Source of the DNA: Algoriphagus chordae
GTDB lineage: Bacteria; Bacteroidota; Bacteroidia; Cytophagales; Cyclobacteriaceae
Length of the DNA: 64,000 bases
Assembly (NCBI RefSeq): GCF_003254055.1
Contig: NZ_QKZT01000002.1
Coordinates: 248,001-312,000, forward strand
Direction: 5' to 3'
Made by a program: the position numbers and the translations under genes. Shown here one piece after another: positions 1 through 64,000 of the stretch. How positions within the stretch are numbered: position 1 is the first letter of the stretch; every line of letters starts with the position of its first letter. The notes beneath the pieces were generated by a model that saw nothing but the letters and a program-made list of their open reading frames with translations, had not been told where the DNA came from and did no database searches.

Positions 1-225
1 GTAGATCATCTGATCCAAAGTGATAGGTAAGGTAGTCTCATGACCAGCCATGACATTAGAAGCCGAATCACCCACTAGAATAATATCGATCCCAGCGGCA
101 TCCACGATTTTGGCCATGGAATAATCATAGGCCGTAAGCATGGAGATTTTCTCACCCCGATCCTTCATCTCTTGAAGGATATGTGTGGTGATTCGCTTAA
201 TATTTGCAGAAGAATGTACTGACAT
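1..225 (-). CDS. panB: 3-methyl-2-oxobutanoate hydroxymethyltransferase, N-terminal part
   Basis: The first 75 codons, read leftwards and cut by the window edge, encode the start of PanB, which adds a hydroxymethyl group from methylenetetrahydrofolate to 2-oxoisovalerate in pantothenate synthesis. Visible family signatures are SMLTAYDY near residue 30 and [13 protein letters not shown] near residue 50, which contains the Mg-binding aspartate and the conserved glycines. The ATG at 225 lies 5 bp after the stop of the upstream PyrR-like gene, so the two are probably co-transcribed. The C-terminal two thirds are outside the window. The family call is firm; completeness of the gene cannot be judged. 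Confidence 0.93.
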
Positions 226-229
226 AATG

Positions 230-721
230 TTAGTGTAGATAAACGAAGTAATTATCTCCCGAGAAATCTACTTTGATATGCTCATTGAGTGTAGTAGAAA
301 GTTCGAAACCAGTGTAATCAGGTCGAATTGGAAAAAGGCCATGACTACGATTTACCAGTACAGCTATCTCCATTCTAAAGAGTTCTTCACCCAAAAAAGG
401 CTTCATAGCGTAAACTAGCGTTTTACCAGTGTTGAGCACATCGTCCACCAAAATCAAGGATTTTCCCTGCAAATCAATTTCTTTGGAAAGCTGCACCTTG
501 CCAGAGGCGATATCTGTTTTATCTAGCATGATTTCAGTTTGCTCGATAGTAAGTGGGGAGATAGCTCTAAGTTCGGCGGCTAACAAGTCGGCAAGAATCC
601 TTCCCATACCTGATATCCCCGCAAATACGACCGCCTTTGAGTTGAGATTTCTCTCGTATATCTCATAGGCCATTCTGGTGATTTTCTTCTTTATCTGCTG
701 ATGATTGAGTACTTCGCTCAT
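230..721 (-). CDS. PyrR-like phosphoribosyltransferase
   Basis: A small type-I phosphoribosyltransferase of about 163 residues. The PRPP-binding loop [13 protein letters not shown] is at residues 89-101, in the form typical of PyrR and related enzymes. Members of this family act as UMP-responsive RNA-binding regulators or as uracil phosphoribosyltransferases; which applies here is not visible. A TTG at 733 would extend the frame by four codons, but it sits at the predicted transcription start, so the ATG at 721 is preferred. panB follows after 4 bp. No classical pyr attenuator lies next to it, and a separate Upp is at 50129, so a housekeeping PRTase role is equally possible. Confidence 0.82.
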
Positions 722-737
722 AGTATTTTTCAAAAAT

Positions 738-768
738 GAAAATTAGTCCAATTCTACTTGGATTCAAA
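738..768 (-). promoter_or_regulatory. Bacteroidota promoter for the PyrR-like gene/panB
   Basis: On the minus strand TTTG (765-768) is followed after 19 bp by TAATTTTC (738-745), one mismatch from TAnnTTTG. Predicted transcription starts near 731, about 10 nt before the ATG at 721. Confidence 0.6.
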
Positions 769-782
769 ATCAACTAGGATGC

Positions 783-1706
783 TTATCTATAGTCATCCTC
801 CTCATTGAGAATATTCAAATAACTTTCGTATCGGTAAGGATGAATAAAGCCTGCCTCCACCTTGTCTATCACCACACAGCCGGGTTCGTTCACATGTTGG
901 CAATCATTGTATTTGCACTGCCCTAGGTATTTTCTCATCTCAGGAAAATAATGTGAAAGCTCAGTATCCTCAATTTCTAGAATCCCAAATTCTTTTATCC
1001 CTGGAGTATCGATGAGATCTCCACCATTTTCTAAGGCAAAAAGCTCTGCAAAAGTAGTCGTATGAACACCTTTGGATGTAAAGCCAGAAACTTCCTTGGT
1101 ATGTTGTTCGGCTTCTGGTACCAAAGCATTAAGCAAGGTGGACTTCCCTACTCCCGAATGCCCAGAGATGAGCGTAGATTTCCCCGCCAGAACAGCATCA
1201 AATTTATCCTTCAAATTCTCTTCCATCAGCGCTGAAACTTCCATCACTTGGTATCCCAGTGGCTCATAGATCTCATGAATATCCAAAAGCCAATCTTCCG
1301 CTTTTTCCCCTGACAACTGATCCATTTTATTCACTACCAAAATCGCTGGAATTCTGAAACTCTCCGTACTGACAAGGAATCTATCTATAAAACCTAAGGA
1401 TGTCCTCGGACTCTTCATGGTAATGACAAGAATAGCTTGATCCAGATTGCTGGCGATGATATGCGAAAAATGCTGCTTTCGTGTAGACTTGCGGATCACG
1501 TAGTTTTCTCTGGGCAAAATATCAGATATCACCGCAGTTTCCTGATTCTCTTCCTTAGCCAATTCCACCCAATCCCCCACGGCAATAGGGTTTGTCAGCT
1601 TAAGATCATCTTGCTTAAACTTCCCTTTCAGTCTGGAAGCAACAACTTCACCCTCGGTCTGCACCAAATACCAACTACCAGTAGATTTTATTACTCTTCC
1701 TTTCAT
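783..1706 (-). CDS. rsgA: Ribosome small subunit-dependent GTPase A
   Basis: RsgA (YjeQ) is a late 30S-ribosome assembly GTPase with circularly permuted G motifs. The permutation is visible: G4 NKMD at residues 126-129 comes before G1 GHSGVGKST (182-190) and G3 DTPG (233-236). An N-terminal OB-fold region with GDWVEL near 45-49 precedes the GTPase, and a zinc knuckle formed by C264, C269, H271 and C277 follows it. The length of 307 residues is normal. It lies between waaA upstream and the PyrR-like gene downstream, all on the minus strand, with gaps of about 50-70 bp. No obvious -7 box is visible, so read-through from waaA is possible. Confidence 0.96.
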   Translation of the reverse strand: MKGRVIKSTGSWYLVQTEGEVVASRLKGKFKQDDLKLTNPIAVGDWVELAKEENQETAVISDILPRENYVIRKSTRKQHFSHIIASNLDQAILVITMKSPRTSLGFIDRFLVSTESFRIPAILVVNKMDQLSGEKAEDWLLDIHEIYEPLGYQVMEVSALMEENLKDKFDAVLAGKSTLISGHSGVGKSTLLNALVPEAEQHTKEVSGFTSKGVHTTTFAELFALENGGDLIDTPGIKEFGILEIEDTELSHYFPEMRKYLGQCKYNDCQHVNEPGCVVIDKVEAGFIHPYRYESYLNILNEEDDYR

Positions 1707-1777
1707 CTATTTATTGTTTTTCAGAGGTCACCCGATACATACACCAAGTGTATATCTCACCTCAGGCCGGCTCGATT

Positions 1778-3022
1778 TCATTTTTCTAACACTAGTTGCT
1801 CTACCTTGTTTATGATTTTAGCTGCCGCTCCTACATTCATTTCTACCCAATTTCTTGCTGCCTCAGTGCTATTCTGATAGAAATCTGCATGCTCCAATTT
1901 CTCAAAAACTAATTTCAAACTCGCGACGTCACTCACTTCGAACCCACAGCCATTTGCCTGACTTTCTGCTGATTCGGGAAATTTATCTGTCTTTTCAAGT
2001 TTCCCAAAAATCACTGGAATCCCGAATCCTAAGGGTTCCAAGATATTATGCAGGCCTTTTCCAAAAGCCCCTCCAATATAAGCAAGCTTGGCAAATTGAT
2101 ATAAGGAGCTCAGCATGCCTATGTTATCAATAAACATCACATCCGGAGACAGGTCCGAATCCCATTGAGAATACCTAGAGGCAGTCAAGGTCAACTGTTC
2201 AGACCAGCGCTTCATCGGTTCAGGACTCAAATCATGTGGGGCAATTATCCATCTATATCCCGGATTAGCATTCATCAGAGGAATCAGCAAATCCATATCC
2301 TCTTGCCAGACAGATCCCGCCACTACCGTAGGCATATCAGCAACCCAATCGGCCAAATCTGGAAATTCTTTATAATTATTAGCCGTCTCCGCCACACGAT
2401 CAAATCGCGTATCACCAGCTACACTAGTCTGCTGATAATCAATCGACTTTAGTATATCGACTGTCTTTTGATTTTGGGTGAAAATATAATCGAACTGAAA
2501 TATGATCTGTCTAAAAAAGCCATCTCTTTGAAAGTAAATCTGATCTGCCCGAAAGGATGCAGAGAAAAGAAATAAGGGAATCTCTCTAATTTTGATAGCC
2601 TTGATATGCTGATACCAAAGATCATATTTGACAAAAAAAACAATATTAGGAGTTAAAATACTCACAAATTTCTCAGCATAAGTCTTGCTATCTAAAGGCA
2701 AATAAGTAACAAAATCTACATTGGGCTGAGGCTTTTTGATGACATGGTCAAAGCCTGAAGGACTAAAAAAACTAACTGCGATAAGCTGTGCAGGTTGCAC
2801 CCGCTTCAATTCTGCTATCAAGGGTCTAGCTTGCTCATACTCGCCCAAAGATGCTACATGAAACCAAGCAAGCTCTCCGGCATTTTTTGATCTGAACTCT
2901 TCTAGTCTCTGAAATAGATTTTTCCTTCCGGATGAGAACTTCTGAAACCGGGGTATAAAAGGCCCTACTAGTAGTAAGAGTATCCTAGCAATAAATATCC
3001 CAATCCTATAGATCCATTTCAT
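1778..3022 (-). CDS. waaA: 3-deoxy-D-manno-octulosonic acid transferase
   Basis: A 414-residue GT30-type Kdo transferase, which adds Kdo to lipid A precursor at the cytoplasmic face of the inner membrane. Family features include the N-terminal membrane anchor (residues 1-25), a WFHVASLGEYEQARPL segment near 52-67, the central VAGSVWQEDMDLLI motif where the second domain begins, and the C-terminal YIGGAFGKGLHNILEP motif expected to contact CMP-Kdo. The length matches the family. A perfect -7 element lies only 4 nt before the ATG, suggesting a leaderless message. Confidence 0.95.
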   Translation of the reverse strand: MKWIYRIGIFIARILLLLVGPFIPRFQKFSSGRKNLFQRLEEFRSKNAGELAWFHVASLGEYEQARPLIAELKRVQPAQLIAVSFFSPSGFDHVIKKPQPNVDFVTYLPLDSKTYAEKFVSILTPNIVFFVKYDLWYQHIKAIKIREIPLFLFSASFRADQIYFQRDGFFRQIIFQFDYIFTQNQKTVDILKSIDYQQTSVAGDTRFDRVAETANNYKEFPDLADWVADMPTVVAGSVWQEDMDLLIPLMNANPGYRWIIAPHDLSPEPMKRWSEQLTLTASRYSQWDSDLSPDVMFIDNIGMLSSLYQFAKLAYIGGAFGKGLHNILEPLGFGIPVIFGKLEKTDKFPESAESQANGCGFEVSDVASLKLVFEKLEHADFYQNSTEAARNWVEMNVGAAAKIINKVEQLVLEK

Positions 3023-3026
3023 ATAT

Positions 3027-3034
3027 CAAAAGTA
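3027..3034 (-). promoter_or_regulatory. -7 box of waaA, adjacent to the start codon
   Basis: The minus-strand sequence TACTTTTG is a perfect TAnnTTTG and is separated from the waaA ATG (3022-3020) by only ATAT. The usual distance places +1 at the ATG. No convincing -33 TTG is seen at normal spacing, which weakens the call. Confidence 0.5.
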
Positions 3035-3201
3035 GCCATTTGAGGTGGAAAAGTTTTATTTGCATCAAAAAGCCAAGCGATGAGTTATGAAAAGCTTGAA
3101 TTTGCGTTTTTTCTAGAAAAAACACATTCTCCTCCGTGCATTTCAGGCTAAAAATTGGTACTTTGAAAGCCTTTGTTTTTTCAGTTCATAGGTAAGCTAT
3201 T

Positions 3202-3687
3202 ATGATTCGAGTTTTATTTGTTTGTCTTGGCAATATATGCAGGTCTCCTTTGGCCGAAGCTATTTTTAATAGTAAGGTAAAGCAAGCGGGAATGCAGGCA
3301 CAGTTCAAATGTGACAGTGCGGGTACTTCTGACTTTCATATTGGTGAATTACCGGACGAGCGCACCATCAACTGCGCAGCTAAATACCAGCTTCCATTGC
3401 ATCACCGCGGCAGGCAAGTAAATCGTACTGATTTTAGAGATTTTGAGTATATCCTGGCCATGGATGACAATAACCTGAGAAATTTAAACAACCTAAAAGT
3501 TCGCTATGGTTTTGCCGATAAGGAAATCTTCTTGATGCGCGATTTTGTGGATGCAACTCAAGGCATGTCCGTTCCAGATCCATATTATGGTGGAGAAGAA
3601 GGCTTTGAGGAAATCTATCAGATTCTAGATGAGGCACTCGATAGTTTCCTTGCCAATGTCAAAGCCAGGCATCAGCTTTATGCTTAA
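3202..3687 (+). CDS. Low-molecular-weight protein-tyrosine phosphatase
   Basis: A 161-residue cytoplasmic protein phosphatase of the arsenate reductase-like fold. The catalytic P-loop CLGNICRS occupies residues 8-15, with nucleophile C8 and R14. The general acid is D126 in VPDPYYGG, the DP motif typical of this family. All catalytic elements are present. Such enzymes usually dephosphorylate tyrosine kinases of polysaccharide export, but no kinase or capsule gene is adjacent, so the substrate is unknown. It is divergent from waaA and followed by a 130-bp gap before the convergent oxidoreductase. Confidence 0.93.
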   Translation: MIRVLFVCLGNICRSPLAEAIFNSKVKQAGMQAQFKCDSAGTSDFHIGELPDERTINCAAKYQLPLHHRGRQVNRTDFRDFEYILAMDDNNLRNLNNLKVRYGFADKEIFLMRDFVDATQGMSVPDPYYGGEEGFEEIYQILDEALDSFLANVKARHQLYA

Positions 3688-3820
3688 ACAAGTTTTGCTA
3701 TAGCGCTACTTTTTCAGAATAAATACCAGCCAATCCTCCAAAGAAAAGGCATGGCCTAGCTCGCAGAAATCAGTCTAATAAATAGTTGAATAGCAAGATA
3801 GGCCAGTGTGCCATCTGAGA

Positions 3821-4945
3821 TTAGCCAAGGTTCAAGGATACTTTCTCTCCTGTTTTCACAGCTTTGAAAATCGCGTCTATAATTTTCATATCCTTCACTC
3901 CCTCTTCCCCATTTACAGGAACTTCGGGCTTTTTGCCATCAAATAAAATCGCTGCCATTTCATCCATCTGTACCGCCTGATGAGTAACATGTGGCTTATC
4001 CAATGGCCCTTTATTAGTCTTTCCTTTGATAGGACCATAGCCTGTAGAAGGCTGCATTTCCGCATATCCTTTTGTTCCATTTAGGAAAAACTTATCCAAA
4101 TTATTCATGCTGTAAGTGGAAAGACAGGAGGCCACTGCCCCACTTGGAAAACCCATTTGAAACTGAATAGTCTCATCTATTCCCTCTTTGAATTTCTCGG
4201 GATTATTCTTGGTCTCCTGCGCTGTCACCCAGATCGGTTCTTCTCCCAGCATATATCGAGCTCCATTGATCGAGTAAATCCCAATATCCATCATCGCTCC
4301 TCCACCCGAAAGTGATTTCTGCAATCTCCACTGGCCAGGGTCCCCGATAATAAATCCACTCAATCCCTGAAAAAACAAGGGCGTCCCGAACTCTCCTGCT
4401 TTACGCATCCTAATTACTTCCAAGGTATTTGGTTCGAAGTGCATTCTATAACCTATCAGCAATTGGACTCCTGCCGCTTTGCATGCATCCACCATGGCTT
4501 GACCATCCGCCGCATTCACTGCCATAGGTTTCTCACAGATCGCGTGCTTGCCAGCTTTGGCTACACGTATCACCTGATCTTTGTGCAGGGCATTCGGGGT
4601 AATCACATAGACCGCATCGATGTCCGGATTGTCTTTGATGGCATCGAAGTTTTCATAATTGTAGCAGTTCTTGGCAGGAATACCATACTTAGTTTTCCAG
4701 GCTTCCACTTTGGATGGAGTGCCACTGATGACACCAACCAATTTGGTTCGTTTGGTTTCTTGAATAGCTTCTGCTACCCGAGTTCCATAACTTCCCAAGC
4801 CCATAATTGCTACACGCAATGTTTTGTCTTCCATTTTATTAGAGTTAAGAAAATCAGGCATAGCAGAGATCGGATTAAGAGTTGACATATTTAATGCTAA
4901 GGCTGAAAGCCCGGCTTTTTGTAGAAAAATTCTTCTGGATTTCAT
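3821..4945 (-). CDS. Gfo/Idh/MocA-family oxidoreductase, Tat-exported
   Basis: A 374-residue NAD(P)-dependent sugar oxidoreductase. The N-terminus SRRIFLQKAG at residues 3-12 followed by a hydrophobic stretch is a twin-arginine (Tat) signal, so the protein probably acts in the periplasm with a tightly bound cofactor. The Rossmann motif GLGSYG is at 49-54, and EKP at 138-140 carries the catalytic-site lysine typical of the family. The C-terminal half fits the GFO_IDH_MocA C domain. The substrate cannot be told from sequence; glucose-fructose oxidoreductase-like activity is one possibility. It is a stand-alone gene with aspartokinase upstream on the same strand after about 95 bp. Confidence 0.88.
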   Translation of the reverse strand: MKSRRIFLQKAGLSALALNMSTLNPISAMPDFLNSNKMEDKTLRVAIMGLGSYGTRVAEAIQETKRTKLVGVISGTPSKVEAWKTKYGIPAKNCYNYENFDAIKDNPDIDAVYVITPNALHKDQVIRVAKAGKHAICEKPMAVNAADGQAMVDACKAAGVQLLIGYRMHFEPNTLEVIRMRKAGEFGTPLFFQGLSGFIIGDPGQWRLQKSLSGGGAMMDIGIYSINGARYMLGEEPIWVTAQETKNNPEKFKEGIDETIQFQMGFPSGAVASCLSTYSMNNLDKFFLNGTKGYAEMQPSTGYGPIKGKTNKGPLDKPHVTHQAVQMDEMAAILFDGKKPEVPVNGEEGVKDMKIIDAIFKAVKTGEKVSLNLG

Positions 4946-5038
4946 GGATGGGTTTAGGTTAATGAGTTTGAATCACCTGAAAATATTGATTTTTGAGCAA
5001 ATTCCCTTAGCATTCAATCAATGACTTCTCCTTTGAGG

Positions 5039-6307
5039 CTATTTAAGCCGACGAACCAGCTGAACAGTGTTTCTTGTACTTTGCTCCAGCATGAGCTCGT
5101 AACCATCCAGTAATTTGGAAACAGAATCAGTATTCGGATATAGCACCGTCAGCAATTCCAAGCCTTCATTATACCTAATCTCAAAATCCTGATTGAGTAA
5201 AGTGAGCAATTGCTCCAGCTTAAACAACTCATAATCAATAACTATAGAAATACTAATAGCAGAAGTTTGTAGCATATTCACGTGCAGCTTCAATGCTTGT
5301 AATTGCTCATAGACTTGGTGGATATGTTTTTCTTCTATAAAGGTGAAATCGGTCACTTTTAGGCTGACAAGAATTTGATCCTTTTTCAATATAAAGGTAG
5401 GAATAGACTCAGTTTTGGCTCTCGCATGGATCTTCGTCCCAGGTTCCTCTGGATCTAAAAAGGACTTCACAAATAGCGGAATCCCAGCATTCGCCAAGGG
5501 TTTAATTGTTTTCGGATGGATTACCGAAGCTCCATAGTACGTCATTTGAGCAGCTTGCTGATAATCCAGCTCCACAAAAAGTGTAGTACCGCTGAAAATC
5601 TTAGGGTCAGCATTGAGCACTCCCGGCACATCTTTCCAAATAGTAACCGAAGCTGCATCCAAACTACCCGCCAAAATCGCAGCCGTAAAATCAGAGCCCT
5701 CCCTACCCAAGGTAGTTGGTCTGCCAGCCCGATCTGCTCCGATAAATCCCTGGGTTAAAACAGGAAATTGCTCCAGCTTTGGCTTCAGTTGGGATTGGCA
5801 ATTCCTCCGGGTTCTCTCCCAATCTACTTTTGCAAAACGGAAATCACTATCCGTGCAAATCAGTTCACGTGCATCCTGCCAAAGCACAAGCAAATCCTGA
5901 AAGCATAAATACTCCATCACGATCCGGGATGAAAGTATTTCCCCAAAACCAATGATACGATCGTAATATTCATCGTAGTTATCCTTGCTGATTGACTTGT
6001 TCAATTCATGATGGAGCAGGATGAAGTAGTTCTCGATTTTGGGAAAAATCACATGTCCTTCAGGAAAGAGTTCGCTGCAAATAGCCAAATGAAAGTCTTT
6101 CAAAATTGTACTATTTCCAGAATAATCCTTACGATCTAATTTTAAAGAGATAATATTTTCCAAGTGATTTGTAGTTTTTCCCATGGCTGAAACCACAATC
6201 ACGAAATTATTTCGCAATCGATTACGCAGAATATTAGCTAAGTTTTGGACTGAAAGCGCATCCTTCACTGAGGCCCCTCCAAATTTGTGAATTTGAGTTT
6301 TTGTCAT
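5039..6307 (-). CDS. lysC: Aspartate kinase (monofunctional)
   Basis: A 422-residue aspartokinase, which phosphorylates aspartate at the entry to Lys/Met/Thr/diaminopimelate synthesis. The amino-acid kinase signature KFGGASV is at residues 8-14 and TLGREGSDFTA near 199-209. A C-terminal ACT-like region from about 310 is expected to sense an end product. It is separate from the aspartokinase fused to homoserine dehydrogenase at 18988, so the genome has at least two isoenzymes. By analogy this copy could serve lysine/cell-wall flux, but that is inference. The start is divergent from fbp with only 57 bp between them. Confidence 0.93.
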   Translation of the reverse strand: MTKTQIHKFGGASVKDALSVQNLANILRNRLRNNFVIVVSAMGKTTNHLENIISLKLDRKDYSGNSTILKDFHLAICSELFPEGHVIFPKIENYFILLHHELNKSISKDNYDEYYDRIIGFGEILSSRIVMEYLCFQDLLVLWQDARELICTDSDFRFAKVDWERTRRNCQSQLKPKLEQFPVLTQGFIGADRAGRPTTLGREGSDFTAAILAGSLDAASVTIWKDVPGVLNADPKIFSGTTLFVELDYQQAAQMTYYGASVIHPKTIKPLANAGIPLFVKSFLDPEEPGTKIHARAKTESIPTFILKKDQILVSLKVTDFTFIEEKHIHQVYEQLQALKLHVNMLQTSAISISIVIDYELFKLEQLLTLLNQDFEIRYNEGLELLTVLYPNTDSVSKLLDGYELMLEQSTRNTVQLVRRLK

Positions 6308-6328
6308 AAAAATATTTGCTTACTTTTC
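6301..6328 (+). promoter_or_regulatory. Promoter for fbp
   Basis: TTG (6301-6303), a 17-bp spacer, then TACTTTTC (6321-6328), one mismatch from TAnnTTTG. Expected +1 is near 6335, giving a leader of about 30 nt. The TTG overlaps the divergent lysC start region. Confidence 0.55.
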
Positions 6329-6364
6329 CAAAAGATTAAACCATCAATTGAACTATTCTAATAC

Positions 6365-7402
6365 ATGAAAATTCTTCCTTATCAACCCGATCAAAGCGGG
6401 CTTGCGTACTCAGTAGGTACTACTCTAGACCGATTCATCAAGCTCAAGCAAAGTGATTTCCCTTTTGCCTCCGGTGAGTTATCACAATTGCTTCGTGATA
6501 TAGCTCTTGCTGCCAAGATAGTAAATCGCGAAACTACTCGCGCCGGACTATCGAATATTGGCGGAGCTTTTGGCCAAGTCAATGTACAAGGTGAAGAGCA
6601 GCAGAAACTCGATGTAATTGCCAACATCCGATTTATGCGTGCTTTGAGTAAAGGTGGCGAAGTCTGTGCCATAGTTTCCGAAGAAGAGGATGCTGTGATT
6701 GATTTACAGAATACTTCAGGCAAATATGTCGTCGCAATCGACCCACTGGACGGAAGTTCGAACATCGATGTGAATATTAGTATAGGAACAATATTCTCTA
6801 TTTATCGACGAAAAACTCCTACTGGCAGCCCGATACAAGTGGAAGATATCATGCAGGCTGGCACAGAGCAAGTCGCTGCAGGCTATGTGCTTTATGGCTC
6901 CTCCACTATGCTCGTCTATACCACTGGCTGCGGGGTCAATGGCTTTACCTACGAACAATCTTTGGGCGAATTCTTTCTTTCTCATCCAAACATCCAAGCT
7001 CCAAAAAACGGGGAAATCTACTCTGTAAACGAAGGCACTCAAAAAGAATGGGAGGAGGGATTTAAAGCATATATAGATCAATGTAAAGAAAAAAGATACT
7101 CTGCCAGATACATCGGCTCACTTGTAGCCGACTTTCATAGAAACCTTCTTAAAGGCGGCATATATCTTTACCCAGCCACCAATAAAAATCCTTCAGGAAA
7201 GTTGCGCTTACTCTATGAAGCAAATGCTCTAGCACTGATTGCTGAGCAAGCGGGCGCCTCAGCCACTGATGGGTGTCAACGAATTTTGGAAATCCAACCA
7301 ACCACACTTCATCAAAGGACACCACTTCTGATTGGTTCTTCAGATATGGTAAAAGAGGCTGAAGCATTCATGAATTGTTCCGTAGAAAAACCGCTTTCTT
7401 AA
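6365..7402 (+). CDS. fbp: Class I fructose-1,6-bisphosphatase
   Basis: A 345-residue gluconeogenic phosphatase converting fructose-1,6-bisphosphate to fructose-6-phosphate. Metal-binding motifs are SEEED at 105-109 and [10 protein letters not shown] at 126-135, the diagnostic FBPase I signature. [19 protein letters not shown] near 235-255 and the Mg-ligating glutamate in [17 protein letters not shown] complete the active site. The length is normal for bacterial class I. It stands alone, divergent from lysC; the next gene begins 67 bp downstream and seems to be a separate unit. Confidence 0.97.
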
Positions 7403-7468
7403 TCACTTCATGTAAAAAAGCTAAGGATTCAAAAGATGTATTTTATCTTGCAGGCTTATTCAAACACT

Positions 7469-8635
7469 ATGAAAAATATCAAAGCCTATTTACCTATAGC
7501 AATCTTGATCTCCGGCGCCTCCCTATGGGCTTCTTGCTCGTCCAATGTAGAGGAAGTTACAGCAGAGCCGATCGATGAAACTTATGCAGTGCAAACTGAA
7601 AAGATGTTGATCAATGTTGACACACTATATACTGAATTCGAAAACCCTTGGGGCATGACCTGGCTGCCAGATGGCAAGATGCTTGTCACTGAGAAAAAAG
7701 GTGAAATCCTCATTTTCAAAGACGACAAGTTCACAGGAGAAAAAATCCAAGGACTGCCAGCTTTTTGGACGCAAGGGCAATCAGGACTTTTGGATATCAC
7801 AGCTCATCCGAAATTTGCTGAAAATGGCTGGTTATATATTGCCTACGGAAAGCAAATGCCAGACAGCACTTCATCTACTACCATTATGAGATTCAAACTA
7901 GATGGTAACAATGCAGTCAATCAAGAGGAGCTTATCCAATCTCTTCCTGCTTGGAAAAAAAGCGCTCACTATGGTAGCCGAATTGTTTTTGACAATGAAG
8001 ATTACCTCTACTATTCTAGCGGAGAGCGTTCAGACACTCCTACCAATGCGCAGGATTTAAGCAATTCACATGGGAAAATCCACCGTATTCATGACGATGG
8101 CAGAATCCCAACCGACAATCCATTTGTAGATACCGAAGGAGCTGTTGGTTCGATCTGGACTTATGGAAACAGAAATCCTCAAGGCTTGTATTTCGATAAG
8201 GAAAACAACAAACTGTATGAATCTGAGCATGGCCCACAAGGTGGTGATGAGCTAAACTTGATCGAAAAAGGCAAAAACTACGGTTGGCCTGTGATCACTT
8301 GGGGCATTGGTTATGACGATAAACCAGTATCTGATATTCAGGAAAAAGAAGGAATGGAACAACCTTTGACTTATTATGTTCCATCTATCGCGACTGCAGG
8401 TATGACGATGGTGACATCAGATAAATACCCAGCATGGAAAGGTGACATTCTTATCGGTGCTTTGAAAAAAATGCACATCAACCGTGTAGATATGGACGGA
8501 TCTGTAGCTGGTCAGCAAGAAATTATGTTACAGGATATCGGACGTGTTCGTCAGGTTTCTCAAAGCCCGGATGGTTATATCTATGCAATTACTGAAGGAA
8601 CCGGACTAATGGTGAAATTGATTCCAATCAGATAA
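7469..8635 (+). CDS. PQQ-type sugar dehydrogenase (glucose/sorbosone dehydrogenase family), lipoprotein
   Basis: A 388-residue protein with an SPII signal peptide and lipobox LWASC (Cys23), so it is anchored in the cell envelope. The rest fits the six-bladed soluble aldose sugar dehydrogenase propeller: FENPWGMTWLPDG, GQSGLLDIT, GSIWTYGNRNPQGLYFD, and ESEHGPQGGDELNLI (a calcium/PQQ-region signature). The start at 7469 is chosen because it puts the basic n-region MKNIK directly in front of the hydrophobic core; an upstream ATG at 7436 would add 11 residues. Substrate range and dependence on imported PQQ are unknown. A good intrinsic terminator follows. Confidence 0.9.
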   Translation: MKNIKAYLPIAILISGASLWASCSSNVEEVTAEPIDETYAVQTEKMLINVDTLYTEFENPWGMTWLPDGKMLVTEKKGEILIFKDDKFTGEKIQGLPAFWTQGQSGLLDITAHPKFAENGWLYIAYGKQMPDSTSSTTIMRFKLDGNNAVNQEELIQSLPAWKKSAHYGSRIVFDNEDYLYYSSGERSDTPTNAQDLSNSHGKIHRIHDDGRIPTDNPFVDTEGAVGSIWTYGNRNPQGLYFDKENNKLYESEHGPQGGDELNLIEKGKNYGWPVITWGIGYDDKPVSDIQEKEGMEQPLTYYVPSIATAGMTMVTSDKYPAWKGDILIGALKKMHINRVDMDGSVAGQQEIMLQDIGRVRQVSQSPDGYIYAITEGTGLMVKLIPIR

Positions 8636-8656
8636 CCGTAAAAAATAAGCTATTTG

Positions 8657-8697
8657 AAAAGCCACTTTTGAGAAATCTTAAGTGGCTTTTGCTTTTT
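8657..8697 (+). terminator. Intrinsic terminator of the sugar dehydrogenase
   Basis: Arms AAAAGCCACTT (8657-8667) and AAGTGGCTTTT (8680-8690) pair over 11 bp, followed by a T-rich tract. Confidence 0.85.
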
Positions 8698-8762
8698 ATA
8701 TCCCTTTGCAGCCTTCCACCATGATATGAGAGATCAATAGTTGGCAGAATGTAATGATTCAA

Positions 8763-8786
8763 ATCCTGCTTCTGGAGAAGCAGGAT
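8763..8786 (-). terminator. Hairpin downstream of gpsA
   Basis: ATCCTGCTTC and GAAGCAGGAT form a perfect 10-bp stem with a 4-nt loop, 36 bp past the gpsA stop. The T-run on the minus strand is short, so it may act as an mRNA 3' end stabiliser or a weak terminator. Confidence 0.55.
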
Positions 8787-8821
8787 AACACTGCAATCTC
8801 CACCTGCTTTGTGGTTAAAGC

Positions 8822-9880
8822 TTAGACAAAATCCACATCCACATTAAATGGATACTTCATTAGAAAATGGAGAGCAGCTTCAATTTCCAGATCTTCGAAT
8901 AGCACACGATAAAGATTTTCAGTGATTGGAGCTCGTAGATCAGCTGTTTCTAGAAATGCTTTGATGATTCTTACAGTATTGATACCCTCTGCCACCTCAT
9001 CCATATCTGCCAGAATAGTATCTAAGGAATCACCTTTAGCAAGTCGATAGCCTACGGTATAATTTCTAGAATGAATAGAGTTGCAGGTAGTAACCAAATC
9101 TCCTATTCCCGCTAATCCCATCACAGACTTGATGCTTCCTCCAAGGGCATTGCCTAAGTGAATCATCTCCACCATTCCGCGACTGATCAGCAAACCTTTT
9201 GCATTTTCACCCAGCCCCAATCCTGCCAATGCCCCAGAGGCGATCGCAATGATGTTTTTCAAGACTCCACTGATCTCCACTCCAATAATATCCGAATTAC
9301 CATACACTTGGAATTTCTCAGATCTCAACAAGCTTTGACCTTCAAGGATCACTTCATTGTATTTACTTGCTATCACCGTAGCAGCAGGCTGACCTTGTGC
9401 AAGTTCTTTCGAAAGGTTTGGCCCCGCTAAGCAACCTACTCGCACAGCGACAGTTTCTTCGAGAATCACCTCACTCATGGTCAATATTTGGCTTCGCTTG
9501 ATTTTCTTGACCGTCTCTATGTTTTCTCCTGGCTTGAGGTTAAGACAAAGTCCTTTTGTGCCATGAATAATCAAATGATAAGGAAATAGAAAAGGTGAAA
9601 AAGTTCTCACCACTTCCTGAAACCCTGCGGAAGGAATCATAAAAAACAGAACATCACAGCTCCGACATAGCTCCTCTGGATCTGTGGATGCTATTACATT
9701 TTCACTTAGTGTCTTTCCTTGAGCTGTATGGCTGGTATTGATCTCATCGACCACCTCCTGCTTACGCGCATAGACCATTACTGGGTTTTTGGCAGCAAGA
9801 ATATTTGCGATTACTGCGCCAAAGCTTCCCACTCCTATTACACCGATGTGCTTTGGCTTAGTAGAGTTTTTCGAGTCCAT
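8822..9880 (-). CDS. gpsA: NAD(P)-dependent glycerol-3-phosphate dehydrogenase
   Basis: A 352-residue cytoplasmic enzyme that makes sn-glycerol-3-phosphate from dihydroxyacetone phosphate for phospholipids. The Rossmann motif GVGSFG is at 16-21, followed by FMIPSAGF, HGTKGL, LAGPNLSKE with the conserved family lysine, and GLAGIGDLVTTC near the C-terminal domain. The length is slightly above the usual 330-340. Its start overlaps the end of the acyltransferase gene by 23 bp, a strong sign of a translationally coupled phospholipid pair. Confidence 0.95.
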   Translation of the reverse strand: MDSKNSTKPKHIGVIGVGSFGAVIANILAAKNPVMVYARKQEVVDEINTSHTAQGKTLSENVIASTDPEELCRSCDVLFFMIPSAGFQEVVRTFSPFLFPYHLIIHGTKGLCLNLKPGENIETVKKIKRSQILTMSEVILEETVAVRVGCLAGPNLSKELAQGQPAATVIASKYNEVILEGQSLLRSEKFQVYGNSDIIGVEISGVLKNIIAIASGALAGLGLGENAKGLLISRGMVEMIHLGNALGGSIKSVMGLAGIGDLVTTCNSIHSRNYTVGYRLAKGDSLDTILADMDEVAEGINTVRIIKAFLETADLRAPITENLYRVLFEDLEIEAALHFLMKYPFNVDVDFV

Positions 9881-11555
9881 ATCCTGTTAATCTGTTATGA
9901 TAAAAATAAAGTAGACTCATATCGTCTGTTCCTATTTCGCCTTTTTCATCTTGGACAATTGGGCGCTTCGCATGATACATGCCTACGTTCTCAATTCCAT
10001 GCTTGATGATTTCATCCATATCAAGCGAAAGGTGTGGCGCGGTATTGATTAGTCCCTGAGTCTTTAACTCATTGATTCTATCCAACACTAGCTGACAACT
10101 TGCCTTGAAATCTTCATATGGGATCGAGATATCTTCTTCTGGGAGCCTGAGCAAGTCAAACAAATCCAACTTTCGGTTTTGCTTTTTGATCATCTCAAAG
10201 GCTACAAAAGCCACCAAGTGGGAATTAAACACACGGTTGATTTTATGAAATTCCTCTACAATACGCTTGCCGAGCATATTTGTATATTCTTCCTCTCGCT
10301 GATTATCTATAGACACTTTTCCCTCAGACACGAAGTAATCTCGCGTATTAATCATTCGGCCTTTTTTATCCAGGCTCCGTCCTTCTTTATCTACATAGTT
10401 GCCTAGCACGTCCATTGCTTTACCTACAGAGACAGAGATATCAGAACCTTTGGTAAAAAACTTGATCAGGAACTTAGAGATTTTATAAGAATTGGAGAAT
10501 TCATCATTCTCCTTATAGTACCGTTCTTGTCCAGTGATGCTCAAATGATCACGAATCAAACTTGGTGCTTCCAATACAAAGTGATAATTGATCGTCACTG
10601 GCACTATAAAAATCTTACCTGAAATATCGTTGATGCCATTTTCGAAATTTGCGCGCTGAGCCTCTATAGCGGTACTCAGAAGTCCAAGTTTGAGTTTGGA
10701 TTCGATCATTCCACTCCGAGATCTTGTTCCTCCTGGGAAAAATAGTGAGTGACAACCAAACTGAATAGCTTCTTTGGAATAGGTTTTCAGCGTCTCCAGA
10801 TACATCAGGTTTTTCTTTCTTCTATCCACTTTGTATGCTCCAAGTGAATTCATGAAGTACGCGAAAATGGAAATATTAAAGAGATTCAATCCAGCTCCAT
10901 AGATGAATGGCGGCAAACCTAACACAGATATCACCCATCCGATCAGTATACTATCGAGATTACTAAAATGCGTTGGAACCATGACTACAGTCCCCTTTGT
11001 AGCCAGATCACGTAATTGATCCGTTTCTCCTGTAATCTGGATTTTGTCCTGAAGACTATATTTTTTACTGAAAATAGATCTAAACCCTTTCACACGTGCA
11101 GCATTCAACAGACGTGAGAATCCGTAAGTCACTACTGAACGCGTGAACTTATAATGCGTAGCCTTGAAATTACTTGCTATTTCCTCAGCATATCGCGCAG
11201 TAATTTGATTCAAAACGGCCTTGTATTCTTGAAGCTTTTTGACTTTGCTTCTGCCATTTTCAGTACTTATCTGTACCAAAGAGGATTTCACTCCAGACCA
11301 AAAAGAACCATCATCATCTGGATCTACCACCCAAGGATTCTGCTTGATTCGGAGTTTTTCTCGGTATAAGGTTGTCTCCAACTCCTCTTTGAGAATATCA
11401 GGATTGTTGCTAGTCAGGTTGAGAATCCTATCTTCTGAAAGATCCGCCACTTTCTTCACAAACTCCTTCCGCTCTCGCGCTAGTTTTACTACTGGCCATT
11501 CATCTTTGCTAGGGTGAATTGGCTCGTACTTATGTTTGATATATTTCTCCTCCAA
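9858..11555 (-). CDS. PlsB-like glycerol-3-phosphate/lysophosphatidate acyltransferase
   Basis: A 565-residue membrane-associated acyltransferase. The catalytic HX4D box is HFSNLD at 196-201, the substrate-binding motif FPGGTRSR is at 273-280, and IVPVTINY follows near 324, in the order of the PlsB/PlsC superfamily. It is far longer than PlsC (about 240) and shorter than E. coli PlsB (about 800), with long extensions on both sides. Coupling to gpsA argues for use of glycerol-3-phosphate as acceptor; this is inference. The start is a TTG at 11555, since no in-frame ATG lies between the promoter and the conserved region. Confidence 0.85.
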   Translation of the reverse strand: MEEKYIKHKYEPIHPSKDEWPVVKLARERKEFVKKVADLSEDRILNLTSNNPDILKEELETTLYREKLRIKQNPWVVDPDDDGSFWSGVKSSLVQISTENGRSKVKKLQEYKAVLNQITARYAEEIASNFKATHYKFTRSVVTYGFSRLLNAARVKGFRSIFSKKYSLQDKIQITGETDQLRDLATKGTVVMVPTHFSNLDSILIGWVISVLGLPPFIYGAGLNLFNISIFAYFMNSLGAYKVDRRKKNLMYLETLKTYSKEAIQFGCHSLFFPGGTRSRSGMIESKLKLGLLSTAIEAQRANFENGINDISGKIFIVPVTINYHFVLEAPSLIRDHLSITGQERYYKENDEFSNSYKISKFLIKFFTKGSDISVSVGKAMDVLGNYVDKEGRSLDKKGRMINTRDYFVSEGKVSIDNQREEEYTNMLGKRIVEEFHKINRVFNSHLVAFVAFEMIKKQNRKLDLFDLLRLPEEDISIPYEDFKASCQLVLDRINELKTQGLINTAPHLSLDMDEIIKHGIENVGMYHAKRPIVQDEKGEIGTDDMSLLYFYHNRLTGYGLEKLY

Positions 11556-11582
11556 ATGGCTGGCTTTTATTAAAAATCAAGT

Positions 11583-11615
11583 CAAAGATAGTGAAAAAGC
11601 CCCTTCTTCTGTCAA
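11583..11615 (-). promoter_or_regulatory. Promoter of the acyltransferase-gpsA operon
   Basis: Minus strand TTG (11613-11615), 22-bp spacer, then a perfect TATCTTTG (11583-11590). Expected +1 is near 11576, leaving about 20 nt before the TTG start codon. Confidence 0.7.
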
Positions 11616-11638
11616 TGATAAGGCTTAAGAAAGGATCA

Positions 11639-12121
11639 TCAGTGAGACTTAGATTTTACGAAAATAGCCACAATGGCTGAAGTAAGTAAACCCATAACCA
11701 ATGCTCCTATCATCGACTGTATTATATAACTTTTCAAATTGAAATATTCTTCCGCTTCAGCAGAGGTCATTTTTCCCATCTCCACAGCATACTTACTTAC
11801 ATTCGTAAAATAATCAGGGGTAATAAACTCGCTGGTGATGTACTGAGTAAGAGGGCTCAAAATTGCCACTATCAAGGTGATCACCAATCCAGCTATAAAT
11901 CCCTGCTTATAGCTCATCACGCCGTGATAGAAATTCTTCCTCTTATCTAGCAAAGCAAAAATATAAATAGCGATAGAGGGTATCGCCACCCAGTTGGTCA
12001 TCGCAGCATGATCAGCTATCTTTTCATCATGCCAGCCCATGGATTTCTCAAAAACCATCCAAGCCAGCATCATGAGAATAAAGATTATTGCCCACTTGAT
12101 TTCAATCTTAATGTTTTTCAT
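11639..12121 (-). CDS. DUF4199 family membrane protein
   Basis: About 161 residues with four predicted membrane spans, two near the N-terminus (WAIIFILMMLAWMVF and a VAIPSIAIYIFAL segment), one central (FIAGLVITLIVAIL) and one at the C-terminus (ALVMGLLTSAIVAIF). The pattern, including KRKNFYHG and a soluble loop with YFTNVSKYA before the last span, matches DUF4199, a Bacteroidota-specific family of unknown function. The ATG at 12121 is chosen over one 24 codons upstream because it gives the usual basic start MKNIKIEIKW. It is monocistronic and divergent from the polyprenyl synthase gene. Confidence 0.8.
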   Translation of the reverse strand: MKNIKIEIKWAIIFILMMLAWMVFEKSMGWHDEKIADHAAMTNWVAIPSIAIYIFALLDKRKNFYHGVMSYKQGFIAGLVITLIVAILSPLTQYITSEFITPDYFTNVSKYAVEMGKMTSAEAEEYFNLKSYIIQSMIGALVMGLLTSAIVAIFVKSKSH

Positions 12122-12222
12122 AGTTACTTGAGTTAGGAATGCAAAATATCCAGTACAAAATACATAATTTCTCAAAATCAACCTCATTTTCAATTGATTG
12201 CTACAGGTAGGCTCTCATTCCC

Positions 12223-12252
12223 TTGTCCATGAGAGAAAGGGTATTATTTTTA
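12223..12252 (+). promoter_or_regulatory. Promoter for the polyprenyl synthase gene
   Basis: TTG (12223-12225), 19-bp spacer, TATTTTTA (12245-12252), one mismatch from TAnnTTTG. Predicted +1 is about 10 nt before the ATG at 12269. Confidence 0.55.
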
Positions 12253-12268
12253 CAACATCAAAGACCGG

Positions 12269-13243
12269 ATGAAACCAGACCTTAAGCAAATACAAGTACC
12301 AATAGAGAACGAAATGGCTCAGTTTGAACTGAAATTTCGAGACTCTATGAAATCTAAGGTCAAGCTCCTCGACCATATTACTAATTACATCGTCAAGAGA
12401 AAGGGCAAGCAGATGCGACCTATGTTTGTTTTTTTGACTGCAGGTGTCTGTGGTGGAATAAATGACGCCACACATAGAGGCGCTGCTCTGATAGAATTGT
12501 TACATACGGCTACGCTAGTTCATGATGATGTAGTAGATGATGCTAATTACCGTCGTGGATTTTTCTCCGTAAATGCTCTTTGGAAAAATAAAATAGCAGT
12601 GCTCGTTGGAGATTATCTGCTCTCTAGAGGTCTGCTCTTGAGTGTGGAAAATGGCGATTTTGACTTGCTGAAAATAGTCTCCAATGCGGTAAAAGAAATG
12701 TCTGAAGGTGAATTACTTCAAATTGCAAAAGCCCGAAAACTCGACATCACGGAGGAAGTTTACTACGATATTATTCGACAAAAAACTGCCAGTTTACTAG
12801 CTTCTTGCTGTGCTGTAGGCGCATCTAGTACGCAAAGTGATGAAAAAACAATCGCCAAAATGCGGGAATTCGGAGAGAAAGTTGGGATGGCATTTCAGAT
12901 CAAAGATGATCTTTTTGACTTTGGTGATGATGAAATAGGCAAACCTGTAGGTATTGATATCAAAGAGAAGAAGATGACACTTCCTCTTATTTTTGCATTG
13001 CAAAAGGCTGATTGGTTAGAAAAAAAGAAAATCATCCATCTTATTCGTAATCGAAGCGAGGATAAAAAAGCCGTAAATCAAGTGATTAGCTTTGTGAAAA
13101 AAAGTGGTGGACTAGATTATGCTAAAACCATCATGGACAGATATTTCATAGAAGCCCTCGATATCCTGAAAACATTTCCCGAATCAGCCTACAAGACCTC
13201 CTTGGAGGGCTTAGTAAGTTATACGATTGAAAGAAAGAAGTAA
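12269..13243 (+). CDS. All-trans polyprenyl diphosphate synthase (octaprenyl/solanesyl type)
   Basis: A 324-residue trans-isoprenyl diphosphate synthase that extends FPP with IPP units, probably to the menaquinone side chain. The first aspartate-rich motif DDVVD is at 86-90 and the second, DDLFD, near 212-216. GKQMRP at 46-51 is the IPP-binding segment. The small residues just before the first motif (HTATLVH) suggest a long-chain product, but exact chain length cannot be read. It is followed by a weak hairpin (AAAGGA/TCCTTT at 13242-13260) and then by the glycosyltransferase gene with its own promoter. Confidence 0.92.
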   Translation: MKPDLKQIQVPIENEMAQFELKFRDSMKSKVKLLDHITNYIVKRKGKQMRPMFVFLTAGVCGGINDATHRGAALIELLHTATLVHDDVVDDANYRRGFFSVNALWKNKIAVLVGDYLLSRGLLLSVENGDFDLLKIVSNAVKEMSEGELLQIAKARKLDITEEVYYDIIRQKTASLLASCCAVGASSTQSDEKTIAKMREFGEKVGMAFQIKDDLFDFGDDEIGKPVGIDIKEKKMTLPLIFALQKADWLEKKKIIHLIRNRSEDKKAVNQVISFVKKSGGLDYAKTIMDRYFIEALDILKTFPESAYKTSLEGLVSYTIERKK

Positions 13244-13285
13244 AGGAGGGCTAGTCCTTTTCCATTAAGAAATAGTTTTTCTAAG

Positions 13286-13316
13286 TTGCTAGCCAATCTG
13301 TTGCCAGTTATATTTT
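13286..13316 (+). promoter_or_regulatory. Promoter for the GT2/deacetylase pair
   Basis: TTG (13286-13288), 20-bp spacer, TATATTTT (13309-13316), one mismatch from TAnnTTTG; the ATG is at 13328. Confidence 0.55.
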
Positions 13317-13327
13317 AAGCACACCTT

Positions 13328-14287
13328 ATGTCCTCAGAAAAAGTATCCATTATTGTCCCACTGTACAACGAACAAGACAATGTATCCATTCTTGCTGAGG
13401 AGATTTATGTAGTCGTTCAGCAAATAGCTAATCCATGTGAGGTGATTTTGGTAAATGATGGTAGCACCGATAATACATGGGCAAGCATTGAAGAAATATG
13501 CGCGCGTTATCCGGTTTTTTCGGGAATTGATCTAGGTGGAAACTTCGGCCAATCCATCGCTTTACGATCTGGTTTTGAAAACTCCAGTGGTGAAATCATC
13601 ATTTTTATGGATGGTGACATGCAGCACAATCCGGCAGATATCCCAAGGTTTATAGAAAAAATAGATGAAGGTTACGATATGGTGGGAGGGTCTAAGCAGG
13701 AGCGGCCCGAAGGCTTTATCCAGAGTAAGCTCTCCAATATGGCGCATTGGCTTATCTATAAAATAACCAAAGCCAAGATGGATTATTTTGGAGCGACCTT
13801 CCGGATATATAGAAGATTTCTCCTCGAAAACACCAATATCCTCAAAGACACGCATCGTTTTCTAGGAGCAGTTTTGGCAAAGAAAGGTATTAGACAAACT
13901 GAGATCCCTATCACCATTCGAGAGCGCCATGCAGGTAAAAGCAGCTACAAAATCACCAAGCTTTTTTCTGTGATCATTGATCTCATTTTCCTGAAATTTG
14001 TGGTGACTTACATGAATAAGCCCTTCCGCCTATTTGGTGTGTTTGGCCTTATCATCTTTGTCTTGGGAATGGTCCCACTCATTTATATCGTAGGAGGAGC
14101 ATTATTTTTCGATTTTAACGTCCGAATAGATTACATCTCCGAATTCGTGCTTTCCATATTCTTCATCTTGATTGGGATTTTCATGATTAGTTTCGGAATC
14201 GTAGCCGAAATCGGCATTTATAATTATTTCTCCGGGGATCATATTCGCCCATATTCCATTCGAAAGAAAACCAAACATGAGAAGTAA
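13328..14287 (+). CDS. Family 2 glycosyltransferase, DPMS/ArnC-like membrane enzyme
   Basis: A 319-residue GT2 enzyme: SIIVPLYNEQDN at the N-terminus, VNDGSTDNT near 40-48, and the catalytic DGDMQHNP near 98-105. Two hydrophobic segments close the protein (VFGLIIFVLGMVPLIYIVGG and FVLSIFFILIGIFMISFGIV). This architecture fits transferases that load a sugar onto polyprenyl phosphate at the inner membrane (GtrB, ArnC, DPMS). The last 11 bp overlap the start of the deacetylase gene, so the two likely act in succession, for example glycosyl-polyprenyl formation followed by removal of an acyl or formyl group. Sugar and lipid are not identified. Confidence 0.87.
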   Translation: MSSEKVSIIVPLYNEQDNVSILAEEIYVVVQQIANPCEVILVNDGSTDNTWASIEEICARYPVFSGIDLGGNFGQSIALRSGFENSSGEIIIFMDGDMQHNPADIPRFIEKIDEGYDMVGGSKQERPEGFIQSKLSNMAHWLIYKITKAKMDYFGATFRIYRRFLLENTNILKDTHRFLGAVLAKKGIRQTEIPITIRERHAGKSSYKITKLFSVIIDLIFLKFVVTYMNKPFRLFGVFGLIIFVLGMVPLIYIVGGALFFDFNVRIDYISEFVLSIFFILIGIFMISFGIVAEIGIYNYFSGDHIRPYSIRKKTKHEK

Positions 14288-15083
14288 GACTCTGATTATC
14301 AATGCTGATGATTTCGGTTATGACCTAGAGGCTACTGCTGGAATCTTAGAACTGCTATCAGAGCAAAAAATCTCCAGTACTACTATTATGGCCAATTTGG
14401 TCAACCAGGCGGATTTACTCTCCGTGCAAAAAATCCCAGCCATTGGAACAGGTCTTCATCTAAATCTTATCTCTGGAAAGCCCTTGTCTTCGCCAGCAGA
14501 TATCCCCAGTTTAGTGGGACAGGATGGGAATTTTCTTGGAGCAAAGGGCCTGCTTAAGAATGCTTTTTTGAATAAAATAAAACCCGAGCAAGTCTACTTG
14601 GAGATAAAAGCACAGTTAGCACTCCTAGAGACCAATGGAATTCACATAAGCCATGTCGACAGCCATCAGCATGCTCATCAATACCCAATGATTGGACCTA
14701 TCATTCAGTCAGCCTTGGCTAGGCTGAAGATCCAGAAAATCAGAAATTCGAAGCCATTGGGTGCTTCGGTAGCTTTTAGATCAGTATTACTTCAGGTGTT
14801 CACTACGCTATCGGGGATAGACAAAAAATCTTTTGTATCGCCTGAAGGGATCATTGCCAAATTCTCTTTTGGACAGGAAATCACCATGGATGGGTTTGAA
14901 AAAGCACTTACATCATCATTCGAAAAAGCCTGTAATTTGGAATTCATGACCCATCCCGCACTGGAGGATCGTGAAGATTCTTACCTGAAGCGGAAAGAAG
15001 AATATTTGTTTTGGAAAAATGAACCCGTCAAAGAACTGCTGTCTTCACAAGGAATTCGCTTAATTCATTTTGGGGAGCTCTAA
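14277..15083 (+). CDS. YdjC/ChbG/HpnK-family carbohydrate deacetylase
   Basis: A 268-residue protein of the ChbG/HpnK (YdjC) metal-dependent deacetylase family. LIINADDFG at residues 6-14 carries the metal-binding Asp pair, and SHVDSHQHAHQYP near 124-136 the metal-binding histidines. Known members deacetylate chitooligosaccharides (ChbG) or a glycosylated hopanoid (HpnK). Overlap with a lipid-glycosyltransferase gene resembles the HpnK setting or the ArnC/ArnD pair more than chitin use. No squalene/hopene cyclase is in this window, so the substrate is open. The start ATG lies inside the end of the glycosyltransferase. Confidence 0.85.
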   Translation: MRSKTLIINADDFGYDLEATAGILELLSEQKISSTTIMANLVNQADLLSVQKIPAIGTGLHLNLISGKPLSSPADIPSLVGQDGNFLGAKGLLKNAFLNKIKPEQVYLEIKAQLALLETNGIHISHVDSHQHAHQYPMIGPIIQSALARLKIQKIRNSKPLGASVAFRSVLLQVFTTLSGIDKKSFVSPEGIIAKFSFGQEITMDGFEKALTSSFEKACNLEFMTHPALEDREDSYLKRKEEYLFWKNEPVKELLSSQGIRLIHFGEL

Positions 15084-15189
15084 TTCACAGATTTCGTTTA
15101 AAGGGATCAGAGCCAAATTAAAAAGAAGAAATAGACTAGCCATTTTTATGGTTGTATGTACTCCATTAGCCCTCTTCTATAATCTCAAA

Positions 15190-15225
15190 TTTGATACCTT
15201 TGATAGTATCAAATGATACTATCAA
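15190..15225. promoter_or_regulatory. Palindromic operator overlapping the fic start codon
   Basis: A 26-bp palindrome at 15200-15225 is built from perfect 12-bp arms (TTGATAGTATCA and its reverse complement) around a 2-bp centre; its last base is the A of the ATG at 15225. A second 15-bp palindrome, TTTGATA-G-TATCAAA, lies at 15199-15213, and a further TTTGATA half-site begins at 15190. The arrangement looks like a cooperative repressor site. The likely binder is the winged-helix end of Fic itself (inference). Confidence 0.7.
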
Positions 15226-16190
15226 TGAGACCTCCATATGATATTACCCCAAAGATTCTACAATTGATCAGCTCGATCTCTGAAAAAATAGGTGAAGCAA
15301 ACACACTGTTTTTAGACAAGCAATCACCTCAACTTCGTAAGCAAAATAAGATTAAGACTATCCACTCCTCTCTTCAGATTGAAGGGAACACGCTTTCCGA
15401 AGATCAGATAACTGCACTAATTGAAAATAAAAGGATCATAGGGCCGCAAAAAGATATCACAGAGGTTGTGAATGCGATAGATGTTTACGAGAATCTAAAT
15501 TTCTTAAAACCCTTTTCTGAGAAATCATTCCTCGCCGCACACCAAACTTTGATGAAAGGACTAATTGACCGACCAGGTAGCTATAGAACAAGTGGGGTTG
15601 GTGTAGTCAAAGGATCAGAAGTTGCCCATGTAGCTCCTCCAGCTCACAACGTCCCTGGGCTTATGAAAGAACTTTTCCAGTATCTGAAGAATGATGAGGA
15701 AATTTCTTTAATCAAAAGCTGCGTCTTTCACTACGAAATGGAGTTTATTCATCCGTTTTTGGATGGAAATGGAAGAATGGGAAGACTTTGGCAAACTATA
15801 ATTCTTATGGAAAGATATGCTGTCTTTGCATTTCTACCCTTTGAAACACTGATCAGTCAAGGCCAAGATGAGTACTACCGTGCTCTAGCGAAAAGTGATA
15901 AAACTGGAAAGTCCACATTTTTCATCGAATACATGCTAGCTATCATAGACAGTTCACTTGGAAATCTATTAAACACCAATAGTCAAACTTTGACTTCAGA
16001 TCAACGGATCAGGCATTTCCTTTCTTTGGACAAAAATGAATTCACTCGTAAAGACTACATGGATGTATTCAAATCTATTTCTTCGGCTACTGCCAGCAGG
16101 GATCTAAAAAAAGCAGTAGAATCAGACTTGTTTTTAGCTAAAGGAAAAGGAAATCAGATGAGGTATTTCATAAATAAAATCAAAAACTAA
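15225..16190 (+). CDS. Fic-domain AMPylase-type protein with C-terminal winged helix
   Basis: A 321-residue Fic protein. The active-site motif HPFLDGNGRMGR starts at H176, with the catalytic His and all phosphate-binding residues present. The N-terminal SLQIEGN (residues 49-55) matches the [S/T]xxxE[G/N] inhibitory helix, so the enzyme should be auto-inhibited (class II). The last 65 residues, starting with SDQRIRHFLSLDKNEFTRKDY, look like a winged helix-turn-helix, as in SoFic-type proteins. An ATG at 15213 would add four residues but lies inside the palindrome; 15225 gives the family-like start MRPPYDITP. No FicA-like antitoxin gene is adjacent, and the target is unknown. Confidence 0.9.
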   Translation: MRPPYDITPKILQLISSISEKIGEANTLFLDKQSPQLRKQNKIKTIHSSLQIEGNTLSEDQITALIENKRIIGPQKDITEVVNAIDVYENLNFLKPFSEKSFLAAHQTLMKGLIDRPGSYRTSGVGVVKGSEVAHVAPPAHNVPGLMKELFQYLKNDEEISLIKSCVFHYEMEFIHPFLDGNGRMGRLWQTIILMERYAVFAFLPFETLISQGQDEYYRALAKSDKTGKSTFFIEYMLAIIDSSLGNLLNTNSQTLTSDQRIRHFLSLDKNEFTRKDYMDVFKSISSATASRDLKKAVESDLFLAKGKGNQMRYFINKIKN

Positions 16191-16334
16191 TAACACTCCC
16201 TTTTATTACTCTTGAAAAACAAACTATTATTATTTTTTTATAAAAATGAATAATGCCATCTGCAATCAGCCAAACTTCATGTATTATAATTGGAGAATAC
16301 AGACTGCTCAGAACTATTAAAAGAAACCGTATTA

Positions 16335-16685
16335 TTAACAATCATCAAATTCTCCTGTTTCTCTAAATTTTTGAATTTTCAACTCCCATTCTTTATACCG
16401 TATGCTTTGGAAATATTCTACTACACTTTCTCCATCATATTCTTCGGGTGGGGCAGGTTCATTGCCACTCAAATATCCTTGTAACCAATATTTAGATTCA
16501 ATGGACATGTTTTTTATCTCGCTGAACGATATACAAATTGTAGAATTTTTTATAGGACAATAAGCATCTATTCTTCCTTTGAAAGTGTGAGGGTTTCCTA
16601 TTAAAAAATGTTTTCCCTTACAATTTCCTAACTCAATCCAAAGAATTTGGTCACAATCAGGTTTATCTGTCATTCTGATGTACAT
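16335..16685 (-). CDS. Hypothetical protein
   Basis: A 116-residue acidic, cysteine-containing protein that I do not recognise. It has a balanced amino-acid composition, an alternating strand-like first half (ILWIELGNCKGKHFLIG, AYCPIKNSTICISF) and a helical C-terminal end, so it is probably a real gene. No signal peptide or membrane span is seen. It is AT-rich compared with the flanking metabolic genes and sits alone between fic and thrC. Its size and orphan position would fit an immunity-type or other accessory protein, but there is no direct evidence. Confidence 0.55.
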   Translation of the reverse strand: MYIRMTDKPDCDQILWIELGNCKGKHFLIGNPHTFKGRIDAYCPIKNSTICISFSEIKNMSIESKYWLQGYLSGNEPAPPEEYDGESVVEYFQSIRYKEWELKIQKFRETGEFDDC

Positions 16686-16752
16686 TTTATTATAAAGCCA
16701 ATCTAATCTTTATGGGGTAGTCAGATCCATCTCAAGAACTTGCCAGAAAAAT

Positions 16753-18048
16753 CTAAAGTGAAATCAAATACCCTTTAAACTCCTCAAAGTCATTCCCCAA
16801 AACCTCCACTTTTTTCTCTCCATCCATAAAAGCAGCTAATCGCTCAGGAAGCTCAAGCTTCAAATTCAATGCTTTTTCTACGGTCTCCCTAAACTTCCCT
16901 GGATGTGCTGTTTCTAGAAACACTCCTTGATAATCAGAATTATCAGCCATAAAATCGGTCAATCCCAAATACCCTACAGCCCCATGGGGGTCCATGGTAT
17001 AGCCAGACTTTTCGACCTTTTGCATCACTTCTACAGTCGCTTCATCAGAGTAGAAATAGCCTTTTACATTTTCTTTTAGCAGCTGCTCATCATTCCCATA
17101 AAGGGCTAGTAAACGAGGGAAATTACTTGGGTTTCCTACATCCATGCTATTACTGATAGTAGCGATCGAAGACATCGAGTTGAAATCAGCTCCATTCAAA
17201 AAGTCAGGAACTACCTTATTTACATTTGTAGCTGCTACAAACTGGTCAATCAGCAAGCCCATTCTTTGCGCTAATATCCCCGCTGCGATATTCCCGAAAT
17301 TTCCAGAAGGAACTGCAAACGCTACTTTTTTATCGTTTTTAGGAAGTCGGGAAAAAGCATAGAAATAGTAAAGACACTGAGGAATCCAACGAGCCACATT
17401 GATAGAATTGGCCGAGGTAAGCAAAAGCTTTTCATTCAGCTCAGCATCCAAAAATGCTTCCTTCACCATTCGCTGGCAATCGTCAAAAACACCATCAACC
17501 TCCAGCGCAGTGATATTTTGTCCCAAGGTTGTGAACTGCTTTTCTTGAAGCTCACTCACTTTCCCCTTCGGGAAAAGAATTATCACTTCCACACCATCCA
17601 CTCCCAAGAAGCCATTCGCCACAGCAGATCCTGTATCACCAGAAGTCGCCACCAAGACTCGCACTTTCCGATCAGATTTCTCCATCAGCATGCTCATCAG
17701 TTTGGAACAGAATCTCGCTCCAAAATCCTTGAATGCCAGCGTAGGCCCATGAAAAAGCTCTAAGCTGTAGACATCTTCCTCCACCTTCACCAGCGGCGCG
17801 TCGAAAGTCAGTGTATGATCAACCAATTCTTTGATCTGTGCTTGACTTAATGCGGTGGAGAACAAGGCTCCAATCACCTCATAGCCGATTTCCTGAAAGC
17901 TCATTTCAGGAAACTTATCCAACAGGTCTTTCGCTAAAACAGGGATTTCCACTGGCATATAAAGCCCTTGATCTGGCGCCAAACCTCTAATGACTGCTTC
18001 GGCAAGATCTACTTGATGATCCGAATTATTTGTACTAAAAAATTTCAT
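16753..18048 (-). CDS. thrC: Threonine synthase
   Basis: A 431-residue PLP enzyme converting O-phosphohomoserine to threonine. The PLP lysine lies in FHGPTLAFKDFGARF near 98-112, and VATSGDTGSAVANGF near 132-146 is the phosphate-binding family signature. The ATG at 18048 is preferred over an in-frame TTG at 18066: it begins MKFFSTN as in the family and falls 4 nt after the thrB stop. It is the last gene of thrABC and its level should follow the leader upstream of thrA. Confidence 0.97.
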   Translation of the reverse strand: MKFFSTNNSDHQVDLAEAVIRGLAPDQGLYMPVEIPVLAKDLLDKFPEMSFQEIGYEVIGALFSTALSQAQIKELVDHTLTFDAPLVKVEEDVYSLELFHGPTLAFKDFGARFCSKLMSMLMEKSDRKVRVLVATSGDTGSAVANGFLGVDGVEVIILFPKGKVSELQEKQFTTLGQNITALEVDGVFDDCQRMVKEAFLDAELNEKLLLTSANSINVARWIPQCLYYFYAFSRLPKNDKKVAFAVPSGNFGNIAAGILAQRMGLLIDQFVAATNVNKVVPDFLNGADFNSMSSIATISNSMDVGNPSNFPRLLALYGNDEQLLKENVKGYFYSDEATVEVMQKVEKSGYTMDPHGAVGYLGLTDFMADNSDYQGVFLETAHPGKFRETVEKALNLKLELPERLAAFMDGEKKVEVLGNDFEEFKGYLISL

Positions 18049-18052
18049 AGGC

Positions 18053-18991
18053 TTATTTTTCTTCAATCAGGTATGCTCCTTTGGTATTTATCTCTGAGAA
18101 ATAAACATCTACACCGAGCCCAATACTGGAATAAACTTCTTTGGCAGCCGAAGCAATGGCTTGTGCTGTATCTTTTCCTTTAGAGAGTGCAAAAAGAGTA
18201 GGTCCCGAACCGGAAATACCCATCCCCAGGGCACCGGCTGTTTTGAGCGCTTCCCTTACTTCGTAGAAGCCCGGAAGCAACACTGCACGATATGGCTCCG
18301 CAATCACATCACGTAAGGATCTAGATATCAATTCAAAATCTCCTTCATAAAGTCCTGCAATCAAACCTGCAACATTTCCTGACTGGATAGTCGAATGCTT
18401 CATCGGTATCTTATCTCTAAGCACCGACCTAGAATCTGCCGTATTCAATTCATAATGTGGATGCAAAAGCGTGCAGTAAAGACCATTTGGAACTGGCAAC
18501 TTGATCACGTCCAGCGGATGATAATCACGGATAAGCACAAAACCACCCAATAAACTTGGGGCTACATTGTCAGCGTGAGCCGCTCCACAGGCGACTTTCT
18601 CCGCTTCGATCGCAAAAGGAAGCAAATTCTTTTTCTCAAATGGCCGACCTAGTAAACAATTGGCAGCTTCCAAAGCAGCAACGGCACTTGCCGCACTTGA
18701 GCCCATGCCTGAACCAAGCGGCAAACCTTTAGTGAGATAAATATCCATCCCCACCTGCTCATCCAATTCATCCAACATGGCCTGAATAGCTACTGCACAG
18801 GTGTTTTTCTTAGCCTCCAAGGGAAGCTTCCCTCCGTCTCCTTCTATCGAAACTACACGTAGTCCCGGCTCATCCTTTCGAATCAACTCAACGGTATCTC
18901 CCATCGCATCGATGGCGAAGCCCAGAATATCAAAACCACAAGAAACATTCGCAACTGTAGCTGGGGCAAAAGCTTTTACAGAACGTATCAT
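18053..18991 (-). CDS. thrB: Homoserine kinase
   Basis: A 312-residue GHMP-family kinase that phosphorylates homoserine. The ATP-binding signature LPLGSGMGSSAASAVAA is near residues 90-106, an N-terminal motif resembling AFAPATVANVSCGFD is at 8-22, and the C-terminal GISGSGPTLFAL near 260 completes the GHMP fold. Its ATG overlaps the thrA stop by 4 bp (ATGA), a hallmark of translational coupling, and thrC follows directly. Confidence 0.97.
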   Translation of the reverse strand: MIRSVKAFAPATVANVSCGFDILGFAIDAMGDTVELIRKDEPGLRVVSIEGDGGKLPLEAKKNTCAVAIQAMLDELDEQVGMDIYLTKGLPLGSGMGSSAASAVAALEAANCLLGRPFEKKNLLPFAIEAEKVACGAAHADNVAPSLLGGFVLIRDYHPLDVIKLPVPNGLYCTLLHPHYELNTADSRSVLRDKIPMKHSTIQSGNVAGLIAGLYEGDFELISRSLRDVIAEPYRAVLLPGFYEVREALKTAGALGMGISGSGPTLFALSKGKDTAQAIASAAKEVYSSIGLGVDVYFSEINTKGAYLIEEK

Positions 18992-21438
18992 TCTCGAGTG
19001 TAATTACCGATTCTAATCACATCTGCAAATACACCCGCAGCAGTTACATCTGCACCAGCACCAGGACCTCTGATGATCATAGGTCTATCACGATATCTAT
19101 CTGTAGTTAATAGAATCATATTATCACTTCCTCCCAATCCACTAAATGGATGCGAAAGTGGTACCGAATTCAATCCAACTTTTGCTTTTCCATTTTCAAG
19201 TGTAGCCATAAAACGGAGTTTCTCTCCCTTGCTTGCAGCTTCTTCTAGCATGTCAATAAATTCCTGATCATGCGTTTTTAGCTTTTCGAAAAATTCAGGA
19301 ACAGAAGCAGCATCCACACAGTCTTCTGGCACCATGCTTTGAATATCAATGGAATCAAACTCCAAATGCTGCTCAGCCTCACGACCCAAAATCAAGATTT
19401 TTCTAGCAACATCCATCCCACTCAAATCATCGCGTGGATCCGGCTCCGTAAACCCAAGTTCCTTAGCCTTCTTGACTACTTCAGAGAATGGTGTTCCGCT
19501 TTCAAGTTCGGAGAAAATATAATTCATAGAACCACTCAAAACCGCTTCGATCCTGATCACTCTATCTCCGGAAAGCATTAAATCCTGCAAGGTATTGATC
19601 ACAGGCAGTCCTGCAGCCACGTTAGTCTCATACAGGAATTTCACACCGCGTTTTTTCGCGATTCTCTTCAAATTCATATACTGCTCCATAGAGCCTGAAT
19701 TCGCCTTCTTATTTGGTGTAACGATAGCGACTTTTGCCTCCAAAATTTTCGAATAAAGCTCTGCTACGTCCTGACTAGCAGTACAATCCACAAATACAGA
19801 ATTGGAGAAATTCATTTCTTCCATGGTTCTGATAAACTTGCTCAAATCAGTTTTCTCATCTGATTCGCTCAAGGCATAAGGATCTTTTAAATCAAAGCCA
19901 TCTTCATGAAATGCCATGAATCTACTATTTGCCATACCATGAATCTGGATATCCAGCGCACTTTCTCCACGCAATTTTTGCTGTTGATTTGCTATCATCT
20001 TAATCAAGGCCTGTCCGATCAAGCCCACTCCCACTAAGAATACGTGGAGCACTTTATTCTCGGAAAGGAAAAATGCCTCGTGGAGCGCATTGAGCGCTTT
20101 TTGCAAATCTGGCTGTGGAATTACGGCCGAAATATTCAGCTCCGAACTCCCTTGAGCAATTGCCCCTACGTTAATGTTATTTCTGCCCAGCGCACGGAAC
20201 ATGCGTCCAGATGCACCTGGGTTTTGCTTCATATTTTCTCCTACTACAGCTACTGTGGCCAAATCATGAAGGAGATAAACTTCTTCCATTTCTCCGGATT
20301 TGATTTCATAGAAAAACTCCTTTTCAATCACCTCTTTCGCCAAGTAGGCTTCCTGAGTTTTGATTGCCAAGCAAATACTGTGTTCAGATGATGCCTGAGA
20401 AATCAACAAAATATTGATTCTTGCCTCGGACAATGCTTTGAAAACACGGCTAGTCCCGACGGTTGAGTCCAGCATGCCAGCTCCCTGCACAGTAACGATA
20501 GATATATTGGAAATAGAACTTATTCCCTTAATCAGCGCGCCTGGGCTTACTTCACCATTGATAAGAGTTCCTGGGTTTGCAGGCTCAAAAGTATTTTTGA
20601 TATAGATCGGGATGCTCTTACGCATCGCTGGCTGCATAGTCGCTGGGAAAATTACTTTGGCACCGAAATGCGAAAGCTCCATCGCCTCATTATAGCTCAA
20701 TTGCGGGATCGTAAATGCGGTATAAACCAATTTAGGATCCGAAGTCAGTACTCCTGACACATCAGTCCAGATTTCTAAGTTTTCCGCATCCAATGCTGCT
20801 GCGAAAATAGCGGCAGTGTAATCCGAGCCAGACCTGCCCAAGGTGGTCGTTTCTCCTTTGGCAGTGGAGGCAATAAATCCGGTGATCACCTTGATACCAT
20901 CATGGGTAGCAAAATAATCCTTGATCGCAGCATTAGTGACTTCAAAATCAACTTTCGCCTGTCCAAATCGATCATTGGTACGGATCACATCTCTAGCGTC
21001 TAGAAACTGGCTCTTCATGCCATTGCCACTCATGGACTCCGCCAAAATAAAGGCAGCTAAGCGCTCACCAAAACTGGCAACGTAATCGAGCGTACGAGCA
21101 GAATTTTCTTTGATCAGATAAATCCCATGGAAAAGATCTTCCAATTCTTTGAAGCGGACTTTCACAAAAGTCATCACCGTGGACTGGCTCTGGACGGCAA
21201 TTAGCTGACGTACAATAGTTAGGTGCTTTTCCTCCAGGCTTTGCAACAGCTCCCTATAGACCTCGTCTCCTTCTCGAGCAAGCTGCGCAATTTTAAGCAA
21301 GGTCTCCGTGACTCCACCAAATGCTGAAAAGACTATTGCGATCTCTTCCTGCTTTAGTTTGTGTTGAATGATAGAAAAAACACGTTGAATGTTTTCAGGG
21401 TTTGCTACCGATGAGCCACCAAACTTGATGATTTTCAT
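18988..21438 (-). CDS. thrA: Bifunctional aspartate kinase/homoserine dehydrogenase I
   Basis: An 816-residue fusion catalysing the first and third steps of the threonine branch. The aspartokinase half begins KFGGSSV at 5-11 and contains TTLGRSGSDYTAA; two ACT repeats occupy roughly 310-455 (VQGAGMLDSTVG and VGENMKQNPGASG). The homoserine dehydrogenase half starts at about 462 with the Rossmann motif VGLIGQAL, followed by TPNKKANSG, YETNVAAGLPVI and the catalytic EPDPRDDLSGMD segment. The length equals E. coli ThrA. The 89-nt space to the leader peptide stop suggests control by attenuation, with ACT-mediated feedback in addition. Confidence 0.97.
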   Translation of the reverse strand: MKIIKFGGSSVANPENIQRVFSIIQHKLKQEEIAIVFSAFGGVTETLLKIAQLAREGDEVYRELLQSLEEKHLTIVRQLIAVQSQSTVMTFVKVRFKELEDLFHGIYLIKENSARTLDYVASFGERLAAFILAESMSGNGMKSQFLDARDVIRTNDRFGQAKVDFEVTNAAIKDYFATHDGIKVITGFIASTAKGETTTLGRSGSDYTAAIFAAALDAENLEIWTDVSGVLTSDPKLVYTAFTIPQLSYNEAMELSHFGAKVIFPATMQPAMRKSIPIYIKNTFEPANPGTLINGEVSPGALIKGISSISNISIVTVQGAGMLDSTVGTSRVFKALSEARINILLISQASSEHSICLAIKTQEAYLAKEVIEKEFFYEIKSGEMEEVYLLHDLATVAVVGENMKQNPGASGRMFRALGRNNINVGAIAQGSSELNISAVIPQPDLQKALNALHEAFFLSENKVLHVFLVGVGLIGQALIKMIANQQQKLRGESALDIQIHGMANSRFMAFHEDGFDLKDPYALSESDEKTDLSKFIRTMEEMNFSNSVFVDCTASQDVAELYSKILEAKVAIVTPNKKANSGSMEQYMNLKRIAKKRGVKFLYETNVAAGLPVINTLQDLMLSGDRVIRIEAVLSGSMNYIFSELESGTPFSEVVKKAKELGFTEPDPRDDLSGMDVARKILILGREAEQHLEFDSIDIQSMVPEDCVDAASVPEFFEKLKTHDQEFIDMLEEAASKGEKLRFMATLENGKAKVGLNSVPLSHPFSGLGGSDNMILLTTDRYRDRPMIIRGPGAGADVTAAGVFADVIRIGNYTRE

Positions 21439-21526
21439 AATTATTACTACTGAAATTATTAACTTGAGAAATTAAAATTGGCCTAAATCTGGCCTGGGGG
21501 CGGGTACTTAATAGATATGGACGGGA
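21439..21526 (-). promoter_or_regulatory. Candidate threonine attenuator region between leader peptide and thrA
   Basis: After the leader peptide stop, a hairpin with stem ACGGG/CCCGT (21521-21525 and 21531-21535) spans the stop codon. ACGGG can instead pair with CCCG at about 21501-21505, and a GGCC/GGCC stem (21480-21483 and 21491-21494) is followed by AATTTTAATTT on the minus strand. Mutually exclusive structures fit attenuation, but the last stem is short and its T-tract interrupted, so the terminator itself is the weak point. Confidence 0.5.
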
Positions 21527-21592
21527 TCAACCCGTAATCGTGGTACCAATCCATGTCGTCATAGAAAAAGTGGTGCAGGCTCTCGCTTCCAT
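21527..21592 (-). CDS. thr operon leader peptide (thrL-like)
   Basis: A 21-codon open frame starting at the ATG at 21592 and ending at TGA 21529-21527, 88 nt before thrA. Seven of 21 residues are threonine and two isoleucine, concentrated in the last ten residues TTWIGTTITG. The length equals that of E. coli ThrL and the composition follows the same logic: ribosome stalling at Thr/Ile codons reports charged tRNA levels. An internal in-frame ATG at 21562 would give an 11-residue version that keeps the Thr/Ile core. Sequence outside the Thr/Ile stretch shows no relation to ThrL. It is too short for standard gene callers. Confidence 0.72.
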   Translation of the reverse strand: MEARACTTFSMTTWIGTTITG

Positions 21593-21804
21593 GGCTGGAA
21601 GTAGATCTAGGTCAGAAGAGATTTTTGCTGCAAATACCATAACTGGACAATTGACAGGACAATCTTACTGCCAAAATCTTTATTCCCCAAACAATCCATT
21701 AGAGTTTTTTGAAAAAAACCGAAACTCTGTTAGAAATAACTCAACAATTCCCTGAAAATCTGAAGATATAGTAGATTCGTTGCTTAAGTAGCTAAAAAGC
21801 AAAA

Positions 21805-21834
21805 TTGAATTTGGAATCAATTTGCCTATTTTAG
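21805..21834 (+). promoter_or_regulatory. Possible promoter of the META-domain gene
   Basis: TTG (21805-21807), 19-bp spacer, TATTTTAG (21827-21834; one mismatch), with the ATG at 21858. Confidence 0.45.
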
Positions 21835-21857
21835 TATAACACTAAACCCTGCACCTT

Positions 21858-22280
21858 ATGAGAGCTTTCAAAAACCTATCCTTTGGTCTTTTCTTCCTCC
21901 TGTTTGCAAGTTGCGGAAGTACCAAGGCCATCAATCCCATGAGCCTGCTAACAGGGAATAGCTGGTTGCTTTCCTCCCTTAAGAGCAATGGCTTAGACAT
22001 GAATCAATTTGTGGGCGGTATCCCTTCACTGAGTTTTTTAGACGGCGGCAAACTCGCTGGCTTCTCTGGATGCAACAATTTCTCAGGGAATTTCTCACTG
22101 GAAGGCACAGCCATCAAGCTTGACCCAGGAGCCATGACCAAGAAGATGTGTCCTGGCTCGGGAGAACAAGATTTCATTTCTGCCCTGTCCGAAGTAGGAG
22201 ATTTGAAAATTGAAAAGGACAAACTCACCTTACTTGATGGAGCTACCGAGTTGATGAGTTTTGTACCAAAGAAAGACTGA
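21858..22280 (+). CDS. META-domain lipoprotein (HslJ-like)
   Basis: A 140-residue envelope lipoprotein: signal peptide with lipobox LFASC (Cys19), then a single META domain. Typical features are NSWLLSSL near residue 34, GKLAGFSGCNNFSGNF near 66-80 and the paired MTKKMCPGSGEQDF segment near 95-108. HslJ-type META proteins are linked to heat shock and novobiocin resistance in E. coli, but their molecular role is unknown. It is divergent from the thr operon and convergent with the GreA-like gene (7 bp between stops). Confidence 0.87.
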   Translation: MRAFKNLSFGLFFLLFASCGSTKAINPMSLLTGNSWLLSSLKSNGLDMNQFVGGIPSLSFLDGGKLAGFSGCNNFSGNFSLEGTAIKLDPGAMTKKMCPGSGEQDFISALSEVGDLKIEKDKLTLLDGATELMSFVPKKD

Positions 22281-22287
22281 GTTAATG

Positions 22288-22743
22288 CTACTTCAGATCA
22301 GTGATCAAAATAGATCTTCCTCGGAATTCTATTTGATCACTTTTTTTGTGCCCAACCAAAATCTCACCAAGTGGGGAGTTTTTACTCAGCATAAAAAGCT
22401 TTTGTCCATCAACAATTAATTGTCCAAGACTGATAGAAATCAAATAGCTATCCGTACCAACTTGAACTAGACTTCCTTCCTGCACGGTAGCAGAGGGCTC
22501 TTTGATGGCTTGGAATCTGCATAATTCATCAAACTCGAAATTGGCTTGCTTAAGTTGATTCTCAACTGTCATAAGATCACGGGACATGGTTTCCCGGCCC
22601 GTCTCAAATTTGTCTCCGGCGCTACTTTTTGTATCCTCCAAAATCCCATCATTGATCGCCTTACGCTCGGCTTTCAGAAGGTTGATTTTTTCTTTCACCT
22701 GCGCTATCGCAGTCTGGTAGATTTTTTCTTTAAACGTATTCAT
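22288..22743 (-). CDS. GreA/GreB-related coiled-coil protein
   Basis: A 151-residue protein with a charged N-terminal helical hairpin (about 1-75, including SSAGDKFETGRETMSRDL) and a C-terminal domain ending in SPLGEILVGHKKSD, which recalls the GreA/GreB C-terminal domain that binds RNA polymerase. Such proteins are frequent in Bacteroidota and often mislabelled. Whether the helical hairpin can enter the RNA polymerase secondary channel is unknown. It lies 6 bp downstream of the NTF2-like gene on the same strand. The family resemblance is moderate and function is inferred. Confidence 0.65.
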   Translation of the reverse strand: MNTFKEKIYQTAIAQVKEKINLLKAERKAINDGILEDTKSSAGDKFETGRETMSRDLMTVENQLKQANFEFDELCRFQAIKEPSATVQEGSLVQVGTDSYLISISLGQLIVDGQKLFMLSKNSPLGEILVGHKKSDQIEFRGRSILITDLK

Positions 22744-22749
22744 AAATTA

Positions 22750-23208
22750 TCAAGAGCAGCCGTCTTTCCGGCGAGTATCGATGATGTAAACAATTTTCCA
22801 GCCTTCGGCCATTTTTACTAATTGAAAGGAATTCACGCCACAATGGCTGAATTTCTCATTGAAATAAAACTCATACGGAGTCCAAGCTGTTGCCAATGGC
22901 CCGTCTATAGTGATCTGGTAATCTGTGATTCTTTCGTCAAGCTTTGCCTCTGCAGGAAGACCAGCTATCCCCTTCACGAAATCAGCGACCGAACCAGCTT
23001 TCACCAGCCCAGTGTCACCCCTTGATTCTATAGTCTGCATGATTGAATTTTCTGAAAAAACAGCGGAAATCTGATCGGTGTTTTTTGCTCTCATTCCATC
23101 AAACAGAGATTCTATCACTGCTTTTACAGCATCTTTTTCTGTTTGTGAAAAGCCTGGCACAGTCACTAAAAGGGTGAATATCAGGAGTAAAATCGATTTA
23201 TTTTTCAT
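22750..23208 (-). CDS. Secreted NTF2-like (SnoaL/DUF4440-type) protein
   Basis: A 152-residue protein with a signal peptide (MKNKSILLLIFTLLVTVPGFSQ) and one NTF2-like alpha/beta barrel: helix VKAVIESLFDGMRAKN, FSENSIMQTIES, ITDYQITIDGPLATAWTPYEFYF, and the closing strand GWKIVYIIDTRRKDGC. These small barrels bind or process diverse small ligands; no catalytic residues are diagnostic. The ATG at 23208 is used because the upstream alternative at 23232 would run into the SDR gene and lengthen the signal n-region. Probably co-transcribed with the SDR gene upstream. Confidence 0.75.
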   Translation of the reverse strand: MKNKSILLLIFTLLVTVPGFSQTEKDAVKAVIESLFDGMRAKNTDQISAVFSENSIMQTIESRGDTGLVKAGSVADFVKGIAGLPAEAKLDERITDYQITIDGPLATAWTPYEFYFNEKFSHCGVNSFQLVKMAEGWKIVYIIDTRRKDGCS

Positions 23209-23218
23209 AACGATCGTA

Positions 23219-23896
23219 TTAAACTTCTCCATAAAGCTTGAAAGTCATATTGCGAAGCGCATGCATATTTACAGCATAATGCATTGCTTCGGCTATCTCA
23301 TCGGCACGAACCCACTTACTGAAATCTGCATCAGGCATCGACTCGCGATTGGGCGGCGTATCTATGATACTTGGCACAAACACATGAGCTCTAATTGGTG
23401 TATTCTTAGTTTCTTCACCTACTATTTCGGCAAGTGAAATCACTAATTTCTTACTCAAGGAATAGGCCAAAGTTCCACCAGCACTCTCGATTTGCAAAGC
23501 AGGTTTAGCGCCTACGAATAGGAAAGTACCTTTATCTTGCTTCTTCATGACTGGCAAAAAGCCTTTTACTAAATGGAATGCGGAGAAAAAATTCAAGGAA
23601 AACATTTTCTCTAGATCAGCCTGGCTGGTTTCTTCTATTCCTCCCATCGCAAATCCTCCGACTAAAAAGGCCAAGGCGTCTAGACTTCCGTATTGCAAAT
23701 GATACTCTTTGATAAATTCGGCAACTGCTTTTTCATCCGTCACATCTACCTCGTAGCTATCATCAGCTTCTTCTACCAAGTGACCTCTGCCAGGATGTAG
23801 TAAGGCAATAATATGATATCCTTCTCGCTTGAACTTCTCAACTACTGCGGAACCCAAATTCCCTCCTGCGCCTGTGATAATGATATTTCTACTCAT
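23219..23896 (-). CDS. Short-chain dehydrogenase/reductase
   Basis: A 225-residue SDR. The NAD(P)-binding motif TGAGGNLG is near 7-14 and the catalytic tyrosine/lysine pair in YSLSKK near 150-155, with a preceding structural VGAKPAL stretch. No serine is obvious in the usual catalytic position in the segment I read, so activity should not be taken for granted. The substrate is unknown. It is divergent from the MscS gene and followed by the NTF2-like gene. Confidence 0.82.
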   Translation of the reverse strand: MSRNIIITGAGGNLGSAVVEKFKREGYHIIALLHPGRGHLVEEADDSYEVDVTDEKAVAEFIKEYHLQYGSLDALAFLVGGFAMGGIEETSQADLEKMFSLNFFSAFHLVKGFLPVMKKQDKGTFLFVGAKPALQIESAGGTLAYSLSKKLVISLAEIVGEETKNTPIRAHVFVPSIIDTPPNRESMPDADFSKWVRADEIAEAMHYAVNMHALRNMTFKLYGEV

Positions 23897-23955
23897 ACTA
23901 GTCCAAAATTCTTTCTGATATTTGTTAAAATTAGGCTTAATTTTTCGAAAACGAT

Positions 23956-24849
23956 ATGAATCAACTCAAAAGCATCATCAAGAATCAGGAAAACAAGCGT
24001 AGGAGAAATTTCCTTTTTAAGCTGCTTTTACTCCTAATTTTGATTGTAGGTTTCGAATCAAATACTTGGCTTACACCTTTTTTGGATCGCTATACCATTC
24101 TAGCTAATATAGTTCGCGCTTCGATCTTCCTGATCAGTGGAAACCTGATCATCTCACTTGCCCGAATTATCACGCTTCAGTTTTATCTCAAAAGAACGGA
24201 GGATTCCAGAGTGCAACCCAACTTCGTGATAGGCATTGATCGTCTCGCGACCTTGCTGAATATGATAGTTATCTTGGTGACGGTTATGCTACTTTTTGGT
24301 GTAGAACCATTAAAATTTCTCACAAGTATTACGATTGTCGCAGCGGCAATTGCCTTACTGACCAAGGAGTACATTACCAATATTGTGAACGGTCTGATAA
24401 TCATGTTTTCCGATCAATTGGAGATCGGAGACAAGATTTTAGTCGGTAATAATGTGGGCTTTATCAGAGACATCACACTCATCAATATGGAGCTCAAAAG
24501 TGAAACAGGCGAAATCATCATTGTTCCAAATACGCTGGTTCTAACCTCTGAGGTAGTGAATTACTCGAAGAACAATTCTCATCAGGTCATCTTAGATTCC
24601 GAGATTCCATTTTATTCAGTCATTCAATTAAATGATTTGGAAAAAACACTGAATGAGTCACTCTCTGGCTTCTCAGACTATGTGTTTGTGGAAGGAGCAC
24701 AACTGAACGTGATCGAGCGAAAACCTGAAAGCGTCATCATTCGATATCAGTTTCCAATCAAATCAGGAGAAAAAGTCGTAGAAAAGTCTGTCAATAAAGC
24801 AATTAACCAAGCCTTAATCAACTGGTCTCATGAAACCCGAAAAGCCTAA
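23956..24849 (+). CDS. MscS-family mechanosensitive channel
   Basis: A 297-residue inner-membrane channel. Two N-terminal spans (residues about 20-38 and 48-75) precede a third segment with IVAAAIALLTKEYITNIVNGLIIM, the pore-lining TM3 and its hinge, and then the cytoplasmic beta domain (IGDKILVGNNVGFIRDITLINMELKSETGEIIIVPN). It is a minimal MscS-type protein that would open under hypo-osmotic shock. The end overlaps the alkyltransferase-like gene by 20 bp, so the two are co-transcribed, without an obvious functional link. Confidence 0.9.
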   Translation: MNQLKSIIKNQENKRRRNFLFKLLLLLILIVGFESNTWLTPFLDRYTILANIVRASIFLISGNLIISLARIITLQFYLKRTEDSRVQPNFVIGIDRLATLLNMIVILVTVMLLFGVEPLKFLTSITIVAAAIALLTKEYITNIVNGLIIMFSDQLEIGDKILVGNNVGFIRDITLINMELKSETGEIIIVPNTLVLTSEVVNYSKNNSHQVILDSEIPFYSVIQLNDLEKTLNESLSGFSDYVFVEGAQLNVIERKPESVIIRYQFPIKSGEKVVEKSVNKAINQALINWSHETRKA

Positions 24850-25168
24850 TTATTTCGATTTGGTGTATCAAGTAGTTCGCTTGATTCCGAGCGGAAGAGT
24901 GACCAATTATGGATCCATTGCTCAGTATTTGGGAATAAAAAGTGGAGCCAGAATGGTGGGCTATGCTATGAATGCTGCCCATACCATGGCAGATGTGCCA
25001 GCACATCGCGTGGTAAACAGTCAGGGATTATTGACAGGAAAAGAACACTTTGAAACTTCTACCAAAATGCAGGAATTACTGGAAAAAGAGGGAGTCAAAG
25101 TCGTAAAAGACAAAGTTCAGAATTTTGATAAAGTATATTGGAATCCAGATGTAGAGTTGGCGCTGTAA
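24830..25168 (+). CDS. Alkyltransferase-like protein (MGMT fold, PAHR motif)
   Basis: A 112-residue protein consisting only of the DNA-binding domain of O6-alkylguanine transferases. The helix-turn-helix and arginine finger region is GRVTNYGSIAQYLGIKSGARMVGYAM. The active-site motif is PAHRVV instead of PCHRV, so the acceptor cysteine is replaced by alanine. This is the diagnostic state of ATL proteins, which bind alkylated guanines and flag them for nucleotide excision repair. It overlaps the mscS-like gene and meets the symporter gene stop-to-stop at 25168/25169. Confidence 0.92.
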   Translation: MKPEKPNYFDLVYQVVRLIPSGRVTNYGSIAQYLGIKSGARMVGYAMNAAHTMADVPAHRVVNSQGLLTGKEHFETSTKMQELLEKEGVKVVKDKVQNFDKVYWNPDVELAL

Positions 25169-26611
25169 TTATTTTTTCCTCAGCAAATACAAGCCTACAA
25201 ACATAATCAAGCCATTCAAGATCAGCGCTTCGAAACCGAACTTATAACCCCAGAATAATTCCTCTGAATTGGATGCTATCGCAAATGTCAGCAAGGGTGC
25301 AAAAACAGCGAGGTAAGGCACGAATTTGTCTTTCACCTGCCACTTCGTGAAAAGGCCAAAGGAATATAACCCAAGTAAAGGCCCATAGGTATATCCCGCT
25401 ATCACAAAGACAGAATTGATAACAGACTGATTATTGATCCAGTAAAAAGCCATAATCACCAAAAACATCACAAAGGTGAATACGATGTGAACTTTCTTAC
25501 GAACTGACACCCGTTTTTCCGCAGGATATCTTTTGTCAATTTCCAGAAAATCAATGCAAAATGAGGTTGTCAAGGCTGTCAGCGTAGAATCAGCACTGGA
25601 ATAGGCCGCAGCTGTAATCCCAAGTACAAATACAATTCCCGCAAAGGGAGAGAAATACTGAGTCGCCAATAAGGGAAAAAGCTCATCTGTTTTCGTTGGG
25701 AGCTGTACTCCATGCGTCTCTGCATAAAGATATAACAGCACGCCCAAGGCCAAGAAAAGCAAGTTCACAAAAACCAGAATCGTCGTAAACCAGAACATGT
25801 TCTTCTGAGCATCTCCGATGTTTTTACAAGTCAAATTCTTTTGCATCATATCCTGATCCAAACCTGTCATCACGATAGTAATGAATGCGCCAGAGATAAA
25901 TTGCTTGAAGAAATTGGTGCCTGCTTTCCAATCCCAATTAAATATCTGCGAACGTGGATCAGAAGAAACAGCATTTACATAATCAGAAACTCCGTCGAAG
26001 TTCAAAGCATTCCCCACCATAATCACACATACCACCACTGCGGCAAGCATAAAGAATGTCTGAAGCGTATCTGTCCAAACAACTGTTTTGATCCCTCCAC
26101 GATGTGTATAAATCCAGATCAAGCCAACTGTAATCAACACTGAGACCCAAAATGGAATGCCTAATGAATCGAACAGAATAAGTTGCAAGACACTCGCGAC
26201 TAAGAACACGCGAATGGATGAGCCTAAAGTTCTTGAGAGAATAAAGAAAAAAGCTCCTGTCTTATAGGACCAAAAGCCGAACCTATCGTCTAAGTAGGAA
26301 TAGATCGAGACGAGATTCAATCGGTAATAAAGCGGCAAGAGCACTTTGGCGATCACGAAATATCCCAGTGTATACCCCAAAACAACTTGGAAGTAAAAGA
26401 AGTTAGAGTTACCTACTTCACCCGGAACCGAAATAAAGGTAACTCCTGACAATGAGGCTCCTATCATCCCAAATGCCACCAAAAACCAAGGTGATTGGCG
26501 ATCTCCAGTAAAGAAGGTATCAGCAGAAACTTTGCGAGAAGTATACCAAGAAATGAGAAATAGCAGTAAAAAATAACAACAGATTACCAGAAGGACTAGT
26601 TGGGAATTCAT
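25169..26611 (-). CDS. Sodium:solute symporter (SSS family)
   Basis: About 480 residues with some 13 hydrophobic segments. Family signatures are GDRQSPWFLVAFGMIGASLSGVTFI in the first half, with the small residues that form a Na+ site, and the ITAAAYSSADSTLTALTTSF helix with Ser residues of the second Na+ site region. The substrate is not predictable; in Bacteroidota many act on sugars, amino acids or proline. The ATG at 26611 is chosen because it begins the first membrane span; the longer frame to 26692 would run across the clpS start and promoter. Confidence 0.9.
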   Translation of the reverse strand: MNSQLVLLVICCYFLLLFLISWYTSRKVSADTFFTGDRQSPWFLVAFGMIGASLSGVTFISVPGEVGNSNFFYFQVVLGYTLGYFVIAKVLLPLYYRLNLVSIYSYLDDRFGFWSYKTGAFFFILSRTLGSSIRVFLVASVLQLILFDSLGIPFWVSVLITVGLIWIYTHRGGIKTVVWTDTLQTFFMLAAVVVCVIMVGNALNFDGVSDYVNAVSSDPRSQIFNWDWKAGTNFFKQFISGAFITIVMTGLDQDMMQKNLTCKNIGDAQKNMFWFTTILVFVNLLFLALGVLLYLYAETHGVQLPTKTDELFPLLATQYFSPFAGIVFVLGITAAAYSSADSTLTALTTSFCIDFLEIDKRYPAEKRVSVRKKVHIVFTFVMFLVIMAFYWINNQSVINSVFVIAGYTYGPLLGLYSFGLFTKWQVKDKFVPYLAVFAPLLTFAIASNSEELFWGYKFGFEALILNGLIMFVGLYLLRKK

Positions 26612-26652
26612 AAATCGTCTTGAAGTGGGTTCGCTAAGTTGTTCAATATTCT

Positions 26653-26660
26653 TAATTTTG
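26653..26660 (+). promoter_or_regulatory. -7 box of clpS, adjacent to the start codon
   Basis: TAATTTTG is a perfect TAnnTTTG and is followed by only CAAA before the ATG at 26665, so +1 should coincide with the start codon. A clear -33 TTG at normal spacing is not seen (TTC at 26630-26632 is the nearest). Confidence 0.5.
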
Positions 26661-26664
26661 CAAA

Positions 26665-26958
26665 ATGAATCATTCAAACGACCCGCTTCCATATATCGAA
26701 GAATCAGAAGTTCTGGTGGAGGATTTGATAGATATTGAATCCAACGACCTGATTGTCTACAATGACGAATTCAACACATTCGATCATGTGATCAAGATTC
26801 TAATGAAAGTCTGCAAGCACAGCATTGAGCAAGCGGAGCAATGTACCATCACGATACACTACAGAGGAAAATGTGCGGTAAAAAAAGGCAGCATTACAGA
26901 GCTAAAACCTATGTGTGAAGCTATATTAGATGCTGGAATCCAAGCCGAAATCGTTTAA
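26665..26958 (+). CDS. clpS: ATP-dependent Clp protease adaptor ClpS
   Basis: A 97-residue ClpS-type adaptor that delivers N-degron substrates to ClpAP/ClpCP. The conserved core LIVYNDEFNTFDHVIKIL (residues about 28-45) contains the N-end-binding Asn-Asp, and the second half (KHSIEQAEQCTITIHYRGKC) corresponds to the ClpA-contacting region. An acidic N-terminal tail of about 25 residues is the part that in known ClpS enters the ATPase. recR follows 12 bp downstream, probably in the same transcript. Confidence 0.9.
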   Translation: MNHSNDPLPYIEESEVLVEDLIDIESNDLIVYNDEFNTFDHVIKILMKVCKHSIEQAEQCTITIHYRGKCAVKKGSITELKPMCEAILDAGIQAEIV

Positions 26959-26970
26959 ATCCACCCTGAA

Positions 26971-27591
26971 TTGAATTTTCCTTCCAAACTGATAGAAGAT
27001 GCTGTCACCGAAATATCCAGACTTCCTGGGATCGGTAAGAAAACTGCACTTCGACTAGCACTTCATCTGCTCAAGCAGCATGAGGCAAATACCGAAGCCT
27101 TGGCTTTGGCGATCACTCGCATGCGTACTGAGATCCAGTATTGCAAAACCTGCCATAATATTTCAGATGCCGAAGAATGCAGTATTTGCATCAGCCATCG
27201 ACGTGACGGCTCTATCCTTTGCGTGGTAGAAGACATTCGTGATGTGCTAGCAATAGAGAACACTAATCAATTTCAGGGAAAATACCATGTGCTTGGAGGA
27301 GTGATATCTCCCATCCAAGGTATAGGACCAGAAGAATTGAAGATAGAATCTCTACTATCAAGAGTAGAACTTGCTTCCCAAAGCGAGCCTATTCAGGAAG
27401 TTATTATGGCTCTTAGTGCCACCATGGAAGGTGATACCACCTCTTTTTATCTGGCAAAAAAACTGAAGGAAAAGGGCGTACGGGTAAGTTCCATCGCACG
27501 AGGGATACCGGTAGGCGGGGAACTAGAATTTACGGATGAGGTCACCCTTGGCCGCAGTATCATGACTCGAATTAATTACGCTACAGAGTAA
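26971..27591 (+). CDS. recR: Recombination mediator protein RecR
   Basis: A 206-residue RecR acting with RecF/RecO in gap repair. An N-terminal helix-hairpin-helix (SRLPGIGKKTALRLA, about 16-30), a four-cysteine zinc finger (C58, C61, C70, C73) and a Toprim domain (CVVEDIRDVLAIE, then RGIPVGGELEFTDEVTLGRS) are in order. The start codon is TTG at 26971; it gives the standard length and N-terminus, and no nearer ATG precedes the hairpin-helix region. It lies downstream of clpS. Confidence 0.96.
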   Translation: MNFPSKLIEDAVTEISRLPGIGKKTALRLALHLLKQHEANTEALALAITRMRTEIQYCKTCHNISDAEECSICISHRRDGSILCVVEDIRDVLAIENTNQFQGKYHVLGGVISPIQGIGPEELKIESLLSRVELASQSEPIQEVIMALSATMEGDTTSFYLAKKLKEKGVRVSSIARGIPVGGELEFTDEVTLGRSIMTRINYATE

Positions 27592-27598
27592 AATTTCC

Positions 27599-27629
27599 TT
27601 TGCACAGCAAAAACCTACGTCTATATTTG
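27599..27629 (+). promoter_or_regulatory. Strong promoter upstream of the tRNA region
   Basis: TTTG (27599-27602), 19-bp spacer, TATATTTG (27622-27629): a full match to the Bacteroidota consensus. Predicted +1 near 27636 would place the tRNA-like relic inside the primary transcript. Confidence 0.8.
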
Positions 27630-27640
27630 CAAACCCAAAT

Positions 27641-27709
27641 GGGGGATTAGCTTCGGCCGATCTACCGAGCGTACCGACAAAGGTCGGGAAGGTTATCGGT
27701 TCAATTAGG
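27641..27709 (+). pseudogene. tRNA-like relic directly before tRNA-Ala
   Basis: The stretch starts GGGGGATTAGCT, identical to the first 12 bases of the tRNA-Ala 79 bp downstream. It continues with a D-arm-like hairpin (TCGG/CCGA), an anticodon-arm-like stem CCGAC/GTCGG with a loop of only 4 nt, and ATCGGTTCAA as in a T-arm. The 3' half of the T-stem and the closing acceptor strand are missing, so it cannot fold as a functional tRNA. A decayed tRNA duplicate or a leader RNA domain are the options. Confidence 0.6.
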
Positions 27710-27712
27710 ACA

Positions 27713-27794
<82 letters not shown>

Positions 27795-27795
27795 G

Positions 27796-27827
27796 AAAGC
27801 TTCACAGAAATGTGAGGCTTTTTGTTT
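27796..27827 (+). terminator. Intrinsic terminator after tRNA-Ala
   Basis: AAAGCTTCAC and GTGAGGCTTT form a 10-bp stem with one G-U pair and a 6-nt loop, followed by TTTGTTTT. Confidence 0.85.
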
Positions 27828-27879
27828 TCACTAGAAAGCTAGAGATTGACTTTAATGTCAGCCCGTATTTTTCCGCAAA

Positions 27880-29166
27880 TTAGCTTTTCGACGCTTTTTG
27901 AAATGCTTTGGCTTTTGCTTCAATTTGTTGATTAGGTATTTTTAACTCTTTGGCAACCTCTCTCCATGAAGTAACTGCGTTATTCACATCCTCTATTATT
28001 GCAAAGGCCTTTTCCTCATTGAGGCGGAAAAAAGGAATAACGGTAAGTGCTAGATTCAAATCGAGCGAGTTGTCATTTTCTGAAATATTCAATTTCAACC
28101 CAGATCCTGTTTCCACTGGATTTATATCATATGCCGGCGATAGTCTCCAACCCTTTTCAGATAGAATAAAGCCATGATTTCGCAAGTGATCATCTACATT
28201 TGAAACACAAATGTTAAATACTATTCTACGCCATAATTGTTCTAAATCTTCCTCTACAGACGCGCCATTATTCATAATGTATTCGGCTAACTCTAGGTAA
28301 CTAACACCATCTAAATAGTCTTGGCCATCCGTATAGCCTAGCAGAGTCATAGCAGAAGCAAAATGAATTCTGCTTCCGTCGGGGTTGCGGTCAAATCTCT
28401 TAGTCAAAAAAGTGTGGTTCTTTGTAGAGAACTTTTGTGCAAACCCTTCAGCCATTATTATTCCAGCTTTCTTTGCCAAAGTATGAACAACCATTTCCCA
28501 GCCTCCAATATCTGTGTCATCATTTTTGCTTGGGAATTTAGCTATCCAAAGAGCCTTATTCTGATCTAAAACGCTGGCTTTTGGTCTTGCCCCACCCAAA
28601 GAAGCACCAGGAGCAACCAGCATATTCAACCATTTCAGATAATCAGGATCTTGTATCACATCGTCTTCTTCTAATCGAAGACTGATTTGTTCCAATTCAC
28701 GGATTGAAGTCCATGGAGGACTTGCCAATTTAGAATCATTGCTCAGATATACTTCTGATTCATCAGTTTTAAATCTTAAGCCGCCCATTCTATGGCCATC
28801 AAAAACTCCCAACAAATAATCTGTTTCAAACAGATTATTCTCAGGCCTTTCTTCCAGTCGTGCCAACGCCGCTTCTCGTCTTCTCATAAGTACTCTACCC
28901 CATCTGTCAGGAGAAGAATCTAAGAACAAACCGAAGTTTGATTTGGAGGTCTCATTCAGATATTGCTTGCCACTATACAATTGCAAATCTGGATCTAGAA
29001 GTTGTGCATAATTTGATTCAAGCCACTGTGAGTCATACTCAAAGGAAAAAATCTCTTTACCTCGCAAAAGTTCAGCACGTAAAATCCCCATCAATTGTGC
29101 GGATTCCAAGCTTGACCAATCCGCATAAACTAGAACTTCTCTATTTCGAATTGCCGTTGCCATCAT
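27880..29166 (-). CDS. hipA: HipA-type serine/threonine kinase toxin
   Basis: A 428-residue HipA-family kinase. The sequence GASLGGARPK at 187-196 is the glycine-rich loop with the phosphoacceptor-type serine, NVDDHLRNHGF near 330-340 holds the catalytic Asp, and PAYDINP near 355 is the Mg-binding DxD-like element. All core residues are intact. E. coli HipA phosphorylates glutamyl-tRNA synthetase; the target of this branch is not known. The start ATG overlaps the hipB stop by 4 bp, giving coupled synthesis with the antitoxin first. Confidence 0.92.
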   Translation of the reverse strand: MMATAIRNREVLVYADWSSLESAQLMGILRAELLRGKEIFSFEYDSQWLESNYAQLLDPDLQLYSGKQYLNETSKSNFGLFLDSSPDRWGRVLMRRREAALARLEERPENNLFETDYLLGVFDGHRMGGLRFKTDESEVYLSNDSKLASPPWTSIRELEQISLRLEEDDVIQDPDYLKWLNMLVAPGASLGGARPKASVLDQNKALWIAKFPSKNDDTDIGGWEMVVHTLAKKAGIIMAEGFAQKFSTKNHTFLTKRFDRNPDGSRIHFASAMTLLGYTDGQDYLDGVSYLELAEYIMNNGASVEEDLEQLWRRIVFNICVSNVDDHLRNHGFILSEKGWRLSPAYDINPVETGSGLKLNISENDNSLDLNLALTVIPFFRLNEEKAFAIIEDVNNAVTSWREVAKELKIPNQQIEAKAKAFQKASKS

Positions 29167-29480
29167 TTGAGTCTTTTAGGTGCACGATCTTTAGTGATCA
29201 GGTTTGCATCTTGAAGTTTCCTCCCAAGTTCATCATCCTTCGCGAGCAATAGAAAGTCCTGTTCCAAACCTAACACCCGTAAAACATTAATAAAATTGCC
29301 AATTCCAACCCCGGAATGGCCTTGTTCGATTTTCACCAAAGTGGATCTCCCAATACCAGCGCGCTCCGCTACTTGTGCACTGGATAGCTTTCGTCTCAAA
29401 CGTGCAAGCTTAATATTCTCACCCAGTTCGATAAGAATTCGTTGACTTTTTGGAAATAAAACGGGTTTGCTATTTGCCAT
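29163..29480 (-). CDS. hipB: HipB-type antitoxin, XRE helix-turn-helix
   Basis: A 105-residue DNA-binding antitoxin. The Xre HTH runs through ENIKLARLRRKLSSAQVAE and RAGIGRSTLVKIEQGHSG, about residues 20-60, and is followed by a dimerisation tail ending KRLK. The ATG at 29480 is chosen over one at 29501: the promoter box and operator lie just upstream, and the distance from predicted +1 is about 11 nt. Expected to bind HipA and to repress its own promoter through the flanking palindromes. Confidence 0.9.
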   Translation of the reverse strand: MANSKPVLFPKSQRILIELGENIKLARLRRKLSSAQVAERAGIGRSTLVKIEQGHSGVGIGNFINVLRVLGLEQDFLLLAKDDELGRKLQDANLITKDRAPKRLK

Positions 29481-29537
29481 AATGTATCTTAATCTATACA
29501 AAAGTATAATATTTTGTGTTATTAATGAAACATTATG
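29478..29537 (-). promoter_or_regulatory. hipBA promoter with embedded operators
   Basis: Minus strand TTTC (29526-29529), 19-bp spacer, perfect TACTTTTG (29499-29506). The box sits inside a palindrome TATAC-AAAA-GTATA (29495-29508). A second inverted repeat, CATAATGT (29478-29485) and ACATTATG (29530-29537), brackets the promoter and covers the hipB ATG. The layout fits autorepression by HipB/HipAB with looping or cooperative binding. Confidence 0.65.
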
Positions 29538-29648
29538 ATTCGCTAGAAGGGAATCTATTACCCACCGAAATCTTAGTAGACAATTTAATCTAGTAGAATA
29601 TCGACAATAAGAAATGTATCACTTCCTACTTCAAATCCGTATAGGCAA

Positions 29649-29656
29649 TACTTTTG
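29649..29656 (+). promoter_or_regulatory. -7 box of the lipoprotein gene at 29680
   Basis: TACTTTTG, perfect TAnnTTTG, 23 bp before the ATG. The -33 element is weak (TTC at 29630-29632). Confidence 0.5.
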
Positions 29657-29679
29657 AGGTTTATCTAAACTGAATAGCC

Positions 29680-30099
29680 ATGCGCCATCTACTTGTTCTG
29701 TTTCTGTCTGTCTCTTTATTTTTTTCATGCAATGACAGCAATGATTGCGAAGGGTTTGAAGTAGGAAAGGAGTTTGAAATAGCAATCGAGCAACAGCTAG
29801 AGAACTGCCTAAAAAATATCTCTGTCAAAGTTATAGAAATTCAAGATTCTCGATGTCCAGCTGGCGCACAATGTATCTGGGCAGGGATGATTGTCCTGAG
29901 AGGAGAATTAATTGTTGGTGGTCAAAAGCAATATATTCTATTAAGCACCAATGAAAATGCAAGTGGATTCCCAGATGAATTTTCAACGCTAGAATATACC
30001 GTCAAGCTGGTTGATGCCATTCCCTACCTAGATCTAAATAAACCCTACAAACCCGAAGATCAACGAGCCATTTTAATCATCTCAAAAAGATCTACCTAA
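29680..30099 (+). CDS. Putative lipoprotein with DSRCP...CIWAG motif
   Basis: A 139-residue secreted protein with signal peptide and lipobox LFFSC (Cys17). The mature part is a predicted small beta-sandwich. IEIQDSRCPAGAQCIWAG near residues 48-65 is a recurrent motif in small bacterial envelope proteins of unknown function; the two cysteines within it may form a disulfide. It lies between hipBA (divergent) and another small lipoprotein gene. The role is unknown. Confidence 0.72.
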   Translation: MRHLLVLFLSVSLFFSCNDSNDCEGFEVGKEFEIAIEQQLENCLKNISVKVIEIQDSRCPAGAQCIWAGMIVLRGELIVGGQKQYILLSTNENASGFPDEFSTLEYTVKLVDAIPYLDLNKPYKPEDQRAILIISKRST

Positions 30100-30143
30100 G
30101 ATTGTTTAAATTCGCATGACCTAATTCCTAACTGGAAATCAAC

Positions 30144-30566
30144 ATGCGTAATCGAATTTTTATCCTTCTGTTTTTTCTTGGCACAATCAGTTCCTGTTCC
30201 TGCAATCCTGAAAAGATTGCAAAATTTGCGTTCAAAGGCATGGAAGCAATGATGGGCGAGGGATTTATGCCATCTGAGGAAATCCGAATGCTCGGGAAGT
30301 TCCAAGGAATGAATGTCAACCTCAGTAAGTCAACTTCAAATGACAGCACCACTTCCACGATTTATTTGAAACTGGAAAATGGTGATCCGCTTATTTTAGG
30401 AAATCAGCCAGAAATCCTTGCGCGTAAGTGTGCTGAACTATATCTCAGAGATTTTGAAAAATCTGAAGATTATCAGCAAATTACAGTACAGTTTATTCAA
30501 AATGACCCTACAAATCCTGAAAACGTTGCCATGCAGGAGTACATGTTTGACACGAAAGATTTTTAA
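30144..30566 (+). CDS. Hypothetical lipoprotein
   Basis: A 140-residue protein with a signal peptide and lipobox ISSCSC (Cys18 or Cys20). The mature region has a short helix AKFAFKGMEAMMGEG followed by a sheet-rich part with LENGDPLILGNQPEILARKCAELYLRDFE. I recognise no family. It is followed after 16 bp by the small membrane protein gene and is likely part of the same unit up to the HAD gene. Confidence 0.6.
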   Translation: MRNRIFILLFFLGTISSCSCNPEKIAKFAFKGMEAMMGEGFMPSEEIRMLGKFQGMNVNLSKSTSNDSTTSTIYLKLENGDPLILGNQPEILARKCAELYLRDFEKSEDYQQITVQFIQNDPTNPENVAMQEYMFDTKDF

Positions 30567-30582
30567 CTAAACCTATTTATTT

Positions 30583-30855
30583 ATGGAATTGCCAAACGAA
30601 TACAAAAAACCACCGACCTCTCTGGGTGAATGGATAATCGCAGTGCTAGTCAAGCGCCTTCCTCTTATTGGGCTGATTATGCTTATCGTATGGGCGACAG
30701 ACAAAAACACAGATCCTGACAAGGCTAATTGGGCTAAGGCTGAATTAATCGTTAAACTCATTATTTTCGCCGCTGTAATACTATTTATCGCCGTCATTGG
30801 CTTTGGTGTCTTCGCTAATTTTGCTGATGAAATTGACTGGTCAGAAATCGATTAA
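30583..30855 (+). CDS. Small two-span membrane protein (dispanin-like)
   Basis: A 90-residue protein with two hydrophobic segments (LPLIGLIMLIVWA and LIVKLIIFAAVILFIAVIGFGV) separated by DKNTDPDKANWAKAE. The 'PLIGLI..VWA..NTDPDKANWAKA' pattern recalls small CD225/dispanin-like proteins seen in Bacteroidota, but the match is by eye only. The stop overlaps the start of the HAD hydrolase by one base, so the genes are translationally coupled. Confidence 0.65.
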   Translation: MELPNEYKKPPTSLGEWIIAVLVKRLPLIGLIMLIVWATDKNTDPDKANWAKAELIVKLIIFAAVILFIAVIGFGVFANFADEIDWSEID

Positions 30856-31691
30856 TGAAAATAAAAGCCTTTTGCTCTGATATTGATGGCACTCTCCTCA
30901 ATTCAGTGCGTGATCTATCCCCTCGACTTAAAGCCGTTGTGGCTGATTTACCTGTAGATTTCCCCGTGATTCTAGCAAGTTCTCGCATGCCTGATGCAAT
31001 GCGACATTTGCTTCATGATATGAATCGATTTCCTCAACCTTTGATATCCTACAATGGTGGCTATGTGCTCAGCGCTGATGGAGAGGTGCTCGAAGATGTG
31101 AGCATTTCAGTAGAGCTGGTAGCCAAAATCCTTCAACTCACACATAAAACTGATATCCATGTGAGCTTATATCAGGGTGAAAATTGGTATGAGGAAAAAG
31201 ATGATTACTGGTCTCAGCGGGAAGTGAGAAACACGAAAGTAGCTTGTACCTGGCTTCCTGGTCAGGACGTGTTGGATCTTTGGTCAAAGGATAATTCCGG
31301 CGCTCACAAAGTTATGTGCATGGGCACAAACGAAGAAATAGCCTGGCTTTTCGGAGAGCTTCACTTTGAGCATTCACTGGACCTGCATCTCTATCGCTCC
31401 AGTGACACATATCTGGAGATCGCCCCAAAAGCTATTTCCAAAGCCACAGGATTGAAGAAAATCTTAGAAAATGCTTATGACTTCGGTATGGAATCCGTGG
31501 TGGCTTTTGGAGATAATTATAATGATATCGACCTGCTTCAATCAGTAGGCTGGGGTGTCGCAGTGGAAAATGCAAGAATGGAGGTTAAGGCTGTTGCAAA
31601 TGAAATTACTCATCACAACAAAGAAGATGGCGTCGCAGCTTCTCTGGAGAAAATTCGAAATTCGAAATTTGAGATCAGTACTGAAATCTAA
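30855..31691 (+). CDS. Cof-type HAD-IIB phosphatase
   Basis: A 278-residue haloacid-dehalogenase phosphatase. Motif I is DIDGTLLNS at 9-17 (nucleophile D9, acid D11), motif II ASSRMPDA, motif III K near 195 in ISKATGLKKIL, and motif IV AFGDNYNDIDLL near 219-230. The large alpha/beta C2B cap between motifs I and III is typical of Cof-like sugar-phosphate or FMN phosphatases. The specific substrate is not deducible. The ATG overlaps the preceding stop (TAATG). Confidence 0.9.
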   Translation: MKIKAFCSDIDGTLLNSVRDLSPRLKAVVADLPVDFPVILASSRMPDAMRHLLHDMNRFPQPLISYNGGYVLSADGEVLEDVSISVELVAKILQLTHKTDIHVSLYQGENWYEEKDDYWSQREVRNTKVACTWLPGQDVLDLWSKDNSGAHKVMCMGTNEEIAWLFGELHFEHSLDLHLYRSSDTYLEIAPKAISKATGLKKILENAYDFGMESVVAFGDNYNDIDLLQSVGWGVAVENARMEVKAVANEITHHNKEDGVAASLEKIRNSKFEISTEI

Positions 31692-31750
31692 ACTCTTGGT
31701 TCTTAAATCTATTATCTAAAATCTAGCGACTTGCTACTAGCTACTTAATG

Positions 31751-32428
31751 CTACAACAATCCTGAGCCATCCTCCACTTCCTCAATCGCCCTTGACAGAA
31801 ATTCTTGCAAGGGTCTCATTTTCTGAAAGCCATCTAAAGCGAGGTTGATAAAGTTTCGTGATTCTATATCGCGATCTGAGATCTTTGAAGAAACGGTGAA
31901 GCTTTTCAATCTTAAATAGTCAATAAATTCATGATCGGCCTCGTAATCTCGTGGGCTGGTCTTGAGTTTTTCTCCATTTATTTGACCAAAAAGTGATTTG
32001 AAGTGCGGGTTACTTTCGATTTTGGCTAGTTCTGCTCCCGAGTAATCAATTTCCTTCCTGATTTTTTTCAAAGTCTCCGACTGAGGCATCCAAATACCTC
32101 CTGCCAAAAATGAGTTGTCCGGCTGAATCTGGAGGTAATACCCTGGCCCCTCTGACTTCTTTCCTTTAGGCGAGAAATAGGCTCCGAAATTGGATTTATA
32201 GGGAGCTTTATTAGCCGAAAAGCGAATGTCTCTGTTTTGTCTAAACACACATTCTTTGGGCTGAAATACCAGCATCGCCGGTTCCCATTCTCCAATCCCT
32301 TTCAACAATTGTCCTACATCTTTCAGAAATTCAGCTCTTGTTTCCAAATACCATTTCTTGTTGGCATCCATCCATTCTTTGGAGTTATGTTCGGCGAGGG
32401 CAGCTAGAAAAGGTAAGTATGGACGCAT
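31751..32428 (-). CDS. DUF2461 (TIGR02453) family protein
   Basis: A 225-residue cytoplasmic protein that matches the TIGR02453/DUF2461 family throughout: LAEHNSKEWMDANKKWY at the N-terminus, FRQNRDIRFSANKAPYKSNFGAYF in the middle and YYLQIQPDNSFLAGGIWMP after it. The family is widespread and its function unknown. It is a single gene convergent with the HAD phosphatase and divergent from the toxin-antitoxin pair. Confidence 0.88.
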   Translation of the reverse strand: MRPYLPFLAALAEHNSKEWMDANKKWYLETRAEFLKDVGQLLKGIGEWEPAMLVFQPKECVFRQNRDIRFSANKAPYKSNFGAYFSPKGKKSEGPGYYLQIQPDNSFLAGGIWMPQSETLKKIRKEIDYSGAELAKIESNPHFKSLFGQINGEKLKTSPRDYEADHEFIDYLRLKSFTVSSKISDRDIESRNFINLALDGFQKMRPLQEFLSRAIEEVEDGSGLL

Positions 32429-32560
32429 TATTTTTGTTTTTTGAACGTAATGATTTCTAAAATTGTCAGGACGCTGACATGGAAGTAAACTTTATCGAGG
32501 CAAAATTGATTTCAATAAGGAAAGAAATCTTCTTAAATTATATCGAATAATCCAGAAGTC

Positions 32561-32887
32561 ATGACAACGAAGGTAACATTAGACATCAACGAACGACTTG
32601 CCGAAAAAGCGAAAAAGTATGCTGAAGAGCAAGGGCAAAGTTTATCTGCTTTGGTAGAAACACTTTTATCGGATGTAACTAAACCTAAGGAAAAAGTTTT
32701 AGAGAAAATAACTCCCAAGAACCCTGAACTTGTGAAGAGGATATTAGATGGGACTGAGCCGATTCCAAAAGATTTGGAGGCTTTTTTTTCACGCAAAGCG
32801 AAAGTTAATCCTGAATTTGAGTATTCCGAATTGTCAGAAGACAAAAAGACACTTACAGAGGAATTAATGAAAAAATATGGTTCCTAA
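32561..32887 (+). CDS. DUF6364-type antitoxin (ribbon-helix-helix)
   Basis: A 108-residue basic/acidic protein with an N-terminal ribbon-helix-helix-like segment (KVTLDINERLAEKAKKYAEEQGQSLSALVETLL), as in DUF6364/CopG-type antitoxins, and a C-terminal unstructured, charged tail that probably wraps the toxin. The stop overlaps the PIN toxin gene by 11 bp. Autorepression is expected from the family; no clear palindrome is visible upstream. Confidence 0.82.
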   Translation: MTTKVTLDINERLAEKAKKYAEEQGQSLSALVETLLSDVTKPKEKVLEKITPKNPELVKRILDGTEPIPKDLEAFFSRKAKVNPEFEYSELSEDKKTLTEELMKKYGS

Positions 32888-33296
32888 TATATTTGTTGAT
32901 TCGGATGTTTTCTTGGATACTTTATTAACTCGAGATCCATTTGCAGAAAAATCAAACACAATATTTCTCTTGGCTGCAAAAGGAGAAGTCTCAATTTTTC
33001 TTTCAAGCCTCATGATTTCCAATTCCTTTTACGTGGCTAGAAAAGAAATAGGGAAAGAGATAACAATAAAGTCCATACAACAGATTTTAGATTATTGCCA
33101 AATTCTTCCTGTTGGAGATGCGGAAATTAGAAACGCCTTCCGAAATGGGTTCACAGATTTTGAAGACGCTATTCAATTTGAAACAGCCAATCAAAACTCA
33201 AATATAGAAGCTATCATTACCCGAAATAAAAAAGATTATAAGTTATCCACACTTCCAGTGTTTTCTCCTCAAGAATTCCTCGCCCTCTTTAAATAA
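32877..33296 (+). CDS. PIN-domain ribonuclease toxin (VapC-like)
   Basis: A 139-residue PIN-domain protein. Conserved acidic residues expected to bind Mg are in FVDSDVFLD (about 6-14), in GFTDFEDAIQFETA (about 96-110) and in NKKDY near 124. Proteins of this type cleave tRNA or rRNA. It starts inside the antitoxin gene and ends 8 bp into the convergent murF end. The toxin target is unknown. Confidence 0.88.
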   Translation: MVPNIFVDSDVFLDTLLTRDPFAEKSNTIFLLAAKGEVSIFLSSLMISNSFYVARKEIGKEITIKSIQQILDYCQILPVGDAEIRNAFRNGFTDFEDAIQFETANQNSNIEAIITRNKKDYKLSTLPVFSPQEFLALFK

Positions 33297-34584
33297 AATC
33301 AACCAAGCCTTCAAGCTTCATCCCACGGCTACCTTTGATCAGAATCAGATAACCTTCTAGCTTGCTATCCTGAAGCCAAACTCGGAAGGAAAAAGGATCA
33401 GGAAAATACAATGCCTTTGGGTATTTAGTTAAGGCAGATACAATCAGCTGTCCCGTAAAGCAAACTTTTTCAATCTCATATTCGCTGATAATTTCTCCCA
33501 ATCGCGCATGTTCAGCTTCCGCATGCTCTCCCAACTCAAACATATCACCGATGATCAGCATTTTATGTTTTTTGCCAGTCATTTCGCCAAAGGTACGGAT
33601 AGCCACTTCCATGCTGGAAGGATTAGCATTGTAAGCATCAAGGATGATCAGATTACTTCGCTTTTCTACCAGCTGAGAGCGCATATTTGAAGGCTTGTAT
33701 TCCACGATAGCCTGAATAGCTTTCTTCATTTCCACCTCAAAAAACTTCCCTATCGTCAAAGCGGTAGCGATGTTTCCAAAATTATAGGCTCCGATCAATG
33801 AGCTTAAATAAACCTCCTCCGAGCCTTCAGCTGAAAACTTCACAAAGGGATTTGCTTCCTCAAAAGTCACTTCACAGAAATCTCCTTTAGCTGGATAAAG
33901 GATTGGATCTTCGAATCTCTTACTCAGGTTTGAAAGGATTGGATCTTGAGAATTGATAAATGCCTTTCCACCATTTGATCTTAGAAATTGAAACAATTCC
34001 GTCTTGGTTTTCAGCACGCCTTCTGGCCCGCCCATTCCTTCCAGATGTGCTCGGCCAATATTGGTGATCACGCCATGAGTAGGCTCAGCGATCAGACAAA
34101 GTTCTTCTATATCTCCAGGCTTATTTGCCCCCATTTCTACGATAGCGAGCTCTGCATCTTCTCCTATTTCCAATAAAGTAAGCGGTACACCAATGTGGTT
34201 ATTTAGATTTCCGACTGTCGCTGACACATTGAATTTTTGACTCAAAACAGCCTTCATCAGCTCTTTGGTTGTCGTTTTACCGTTCGATCCTGTCAGTCCA
34301 ATGATCGGGATCTCCAAAGTTTTACGATGATAATTCGCCAAATCTTGAAGCATTTTCAACCCGTCCTCTGCTAAAAAGTAACGCTCATCATCCTCCACAA
34401 AATGCTTTACATCGTCGATCACAACCAGAGATGCTCCCATTTCCAAGGCTTTAGGAGCAAATGAATTTGCATCGAAGTTTGGGCCTTTGAGTGCAAAGAA
34501 GATGTTGCCCTTTTCGATTTTGCGGGTATCTGTACTGACACCAGTACTATTTTTGAAGAGGGTATATAAAATGGAGATATTCAT
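33289..34584 (-). CDS. murF: UDP-N-acetylmuramoyl-tripeptide--D-alanyl-D-alanine ligase
   Basis: A 431-residue Mur ligase adding D-Ala-D-Ala to the UDP-MurNAc-tripeptide in peptidoglycan synthesis. The N-terminal domain contains GVSTDTRKIEKGNIFFALKG, the ATP loop GLTGSNGKTTTKE follows near residue 105, and DAYNANPSSM near 320 is the MurF-specific motif. The ATG at 34584 yields the usual N-terminus MNISILY; an upstream ATG at 34623 is less likely. It stands alone, away from the mur/fts cluster. Confidence 0.96.
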   Translation of the reverse strand: MNISILYTLFKNSTGVSTDTRKIEKGNIFFALKGPNFDANSFAPKALEMGASLVVIDDVKHFVEDDERYFLAEDGLKMLQDLANYHRKTLEIPIIGLTGSNGKTTTKELMKAVLSQKFNVSATVGNLNNHIGVPLTLLEIGEDAELAIVEMGANKPGDIEELCLIAEPTHGVITNIGRAHLEGMGGPEGVLKTKTELFQFLRSNGGKAFINSQDPILSNLSKRFEDPILYPAKGDFCEVTFEEANPFVKFSAEGSEEVYLSSLIGAYNFGNIATALTIGKFFEVEMKKAIQAIVEYKPSNMRSQLVEKRSNLIILDAYNANPSSMEVAIRTFGEMTGKKHKMLIIGDMFELGEHAEAEHARLGEIISEYEIEKVCFTGQLIVSALTKYPKALYFPDPFSFRVWLQDSKLEGYLILIKGSRGMKLEGLVDFI

Positions 34585-34630
34585 CGTTTTCAAAGGAATT
34601 AATTCCCAAAATAAAGGAATCATTCACATC

Positions 34631-34659
34631 TTTGAATCGAGACTCACGTATTAATTTTG
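34631..34659 (+). promoter_or_regulatory. Promoter of the T9SS cargo gene
   Basis: TTTG (34631-34634), 17-bp spacer, perfect TAATTTTG (34652-34659); the ATG is 20 bp downstream. Confidence 0.8.
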
Positions 34660-34678
34660 TCTTTCTCTTAATTATCCA

Positions 34679-36763
34679 ATGCGCAAATTCTGTATTATAA
34701 TTTTTCTACTTGGCTTTTCGGAGCTTAAAGCGCAGGATATTTACAGTCTAAATCAGCACCCTGACATTGAAGTAAATGGAGAAATCCTCAAGGCACCTTT
34801 TGCAGGAGGAATCAATGCTGCGCAAATTCAAAAAATAGACCTTACTGGAGATGGAATCGAAGAATGGGTGACCTGGGACATCAATTCCAGACAAGTTCTA
34901 GTGTTCAAGAACGAGGAAGAGTCCTTCACGCATTTACCTGAAATAAGCTATTTATTACCTGCTGACATCGCAGGTTTTTTGGTGTTTGAGGACTTTGATG
35001 GAGACGGAAAAAAGGATCTTTTTACAGCTACGGCATTAGGAATCAAAGTTTATAAAAACACTTCCAATGGATCTCAAATATCCTGGACGATTGCACAAAA
35101 TTTCCTGAGAATCGATAATGGAGGAAATATCCAAGTGAATAATCTGGATACTCCACTTATTCAGGACCTGGATGCAGATGGAGATTTGGATATAGTGATT
35201 TTCAATTTCGCATCCGGCGATTACCTTGAATTTTATAAAAACACAAGCGTCGAACGCAAAGGAACTGCTGATGTAGATGGCTTCGCTTTTCCTGAAGTTT
35301 ATTGGGGAGATTTTGTCTTCTGTGGCTGCGCAGATTTCTCATTTGGAAAAACATGCTCCGGTTCTCCTTTGGCGAAAATCAACCCTTCGCTAGAAGGAAG
35401 CAGAGTAGAACATGCCGGAGGTCATTCCATTTTATACTCAGACTTTAGTGGGGATGGCGTCAGCGACTTGGTTCTCGGTCGCGATGAATGTAGTGTCCTC
35501 TATTACTTAGAAAATATTGGCACAGAATCACAACCTGTATTTACTAAATTCTCTAATCAACTTCCTGGATATGAAGAATTTCCCACTTTCCCCATTTTCC
35601 ACATTGGCCAGCGCAACAATGATGAATTAATCATCAGTTTAAATAGTAATGAAGCTGCTTATAATTTCGATATTGACTATGAAAATTCTATCGTCAAAAT
35701 GGATAAGGAGGGAAATTTTGATTTCGGATTCCTCCAAAACCAACTCCTAGACCTTGGTGAAAATACTAAACCTATCTTTCTAGGCAGTAATAACTCTGGC
35801 GAAATACTTGTCTCTGCAAATACCACCAGAGAAGGGGAAGTAAGGTCCGAGATCTCGAGATTTCAATTTAATAAAGAAAAAATCACACTGGTAGAACGCG
35901 ATTACCTAAATCTTTCTAATCTCAAATTACTTGATGCTCAAATCATAAAAACTGTGTCCACAGCTGGCAATGAGTTTACGCTTGTTTCTGGAATTCAGTT
36001 TGACGACAACTTTCCTACCCAAGTTATATACCAGCTACAAAACGAAAGTTTCATTCCTTTTACATTAAGTGGATACTCGCCAAGCCGGGGTGATTATCTA
36101 AGCTTCTTCAACTACCAAAAATCAGATTATTTCTTAGTCGCAGGCCAAAATGGCAGTTTAGCATTATATCAAGTAGATCTTGACTCTCAATCAGCAAGTC
36201 TACTGGAGTCCAATTTCCTGGGATTCGAGGACAACCCTGCCAATCGAAATTTGTCAGTTGCTGTTCTCCAAACTGAAAATCCAGATCTGTATGCTGTGGA
36301 TCAACTAGGGGAGATCTTGAAAATTTCGAACTTCATGGAATCTGACTTACGAGAACAGATACTTGTAAAAATCGGCAACCAAAATCTACCTACCCTATTG
36401 GGCAGAAAAAACTGGATAGCAGTGGTGAATCCCCTTTTCAACGAAAAGCCTGACTTAATTTTAGGCACAGGCGCTGGTGGAATGATCTACCTCAATTCGG
36501 AAGATCCAACTAATCCTGATGAAGATGATTTCAGAGTTTTGGTTTACCCAAACCCAAGCGATGGTCCTATTAAAGTTATTTCCAACATGGATGCCAAAGG
36601 CCGTTTGATCAATTCTCTAGGTCAAGAGTTGCTCAGCGATATTATTTTTCCTGAAAATACTCAAGTGGAAATTCAAGCAGGTTTTCTTGCCCCTGGATTG
36701 TATATTTTATCACTTGAAGTTGGTGGCAAATTCCAAGAGTCCCGCAAAATCTGGATGCGCTAA
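34679..36763 (+). CDS. FG-GAP/VCBS-repeat protein with type IX secretion sorting tail
   Basis: A 694-residue secreted protein. After a signal peptide (about 1-18) there are several Ca-binding FG-GAP-like repeats: DFDGDGKKDLF, DLDADGDLDIVI and DFSGDGVSDLVLG, each followed by a 'YKN/YLEN' strand as in integrin-like propellers. The C-terminus from VYPNPSDGPIKV to the end, with GQELL and LAPGLYILSLE, is a type A T9SS C-terminal domain. The protein should therefore cross the outer membrane and be surface-attached or released. Ligand or function is unknown; adhesion or polysaccharide binding are options. Confidence 0.88.
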   Translation: MRKFCIIIFLLGFSELKAQDIYSLNQHPDIEVNGEILKAPFAGGINAAQIQKIDLTGDGIEEWVTWDINSRQVLVFKNEEESFTHLPEISYLLPADIAGFLVFEDFDGDGKKDLFTATALGIKVYKNTSNGSQISWTIAQNFLRIDNGGNIQVNNLDTPLIQDLDADGDLDIVIFNFASGDYLEFYKNTSVERKGTADVDGFAFPEVYWGDFVFCGCADFSFGKTCSGSPLAKINPSLEGSRVEHAGGHSILYSDFSGDGVSDLVLGRDECSVLYYLENIGTESQPVFTKFSNQLPGYEEFPTFPIFHIGQRNNDELIISLNSNEAAYNFDIDYENSIVKMDKEGNFDFGFLQNQLLDLGENTKPIFLGSNNSGEILVSANTTREGEVRSEISRFQFNKEKITLVERDYLNLSNLKLLDAQIIKTVSTAGNEFTLVSGIQFDDNFPTQVIYQLQNESFIPFTLSGYSPSRGDYLSFFNYQKSDYFLVAGQNGSLALYQVDLDSQSASLLESNFLGFEDNPANRNLSVAVLQTENPDLYAVDQLGEILKISNFMESDLREQILVKIGNQNLPTLLGRKNWIAVVNPLFNEKPDLILGTGAGGMIYLNSEDPTNPDEDDFRVLVYPNPSDGPIKVISNMDAKGRLINSLGQELLSDIIFPENTQVEIQAGFLAPGLYILSLEVGGKFQESRKIWMR

Positions 36764-36823
36764 TTTCAGAATTGGCTTTTTGTATTGTTCGAAAAAAGGT
36801 ACTTTCGGATATAATATAAATCC

Positions 36824-38527
36824 ATGAAAAACATCTTCTTACTTGCAATCTTGGGGATTTTCCTCATTTCTTGCTCCACGGACAAGGCTGAGTCAGCCGA
36901 TCTGATTTTTACCAATGGCATCATTTACACCGTCAATGAATCTCAGCCCACCGCAGAAGCAGTAGCTGTAAAAAACGGGATGATTTTGGCCGTAGGCACA
37001 ACTGAAGAAATCGAAAAACATAAGGCTGAAAACACCGAAATGATCGATTTGAAGGGAGAAACAATGACTCCTGGCCTTATCGAATCCCACGCCCACTTGA
37101 TGGGAATAGGCTACAACAAGCTAGAACTTGACCTCATGTATGTCAAAACCTACGATGAACTGGTAGAGAAAGTAGCTGAGGCAGTCGCCAAATCAAAACC
37201 CGGCGATTGGATCACAGGACGTGGCTGGCATCAGGACAAATGGATCGAAAAGCCCGAAAAAATTGTAAAAGGCTTTCAGACAAATGATCAGCTTAATGAG
37301 GTTTCTCCTGACAACCCTGTTTTTTTAAGGCACGCAAGTGGTCATGCCGCATTCGCAAATGGCAAAGCTTTAGAGTTAGCTGGCATCAGTAACCTGAAAG
37401 GCGAGAGACCTGGAGAAGTAGAAGGTGGGGAAATCATAATTGATGAATTAGGAAATCCTACAGGGATACTTTCAGAAAGAGCGGCAGGTTTAGTGGCTAG
37501 ATTGATTCCAGCAGAGACACCGGAAAGAGCGGAGGAAGCGTTGACTTTAGCTTTGAAAGAGCTAAATGAAAAGGGCATTACCAGTTTCCACGACGCTGGA
37601 AGTGGACAAAATGTGATTGACCTTATCCAGAAATTCAAAAATGAAGGAAAGCTTACCGTTCGACAATATGTGATGTTAACAGGAACTCAACCTGCACTAT
37701 TGGACGAGTGGTACAAAAAGGGACCCATGATCGATTCAGCTGATCACATGTTGACGGTTCGTTCGATCAAATTGAATTGTGATGGTGCTCTCGGCAATCG
37801 GGGTGCTTGGTTGCTAGAAGATTATTCAGATCGTCCTGGACATCGAGGACATGAGACATTGCCGATGTCAGTAGTTTCTGAAGTTTCTGAAAAAGCTATT
37901 CCAGCAGGTTTTCAAGTTTGTGCACACGCCATAGGTGACCGAGCAAATCAGGAGATCTTAGATCGCTATGAAGCAGCTTTTGCTAACTATCCAGATTCCA
38001 AAAAGCTGAGATTCCGCATTGAGCACGCGCAACACATTCACCCAGATGATATTCCTCGATTTGGCGAAATGGGCGTGATCGCAGCCATGCAGGCCATTCA
38101 CCTGAGTTCAGATCGTCCATGGGCTATTGACAGGTTGGGAGAAAAAAGAATCATAGATGGAGCATATGTTTGGCAGAAACTAATGCAAACTGGAGCTGTG
38201 GTAACTAACGGCACAGATGCTCCGGTAGAACCTGTAGATCCTATTCCTTCTTTTTATGCCTCGGTGACCCGAAAAACTTTGCAAGGATTGCCAGATGGAG
38301 GATATGAAGGAGATCAGAAAATGACCCGTTCCGAAGCACTAAAATCTTATACTTTAGATGGCGCATTCGCAGAATTTGATGAAGATTTCAAAGGTTCTAT
38401 TGAAGTCGGAAAAGCTGCTGATTTCACTGTTTTCGATAAGAATATCATGGAAGTTCCAGAGGATGAGATATTGGACACCAAAGTAGCCATGACTGTAGTG
38501 GGCGGAAAAGTGGTATATAAAAAGTAG
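36824..38527 (+). CDS. Amidohydrolase (YtcJ-like), lipoprotein
   Basis: A 567-residue envelope amidohydrolase. The lipobox is FLISC (Cys17). The metal site begins with SHAHL at 88-92, with further histidines in HAIGDRAN and RIEHAQHIHPDD and a distal Asp in NGTDAPVEP. AADFTVFDKN at the C-terminal end closes the composite beta-sandwich. This is the YtcJ-like branch of the amidohydrolase superfamily, which acts on N-substituted amides or related compounds. Physiological substrate unknown. Confidence 0.87.
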   Translation: MKNIFLLAILGIFLISCSTDKAESADLIFTNGIIYTVNESQPTAEAVAVKNGMILAVGTTEEIEKHKAENTEMIDLKGETMTPGLIESHAHLMGIGYNKLELDLMYVKTYDELVEKVAEAVAKSKPGDWITGRGWHQDKWIEKPEKIVKGFQTNDQLNEVSPDNPVFLRHASGHAAFANGKALELAGISNLKGERPGEVEGGEIIIDELGNPTGILSERAAGLVARLIPAETPERAEEALTLALKELNEKGITSFHDAGSGQNVIDLIQKFKNEGKLTVRQYVMLTGTQPALLDEWYKKGPMIDSADHMLTVRSIKLNCDGALGNRGAWLLEDYSDRPGHRGHETLPMSVVSEVSEKAIPAGFQVCAHAIGDRANQEILDRYEAAFANYPDSKKLRFRIEHAQHIHPDDIPRFGEMGVIAAMQAIHLSSDRPWAIDRLGEKRIIDGAYVWQKLMQTGAVVTNGTDAPVEPVDPIPSFYASVTRKTLQGLPDGGYEGDQKMTRSEALKSYTLDGAFAEFDEDFKGSIEVGKAADFTVFDKNIMEVPEDEILDTKVAMTVVGGKVVYKK

Positions 38528-38564
38528 TTCCGTTGTAGTTATTGCCAAAATCCTTGGCCCCATG

Positions 38565-38592
38565 TAGGCCCGCTGGGCCTACACCTTTGTAG
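38565..38592 (+). repeat. Palindromic repeat unit 1 (TAGGCCC head, CACCTTTGTAG tail)
   Basis: TAGGCCC-GCT-GGGCCTA (38565-38581) is followed by CACCTTTGTAG. It shares length and tail with unit 4 at 38782. Confidence 0.75.
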
Positions 38593-38613
38593 AATTTATA
38601 CCCATATAAAACG

Positions 38614-38671
38614 AAAGCTCCGTAGGAGCGACACCATTATTGAAATTAAGGTGTCGCTCCTACGGAGCTTT
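38614..38671. repeat. Palindromic repeat unit 2: 22-bp perfect inverted repeat
   Basis: AAAGCTCCGTAGGAGCGACA and two further C's (38614-38635) are repeated exactly in inverse orientation at 38650-38671, with 14 bp between. Each arm itself contains the small palindrome GCTCC-GTA-GGAGC. Confidence 0.85.
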
Positions 38672-38690
38672 GCTTAAGCTAAAAACCGTC

Positions 38691-38722
38691 CTTTTCTACA
38701 AATATTTCGCTCATACTGAGCT
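38691..38722 (-). repeat. Palindromic repeat unit 3 (TTTGTAG tail, inverted)
   Basis: Read on the minus strand, GCTCA-GTA-TGAGC is followed by GAAATATTTGTAG, the same head/tail design as units 1 and 4. Confidence 0.65.
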
Positions 38723-38781
38723 CAATATTACTAAAGCAACTTTCACATACATCCGCTACAACTTGATAAAATTTGCTGAAT

Positions 38782-38809
38782 TAGGCCCAGCGGGTCAACA
38801 CCTTTGTAG
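38782..38809 (+). repeat. Palindromic repeat unit 4 (TAGGCCC head, CACCTTTGTAG tail)
   Basis: 28 bp related to unit 1, ending with the identical ACACCTTTGTAG; the head palindrome is slightly degraded (GGGTCA for GGGCCT). Confidence 0.7.
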
Positions 38810-38832
38810 CCAAACGTCCTAATCCTACCCGA

Positions 38833-38854
38833 AAAGCTCCAGAGGAGCGGCACC
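38833..38854 (+). repeat. Palindromic repeat unit 5 (degenerate copy of a unit 2 arm)
   Basis: 22 bp starting AAAGCTCC, with GCTCC-AGA-GGAGC as head, differing from the unit 2 arm at three positions. Confidence 0.65.
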
Positions 38855-38956
38855 GAACAAAATCATTCCCATCACAATTGAAATTTTTTACCATTTGGCA
38901 TGAAGCAAACCGATCTCAGAATTTTTCCCTAATTTCCGATCTAAACATAATTTACT

Positions 38957-41890
38957 ATGAAAAGACTCTTTACCTTTTTCTGGCTTTTTTGCCTGATATG
39001 CAACCTAGCAATTGCTCAGGATAGCACGCCAAAACCAATGACTTGGAAGGATATTCCAACTTGGAAAAACATGAATCCTGGCACTTTCAAAATCTCCCCT
39101 GACGGCAAATGGATTGCTTATGGAATGACCGCCTTGGAAGCTGATGCAGAAGTGATTCTTCAATATGTGACTGATCCGGATTCCACACAGACATTCAAAA
39201 TTGGCTTTACGAACTTCCCTTCTATCCAGTTCAGTGAGGATAGCAAGTGGATAGCTTTCAAAGAATATCCTACCTACAAGGAGAAGGAAGCCAACAAAAA
39301 GTCTAAAGGCAAACCGCTTCACGACAAGGTTACGCTACTCAAATTAGGTTCAGCTGATAAGGATGACAAGAAAACTTTTGAAAACGTAAGCAACTTCTCT
39401 TTCAACGAAGATGCTTCCACCCATCTAGCAATTAACCTGACCAAAGACGGTGGCGGAGATGCTAAAGGATCAGATCTTTTGATCTATCACCTCAACACTA
39501 AGAAAGCTCAGAATCTCGGTAATGTAGCCGAATTCTCCTTCAACAAGAGCGGGAATTACTTGGCTTACACGGTAGATGCTGCCAATCAATCTGGAAATGG
39601 CATCTATTTGATGAACATGAGCAATAATAGTACAAGTGTACTCGACTCAGATGATGCGTCATATAAGTCCATCAACTGGACAGAAAAAGGAGATGCTTTC
39701 GCAGCTCTGAAAATGGTCAAAGACAAAAAGTATAAGCAGGACCAAGGAAAATTACTTGGTGTGAAAAACCTAACAAGTCCAGTGGTGACAGTATATGATC
39801 CAGCGAAAGATTCTACAGGCTTTTCGAAGGAATACACCATTAGTCCAAATCGTCGCCCGATGTGGTCAGAGGATTTGACCAGACTTTTCTACGGCATTCA
39901 CCCTTTGGTTTTGGCTAAAAAAGAAGAAGTAAAGAAAGAACTGGATAAGGATTCTCTACAACTTGCCGAGACTGAAGCGATGAAAAAAATCATGGCTGAT
40001 ACTGCTATTCACTCGATAAAGGATCTTCAAAAGGCTATTGCCAAGCTTGACACTACGAAAACAGACGATAAGAAGAGCGATGCAGACAAGCCTGATATGA
40101 CCATATGGCACTGGAATGACAGCCGTCTGCAGTCTCGCCAGCAGGTGTTAGAAAATCAAGACAAGAATTACAGTTTCTATTCCATGTATACCGTGGCTAC
40201 AGGCAAGCACATCCAACTTCAGGATAGCACGATGCGTGATTTGAGCATTCAAGCCAAGGAGAAGTATGCGATCGGATCTGACAATCAATCCTATGAATTA
40301 CAATCTAATCTAGATGGTCAGAATTACCGTGACTTCTATATTGTTGACCTAACAACTGGAGAGAAAAAGACTTTGTTTACCAACTTCTACCTACCAGGAT
40401 ATTCTTCTTACCCTCGTAGCTCGCCGGATGGCACGAAATTGATTTATGGCTATGATGGAAACTATTACAGCTATGATATCGCATCTGGAGAGGAAACAAA
40501 TTTGACGGCTAGTTTGCCAGTGACATTTGTCAACGAAGATGATGATCACAATGTGAAAAAGCCACTAGAAGGGTCACTTGGCTGGAGTTCAGATTCTCAG
40601 TATGTTTTGCTAAATGACGGCTGGGATATCTGGCAAGTACCAGTTACTGGCAAAATCAAAGCAGTGAATTTGACTCAAAATGGCAGATCAGAAAAAATCA
40701 GATATCAGTATCGTTTTTCTCTCGATCGAGAAGAGAAAGGCATAAATCTTAGTAAGCCCCTTTACATCCGTACCTATGGTGAGTGGACTAAGAAAAGTGG
40801 TATTTCTTTAATCGACGTTTCTAAAAAAGGCTTAATCCCAGGAGCCAAGTCTCTGATATGGGAAGATGCTAGTATCGGATCTTTACAAAAGGCGGAGAAT
40901 GCAGAAGTGTATTTCTTCAACAAGGAAACTTTCAACGAAGCAGATCAGATATATGTAGCTGATGCCTCTCTTTCTTCCCCAACTAAAGTGACAGAAAACG
41001 CGCCTGCTGCAGGGGATTATGCTTGGTCATCTGGGACCAGATTAGTGGATTATGTTTCTGATAAGGGCGATACACTTCAAGGAGCACTCTTCCTTCCAGC
41101 TAATTATAAGGAGGGCGAAAAATACCCTACTGTAGTTTACTACTATGAAAAATTATCTCAGACCCGTCACAATTGGGTAAATCCTGGATACAGCGGTACA
41201 GGCTGGAATCCAAATGTATATACCAGTAATGGCTTTGCAGTATTTATCCCAGATATCGTCTATACCATGGATGACCCAGGAATGTCGGCAGTTTGGTGTG
41301 TAATCCCAGGCGTAAAAGCGGCAATCGCTACAGGAGTTATCGATGAAGAAAATATAGGAATCCATGGACACTCTTGGGGTGGATACCAGACAGCATTCCT
41401 GATCACACAGACTGATATGTTCAAAGCCGCTGCAGCAGGAGCACCACTGACCAATATGATCTCTATGTATGATTTGATCTACTGGAATTCTGGTGGAGGA
41501 AATATGTCGATCTTCGAGGCTTCTCAAGGCAGATTTACTGGTGGACCTTGGGAAAACTGGGATTCTTACGAGCGAAATAGCCCTGTCTATCATGTGAAAA
41601 ATGTAACTACGCCGCTGTTGATGCTACACAACGATAAAGATGGTGCCGTAGATTTCACTCAAGGAATTGAGTATTACTCAGCTTTGCGAAGATTGCAAAA
41701 ACCGGTAATCTTGGTTCAATATAAGGGCGAAAACCATGGTCTTGGTAAACTCGAAAACCGAAAAGATTACTCTGTGCGAATGATGGAATTCTTTGACCAT
41801 CATCTGAAGGGAACTGAAGCTCCAGATTGGATGTCAAAAGGAATTGACAAAATCGACTTGGATGAGCATCTTGAAAAAAGAGCATTTTAA
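38957..41890 (+). CDS. S9 family (prolyl oligopeptidase-like) serine peptidase
   Basis: A 977-residue exported peptidase. A signal peptide (about 1-21) is followed by a long beta-propeller region and a C-terminal alpha/beta-hydrolase domain. The nucleophile is S806 in GHSWGGY; the acid is in HNDKDGAVDF near 893-897 and the histidine in GENHGLG near 925. A lysine/aspartate-rich linker around 320-385 is unusual within the propeller. Such proteins are dipeptidyl- or acylaminoacyl-peptidase-like and act in the periplasm. A strong terminator follows. Confidence 0.92.
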   Translation: MKRLFTFFWLFCLICNLAIAQDSTPKPMTWKDIPTWKNMNPGTFKISPDGKWIAYGMTALEADAEVILQYVTDPDSTQTFKIGFTNFPSIQFSEDSKWIAFKEYPTYKEKEANKKSKGKPLHDKVTLLKLGSADKDDKKTFENVSNFSFNEDASTHLAINLTKDGGGDAKGSDLLIYHLNTKKAQNLGNVAEFSFNKSGNYLAYTVDAANQSGNGIYLMNMSNNSTSVLDSDDASYKSINWTEKGDAFAALKMVKDKKYKQDQGKLLGVKNLTSPVVTVYDPAKDSTGFSKEYTISPNRRPMWSEDLTRLFYGIHPLVLAKKEEVKKELDKDSLQLAETEAMKKIMADTAIHSIKDLQKAIAKLDTTKTDDKKSDADKPDMTIWHWNDSRLQSRQQVLENQDKNYSFYSMYTVATGKHIQLQDSTMRDLSIQAKEKYAIGSDNQSYELQSNLDGQNYRDFYIVDLTTGEKKTLFTNFYLPGYSSYPRSSPDGTKLIYGYDGNYYSYDIASGEETNLTASLPVTFVNEDDDHNVKKPLEGSLGWSSDSQYVLLNDGWDIWQVPVTGKIKAVNLTQNGRSEKIRYQYRFSLDREEKGINLSKPLYIRTYGEWTKKSGISLIDVSKKGLIPGAKSLIWEDASIGSLQKAENAEVYFFNKETFNEADQIYVADASLSSPTKVTENAPAAGDYAWSSGTRLVDYVSDKGDTLQGALFLPANYKEGEKYPTVVYYYEKLSQTRHNWVNPGYSGTGWNPNVYTSNGFAVFIPDIVYTMDDPGMSAVWCVIPGVKAAIATGVIDEENIGIHGHSWGGYQTAFLITQTDMFKAAAAGAPLTNMISMYDLIYWNSGGGNMSIFEASQGRFTGGPWENWDSYERNSPVYHVKNVTTPLLMLHNDKDGAVDFTQGIEYYSALRRLQKPVILVQYKGENHGLGKLENRKDYSVRMMEFFDHHLKGTEAPDWMSKGIDKIDLDEHLEKRAF

Positions 41891-41894
41891 TAGC

Positions 41895-41924
41895 AGAGGA
41901 GCTGTAACAGGCTCCTCTTTTTTT
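41895..41924 (+). terminator. Intrinsic terminator of the S9 peptidase
   Basis: AGAGGAGC (41895-41902) pairs with GCTCCTCT (41911-41918), followed by a run of T. Confidence 0.9.
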
Positions 41925-41941
41925 GTCTAATTTTTACCTTA

Positions 41942-42643
41942 ATGACCCTTAGCCCCGCGACCTTTTATCTCAAATCACCCCACTTATCACCAAATGATTG
42001 GCGAATATCCTCAGTTTCACGTTATTTAGCGCCCATTCGAAAAAGCGACTCAAAACACCTCATGGAAGAAACCACCCAAGAAAAGAACCTTAACTCAGAA
42101 TTTGATTTCACGAAGCTTAGCTCAATTTGCTATAAGGAAAAAGACCCAACTTATTACGAGCACCTCGAAACATATATTTATGATCAGGATTTTGAAACAG
42201 TCTGGGACAGCTATGTCACTATTTCGCCAGAAAAAGCTTGGAGTGGAAGAATGATCCATTTTCACCGATTATACTCAAGAAACACCCAAGAAGAGGTTTT
42301 CCCGGGTCAAGTATATACTGGAGAAATGGGTATAGGTCAAGTACTCATTCTCAACCTTCACATATTTAGCGGAGTCATAAAACTTCAAGTAGGTCATGAA
42401 GTGATGGAAATAGACAAAAAGAAGCAAATGATAAAAATCTGCTACCTAGAAAACTCTAAATCTGAAGGTTCCCAATATGTAAGATTTAAGTCACTTGCTA
42501 ATGGTAAAACAGAGGTAGCTCATCAGTCATTTTATCGCAGCGGCTCATGGTTCAGAGACAAATTCATTTACCCTTACTTCCATACCAAAGCCATCAATGA
42601 ATTTCATAACAACGTAAGAAAGTCAATGGCAGTAAGCCAATAG
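41942..42643 (+). CDS. Hypothetical protein, possibly DUF1990/SRPBCC-like
   Basis: Up to 233 residues; the ATG at 42062 would remove a poorly structured 40-residue N-terminus and give MEETTQEKNLN as the start. The body resembles a START/SRPBCC-type lipid-binding fold: an N-terminal helix, strands around MGIGQVLILNL, GHEVMEIDKKKQMIKICYLEN, YVRFKSLANGKTEVAHQSF, and a long C-terminal helix FHTKAINEFHNNVRKSM. Similarity to DUF1990 is suggested by eye only. No signal peptide is seen. Function unknown. Confidence 0.6.
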   Translation: MTLSPATFYLKSPHLSPNDWRISSVSRYLAPIRKSDSKHLMEETTQEKNLNSEFDFTKLSSICYKEKDPTYYEHLETYIYDQDFETVWDSYVTISPEKAWSGRMIHFHRLYSRNTQEEVFPGQVYTGEMGIGQVLILNLHIFSGVIKLQVGHEVMEIDKKKQMIKICYLENSKSEGSQYVRFKSLANGKTEVAHQSFYRSGSWFRDKFIYPYFHTKAINEFHNNVRKSMAVSQ

Positions 42644-42757
42644 GCAAACTTGACCAGCTTTGGATTTCAGAGATTTCTACACATTATCACATAGTTGCTT
42701 GATATTTATCTCGAAAATATTCTTGTATATTTAAGCTAACCATCCAATCTATATATT

Positions 42758-43483
42758 ATGAAAACAAAATTGATTTTACCTGTTGCACTGGTGAGTATTG
42801 GCCTATTATCCTATGCTTGTAACCCTGCAGAAAAAACAGAAATAGAAGAGAAACCAGAGGTAGTATCTGATGTGATTTTAGAAGAAGATTTTATCTTAGT
42901 AATCGATGAGTACCATCTAAATGAAACTCCTATTGCTACTACCCCGCCAACTACTGAAGCCAAAAGCACCCCCGAAGCTAAGGCCTCGGCTCCAAAGACA
43001 GACAATAATACTGCCTATGAGCCGCTTCCAGCTATAGAGTTTCAGGAAGTCATCATTGAGGAATATGATTTGGTAGAAGTGCCCGTTATCCAGACTCAAA
43101 TCGCAATTCCTCTGAATGAGACTCAAACAGTAATGGCATACAATAAAAAAGGTAAAGCTGAGGGATCCATACAAGTAGTAAGTAATGGAGAAGGTGAAAT
43201 CGACCATATTCTTTTCCAGGACAAAAACCACAAAGATTCCTACGACGTACAAGCAGGCATGTCTGCGAAGGAGGTGAAGAAGCTCAGAAAAGAAATGAAG
43301 CATATGGTCCATAAAGGTCAGGTTTTTTATTACACTGATGATTCCAATATCATGTACCTACTCGATACAGAGGTTCCTGATAGCGGAGAAGTGATAGAAG
43401 CGGAAGTGGAAGAAAGTGTGGTGTCAGCTGTGATTTGGAAAGACAAAAAGCATAAAGATCATCCGAATAAATCAAAGAAATAA
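42758..43483 (+). CDS. Acidic lipoprotein with internal repeats
   Basis: A 241-residue protein with a signal peptide and lipobox LSYAC (Cys21). The mature part is rich in Glu/Val and Thr/Pro. Two internal repeats are visible: ILVIDEYHLNETPI and IIEEYDLVEVPVI in the first half, and HILFQDKNHKDSY and AVIWKDKKHKDHP in the second. The family is not recognised. The His/Asp/Lys-rich repeats could bind metal or phosphate, which is speculation. A terminator follows directly. Confidence 0.65.
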   Translation: MKTKLILPVALVSIGLLSYACNPAEKTEIEEKPEVVSDVILEEDFILVIDEYHLNETPIATTPPTTEAKSTPEAKASAPKTDNNTAYEPLPAIEFQEVIIEEYDLVEVPVIQTQIAIPLNETQTVMAYNKKGKAEGSIQVVSNGEGEIDHILFQDKNHKDSYDVQAGMSAKEVKKLRKEMKHMVHKGQVFYYTDDSNIMYLLDTEVPDSGEVIEAEVEESVVSAVIWKDKKHKDHPNKSKK

Positions 43484-43501
43484 GATTTCTGAAATATTCT
43501 C

Positions 43502-43535
43502 TAAAGAGTTCCAATAATCGGAGCTCTTTTTTTTT
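43502..43535 (+). terminator. Intrinsic terminator after the acidic lipoprotein
   Basis: AAAGAGTTCC and GGAGCTCTTT pair over 10 bp (one G-U), followed by nine T's. Confidence 0.88.
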
Positions 43536-43592
43536 GGCCTTTTGATTGTAACTTTTAGAGAAACGAAATTCATACACTAAACTTTTTTGATT

Positions 43593-44984
43593 ATGACTGA
43601 GGGAAGAATTGAGACTTTTGATGCCATCATTATTGGATCTGGCCAAGCCGGAAATCCCCTTGCATTGGCACTAGCTAAGGAAAAATGGAAGGTGGCCATC
43701 GTAGAAAAAGATGTTCTTGGAGGAACATGTGTCAATACAGGCTGTACGCCTACCAAGGCTTATGTAGCAAGTGCTAGAGCCGCCTGGGCAATCGGCAATG
43801 CCCATAGTCTGGGTATTGAAGTGCCCAAATCGCCCAAAGTAAACTTGAAAACCGTCAAGAAACGAAAGGACGCACTTGTCAAAGAATCTAGATTAGGAAT
43901 TCGTAAGGCATTAGCTGATTCTCCTCAAATCTCCTTGATCCGAGGAACAGCAACGTTCTTGGACCAAACCTGCCTAAAAGTGGGTTCACGCACCCTGAAG
44001 TCCAACAAAATATTCTTGAATGTAGGAGCTAGAGCTCGCATCCCAGAAGGCTTTGAAGACATAGATTACCTCACAAATACTACTATACTTCAGCTTGAGC
44101 AGGTTCCAGAGCATCTGATTGTAGTTGGTGGAAGTTATATCGGTTTAGAGTTTGCACAGATTTTCAGAAGGCTAGGATCAAAGGTTACCGTTTTAGAAAT
44201 GGGCAACTATCTGATTTCACGAGAAGATCAGGACACATCTGAACTAGTCAGGGAAATCTTTGAAAACGAAGGGATAAAAGTGATTTGCGGAGCCAAATGC
44301 CTAAAAGGCAAAGACAATAAATCTGGCGGGCTTACTGTTAGTTATCACCAAGAAAAAAAAGATAAACAAGTCAGTGGCTCTCATGTGCTCATTGCCACGG
44401 GAAGAATCCCAAATACTGACTTACTCAAACCAAAAAAGGCTTGTTTGAAAGTTAACGAAAGAGGATACATAGATGTGAATCCAAAACTGGAAACCAATAT
44501 TTCTGGCATTTATGCCTTGGGAGATTGCAATGGAAAAGGGGCTTTTACCCACACATCCTACAATGACTTTGAGATCATGGAGAATCAGCTTTTCGGTGAT
44601 AAGAAAAGAACGCTGAATGATCGCATTACCAATTATGCATTGTACATCGACCCACCTTTAGGAAGGGCAGGAATGACAGTTTCTCAAGCAAAGGAAACTG
44701 GCAAAAAACTACTTTTTGCACGCATGCCAATGAGCCAGATTTCCCGAGCAAAAGAAAAGGGAGAAACTCTGGGAAGGATGGAAGTAATCGTAGATGCTGA
44801 TTCTGAACAAATCCTCGGTGCGGCAGTTTTAGGCACTGGAGGAGATGAGATCATCGGCACATTTCTGACCGCAATGTATGGCAAACAGAGTTATAAAAAG
44901 CTGATGAATTCTGTGCAAACTCACCCTACTGTCACTGAGCTAATCCCAACACTCCTTCAACAGCTCAAGCCGATAAAGAAATAA
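43593..44984 (+). CDS. Mercuric reductase/dihydrolipoamide dehydrogenase-like flavoprotein
   Basis: A 463-residue class I pyridine nucleotide-disulfide oxidoreductase. FAD binding is by IIIGSGQAG near 12-20, the redox pair is C46/C51 in GGTCVNTGC, the NAD(P) motif is VGGSYIGLEFAQ, and the second FAD motif is YALGDCNGKGAFT. The His-x4-Glu pair typical of the dimer interface (THPTVTELIP) is present. No MerT/P genes or extra Cys pair support mercury reduction, so the electron acceptor is unclear. A TTG at 43587 is an alternative start. The TspO-like gene follows 4 bp later. Confidence 0.87.
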   Translation: MTEGRIETFDAIIIGSGQAGNPLALALAKEKWKVAIVEKDVLGGTCVNTGCTPTKAYVASARAAWAIGNAHSLGIEVPKSPKVNLKTVKKRKDALVKESRLGIRKALADSPQISLIRGTATFLDQTCLKVGSRTLKSNKIFLNVGARARIPEGFEDIDYLTNTTILQLEQVPEHLIVVGGSYIGLEFAQIFRRLGSKVTVLEMGNYLISREDQDTSELVREIFENEGIKVICGAKCLKGKDNKSGGLTVSYHQEKKDKQVSGSHVLIATGRIPNTDLLKPKKACLKVNERGYIDVNPKLETNISGIYALGDCNGKGAFTHTSYNDFEIMENQLFGDKKRTLNDRITNYALYIDPPLGRAGMTVSQAKETGKKLLFARMPMSQISRAKEKGETLGRMEVIVDADSEQILGAAVLGTGGDEIIGTFLTAMYGKQSYKKLMNSVQTHPTVTELIPTLLQQLKPIKK

Positions 44985-44988
44985 ACGC

Positions 44989-45783
44989 ATGAAAAAATCA
45001 CATAAGATTTATGCTATCCTAAACCTAATAGTTTTGATCGTTGTCATCTTTTGGAATTACTGGGTAAATGCAAAAGGCATAAATGGAAATACTGTAAGCT
45101 CCCTTAGCTCAGAATACGAAAACCTGTTCACTCCCGCTGGATATGCTTTTTCTATTTGGGGATTGATCTTCTTAGCCCTATTTGCACAGGCTATTTTCTT
45201 TATTTCTAGAGCCTTTAGCGCAAATAAAGATTCGGATTTTCTTTCTCAGGTCGGCCCATACTTGATTATGACCAATATCGGAAATGGCCTTTGGCTGTAT
45301 ATGTGGTTGATGGAGCATACAGGTATTTCGGTTATCGTTATGATAGGCATTTTAGCCTCCCTGGTAATCACCATCCTCAACACCAACATGGAAAGATGGA
45401 ATGCCCCCAGACAAACAATCTTCTGGCTCTGGTGGCCTATTGCATTGTATAGCGGCTGGATCTCAGTAGCTACCATCGCAAATATCTCTGCTTATCTCGC
45501 CAAAATCGGTTGGGTTGCGGCAGAGCAAGAGATTACGTGGACGGTGATCATGATTGCTGTAGCTGTCTTGCTTAACCTCTTTATGATCTTCACTAGAAAC
45601 CTTCGGGAATTTGCCTGTGTAGGAGTCTGGGCTTTGATCGCTATTTCAGTTAAGCATTGGGATAGCATACCCACACTACAATGGACAGCACTTTTTGGTG
45701 CAATCGTGCTTTTCATCGCAATAGGCTACCATGGCTATCAAAACAGAGCAACCGCACCGTTTAACCTTAACCAAACCAACTAA
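44989..45783 (+). CDS. TspO/MBR-related tryptophan-rich sensory protein
   Basis: A 264-residue integral membrane protein with about seven hydrophobic segments. FTPAGYAFSIWGLIFLALF is the family hallmark and is followed by tryptophan-rich spans (NGLWLYMWLMEHTG, TIFWLWWPIALYSGWIS). It is longer than classical five-helix TspO, as usual for the bacterial 'tryptophan-rich sensory protein' group. TspO proteins bind porphyrins or sterols; for this branch the ligand is unknown. It is placed between the flavoprotein gene and the lipocalin gene with almost no gaps, suggesting one operon. Confidence 0.83.
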   Translation: MKKSHKIYAILNLIVLIVVIFWNYWVNAKGINGNTVSSLSSEYENLFTPAGYAFSIWGLIFLALFAQAIFFISRAFSANKDSDFLSQVGPYLIMTNIGNGLWLYMWLMEHTGISVIVMIGILASLVITILNTNMERWNAPRQTIFWLWWPIALYSGWISVATIANISAYLAKIGWVAAEQEITWTVIMIAVAVLLNLFMIFTRNLREFACVGVWALIAISVKHWDSIPTLQWTALFGAIVLFIAIGYHGYQNRATAPFNLNQTN

Positions 45784-45784
45784 T

Positions 45785-46336
45785 ATGAGAACTTTAAAAA
45801 AATCAGAGAAACTAGCTTTGGCTATGCCAATAGTCGCCGCAGCAGGAATTATGTTTTTATCTCATGCTTCAAAGGCACAAGATCTAGAAACTGTTCCTCA
45901 GGTAGATCTTGAGCAATATGCCGGAGAATGGTATGAAATCGCCTCATTCCCCCAATCTTTTCAAAAAGGATGTACTTGCACCAAGGCGACTTATACTCCC
46001 AATGAAGACGGAACTATCAAAGTGGAAAACACTTGCAATCTTCCCGAAAAGGGCAAAACTAAAACATCCACCGCCACAGCATTTGTAGAAGAAGGATCCG
46101 GAAATGCCAAGCTCAAAGTGCAGTTTTTCTGGCCATTCAAAGGAAAGTACTGGATTATCGACTTAGCAAATGATTATTCCTATGCTGTCGTCGGACATCC
46201 AAACCGTAAATACCTTTGGATCCTGTCAAGAACAAGCAAGATGGATGATGCCCTTTATGACAAAATTCTAACAGGAATAACTGAAAAAGGATTCGACATC
46301 AGCAAACTCGAAAAAACGATACAATGCGAGGACTAA
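45785..46336 (+). CDS. blc: Bacterial lipocalin (Blc-like)
   Basis: A 183-residue exported lipocalin. After a signal segment (about 1-32, ending SHASKAQ), the family motifs are YAGEWYEIASFPQSFQKGC (the GxW motif), YTPNEDGTIKVENTC, YWIIDLANDYSYAVVG and the third motif KYLWILSRT. Blc-type lipocalins bind lysophospholipids or fatty acids at the outer membrane. The ATG at 45785 lies one base after the stop of the TspO-like gene; a longer frame starts inside that gene. The position after a TspO-like gene hints at a hydrophobic ligand stress unit (inference). Confidence 0.9.
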   Translation: MRTLKKSEKLALAMPIVAAAGIMFLSHASKAQDLETVPQVDLEQYAGEWYEIASFPQSFQKGCTCTKATYTPNEDGTIKVENTCNLPEKGKTKTSTATAFVEEGSGNAKLKVQFFWPFKGKYWIIDLANDYSYAVVGHPNRKYLWILSRTSKMDDALYDKILTGITEKGFDISKLEKTIQCED

Positions 46337-46343
46337 GAATTTT

Positions 46344-46378
46344 AAACTCTCGGAATCATGAATTCCGAGAGTTTTTAT
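46344..46378 (+). terminator. Intrinsic terminator of the lipocalin operon
   Basis: A perfect 13-bp stem, AAACTCTCGGAAT/ATTCCGAGAGTTT, with a 5-nt loop and T-tract. Confidence 0.92.
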
Positions 46379-46560
46379 TTTACTGTTAATTATGACTTTT
46401 TTATATCCAAAGTAAGCTTCACCAGCCTATGTAGATTTGCTAAGGAATCTGAATCCTCAGCTTTTTGAATTAAATCCTTATTTATTACCCATCAAAAAGA
46501 AAGTAATTAGAGATTTTTTGATATTTTAAGCCTAGCTAAGCTGGCTGTAACCTTTTCGAC

Positions 46561-47127
46561 ATGGAATTTTTAGATGGATTAGACCCTCAACTCAAGATAT
46601 TCTGGTATATCGCTATACCTGTTTCTTTGATTTTCGTACTTCAGACGATTTTGACATTTGTAGGATCTGGCGGATCCGATGGCTTAGAAGCTGATTTCGA
46701 TGGAGACCTGGATGGTGGAGAAGCACCATTTCAGATGTTTTCCTTACGAAACTTGATAAACTTCCTGCTGGGCTTCAGTTGGACTGGGATCTCTTTTTAC
46801 AAACTCATCCCCAATACTACCCTACTTATCTTCATCAGTTTAGTGGTAGGATTTGCCTTTGTCTATTTCTTTTTTCTCATCATCAAGCAAATCCAAAAAC
46901 TAGGAGAAGACAACACTTTTCGCTTAGAAAAAACGCTTGACAAAATTGCAGATGTCTATCTAGCAATTCCTGGAAGAATGCAGGGAAAAGGTAAAATCAT
47001 GGTAAGTCTAAATGGTTCTGTTCGAGAAATTGATGCCATGACTGAGCAAGACAAAATAGAAACAAACGCCACCGTAAAAATCAAACGGGTAGAAAGTGGC
47101 AATATCCTCATCGTAGAAAAGCTTTAA
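46561..47127 (+). CDS. YuaF/NfeD-like membrane protein with OB-fold
   Basis: A 188-residue protein: a first span around WYIAIPVSLIFVLQTILTFVG, an acidic loop (EADFDGDLDGGEAP), two more spans, then a soluble C-terminal domain (about 125-188) with DVYLAIPGRMQGKGKIMVSLNGSVREIDAM as an OB-like beta barrel. This is the layout of YuaF/NfeD-related partners of flotillins. The flotillin gene begins 12 bp downstream, which supports the call and a shared role in membrane microdomains. Confidence 0.78.
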   Translation: MEFLDGLDPQLKIFWYIAIPVSLIFVLQTILTFVGSGGSDGLEADFDGDLDGGEAPFQMFSLRNLINFLLGFSWTGISFYKLIPNTTLLIFISLVVGFAFVYFFFLIIKQIQKLGEDNTFRLEKTLDKIADVYLAIPGRMQGKGKIMVSLNGSVREIDAMTEQDKIETNATVKIKRVESGNILIVEKL

Positions 47128-47139
47128 CTTAATTCTTTT

Positions 47140-48654
47140 ATGGATCCTTTAATTCTCATCGTCGTAGCGACGGTTGTCCTCTTTGTGACTATTCTGGCAC
47201 TTGTCTCACGCTACAAGCGCTGCCCTTCTGATAAAATCCTAGTCGTGTACGGCAAAACCGGTGGAACTTCAGCCCGCTGTATTCATGGTGGTGGTGCTTT
47301 CATCTGGCCAGTAATTCAGGATTATGCCTACCTCGACCTGAAGCCTATTTCCATCGAGGCCAACCTGACCAATGCACTAAGCCGTCAGAATATCCGGGTG
47401 GACGTTCCTTGTCGATTTACGATTGCTATTTCTACGGATACAGACACGATGAATACGGCCGCTGAGCGTTTGCTAGGCCTAGCTCACGAGCAAATCCAAG
47501 AACTATCAAAAGACATTCTTTTTGGCCAGTTGCGTTTGGTGATTGCTACCATGACCATTGAAGAAATCAATTCCGATAGAGATAAATTTCTAGAGAGCAT
47601 TTCTAAAAATGTAGATAGCGAACTGAAGAAAATCGGCTTGAAATTGATCAACGTCAACGTAACGGATATCAAAGATGAATCCGGCTACATAGAAGCTCTT
47701 GGAAAAGAAGCTGCCGCAAAAGCAATCAACGAAGCTAAAATCTCTGTGGCAGAGCAGGAGAAAATTGGTGAGACGGGCAAAGCACTTGCTGATCGGGAAA
47801 AGGACGTTCAGATAGCTGACACACAACGTGACCGAGATGTAAAAATCGCCATAACCAATAAAAACCGGGAAGTTAGCATTGCTGAAGCATTAAAAGACGA
47901 GAGCATAGGTAAGGCAGAAGCACAAAGGGATACACGGGTAAAAACCTCTGAAGCGAATGCCATAGCGATCAAAGGAGAAAACGAGGCCAAAATATCCATA
48001 GCTCAATCGGATGCACAACGTAGAGAAAAAGAAGCTGAGGCTTTAAGAATCGCCCTTGCATCTGAAAAAGTACAAAGTGCTCGAGCACTCGAGGAAGCAT
48101 ATCTAGCTGAACAAAAAGCTGAAACTGCCAGAGCAGACAGAGAGCGATCTACTCAAAATGCTAACGTAGTAGTCCCTGCAGAAATAGCCAAACAGCGTGC
48201 AATCATTGAAGCCCAAGCAGAAGCTGAACGAATCAGAGAACAAGCAAAAGGAGAGGCTGACGCTATCTTCGCTAAAATGGATGCGGAAGCTAAAGGTCTT
48301 TACGAAATTTTGACCAAACAGGCAGAAGGTTACCGTGAAGTGGTAAGCGCAGCAGGTGGAGATCCTACCAAAGCCTTCCAGTTGCTATTGATTGAGAAAC
48401 TTCCTGAGTTAGTGAAAACTCAAGTAGAAGCAGTGAAAAACATCAAGATCGATAAAATTACTGTTTGGGATTCTGGACAAGGCGAAAACGGGAATGGCTC
48501 CACCGCCAATTTTGTATCAGGAATGATGAAAACTGTCCCTCCACTAAACGAACTCTTCAACATGGCAGGATTAAATCTACCTACCTATTTGAAGGGTGAA
48601 GATCTAAATGAACCTCCAAAACCTGAAGAGGAAAAGAAACCTGAGGAAGAATAA
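47140..48654 (+). CDS. floT: Flotillin-family protein (FloT/YuaG-like)
   Basis: A 504-residue membrane-associated scaffold. A hydrophobic N-terminal segment (about 3-22) anchors it, followed by the SPFH/PHB domain (about 25-190, with VTDIKDESGYIEALGKEAAAKA at its end). A long Ala/Glu-rich coiled coil (about 200-385, including EAQAEAERIREQAKGEADA) mediates oligomerisation, and the C-terminus is proline/glutamate rich. Flotillins organise membrane domains. It pairs with the YuaF-like gene and is closed by a terminator. Confidence 0.92.
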   Translation: MDPLILIVVATVVLFVTILALVSRYKRCPSDKILVVYGKTGGTSARCIHGGGAFIWPVIQDYAYLDLKPISIEANLTNALSRQNIRVDVPCRFTIAISTDTDTMNTAAERLLGLAHEQIQELSKDILFGQLRLVIATMTIEEINSDRDKFLESISKNVDSELKKIGLKLINVNVTDIKDESGYIEALGKEAAAKAINEAKISVAEQEKIGETGKALADREKDVQIADTQRDRDVKIAITNKNREVSIAEALKDESIGKAEAQRDTRVKTSEANAIAIKGENEAKISIAQSDAQRREKEAEALRIALASEKVQSARALEEAYLAEQKAETARADRERSTQNANVVVPAEIAKQRAIIEAQAEAERIREQAKGEADAIFAKMDAEAKGLYEILTKQAEGYREVVSAAGGDPTKAFQLLLIEKLPELVKTQVEAVKNIKIDKITVWDSGQGENGNGSTANFVSGMMKTVPPLNELFNMAGLNLPTYLKGEDLNEPPKPEEEKKPEEE

Positions 48655-48663
48655 CTTCAGCAT

Positions 48664-48693
48664 ATAGCCCGGTATTTCCGGGCTATTTTTTTT
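48664..48693 (+). terminator. Intrinsic terminator after flotillin
   Basis: ATAGCCCGG and CCGGGCTAT (9 bp) around TATTT, followed by eight T's. Confidence 0.92.
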
Positions 48694-48769
48694 GGGTGGA
48701 TTTTTGTAGAAATGAGCATAGATATTGTAGATATATATCCTAGATAATTCTAATCCCCTTTTATCTCAA

Positions 48770-50062
48770 ATGAAAAAACAACTCCTTTCCCTAATCTTTT
48801 TAGGGTTAACAAATCTGGTGCTCGCACAAGACAATTTCAATCGATGGTCTCTCGAAACCAATGCAGGATTCAACAAAGCCATGGCTCCTCTAACTCCAGG
48901 GTTTTTGTCTCCGACTTTAAATGTCGGGCACCTTGATTTTGGTGTACGATACATGCTCAATGAGAAATTTGGACTGAAAGCTGACGCAGGTTTTGGTTCC
49001 TTTTCAGAAGCCAAAGATCACAGCCCTACATTTACCACAAACTATTTTAGAGCCGATATTCAGGCTGTCGCCAACTTAGGAAGAATCATGAATTTTGAGT
49101 CTTTCTCAAGAAGAATTGGCATGCTTGGGCATTTCGGAGCAGGAGGTGGACGCTTGAGTTATGACCATACTATACTTAACACACAACCTGATTACGTATA
49201 CAACTTTATTACAGGAATGACTGGGCAATTAAAGCTTGGACATCGCGTAGCACTTACGGGCGATATTTCTATGATTATCAATGGAAGACAGACCTACACC
49301 TTCGATGGCAATCAGTACAACGCAGACGTTCAACCTATTGATCCTACAGCAAATCCACTGGTACACGCAACTGGCACCTGGTGGACAGGAACCCTTGGCT
49401 TGAATTTCTACCTAGGTAAAAATGAGGAGCATGCTGACTGGTTTATTGCAGCAGACAAGTATGCTACCAAAGAGGAACTAGCAGCTCAGATCAGCGGCAT
49501 CAAAGAAATGCTAAAAGATTCCGATGGCGATGGTATTCCTGACTACTTGGACAAAGAGCCTAATACTCCAGCCGGAGCTAGAGTTGATTCTCATGGCATC
49601 ACCATGGATTCGGATGGTGATGGTACAGCAGATCACCTAGATAAATGCCCATTCCTTCCTGGACCAGCATCTACCAATGGATGCCCAGTAGAAGTGGTGA
49701 AGGAGCAAGTTGATTTCTTCAAAAAAGCCATCAATGATGGTTACGTGAATGTTTACTATGCTTTTGACAGCTCCAAACCATTAGCTTATTCTACCAGTGC
49801 TACAAGCTACGTATCCAATTTCTTGAAGAAGAACCCAGGAGTTAGCGTTGAAATCAAAGGATATGCAGATGAATTGGGTCCTGAGGATTATAATATGAAG
49901 CTTTCGGAAAGACGTGCAAAAGCAGTTTATGACCTATTGATTGCTTCCGGTCTAGATGCCTCAAGGCTATCTTATAAGGGTTATGGTGAAGATACGAGTG
50001 TTGACAAATCTTCATCCGATGCAAGACAACTGGCTAGAAGAGCTAGTTTCGAAGTGAAATAG
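48770..50062 (+). CDS. OmpA-family outer membrane protein with TSP3 repeats
   Basis: A 430-residue protein: signal peptide (about 1-18), an N-terminal eight-stranded-type beta-barrel (about 20-220), two thrombospondin type 3 Ca-binding repeats (DSDGDGIPDYLDKEP and DSDGDGTADHLDKCP, about 243-300), and a C-terminal OmpA peptidoglycan-binding domain with AFDSSKPL, GYADELGPEDYNMKLSERRAKAV and GYGED. Such proteins tether the outer membrane to the cell wall. The terminator downstream overlaps the promoter of upp. Confidence 0.92.
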   Translation: MKKQLLSLIFLGLTNLVLAQDNFNRWSLETNAGFNKAMAPLTPGFLSPTLNVGHLDFGVRYMLNEKFGLKADAGFGSFSEAKDHSPTFTTNYFRADIQAVANLGRIMNFESFSRRIGMLGHFGAGGGRLSYDHTILNTQPDYVYNFITGMTGQLKLGHRVALTGDISMIINGRQTYTFDGNQYNADVQPIDPTANPLVHATGTWWTGTLGLNFYLGKNEEHADWFIAADKYATKEELAAQISGIKEMLKDSDGDGIPDYLDKEPNTPAGARVDSHGITMDSDGDGTADHLDKCPFLPGPASTNGCPVEVVKEQVDFFKKAINDGYVNVYYAFDSSKPLAYSTSATSYVSNFLKKNPGVSVEIKGYADELGPEDYNMKLSERRAKAVYDLLIASGLDASRLSYKGYGEDTSVDKSSSDARQLARRASFEVK

Positions 50063-50082
50063 CAAACATTTTCATACCTATG

Positions 50083-50117
50083 AAAAACCCGGTTCAGAAG
50101 AGCCGGGTTTTTATTTT
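50083..50117 (+). terminator. Intrinsic terminator of the ompA-like gene
   Basis: AAACCCGGTTC and GAGCCGGGTTT pair (one G-U) around AGAA and are flanked by A and T runs. It ends where the upp -7 box starts. Confidence 0.9.
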
Positions 50118-50124
50118 ATCTTCG
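50117..50124 (+). promoter_or_regulatory. -7 box of upp, adjacent to the start codon
   Basis: TATCTTCG, one mismatch from TAnnTTTG, is followed by CAGC and then the ATG at 50129. The 4-nt spacing equals that at waaA and clpS. Confidence 0.45.
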
Positions 50125-50128
50125 CAGC

Positions 50129-50773
50129 ATGTTTGTTCTATCTGACACACCTTCTATAGCTAACCATTTCCTCCGAGAAATGAGAGATATCCATATTCAA
50201 AAGGATAGAATGCGTTTTCGAAGGAATCTGGAGCGAATAGGTGAAATTATGGCTTATGAAATCTCCAAATCTTTTGATTATGCTTCAGAAGAAATTGAGA
50301 CTCCTTTGACCTCCACTTCTGCATTAGCTCCCATAGGGCAACCAGTGATCATTTCCGTGATGAGGGCCTCACTGCCATTTTATAATGGTTTTTTGAATTA
50401 TTTTGATCAGGCCGACAGCGGATTCATTGGTGCTTTTCGAGATGAGAGTCAGGAAGAAGAAATCACAATTCAATTAGGCTATCATGCCAGTCCAAGTGTA
50501 GAGGGGAGAGTAATTATCCTCGCAGATCCTATGCTAGCCACTGGCAAATCACTGGTAGAATCTATCCAAACTATACTTTCACACGGCAAACCAAAACATA
50601 TTCACATAGCCGCGATCATTGCAGCACCTGAGGGTATTCAGTACCTCAAAGAAAATGTCTCTAGCTCCTATTCACTTTGGCTTGGGGCTATAGATGAGAA
50701 ATTAAATCACCAATCCTACATTGTCCCTGGACTAGGCGATGCTGGAGATCTTGCTTTTGGCCCAAAACTTTAA
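50129..50773 (+). CDS. upp: Uracil phosphoribosyltransferase
   Basis: A 214-residue pyrimidine salvage enzyme, uracil plus PRPP to UMP. The PRPP loop VIILADPMLATGKSLVESI (about 129-147) is in the UPRT form. PVIISVMRASLPFYNGFL near 71-88 corresponds to the dimer/allosteric region, and the C-terminal VPGLGDAGDLAFG is the uracil-binding signature. The length is standard. The exchanger gene follows after 7 bp. Confidence 0.96.
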   Translation: MFVLSDTPSIANHFLREMRDIHIQKDRMRFRRNLERIGEIMAYEISKSFDYASEEIETPLTSTSALAPIGQPVIISVMRASLPFYNGFLNYFDQADSGFIGAFRDESQEEEITIQLGYHASPSVEGRVIILADPMLATGKSLVESIQTILSHGKPKHIHIAAIIAAPEGIQYLKENVSSSYSLWLGAIDEKLNHQSYIVPGLGDAGDLAFGPKL

Positions 50774-50780
50774 TAACTAC

Positions 50781-51734
50781 ATGCTCCCATATTTACTTTT
50801 ATTTGTTGGTTTTGCTATTCTTCTCTACGGCGGAAAAATCCTAGTAGATGGTGCCTCAGCTATGGCTGTGAAACTTGGTATGAGCGCAGGCCTCATAGGC
50901 ATGACTGTCGTTGCTTTTGGCACCTCCGCACCAGAACTCTTAGTCAGTGTAAATGCAGCACTCAAGGGAAATAGTGATATTTCTATCGGCAATGTAATCG
51001 GTTCCAACATTGCCAATATTGCCTTAGTGCTTGGCATAAGTGGGATATTCTACCCTATTCTAATAAGAAAAACGCATATACGTTTTGACTACTTGGTTAC
51101 CTTATTAGTTACCCTACTGTTTTATGGTTTAAGTTATAATGGTCTTATCGGCTTTTGGGAAGGCATTTTGCTTTTTGGGCTATTTATTGCCTTCAACATC
51201 TATCTTTTCAAGAGTCCTGGATCAGATTTGATTGATAATACTGAAGTGGAAGAAGAAATTGAGCAGGTGAAAAATTACTCTTGGGCAGCTTCAATAGCCC
51301 TCTTTGTAGGCGGAGTACTAGGCTTATACTTTGGTTCCGAACTATTAGTCAACAATGCCGTGACAATCACCAGGGAGTTTGGGATTTCGGAGCGAGTAAT
51401 AAGTGTAACTGTCATCGCAATTGGCACCAGCTTACCCGAGCTAATCACTTCTATTATGGCCGCATTGTCCAAGCGTACAGATTTAGCATTAGGCAATATT
51501 CTCGGTAGTAATATCATGAATATTCTATCCATTATCGGTATTACTGCGATCATCAAACCTATCGGAGTTTCTCAAGACTTTATCGATTCTGATTTCTTAT
51601 GGATGATTGGAATTACACTATTACTATTCGTACTGATGCGGACTAAGATGCGTATTTCTAAGGTAGAAGGCTCACTGTTACTATTGAGCTATTTGGTCTA
51701 TATGTATTTCTTGTTATGTCCGAAGATCTTCTAA
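50781..51734 (+). CDS. Calcium/sodium antiporter (CaCA, YrbG-like)
   Basis: A 317-residue inner-membrane cation exchanger with about ten spans and the two inverted alpha repeats: VVAFGTSAPELLVSVNAALKG with GNVIGSNIANI, and VIAIGTSLPELITSIMAALSK with GNILGSNIMNI. Each contains the acidic residue of the ion site. The ATG at 50781 follows the upp stop; a longer frame from 50739 would overlap upp. The end overlaps the next gene by 19 bp. Confidence 0.94.
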   Translation: MLPYLLLFVGFAILLYGGKILVDGASAMAVKLGMSAGLIGMTVVAFGTSAPELLVSVNAALKGNSDISIGNVIGSNIANIALVLGISGIFYPILIRKTHIRFDYLVTLLVTLLFYGLSYNGLIGFWEGILLFGLFIAFNIYLFKSPGSDLIDNTEVEEEIEQVKNYSWAASIALFVGGVLGLYFGSELLVNNAVTITREFGISERVISVTVIAIGTSLPELITSIMAALSKRTDLALGNILGSNIMNILSIIGITAIIKPIGVSQDFIDSDFLWMIGITLLLFVLMRTKMRISKVEGSLLLLSYLVYMYFLLCPKIF

Positions 51735-52177
51735 CCCTAATTGGTATCTATTTTCTGAGTTGGTTCAAATTCTTAGCTGGCCCAGTCCTTGGATCAGCAG
51801 CTGGATATAGTGTAGTAGAAAATATATTAATAACTGTAGCTGGAATGATGTCTAGCGTGATAGTATTCACACTTATTGGCACAAAAGTCAAAGAAATTTT
51901 TCAGGAAAATATACAGAAAAAACCAAAATTGATCTTCTCCAAAAAGAACAGAAGAATCGTTCACCTTTGGAGGAAATATGGTGAAATTGGAATTGCTTTT
52001 TTCACACCAATAGTGCTCAGCCCCATTGGAGGAACGCTAGTTATGGTTTCTTTTGGGGTCAAAAAAAGACACATTTATCTCCATATGTTTTGGAGTGCTT
52101 GTTTTTGGGCAGTTATCTTTTGCTTGAGTATTGACAACCTTTTGGCACTCCCATTTATCAAAAGTCTATTCCTCTAA
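51716..52177 (+). CDS. Small integral membrane protein, uncharacterised
   Basis: A 153-residue protein with about four hydrophobic segments and a basic central loop (FQENIQKKPKLIFSKKNRRIVHLWRKYG). IAFFTPIVLSPIGGTLVMVSFG after the loop recalls small-multidrug-export-like/DedA-type re-entrant segments, but I cannot assign a family. Overlap with the exchanger gene indicates coupled expression. Its 3' end overlaps that of serine dehydratase on the other strand by 12 bp. Confidence 0.65.
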   Translation: MSEDLLTLIGIYFLSWFKFLAGPVLGSAAGYSVVENILITVAGMMSSVIVFTLIGTKVKEIFQENIQKKPKLIFSKKNRRIVHLWRKYGEIGIAFFTPIVLSPIGGTLVMVSFGVKKRHIYLHMFWSACFWAVIFCLSIDNLLALPFIKSLFL

Positions 52178-53074
52178 TTCATCATCGGGCAGGATTTCAA
52201 TATCTTTTATCAGGACCCTTTCGGAAATAGCCTGTCCCGTCAAAGTAGCCGCTAATCCGCCCATAGCTGTTTCCTTGTAACGACTTTCCATAGAGGCTCC
52301 TACCTCTCCCATCGCCTCCACGCACTCATCTACGGGGATTACGCCACTTACATTGGCTAATGCTATCTGCGCCGAACTGAAGGAGATGGCTGCCGCACTG
52401 GCATTGCGTACCACACAAGGCACTTCTACCAATCCTGCTACCGGATCGCAAACTAATCCTAGCATGCACTGGATCGTCACAGCCACTGCATTGAATATCT
52501 GATCTGTATTACCTCCTAAGCAATATACAATCGCGCCAGCAGCCATCGCTGCAGCCGAACCCGTTTCAGCCTGACAACCTCCTACGGCCCCGGCCAAACT
52601 TGCTTTTTCCTCAATAATCAGAGCTATCCCTGCCCCAACCAACAAGCCTTCTATAATTTGCTCATCAGTCAAACCGTGGATTTCCTGAGCAGTAACCAAG
52701 GTTCCTGGTAGAATACCACTCGCCCCAGCGGTGGGAGCAGCTACTACCCTACCCATACAAGAATTAACCTCTTTGGCAGCTAAGGCCCGAGAAATCAATT
52801 TTTGGAATTCTGGTGATAATACAGAAAGAGGATGGTTATAAACCTTCTTTGCACCATTGTTGATCATTCCCGATCTAGAGGTCATTTCTTCTTCAAGACC
52901 TGTCTTCACGGCATCTCTCATCACGTCGTATGCCTGTAGCAAACCAGCTTGAATTTTATCCCTTTCACCATTTTTTTGATCTACTTCATATTCGATCACA
53001 GACTCTGGTAAGGATAGATTCTTCTCTTCACAATAGCTTTTCCAGCCTTTGAAGGATTCAAATAAATAGCTCAT
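52166..53074 (-). CDS. sdaA: L-serine dehydratase, iron-sulfur type, alpha domain
   Basis: A 302-residue Fe-S L-serine ammonia-lyase making pyruvate and ammonia. Conserved cysteines for the 4Fe-4S cluster lie in VNSCMGRVVAAPTAGASG (about 104-121), VYCLGGN and MLGLVCDPVAGLVEVPCV. Only the catalytic (SDH alpha) domain is encoded, so a beta subunit gene would be expected elsewhere or the N-terminal ~60 residues replace part of it. No clear -7 box is seen upstream. Confidence 0.92.
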   Translation of the reverse strand: MSYLFESFKGWKSYCEEKNLSLPESVIEYEVDQKNGERDKIQAGLLQAYDVMRDAVKTGLEEEMTSRSGMINNGAKKVYNHPLSVLSPEFQKLISRALAAKEVNSCMGRVVAAPTAGASGILPGTLVTAQEIHGLTDEQIIEGLLVGAGIALIIEEKASLAGAVGGCQAETGSAAAMAAGAIVYCLGGNTDQIFNAVAVTIQCMLGLVCDPVAGLVEVPCVVRNASAAAISFSSAQIALANVSGVIPVDECVEAMGEVGASMESRYKETAMGGLAATLTGQAISERVLIKDIEILPDDELEE

Positions 53075-53256
53075 AGTCGATGGGTTTATATTCTATAAAA
53101 TTGGTTGTAATTATATCAGCAACCACCACTCCTCATTTAAATTGGCTGGATGACTGATGACCGAAGTCACGCTTTTCTGAGAATTTGGCCAATCCTAGTT
53201 TGCATTCCGCCTTCCTTGAGAAAATAGCGCTTTTCCAATTTAATCTATATTTCCAC

Positions 53257-53661
53257 TCAGAAATTGAATTTCAGCGTCTGCTTAATCTCTGGATCCAAGC
53301 TCAATGCTACAGGACAAGTCTTCGCAGCATTCTTCAGTTTTTTAATCATCACAGGGTCAGTTACCGGGCTATCCCAATGAAAATCAACAATAATTTCACT
53401 TATTTTGCGAGGAGAAGCTTTCATTATCTTGGTTACCTCCCAAGTTAATCCTTCTAGCGACACCGAATCTCGATTTGCCACAATCCCCATAATCGTAATC
53501 ATGCAGCTTCCTAATGCACTAGCTACCAAGTCAGTTGGGGAAAAAGCCTCGCCTTTTCCATTATTATCTACTGGAGCATCTGTCAGGATTTTTACGCCTG
53601 ATTGCAAGTGCTCGGATTCTGTTCTCAAATTCCCTAAATATGAACTTTTTATAGTGGGCAT
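53257..53661 (-). CDS. OsmC-family peroxiredoxin-like protein
   Basis: A 134-residue OsmC/Ohr-type protein. The catalytic Cys pair appears as C52-type in ALGSCMITI (about 48-56) and C115-type in KTCPVALSL, and FSPTDLVASALGSC is the conserved helix. It belongs to the YhfA/OsmC group that reduces organic hydroperoxides or has an unknown substrate. The promoter overlaps that of the divergent gene at 53732. Confidence 0.88.
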   Translation of the reverse strand: MPTIKSSYLGNLRTESEHLQSGVKILTDAPVDNNGKGEAFSPTDLVASALGSCMITIMGIVANRDSVSLEGLTWEVTKIMKASPRKISEIIVDFHWDSPVTDPVMIKKLKNAAKTCPVALSLDPEIKQTLKFNF

Positions 53662-53699
53662 AAACTCTTATTTTTAAAATCAGTTAAAATACTAACACC

Positions 53700-53726
53700 C
53701 AAAAATAGGACTATATTTTCGACCAA
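53700..53726 (-). promoter_or_regulatory. Promoter of the osmC-like gene, overlapping a divergent -7 box
   Basis: Minus strand TTG (53724-53726), 16-bp spacer, perfect TATTTTTG (53700-53707). A plus-strand TATATTTT (53712-53719) for the divergent gene lies in the spacer. Confidence 0.55.
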
Positions 53727-53731
53727 CTCGA

Positions 53732-54460
53732 ATGAACAAACTGAAAATCATTTTACCTCTTCTATTCCTTTCATTTTCCATGGAATCTTTTGCCCAGAGA
53801 GATGACATCGGTAACTATGAATACGATAAGGAATACATGTTCGGTGTCAATAAAAACACAAATGGTGGCTTAATCGGTGGATTTGTATTCAAAGCAGGAA
53901 CACGAATTGACGATACTCAGTTTAGTTTTTGGGCTTTAGAATTCTCCAATGTCAAAAACCCGAAGGAAACCCGATATTCTACCGTGGTGGGCAATAGTTA
54001 TATTTACGGAAAATCGAACTACCTCTATTCCATCAGACCTCAATATGGTCGTGAAATAATTCTTTTCAAAAAAGCTCCCAATCATGGAGTTCAAGTTTCC
54101 GCTTTAGCTGCAATCGGTCCATCATTTGGCTTAATAGCTCCATATTATATCGAATATGCGGTAAATAGGACAGAAACTGTGACGGAGCAATACGATCCAG
54201 AATTGCATCAAAGTCAATTTAACATCTTAGGAACTGGCTATCTTTTCGAAGGCTTAGGAGAGTCAAAATTCGCTTTTGGCGGTAATCTAAAAGCTGCAAT
54301 TTCCTTTGAGTTTGGAGTATTTCGCGCAAATGCTACTGGATTGGAACTTGGATACATGCTCGAAGGTTTCACCAAAGAAATCCCACTGATCCCTACCACA
54401 GAAAATCGGCAGTTATTCCAATCGGTTTACTTCACCTTTTTCTACGGGTTCAGACAGTAG
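53732..54460 (+). CDS. Predicted outer membrane beta-barrel protein
   Basis: A 242-residue protein with a signal peptide (about 1-21, ending SFAQ) and alternating amphipathic strands throughout, ending in the aromatic-rich SVYFTFFYGFRQ typical of outer membrane barrels. EYMFGVNKNTNGGLIGGFVFK and YSIRPQYGREIILFKK are strand-turn units. No domain is recognised. It is divergent from the osmC-like gene and followed by lipA with its own promoter. Confidence 0.7.
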   Translation: MNKLKIILPLLFLSFSMESFAQRDDIGNYEYDKEYMFGVNKNTNGGLIGGFVFKAGTRIDDTQFSFWALEFSNVKNPKETRYSTVVGNSYIYGKSNYLYSIRPQYGREIILFKKAPNHGVQVSALAAIGPSFGLIAPYYIEYAVNRTETVTEQYDPELHQSQFNILGTGYLFEGLGESKFAFGGNLKAAISFEFGVFRANATGLELGYMLEGFTKEIPLIPTTENRQLFQSVYFTFFYGFRQ

Positions 54461-54466
54461 GTCAAC

Positions 54467-54497
54467 TTGGGTTTTGAATTCGGCTGACTTACCTTTG
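54467..54497 (+). promoter_or_regulatory. Promoter of lipA
   Basis: TTG (54467-54469), 20-bp spacer, perfect TACCTTTG (54490-54497); the ATG is at 54515. Confidence 0.75.
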
Positions 54498-54514
54498 CAT
54501 CAAATCAGAAATCA

Positions 54515-55393
54515 ATGATCGAATTACCTGTAATATCCGAAGAAGCCACTCGAAGAAAAAAGCCAAATTGGCTTAGAGTGAAGCTTCCAGTAGGAAAAGA
54601 ATACGCCAAAGTCCGCAAACTGGTAGATGAGCATAAGCTTCATACGATTTGCGAAAGCGGCAATTGCCCAAACATGGGTGAATGCTGGGGAGCTGGCACC
54701 GCTACCTTTATGATTTTAGGAAATGTGTGCACGCGCTCTTGTTCATTTTGCGCTGTAGCCACTGGTCGACCGCCAGAGTATGACACCGATGAACCGAGAA
54801 GAGTAGCCGAGGCAATCAAACTTATGGAAGTGAAGCATGCTGTGCTGACATCTGTGAATCGTGATGAACTTAAGGACAAAGGCGCTGAAATCTGGTATCA
54901 AACAGTTGTTCTTACCAAAGAGCTTTCTCCGAAGACGACTATCGAAACACTTATCCCTGATGTGAAATCAAATTGGGATGCATTATATCGCATGATTAGC
55001 GCTGGACAGGAAGTGGTATCTCACAATATGGAAACGGTGGAAAGCCTCTACAGAAGAGTTCGCCCACAAGCAAAATACGCGCGCTCACTAGAGCAAACAA
55101 AGTTGACTAAGGAATTTGGTAAGAGAACCAAAACAGGCATTATGCTAGGTTTGGGAGAGAAAAAGGAAGAGGTATTTAAGGCAATGGATGATCTAGCTGA
55201 GCATGGCTGCGATATCCTAACCCTAGGACAATACCTACAGCCAACCAAAATGCACATCGAAGTTGCTGAATTTATCCATCCAGATCTTTTCGCTGAGTAC
55301 AGAGAAGAAGGACTGGCAAGAGGATTGAAATATGTAGAGTCTGGACCGTTAGTAAGATCATCTTATCATGCCGAGAGACATGTTAATGTCTAG
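54515..55393 (+). CDS. lipA: Lipoyl synthase
   Basis: A 292-residue radical SAM enzyme that inserts two sulfurs into octanoyl groups on lipoyl domains. The auxiliary cluster cysteines C46, C51 and C57 ([12 protein letters not shown]) and the radical SAM cluster cysteines C72, C76 and C79 (CTRSCSFC) are all present. The C-terminal RSSYHAE carries the conserved serine ligand. It serves the glycine cleavage system (gcvP nearby at 56287) and 2-oxoacid dehydrogenases. Confidence 0.97.
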
Positions 55394-55641
55394 ATTTTAC
55401 GCTAATTGATGCCAGTAACCAACTTACTTTGCTTTACTGGACAGAAGACCGAAGACGGGCGACCGAAGCTGCCTCAGTGGTAATGTTAGTCAACAAATAA
55501 GGTATTTTCTGATACTTATAGAAAATAAATAAAAAGACATACTTAAAAGAATCTATGAGCACACTTTCGGGTGTGCTTTTTTTATGCCTAATTTTTTAAT
55601 ATTTTGAAGCTGAATTTATCTCACACGTAACTTTTAACCAA
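55394..55641 (+). other. Intergenic region after lipA
   Basis: 248 bp without a convincing gene. It contains a degenerate 'GACCGAAG' direct repeat (about 55445-55470) and the terminator at 55558-55583. Confidence 0.5.
55558..55583 (+). terminator. Intrinsic terminator
   Basis: AGCACAC/GTGTGCT (7 bp) with loop TTTCGG and seven T's. It lies 165 bp after lipA, so it may end lipA or an unrecognised transcript. Confidence 0.82.
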
Positions 55642-55956
55642 ATGGTAAAAATTGAAAAAATCGGAGTATCCTCCGCTGCTAAAATCTATGGCCTGACACT
55701 GGGTATTCTTGGCTTCGTGATCGGAATATTTTATGCCATATTCCTTTCTGCCTTCTCAGGCTTACTCGGAGATGACTTCCCTATAGGTAATTCTGGAGCC
55801 TTAGGACTAGCCATGGCTATTTTCTTCCCAATTATGTACGGTTTCATTGGCTTTATCATGGGAGCTTTGGGAGCAGTAGTCTATAATTTTGTGGCATCAA
55901 AAATCGGTGGCCTGGAAATCCAGCTTTCGAAAGATGATGAGATTCCGATGCTGTAA
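55642..55956 (+). CDS. Small glycine-rich membrane protein (DUF3566-like)
   Basis: A 104-residue protein with two glycine-zipper-like membrane segments (LGILGFVIGIFYAIFLSAF and FPIMYGFIGFIMGALGAVVY) linked by a short polar loop. It begins MVKIEKIGVSSAAKIYG and ends in an acidic tail EIQLSKDDEIPML. The N-terminal 'IGVSSAAKIYG' segment and topology recall DUF3566-type proteins. Function unknown; monocistronic. Confidence 0.7.
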   Translation: MVKIEKIGVSSAAKIYGLTLGILGFVIGIFYAIFLSAFSGLLGDDFPIGNSGALGLAMAIFFPIMYGFIGFIMGALGAVVYNFVASKIGGLEIQLSKDDEIPML

Positions 55957-56286
55957 AATCAAATATGACTTTAAAAATGGCTTCGACTTCGCTACCAAGA
56001 ACACATTGATTGAGGGACACGGAACGCGGGTCAGTCCGAGCACCCGAGAGACGGAGTCTAGAGGTTCGAGGACCTTTCGATTTCGAAACTCTCGTCTCTC
56101 AAGTGCTCAAGGTGTCAAAGCTTTTTGTTCCAAAACAAATTTGTATTCTTCTCTTTTTTAAGTTCAAAAAATTGTAAAACTCAGCCTAGCACTTGCGCTC
56201 TCCGCGTGACCTTGACGATCTCAGCGGTTGAAACGAAAAAAGGGCTACCGAATGGCAGCCCTTTACTAGTTATATCTAAAATCTGA
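55957..56286. repeat. Intergenic repeat region with large imperfect inverted repeat
   Basis: 330 bp without a gene. An inverted repeat GAGCAC-CC-GAGAGACG (56038-56053) versus CGTCTCTC-AA-GTGCTC (56093-56108) pairs 14 of 16 bases. Motifs GCTTCGACTTCGCT (55980), AGTCCGAGC (56033) and TCGAGGACCTTTCG (56066) recur, with few changes, at 61112-61173. The gcvP terminator lies at 56236-56264. Confidence 0.65.
56236..56264 (-). terminator. Intrinsic terminator of gcvP
   Basis: On the minus strand AAAGGGCTGCC and GGTAGCCCTTT form an 11-bp stem (one G-U) with loop ATTC, followed by T's. Confidence 0.9.
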
Positions 56287-59175
56287 TTAAGCTTCTTCGC
56301 TTGCGTAATCTTCCACTGGAATACAGCTACAGATCAAGTTTCTATCGCCGAATGCAGAATCAATTCTTCTTACACTTGGCCAGAATTTATTTGATTTCAC
56401 ATATTCAAGAGGATAAACAGCTTTTTCTCTAGAATATGGCAATTCCCAGTTGTCAGTTAATACCATAGTAGCAGTGTGTGGTGCATTTTTCAATACATTC
56501 TCCACTCGGTCAGCTACACCATCTTCGATCTCTTGGATCTCAGCACGGATTGAAAGCATTGCAGCACAGAACTTATCCAATTCCGCCATAGTCTCAGACT
56601 CCGTAGGTTCGATCATCAAGGTGCCTGCTACCGGGAAAGAAACCGTAGGCGCATGGTATCCATAGTCCATCAGTCGCTTTGCGATATCTTCTACTTCCAC
56701 TCCCACTTCTTTGAATGCCCTGCAATCCACGATCATCTCGTGCGCCGCTCTTCCTTGTGTACCTGTATATAAAATCGGGAAATGCTCCTTTAGACTTTCC
56801 TTGATGTAGTTAGCATTGAGGATAGCCATCTTAGTAGCGTTTTTCAAACCATCTGCACCCATCATAGCGATGTATGCATAGGAGATAGGCAATATGCTCG
56901 CACTACCATAAGGCGCTGCCGAAATAGACGATACCGCCTGCTCCCCACCAGCTTTCACAACTGGATTGCCAGGAAGGAATGGTGCCAAATGACTTGCCAC
57001 ACAGATTGGGCCCATGCCAGGTCCACCACCACCGTGAGGAATACAGAAGGTCTTGTGAAGATTCAAGTGACAGACGTCAGCTCCAATTCTACCTGGGCTA
57101 GTCAGTCCAACCTGCGCATTCATATTCGCTCCATCCATATAAACCTGTCCACCATTTTCGTGGATGATTTGACAGATCTCCTGAATAGCTACCTCAAATA
57201 CTCCGTGGGTAGAAGGATAAGTCACCATAAGAGATGCCAGATCCTTGGAATGAGCCGTTGCTTTGGCTCTTACATCTTCCAGATCAATATTTCCTTTTTC
57301 GTCACACTTCACCAAAACCACCTTCATTCCCGCCATAACAGCAGAAGCAGGGTTTGTTCCGTGTGCAGAAGTAGGAATCAAGGCTACATTTCTATGATGA
57401 TCTCCTCGGCTCTGATGGTAGGCACGAATGACCATTAGTCCAGCGTATTCACCCTGAGCACCAGAATTTGGCTGAAGAGATGTATCAGCAAAGCCAGTGA
57501 TTTCATTCAACCAATGTCTCAAGTTTGCAAAAAGCTCCTGATATCCAGCAGTCTGATCTGTTGGTGCAAATGGGTGTATCTGCCCAAATTCAGGCCAAGT
57601 CACAGGAATCATTTCCGCGGTAGCATTAAGCTTCATTGTACAGGAACCTAGAGAAATCATGGAGTGTACCAATGACAAATCTTTGTTCTCTAGACGCTTG
57701 ATGTATCGAAGCATCTCATGCTCACTTTGGTAATCATTGAACACTGGATGAGTCAGGTAATCTGACTTTCTCAGCAATCCTTTTGGTAATTCCAATTCAA
57801 CCTCTGAGGCCAAAGCCGAAAGATCTGGAACTTCTACGCCTTTTGCTTTTGCAAAAACTTCCACAACTGCTGCGATATCCTCCAAAGTCTTCGCTTCGTC
57901 AAAGGACAAGAAAACAGTATCGTAATCGTAACGGAAATTCATTTCCGAAGAAAGTGCCAAAGATTGAATGGCATTAAGCGACTTCGCTTCAATCTTTACT
58001 TTGATAGTATCAAAGTAATTCTTCGAAGAAACCTCGTAACCCAAATGCTCCAAAGACTTCGCCGTCAATTTGGCTAGTCCATGCGTTCTTAGCGCAATAT
58101 TCTTCAGACCTTTTGGTCCGTGATAGACTGCATAGAAACTGGCCATAACTGCCAAAAGCACTTGTGCAGTACAAATATTTGAAGTTGCTTTTTCTCTTTT
58201 AATATGTTGCTCACGTGTCTGCAAAGCCATTCTGTAAGCTTTGTTTCCTTCACGATCCTGAGAAACACCTATAATTCTACCTGGAATCTGACGCTTGTAA
58301 GCTTCTTTGGTAGCAAAAAATCCTGCATGTGGTCCACCGTAACCCATTGGCACACCAAAACGCTGAGATGAACCTACCACCACATCAGCTCCCATTTCAC
58401 CTGGAGCAGTCAATAGTGTCAAGGCCAACAAGTCAGCTGCAAAAGCAGTTGATACATTGTTTTCTTTGGCTGCAGCTACGATCGCAGAGTAATCACGCGC
58501 TTCACCGTCAGCATCTGGGTATTGGAACAATACTCCATAAAGATTCTCATCCGTCAAGTCCAAAGAATCAATAGATCCGAAGACCAATTCTATTCCTACT
58601 GGCTCAGCTCTAGTTTCTAGGACAGCTTTAGTCTGTGGAAAAGTTTTCTCGTCAACAAAGAACTTTTTAGCATTCTTTTTTTCTCTTGGCTTCACTGCAT
58701 AAAGCATATTCATCGCCTCAGCTGCTGCCGTTCCCTCGTCTAGAAGAGATGCATTTGCCAGCTCCATTCCTGTCAACTCCATCACTACAGTCTGGAAATT
58801 GATCAAAGCTTCCAATCTACCTTGAGCGATTTCTGCTTGATAAGGAGTATATGCTGTGTACCATCCTGGATTTTCAAGTACGTTTCTCAAAATCACGCCA
58901 GGCACTAGCGTATCGTAATATCCCAAGCCTATAAAGGACTTGAACACCTTGTTTTTGGAAGCAAGGCTTTTGAAATCTTTCAAAAACTCCGACTCCAACT
59001 GTGCTGCTGGAAGATCCAATGGGCGTTCCAGTTGGATAGACTTCGGTACAGTCTGGTTGATTAATTCCTCTAAAGATGAGGCTCCGATTTTCTCCAGCAT
59101 TGCTGAGATCTCTGTATCTGTCGGGCCATTGTGTCTGCTCTCAAATTTGACAGCATTAGAAAGATTGATCTTCAT
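56287..59175 (-). CDS. gcvP: Glycine dehydrogenase (decarboxylating), P protein
   Basis: A 962-residue PLP enzyme of the glycine cleavage system, fused alpha-beta form as in E. coli. N-terminal [27 protein letters not shown] and [15 protein letters not shown], and the PLP lysine in [20 protein letters not shown] in the second half, are intact. It depends on lipoylated H protein, which links it to lipA on the adjacent segment. gcvT and gcvH are not in this window. Its own promoter lies about 60 bp upstream. Confidence 0.97.
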
Positions 59176-59545
59176 ATAAGAACGTTAAGACGATGAAATA
59201 CTTGGGTTTGAAAATGGCTTATTTTTCAAGCTGCAAAGGTACAATATATTGAAAGATAATGCTTTCATGAGCCCTATTATTTCGGTTGAGTTATGTCAAA
59301 ATATATAAACGGTTTATTGTTGGCTAGAAAAATTCTCTAGTTTAGCGGCTGAATTGCAAAATGATTGAAATCAGCCTTTTACTTACTTCGATAGATTTTG
59401 AAGTGAATTCATGGAGATTTCCATCTAAAATCAAATAAACCTAAGTATAAACTGATGAAATCGAGCATGATCTAATTGTCAAAAATTAGAGATCATAAAA
59501 CAAGCGAGATTCCATGGGACCGTTAAAAATCCAAATTATAAACAC
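59176..59545. other. Divergent intergenic region between gcvP and the M28 peptidase
   Basis: 370 bp, AT-rich, no supportable gene. It holds the gcvP -7 box; I see no clear promoter for the peptidase gene and no structure resembling a glycine riboswitch. Confidence 0.5.
59234..59241 (-). promoter_or_regulatory. -7 box of gcvP
   Basis: TACCTTTG on the minus strand is a perfect TAnnTTTG; +1 should be near 59227 with a leader of about 52 nt. No TTG at normal -33 spacing was found. Confidence 0.5.
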
Positions 59546-61042
59546 ATGAATAAAAGTCTGTTATTGACGGGCGCAATGGCTTTGGGCCTAGCGCTACCGT
59601 CCTTGGCACAACAACCTGTACAGGTGAAGTATGCCAACACAATTACCACTGGAGACCTGAAAGAACGTCTTACTTACCTAGCTTCTGACGAAATGAAAGG
59701 TAGAGATACCGGTTCGGAAGAGCAAAAAGTAGCAGCTAATTACCTAGCTGATTTTTACAAAAAAATTGGCTTGGCTGGCCCAGTAGCTGGAAGTTATCTA
59801 CAAGAAGTTGAGCTAGTGAGTTCTTCTTTCGGAGAGGTTTCTTTGAAAGTAGGTAAACATAAACTAGTCAACAACGAAGATTTTGTTTTCATCGGTGATG
59901 GAGATATGAAGAAAGCTTCTAAAACTGACCTTGTATTCCTAGGCTTGGTTACTGACGAAAACTTGGCAAAAGTTGACGTAAAAGATAAGTTGGTTGGTAT
60001 CTGGGCTGTTGGCGTAAGATCTAACGACCTTCAAACTAAAGTAATGGACGCAGGTGCGGCAGGAATTGTAATTGTAAGCATGGAAGGTCAGGCAAACTTT
60101 GACCGAATTGCTGGTCGCTACCAAAGCTTAGCTGGAAAAGGCAGAATCGGTTTTGCGAAAGAAGTTGAGCAAAAGCCTGTATTTATGGTTAGCTCTGATA
60201 AAATGGCTGAATTGTTCGATACTCCAGTAGAGGATTTGAAAGAAGCTGCAAAAACAAACCCTGAGTCTATCAAGTCTCAAAAAGCTACTTTCCAGATCGA
60301 AAAGGATATCAAAGAAGTAGAAAGCTCTAATGTAATGGGCTACCTAGAAGGAACAGATAAGAAAGACGAGCTAATAGTTATTTCATCTCACTACGATCAC
60401 GTGGGTGTGAGCAGCACAGGTGAGGTTTTCAACGGTGCAGATGATGATGGGTCAGGAACTGTTTCTGTCACTGAAATCGCTGAAGCCTTCGCTGCAGCTG
60501 CAAAAGACGGTATCAAACCAAGAAGATCTATCCTTTTCCTAAATGTAACAGGTGAGGAAAAAGGTCTTTTGGGATCTGCTTACTACGCAGAGCATCCAAT
60601 TTTCCCATTGGAAAACACAGTAGTGAATTTCAACATTGACATGGTGGGTAGAATTGACTACGAATACCAAGATGCTGAAAACACAGACTTTGTTTATGTG
60701 ATCGGTTCTGAAATGCTTTCTACAGATTTGAAGAAAATCTTGGAATATAATAACATCACTTATTCTGATTTGATCTTGGATTACAGATATGATGCTGAGG
60801 ATGATCCAAACAGATTCTACTACAGATCTGATCATTACAACTTTGCGAAGCATAATATCCCAGTTGCATTCTTCTTCAACGGTGTACACGATGATTATCA
60901 CCAGGTAACTGATACAGTTGATAAAATCGAATTCCCACTTATGGAAAAGAGAGCAAGACTGATTTTCTATACCGTGTGGGATGTAGCCAACAGAGAAAAC
61001 AAGCCGAAAGTTGACGGTACAAATAACAGACCTGCTAGATAA
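59546..61042 (+). CDS. M28-family metallo-aminopeptidase
   Basis: A 498-residue exported peptidase: signal peptide (about 1-21, ending PSLAQ), an inserted PA-type domain (about 125-240) and the M28 catalytic domain. The dizinc ligands are in SSHYDHVGV, NGADDDGSGT, the catalytic glutamates in TGEEKGLLGS, then NIDMVGRID and RSDHYNFAK. All are present, so it should be active in the periplasm as an aminopeptidase. A terminator follows. Confidence 0.93.
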   Translation: MNKSLLLTGAMALGLALPSLAQQPVQVKYANTITTGDLKERLTYLASDEMKGRDTGSEEQKVAANYLADFYKKIGLAGPVAGSYLQEVELVSSSFGEVSLKVGKHKLVNNEDFVFIGDGDMKKASKTDLVFLGLVTDENLAKVDVKDKLVGIWAVGVRSNDLQTKVMDAGAAGIVIVSMEGQANFDRIAGRYQSLAGKGRIGFAKEVEQKPVFMVSSDKMAELFDTPVEDLKEAAKTNPESIKSQKATFQIEKDIKEVESSNVMGYLEGTDKKDELIVISSHYDHVGVSSTGEVFNGADDDGSGTVSVTEIAEAFAAAAKDGIKPRRSILFLNVTGEEKGLLGSAYYAEHPIFPLENTVVNFNIDMVGRIDYEYQDAENTDFVYVIGSEMLSTDLKKILEYNNITYSDLILDYRYDAEDDPNRFYYRSDHYNFAKHNIPVAFFFNGVHDDYHQVTDTVDKIEFPLMEKRARLIFYTVWDVANRENKPKVDGTNNRPAR

Positions 61043-61064
61043 GTAAGCTGGATTCTAAGAATTC

Positions 61065-61099
61065 AAAAGGCTATTGGAGGAATCCAGTAGCCTTTTTTT
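61065..61099 (+). terminator. Intrinsic terminator of the M28 peptidase
   Basis: AAAAGGCTATTGG and CCAGTAGCCTTTT pair over 13 bp with one G-U, then T's. Confidence 0.92.
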
Positions 61100-61104
61100 G
61101 GTAT

Positions 61105-61185
61105 ATGTGTAAGTCCGAGCGGAGTTGAGGACCATTCGGGTCCAAACCTAAAAAAATGAGCTTCAACTTCGCTCAGCTTGACTAA
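61105..61185. repeat. Intergenic repeat, second member of the 55980-56108 family
   Basis: AGTCCGAGC (61112), TTGAGGACCATTCG (61125) and GCTTCAACTTCGCT (61160) match the motifs at 56033, 56066 and 55980 with 0-2 differences, in another order. GGACC-ATTCG-GGTCC forms a small hairpin. Confidence 0.6.
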
Positions 61186-61268
61186 ATTTCACCCAACCAC
61201 TAGGCAGATCTTACGAATAGGAAAACAAATTGATTTCATTTTTCCAATCTTCAAATTTTATAAAAAGG

Positions 61269-61276
61269 TATCTTTG
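61269..61276 (+). promoter_or_regulatory. -7 box of pyrD
   Basis: TATCTTTG, perfect TAnnTTTG, 25 bp before the GTG at 61302. It excludes the ATG at 61230 as the start on this transcript. The -33 element is not clear. Confidence 0.6.
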
Positions 61277-61301
61277 CCCTCCGAACGCAATCCAAATCTC
61301 C

Positions 61302-62342
61302 GTGTACAAGTCACTACTCAAGCCCCTCTTTTTTCTAAAAAAACCAGAAGATGCTCACCATTTTACGGTGGATCTTACTCGCTTAACATTCAACCTTCCT
61401 GTAATTGGATCGATCGTAGAATCGACCTTTCGCTTAGAAGATAAAAGTTTAGAGCGAGAGGTTTTTGGATTGAAATTCAAAAACCCAGTTGGCTTAGCTG
61501 CAGGTTTTGATAAGGATGCCAAGCTCATTGATGAGATGGCAATGTTGGGCTTTGGCTTTATTGAGATTGGAACTTTGACACCAAAACCTCAAGAAGGAAA
61601 TCCTCAGCCTAGACTTTTTAGACTTCCTCAAGACGAATCCCTGATCAATCGCATGGGCTTCAATAATGGCGGAGTTCAGGAAGCTGTAGAGCGCTTGAAA
61701 AAGCGCAAATCAAATGTACTAGTAGGCGGAAATATTGGTAAGAATAAAGTCACTCCCAACGAAAATGCGGTTGACGATTACTTGATTTGTCTAGAAGCAC
61801 TGCACGATCACGTGGACTATTTTGTGGTGAATGTGAGTTCGCCGAATACGCCCAATCTTCGAGATCTGCAGGAAAAAGAGCCACTGAAAGCTTTGCTCCA
61901 AGCGGTAAAAAATGCGAATGATCTTAAGCCAAACCCTAAACCTATACTACTGAAAATAGCTCCTGATTTGACAGAAGGGCAATTGGACGACATCATCGAA
62001 ATCGTACAGGAAACGAAAATCGACGGCGTAATAGCGACCAACACCACCATAGATCGTTCACAACTGAGCACTTCACAGAATGAAGTTGAAGCCATCGGAG
62101 CTGGAGGAGTAAGTGGAAAAGTGCTGGGCAAGCGAAGTACAGAAGTCATCCGATACCTTTCAGAGAAGTCAAATAAGGCTTTCCCGATCATTGGAGTGGG
62201 CGGAATCTTTTCTGCAGCTGACGCCATAGAAAAACTCGAGGCTGGAGCTAGCTTGATTCAAGTGTACTCGGGCATGATTTATGAGGGACCTGGATTGATC
62301 AAAAAGATTAAAAAAGGATTATTGGCTCATTTTTCGCAGTAA
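61302..62342 (+). CDS. pyrD: Dihydroorotate dehydrogenase (quinone), class 2
   Basis: A 346-residue membrane-associated flavoenzyme oxidising dihydroorotate with menaquinone. The start is assigned to a GTG ([21 protein letters not shown]), which gives the class 2 N-terminal helix pair. [45 protein letters not shown] (with the catalytic serine) and ATNTTIDRS are in place, as is the FMN phosphate site [26 protein letters not shown]. An ATG at 61230 is open but lies upstream of the promoter box. Confidence 0.95.
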
Positions 62343-62395
62343 TTTGTCAATCTAAATTCATTAATCTTATCTTAAATCGGATTTGAATCGAATAC

Positions 62396-64000
62396 ATGGC
62401 CACCAAATCACCTAGGACCAATACTTTTAGAAAAAAAGCAGAACCCACCAAAAAGAAAGGCGCAGGCTTCAAAGCCCCGAGTTTTTCATTTGGTAAGTTC
62501 AATTCTACCAAGCTAGTCTTGACTTTCGGCATATTGCTGATGTCAGTTGCTATCTTTTTGCTGATCGCTTTTATCAGCTATCTGCTCAATGGGCCTGCAG
62601 ACCAGAGTTTGGTCATGAATAATCCCGACGAAGCAGTAAGAGAAGCTGCCCGAGAATCCACCAATTGGCTGGGCTATCTAGGCGCACAGGCAGGTAATTG
62701 GATGATCTACCGATGGTTCGGAATTGCGGCATTCTTATTTCCTCCTTTTCTTTTTTTATTGGGCTTCAAATGGGCATTCAAAATCTCCCTTGTATCACTC
62801 ACCCGATACACCACATTCGCTCTTTTCTTCACCTTCTGGTTAGGATTACTGACAGGATACATAGTCATTTTGATCCAAGGCTACTCGTACTGGAGCTTCC
62901 TTTCGGGAGGATTTGGCTATGAATTGGCCAAGCTATCAGCAGATTTCCTGAGCTGGGGCACATTCATTCTACTGGGTGGATCCATGCTCATTTTCGTGAT
63001 TTTCTTCTTTGATATTGACAAACTAGATTGGTTTAGCAGCAAATCTTCCGATACTGATTTGGAGGAAGATGAGCTTGAGAATAGTGCTGTTCCTGTGAAA
63101 AACCCATTCAAAGAGGATGAGGAAATTGAGGAGGAAGAAGATATTGATGACGATGGAAGTTCATGGACGGTCAAAGACCAGGAAGAAACTCCTTCCGCTC
63201 CTATCGAACTCAAACCAGAATCAAAGCCTAAACCTAAAAAAGAAGAGATAGCTTTCGATGTTCCTCAACTGAATATCCTAGACCCAATACAGGAACCTGA
63301 GCCAGAAAAGAAAGTTGAAGAGAAAAGCTTCTCGGTGATAAAGCCTAAAGGAGAAGAGAAAACTGCTGAGGAAGTGGAGAATTTGGATGCTTATGATCCG
63401 ACCTTAGATCTTCCGCATTACAAATACCCTACGCTTGACTTGCTCAATGAATACGATGTACAGAAAGTCACCGTAAGTCGTCAGGAACTTGAGGACAACA
63501 AAAACAAGATTGTTGAGACACTTGAGAACTTCAAGATCGGCATTCAGGAGATCAAAGCGACCATCGGACCGACGGTAACCCTCTATGAAATCGTCCCTGA
63601 GCCAGGCGTAAAGATCTCCAAAATCAAGAATCTGGAAGACGATATAGCCTTGAGCTTAGCAGCTTTGGGCATTAGAATTATTGCTCCAATCCCTGGAAAA
63701 GGCACTATCGGTATAGAAGTTCCAAACAAAAACAGAGAGCTAGTTCCAGCACGTGCAGTTTTGGGCACTGAGAAATTTATGCGCTCAGACAAGGATCTTC
63801 CTATTGCTTTGGGTAAGACTATTTCCAATGAGGTTTTTGTGGCTGATCTTGCGAAAATGCCTCACTTACTTATGGCTGGTGCAACTGGTCAGGGTAAGTC
63901 TGTTGGCTTGAACATGATCTTAGCTTCATTGATCTACAAGAAACACCCATCTCAGTTGAAGTTTGTGCTAGTGGATCCGAAAAAGGTTGAATTAACCCTT
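62396..64000 (+). CDS. ftsK: DNA translocase FtsK, N-terminal part
   Basis: The first 535 codons of FtsK, cut by the window end. Four membrane spans occupy roughly 40-210 (for example LTFGILLMSVAIFLLIAFI). An acidic, proline-containing linker (about 220-330) follows, then the alpha domain (YKYPTLDLLNEYDV onward) and the beta domain with Walker A GATGQGKS at 495-502 and the early part of its second strand (FVLVDPKKVELTL). It couples chromosome dimer resolution to septation. The gene starts 53 bp after pyrD. Confidence 0.95.
   Translation, partial: MATKSPRTNTFRKKAEPTKKKGAGFKAPSFSFGKFNSTKLVLTFGILLMSVAIFLLIAFISYLLNGPADQSLVMNNPDEAVREAARESTNWLGYLGAQAGNWMIYRWFGIAAFLFPPFLFLLGFKWAFKISLVSLTRYTTFALFFTFWLGLLTGYIVILIQGYSYWSFLSGGFGYELAKLSADFLSWGTFILLGGSMLIFVIFFFDIDKLDWFSSKSSDTDLEEDELENSAVPVKNPFKEDEEIEEEEDIDDDGSSWTVKDQEETPSAPIELKPESKPKPKKEEIAFDVPQLNILDPIQEPEPEKKVEEKSFSVIKPKGEEKTAEEVENLDAYDPTLDLPHYKYPTLDLLNEYDVQKVTVSRQELEDNKNKIVETLENFKIGIQEIKATIGPTVTLYEIVPEPGVKISKIKNLEDDIALSLAALGIRIIAPIPGKGTIGIEVPNKNRELVPARAVLGTEKFMRSDKDLPIALGKTISNEVFVADLAKMPHLLMAGATGQGKSVGLNMILASLIYKKHPSQLKFVLVDPKKVELTL

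Follow-up and report, generated by a model that had tools for sequence, protein, structure and literature searches.

Leader-peptide attenuation has long been known and is textbook material in enterobacteria. The question raised by the threonine operon of Algoriphagus chordae (Cyclobacteriaceae) is whether the short Thr-rich reading frame in front of it is such a leader peptide and, if so, how the position of the ribosome on it is turned into control of the operon. The window, that is, the whole stretch of 64,000 nucleotides that was analyzed (contig NZ_QKZT01000002.1, positions 248,001 to 312,000), contains thrA, thrB, and thrC on its minus strand. The identities of all three genes are backed by NCBIfam profiles, and thrA (816 aa product) is 94% identical to the thrA of A. 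resistens.

18988..21438, minus strand: thrA, bifunctional aspartate kinase / homoserine dehydrogenase (NF006959, 1035 bits vs. a cut-off of 726)
18053..18991, minus strand: thrB, homoserine kinase (TIGR00191 and NF002288 above cut-off)
16753..18066, minus strand: thrC, threonine synthase (TIGR00260 above cut-off)

The short Thr/Ile-rich frame before thrABC is real and widely conserved. The thrA protein was searched against 148 genomes of the family, and up to 500 nt 5' of thrA were read. For the 50 genomes with thrA of at least 55% identity, the frame was picked by Thr content alone and not by its ACGGG motif; in 49 of them it ends ...T-G-stop, with ACG-GGN as the last codons. The exception (G045, leader L037) has lost the stop in the hairpin and was dropped at the anchoring step. 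Anchoring on ACGGG gave 67 leaders, reduced to 63 by removal of identical ones and one false match (G100), and 50 non-identical leaders formed the core set for detailed work. Leaders of thrA with <53% identity were kept apart from the core counts. The elements at the 5' side of the region are as follows.

21687..21691, minus strand: −33-like element TTTGG of a putative Bacteroidota-type promoter (pattern TTTG-N-TANNNTTG at 21691-21660)
21660..21667, minus strand: −7-like element TAAGATTG (conserved upstream of the leader frame)
21527..21640, minus strand: leader peptide frame of 37 codons, MVFAAKISSDLDLLPAMEARACTTFSMTTWIGTTITG followed by the stop (ATG-started open frame in 50/50 core leaders)

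Across the core set, the ATG-started open frame is 36–41 codons long, and the two other frames are open across the same 99 nt in only 9 and 13 of the 50 leaders. Threonine accounts for 38% of the last 15 codons vs. 7% of the preceding 20, and Ile, which is made from Thr, is also found near the leader end. When the 300 nt 5' of thrA were dinucleotide-shuffled 3000 times, an ATG frame of at least 15 codons with 5 Thr in the last ten codons never appeared. The last Thr codon is ACG in 63/63 leaders counted, which is partly by construction because ACGGG anchored that list; the earlier Thr codons of the 63 leaders are ACC (183), ACA (88), ACT (81), and ACG (42). When the final ACG is set aside, Thr is commonest at the fifth codon before the stop (55/63 leaders). 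With the frame conserved to this extent, the Thr/Ile leader peptide that the original prediction had placed before thrABC stands. The leader pN/pS values of 0.54 and 0.63 in two Algoriphagus groups, being below 1, would also suit a small protein with its own function rather than a sensor. We consider this very improbable, however, as the first 22 codons have diverged from genus to genus, with differences in length, whereas the Thr-rich end has been preserved under constraint at the nucleotide level. The sensor reading presumes that the leader frame is translated, which we infer from this pattern of conservation.

The frame was originally described as 21 codons long (21592-21527, minus strand; MEARACTTFSMTTWIGTTITG followed by the stop), with seven Thr and two Ile. 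That frame is present, and 88 nt separate the end of its stop from thrA. The ATG at 21592 is codon 17 of the 37-codon frame and sits in a hairpin inside it, and Met is absent at the equivalent place in other Algoriphagus (e.g., A. lacus and A. alkaliphilus). The true leader start is probably the ATG at 21640. Because this conserved start gives 37 codons, the shared length of 21 aa with E. coli ThrL, to which meaning had been attached, is probably accidental.

The pattern TTTG-N-TANNNTTG, which we take to be a Bacteroidota-type promoter, lies just upstream of this start. The bare pattern is not rarer than chance in the window (8 observed vs. 6.29 expected); the promoter call therefore rests on conservation. 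The −7 element TAAGATTG is exact in 30/50 core leaders, with related forms in the remaining 20 (in 5 of which the search matched a site ~11 nt further upstream), and a −33-like element is found 5' of the −7 motif in 44/50 (loose rule: TTTG, TTTCG, or CTTG). In the window and most Algoriphagus, TAAGATTG begins 27 nt before the leader ATG, and the distance from the end of the −7 element to the ATG is 15–22 nt in 45/50 core leaders. Transcription of thrABC would begin a few nt downstream of the −7 element. Because the conserved promoter places this predicted start upstream of the frame, a start downstream of 21592, the event proposed as fatal to the leader, is not what the data point to.

Four RNA elements can be distinguished between the leader start and thrA.

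21575..21631, minus strand: hairpin H0 in the frame, outer arms GCAG 21631-21628 / CTGC 21578-21575, inner arms CTTCC 21601-21597 / GGAAG 21590-21586 (swap test)
21521..21535, minus strand: stop hairpin A:B, ACGGG 21535-21531, TTGAT, CCCGT 21525-21521 (conserved pairs, swap test, folding)
21497..21507, minus strand: segment C, GTACCCGCCCC, at the position of the CATATNNCC box of other genera and a possible alternative partner of ACGGG
21480..21494, minus strand: hairpin D:E, GGCC-AGATTTA-GGCC, followed by AATTTTAATTT and lacking a U-tract (swap test, folding)

The motifs ACGGG, CCCGT, and GTACCCGCCCC, and the GGCC hairpin with the following AATTTTAATTT, are all located where the original prediction had them. 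In the stop hairpin, the ACGGG arm consists of the last Thr codon and the start of the Gly codon, and the stop codon TGA lies in the loop. Its five pairs are present in 49–50 of the 50 core leaders without variation; the loop length varies, and some Algoriphagus relatives lengthen the stem by flanking pairs. The helices were evaluated with an unanchored own-versus-swapped partner test, in which the duplex energies of 16-nt windows were compared between own partners and those of other genomes (37 leaders differing by >25%; 210 window pairs). Six of the 210 pairs had z below −3. D:E is the best-supported leader helix (z −5.49), and A:B reached −3.93 including its flanks (flank pair −3.3). H0 scored −3.94 for the outer and −3.57 for the inner arms in narrower windows, and was not significant in the wider-window test (471 and 965 of 5000 permutations). 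One further pair, at z −3.0, fits no described helix. Mean folding z against shuffles was −1.98 for D:E, −1.44 for A:B, and −1.05 for H0, and the D:E value was below −1 in 83% of 36 leaders. The minimum free energy of 21439-21640 alone was no better than that of shuffles (z −0.46), so that folding of the single sequence proves nothing here. When RNAalifold was run on the full MAFFT alignment, the invariant A:B stem was all that it recovered; H0 and D:E were missed because both shift in position, and the swap map was used instead. Taken together, the swap map, folding, and open frames show that both frame and stems are kept in relatives, the comparison that had been suggested as a check.

The idea of mutually exclusive pairings of ACGGG survives in part: the stem with CCCGT is conserved, whereas the pairing with the downstream C segment (A:C) has a swap z of −2.47 (rank 10 of 210). 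We judged this covariation weak because the z values of the map as a whole have a standard deviation of 1.36 and four pairs lie above +3. The antiterminator-like pairing of ACGGG with downstream CCCC is thus weakly supported, and it would be an alternative to A:B that does not exclude D:E. A pairing of C with D as a competitor of D:E was sought across the leaders and not found consistently.

Whether D:E ends transcription by itself was addressed by comparison with other amino acid operons of the family. A strict terminator rule is satisfied by 3/50 core thr leaders (6–7 pairs) and 3/25 his leaders (6–8 pairs), compared to 8/10 trp leaders from 10 family genomes (11–15 pairs) and 5/5 ilv leaders (11–12 pairs; the five tested are those of 10 loci with a recognized leader). 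Under a looser rule, a stem of at least 8 pairs with a T-run is present in 10/10 ilvD upstream regions. The regions 5' of trpE (L166-L175, with WWW leaders) and 5' of ilvD (L148, L153, L155, L156, and L157, with Ile/Leu/Val runs) look like textbook attenuators, most of them with strong U-tract terminators. Behind D:E, a U-tract is missing in nearly all relatives, and the mean T count in the following 8 nt (3.16) is near the background of 2.61. D:E is a conserved element and not a canonical intrinsic terminator; the comparison shows a thr control region without a terminator like those predicted before trp and ilv. Of the original proposal, the conservation of the GGCC hairpin held and its role as the terminator of a classical attenuator did not, and the accompanying warning of a weak terminator and a possibly different mechanism was well placed. 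Elsewhere in the window, at 27720-27822, a tRNA-Ala gene (GGC anticodon) is followed directly by a 12-pair terminator-like hairpin, a local example of a canonical terminator.

These data bear directly on the possibility of a classical attenuator whose intrinsic terminator is unusually weak, in which D:E, or A:B with a T-rich stretch behind it, would cause RNA polymerase to dissociate under conditions of ample Thr. In its favor, no other hairpin is as well supported as D:E, T-runs follow D:E in some relatives (e.g., L004, GCCT-TTTTTATC), and a loose rule (5 T in 8) passes 18/50 thr leaders, 11 of them at the stop hairpin, and 13/25 his leaders, all at the stop hairpin, compared to 5–7% of shuffles. 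Nearly all of these stems are shorter than the ilvD ones, however. The near-background T count and the few strict matches also speak against a weak terminator, and a scan of 21300-21900 found 0 terminators while the trp (L167) and ilv (L156) leaders of the same genome have 13- and 11-pair stems with U-runs. We regard this explanation as unlikely.

More than one kind of thr control occurs in the family, as 40 more distant family loci indicate by reading. Three (G009, G090, and G030) have Thr/Ile leaders with classical terminators, and in five (G036, G055, G075, G076, and G142) a hairpin is located at the leader stop or immediately before it, without a strong terminator; in the remaining loci of these 40, no clear leader was seen. 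Thr-rich leaders with the stop in a GC-rich hairpin were also noted by eye in other families of the order (L118 of G169, L133 of G176, and L134 of G191), for example CATGCCC-TAA-GGGGCATG and CCCGG-TAA-CCGGG, and L133 has a terminator-like hairpin behind the stop hairpin.

The missing canonical terminator could also be accommodated by translational attenuation, in which the leader ribosome alters access to the thrA start and not transcription, and D:E ends only 25–43 nt before thrA in leaders without an insert. The thrA start region is nevertheless predicted to be neither unusually closed nor unusually open, with a mean unpaired value of 0.55 at −20..+10 vs. 0.50 for the whole leader (n = 45), and this account appears improbable to us. 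The insert just mentioned is an extra stretch of ~80–120 nt, starting ATGAARTC, between leader and thrA in 5 of 15 named Algoriphagus (L094:708-800, L095, L096, L101, and L104). It is an interspersed repeat of the genus, with matches in 41/60 genomes and up to 169 first-look candidates per genome, including copies in the window's genome (e.g., G000:C6:240999-241086 and G000:C1:176293-176381), and is sometimes arranged in tandem with a period of ~92. In 25 of 28 copies read, ATGAAA follows within one base, sometimes as the next tandem copy and in a few cases as a gene start (e.g., of thrA or a lipoprotein). It may be a mobile repeat with ATGAAA as its insertion site.

Returning to control of transcription by the leader ribosome, we compared the region with known systems. 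As in the E. coli thr leader (thrL; Rfam RF00506), a Thr/Ile-rich leader peptide directly precedes thrA and a GC-rich segment overlaps the leader stop (L299). In contrast, the strong E. coli terminator (GCCCGCACC...GTGCGGGC plus T-run in L299) has no counterpart of its kind here, and ThrL has 21 aa compared to ~37 aa here, with sequences that are unrelated apart from composition. RF00506 had no match at the gathering threshold in the window, and a search of 21300-21900 up to E 10 gave five matches, none of them to RF00506. Rfam likewise returned no Thr leader match for three relatives (L009, L014, and L030), and for the window plus 11 loci from relatives and the own genome it returned no leader family and one match, a small SRP RNA. 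Because the terminator and Rfam tests failed, we did not assign the thr leader to the E. coli-type thr attenuator. The general hallmark of ribosome-mediated attenuation, a conserved frame of control codons with overlapping RNA structure, is present, with translation deduced from conservation. The region thus looks like a leader-peptide attenuator, but not like the thr attenuator of E. coli.

A related layout was found before the histidine operon. We located hisG in 40 family genomes, and 25 of the 40 leaders are thr-like in having the stop codon in a hairpin loop: they end ...HHSS-stop within TTCCTCC-TRA-GGAGGAA or a close form. A CATATNGCCC-like box follows ~18 nt after the stop in 22 of these 25, with CGCCC at +23/+24; its variants are CATATCGCCC (17), TATATCGCCC (3), ATTTCGCCC (1), and CATACCGCCC (1). 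The three leaders without the box are all from Algoriphagus, including the window's genome. Among the 15 other his loci, 5 have classical terminators. In the thr leaders, the CATATNNCC box is present at +18 to +22 from the stop in 31/34 non-Algoriphagus core leaders and 0/16 of Algoriphagus (window included), and in 6 of 13 leaders with thrA of 55–59% identity it is found at 17–18 nt. In both thr and his leaders, the Y-G or N-G step of the box follows the stop hairpin at a distance of 14–17 nt, and in the many thr leaders with CATATAGCCC this G is preceded by A. In two leaders from another family of the order (G151 and G199), the parts are, by eye, arranged in the same order: the stop lies in a CCC/GGG hairpin, and CATAT comes ~18 nt later. 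In the his swap map (20 leaders), A:B hardly varies and gave no strong helix, and the second hairpin was modest (z −2.3 to −2.7). Many genera have a second conserved block, CTAAACGTATATTGCAT or close to it, ~30 nt before hisG (L137-L140 and L143), which may be an internal promoter.

As a genome-wide motif, CATATNGCCC is not diagnostic: it had 111 matches in 3 genomes, with 1 leader among 30 loci read. When a suitably spaced stop codon was also required, there were 56 matches in 7 genomes vs. 9 for a control pattern. Thirty of these 56 loci were read; six have GC-rich stop hairpins of 6–8 pairs, all of them thr or his leaders, and no third operon with the box layout was found among the 30. A 9-pair match in L285 has a wide loop and was judged to be chance. 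No convincing Phe-rich leader was found before the prephenate dehydratase gene in 10 genomes.

The position of the box recalls the E. coli his leader. The hisL-type pause consensus has a hairpin ~11 nt upstream of a Y-1 G+1 step, with G-10. In hisL, the stop codon is likewise in a hairpin loop (CCTGA...TCAGG), and a T-G step, which we take to be the known pause site, lies at +22/+23 from the stop, similar to the step before G here (mostly +23 to +25). The distance from hairpin to step differs (11 nt in hisL vs. 14–17 nt here), and hisL is followed by a strong terminator (L298) whereas the Cyclobacteriaceae thr and his leaders are mostly without one. Because its place relative to the stop is similar to hisL but the hairpin is 14–17 nt away and not 11, the box can be called a possible pause element only. 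The hisL pause needs both the hairpin and the DNA consensus (PMC9291695).

On this basis, we somewhat favor reading 21691-21439 (minus strand) as the thrABC control region, composed of promoter, leader peptide, and hairpins, with a Thr-sensing leader peptide and perhaps a hisL-like pause. When Thr-tRNA is scarce, a ribosome would stall on the leader Thr codons and thrABC expression would rise; that Thr is sensed by a stalled leader ribosome is very probable, going by the conserved codons. A:B and the box ~18 nt behind the stop might produce a hisL-like pause in which the ribosome catches up with RNA polymerase, a step that is quite possible by analogy but falls short of being probable. A ribosome that reaches the stop would open A:B and expose the C-rich spacer, and a factor such as Rho could then end transcription, which is a guess that we regard as rather doubtful. 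Since Thr is so often the fifth codon before the stop, a ribosome stalled there, at the textbook footprint length, would cover ACG and leave GGGGTAAT free for the C segment, and transcription would continue. For the Rho step, the spacer C/G ratio of 2.10 in thr leaders (C>G in 50/50) fits, and his leaders (1.20) are without such a fit; values are 1.33 for trp, 1.09 for ilv, and 1.19 for 20 intergenic stretches of the window. C-richness is weak evidence for Rho because the his spacer is not C-enriched and the trp spacer reaches 1.33 despite its terminators. A known Rho-dependent leader attenuator is E. coli tnaC, which senses free tryptophan via its nascent peptide. It shares with the thr leader the lack of an intrinsic terminator and an untranslated spacer after the leader stop; it differs in the sensing of free tryptophan by the nascent peptide, and a role of Rho in the thr leader is only putative.

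Attenuators were reportedly found in some Bacteroidetes/Chlorobi by Vitreschak and co-workers (2004), so part of the thr/his picture may already be known. In the same phylum, strong clues for leader-peptide attenuation of amino acid operons have been stated for Flavobacterium psychrophilum (PMC9723704); these attenuators resemble the present ones in having leader peptides before amino acid operons, but neither a threonine leader nor a structure is named in the sections seen. A study of B. thetaiotaomicron also mentions small frames resembling leader peptides (PMC7366714). In the accessible parts of the literature found, including PMC9723704, PMC7366714, PMC8632094, PMC3766115, and PMC9291695, no Cytophagales thr leader or thr/his layout is described. 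Going by these sources, leader-peptide control of amino acid operons is little documented in Bacteroidota. The new part is the terminator-poor thr/his layout; leader-peptide sensing itself is old.

We tentatively suggest, without calling it probable, that the thr and his operons of Cyclobacteriaceae share a distinct, terminator-independent form of leader-peptide control, in which the stop hairpin and a CATATNGCCC box set at a constant spacing from the stop would retain RNA polymerase, or bind a factor instead, and the position of the ribosome would decide read-through, beside textbook trp and ilv attenuators in the same cells. The family thus offers a natural experiment, since strong intrinsic terminators follow the trp and ilv leaders of genomes whose thr and his leaders share another element, placed at a constant distance from the stop. 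The layout also predicts leader peptides and transcription starts for ~50 genomes. If true, it would show a terminator-free readout of ribosome stalling, and would tell if a hisL-type pause can decide the outcome.
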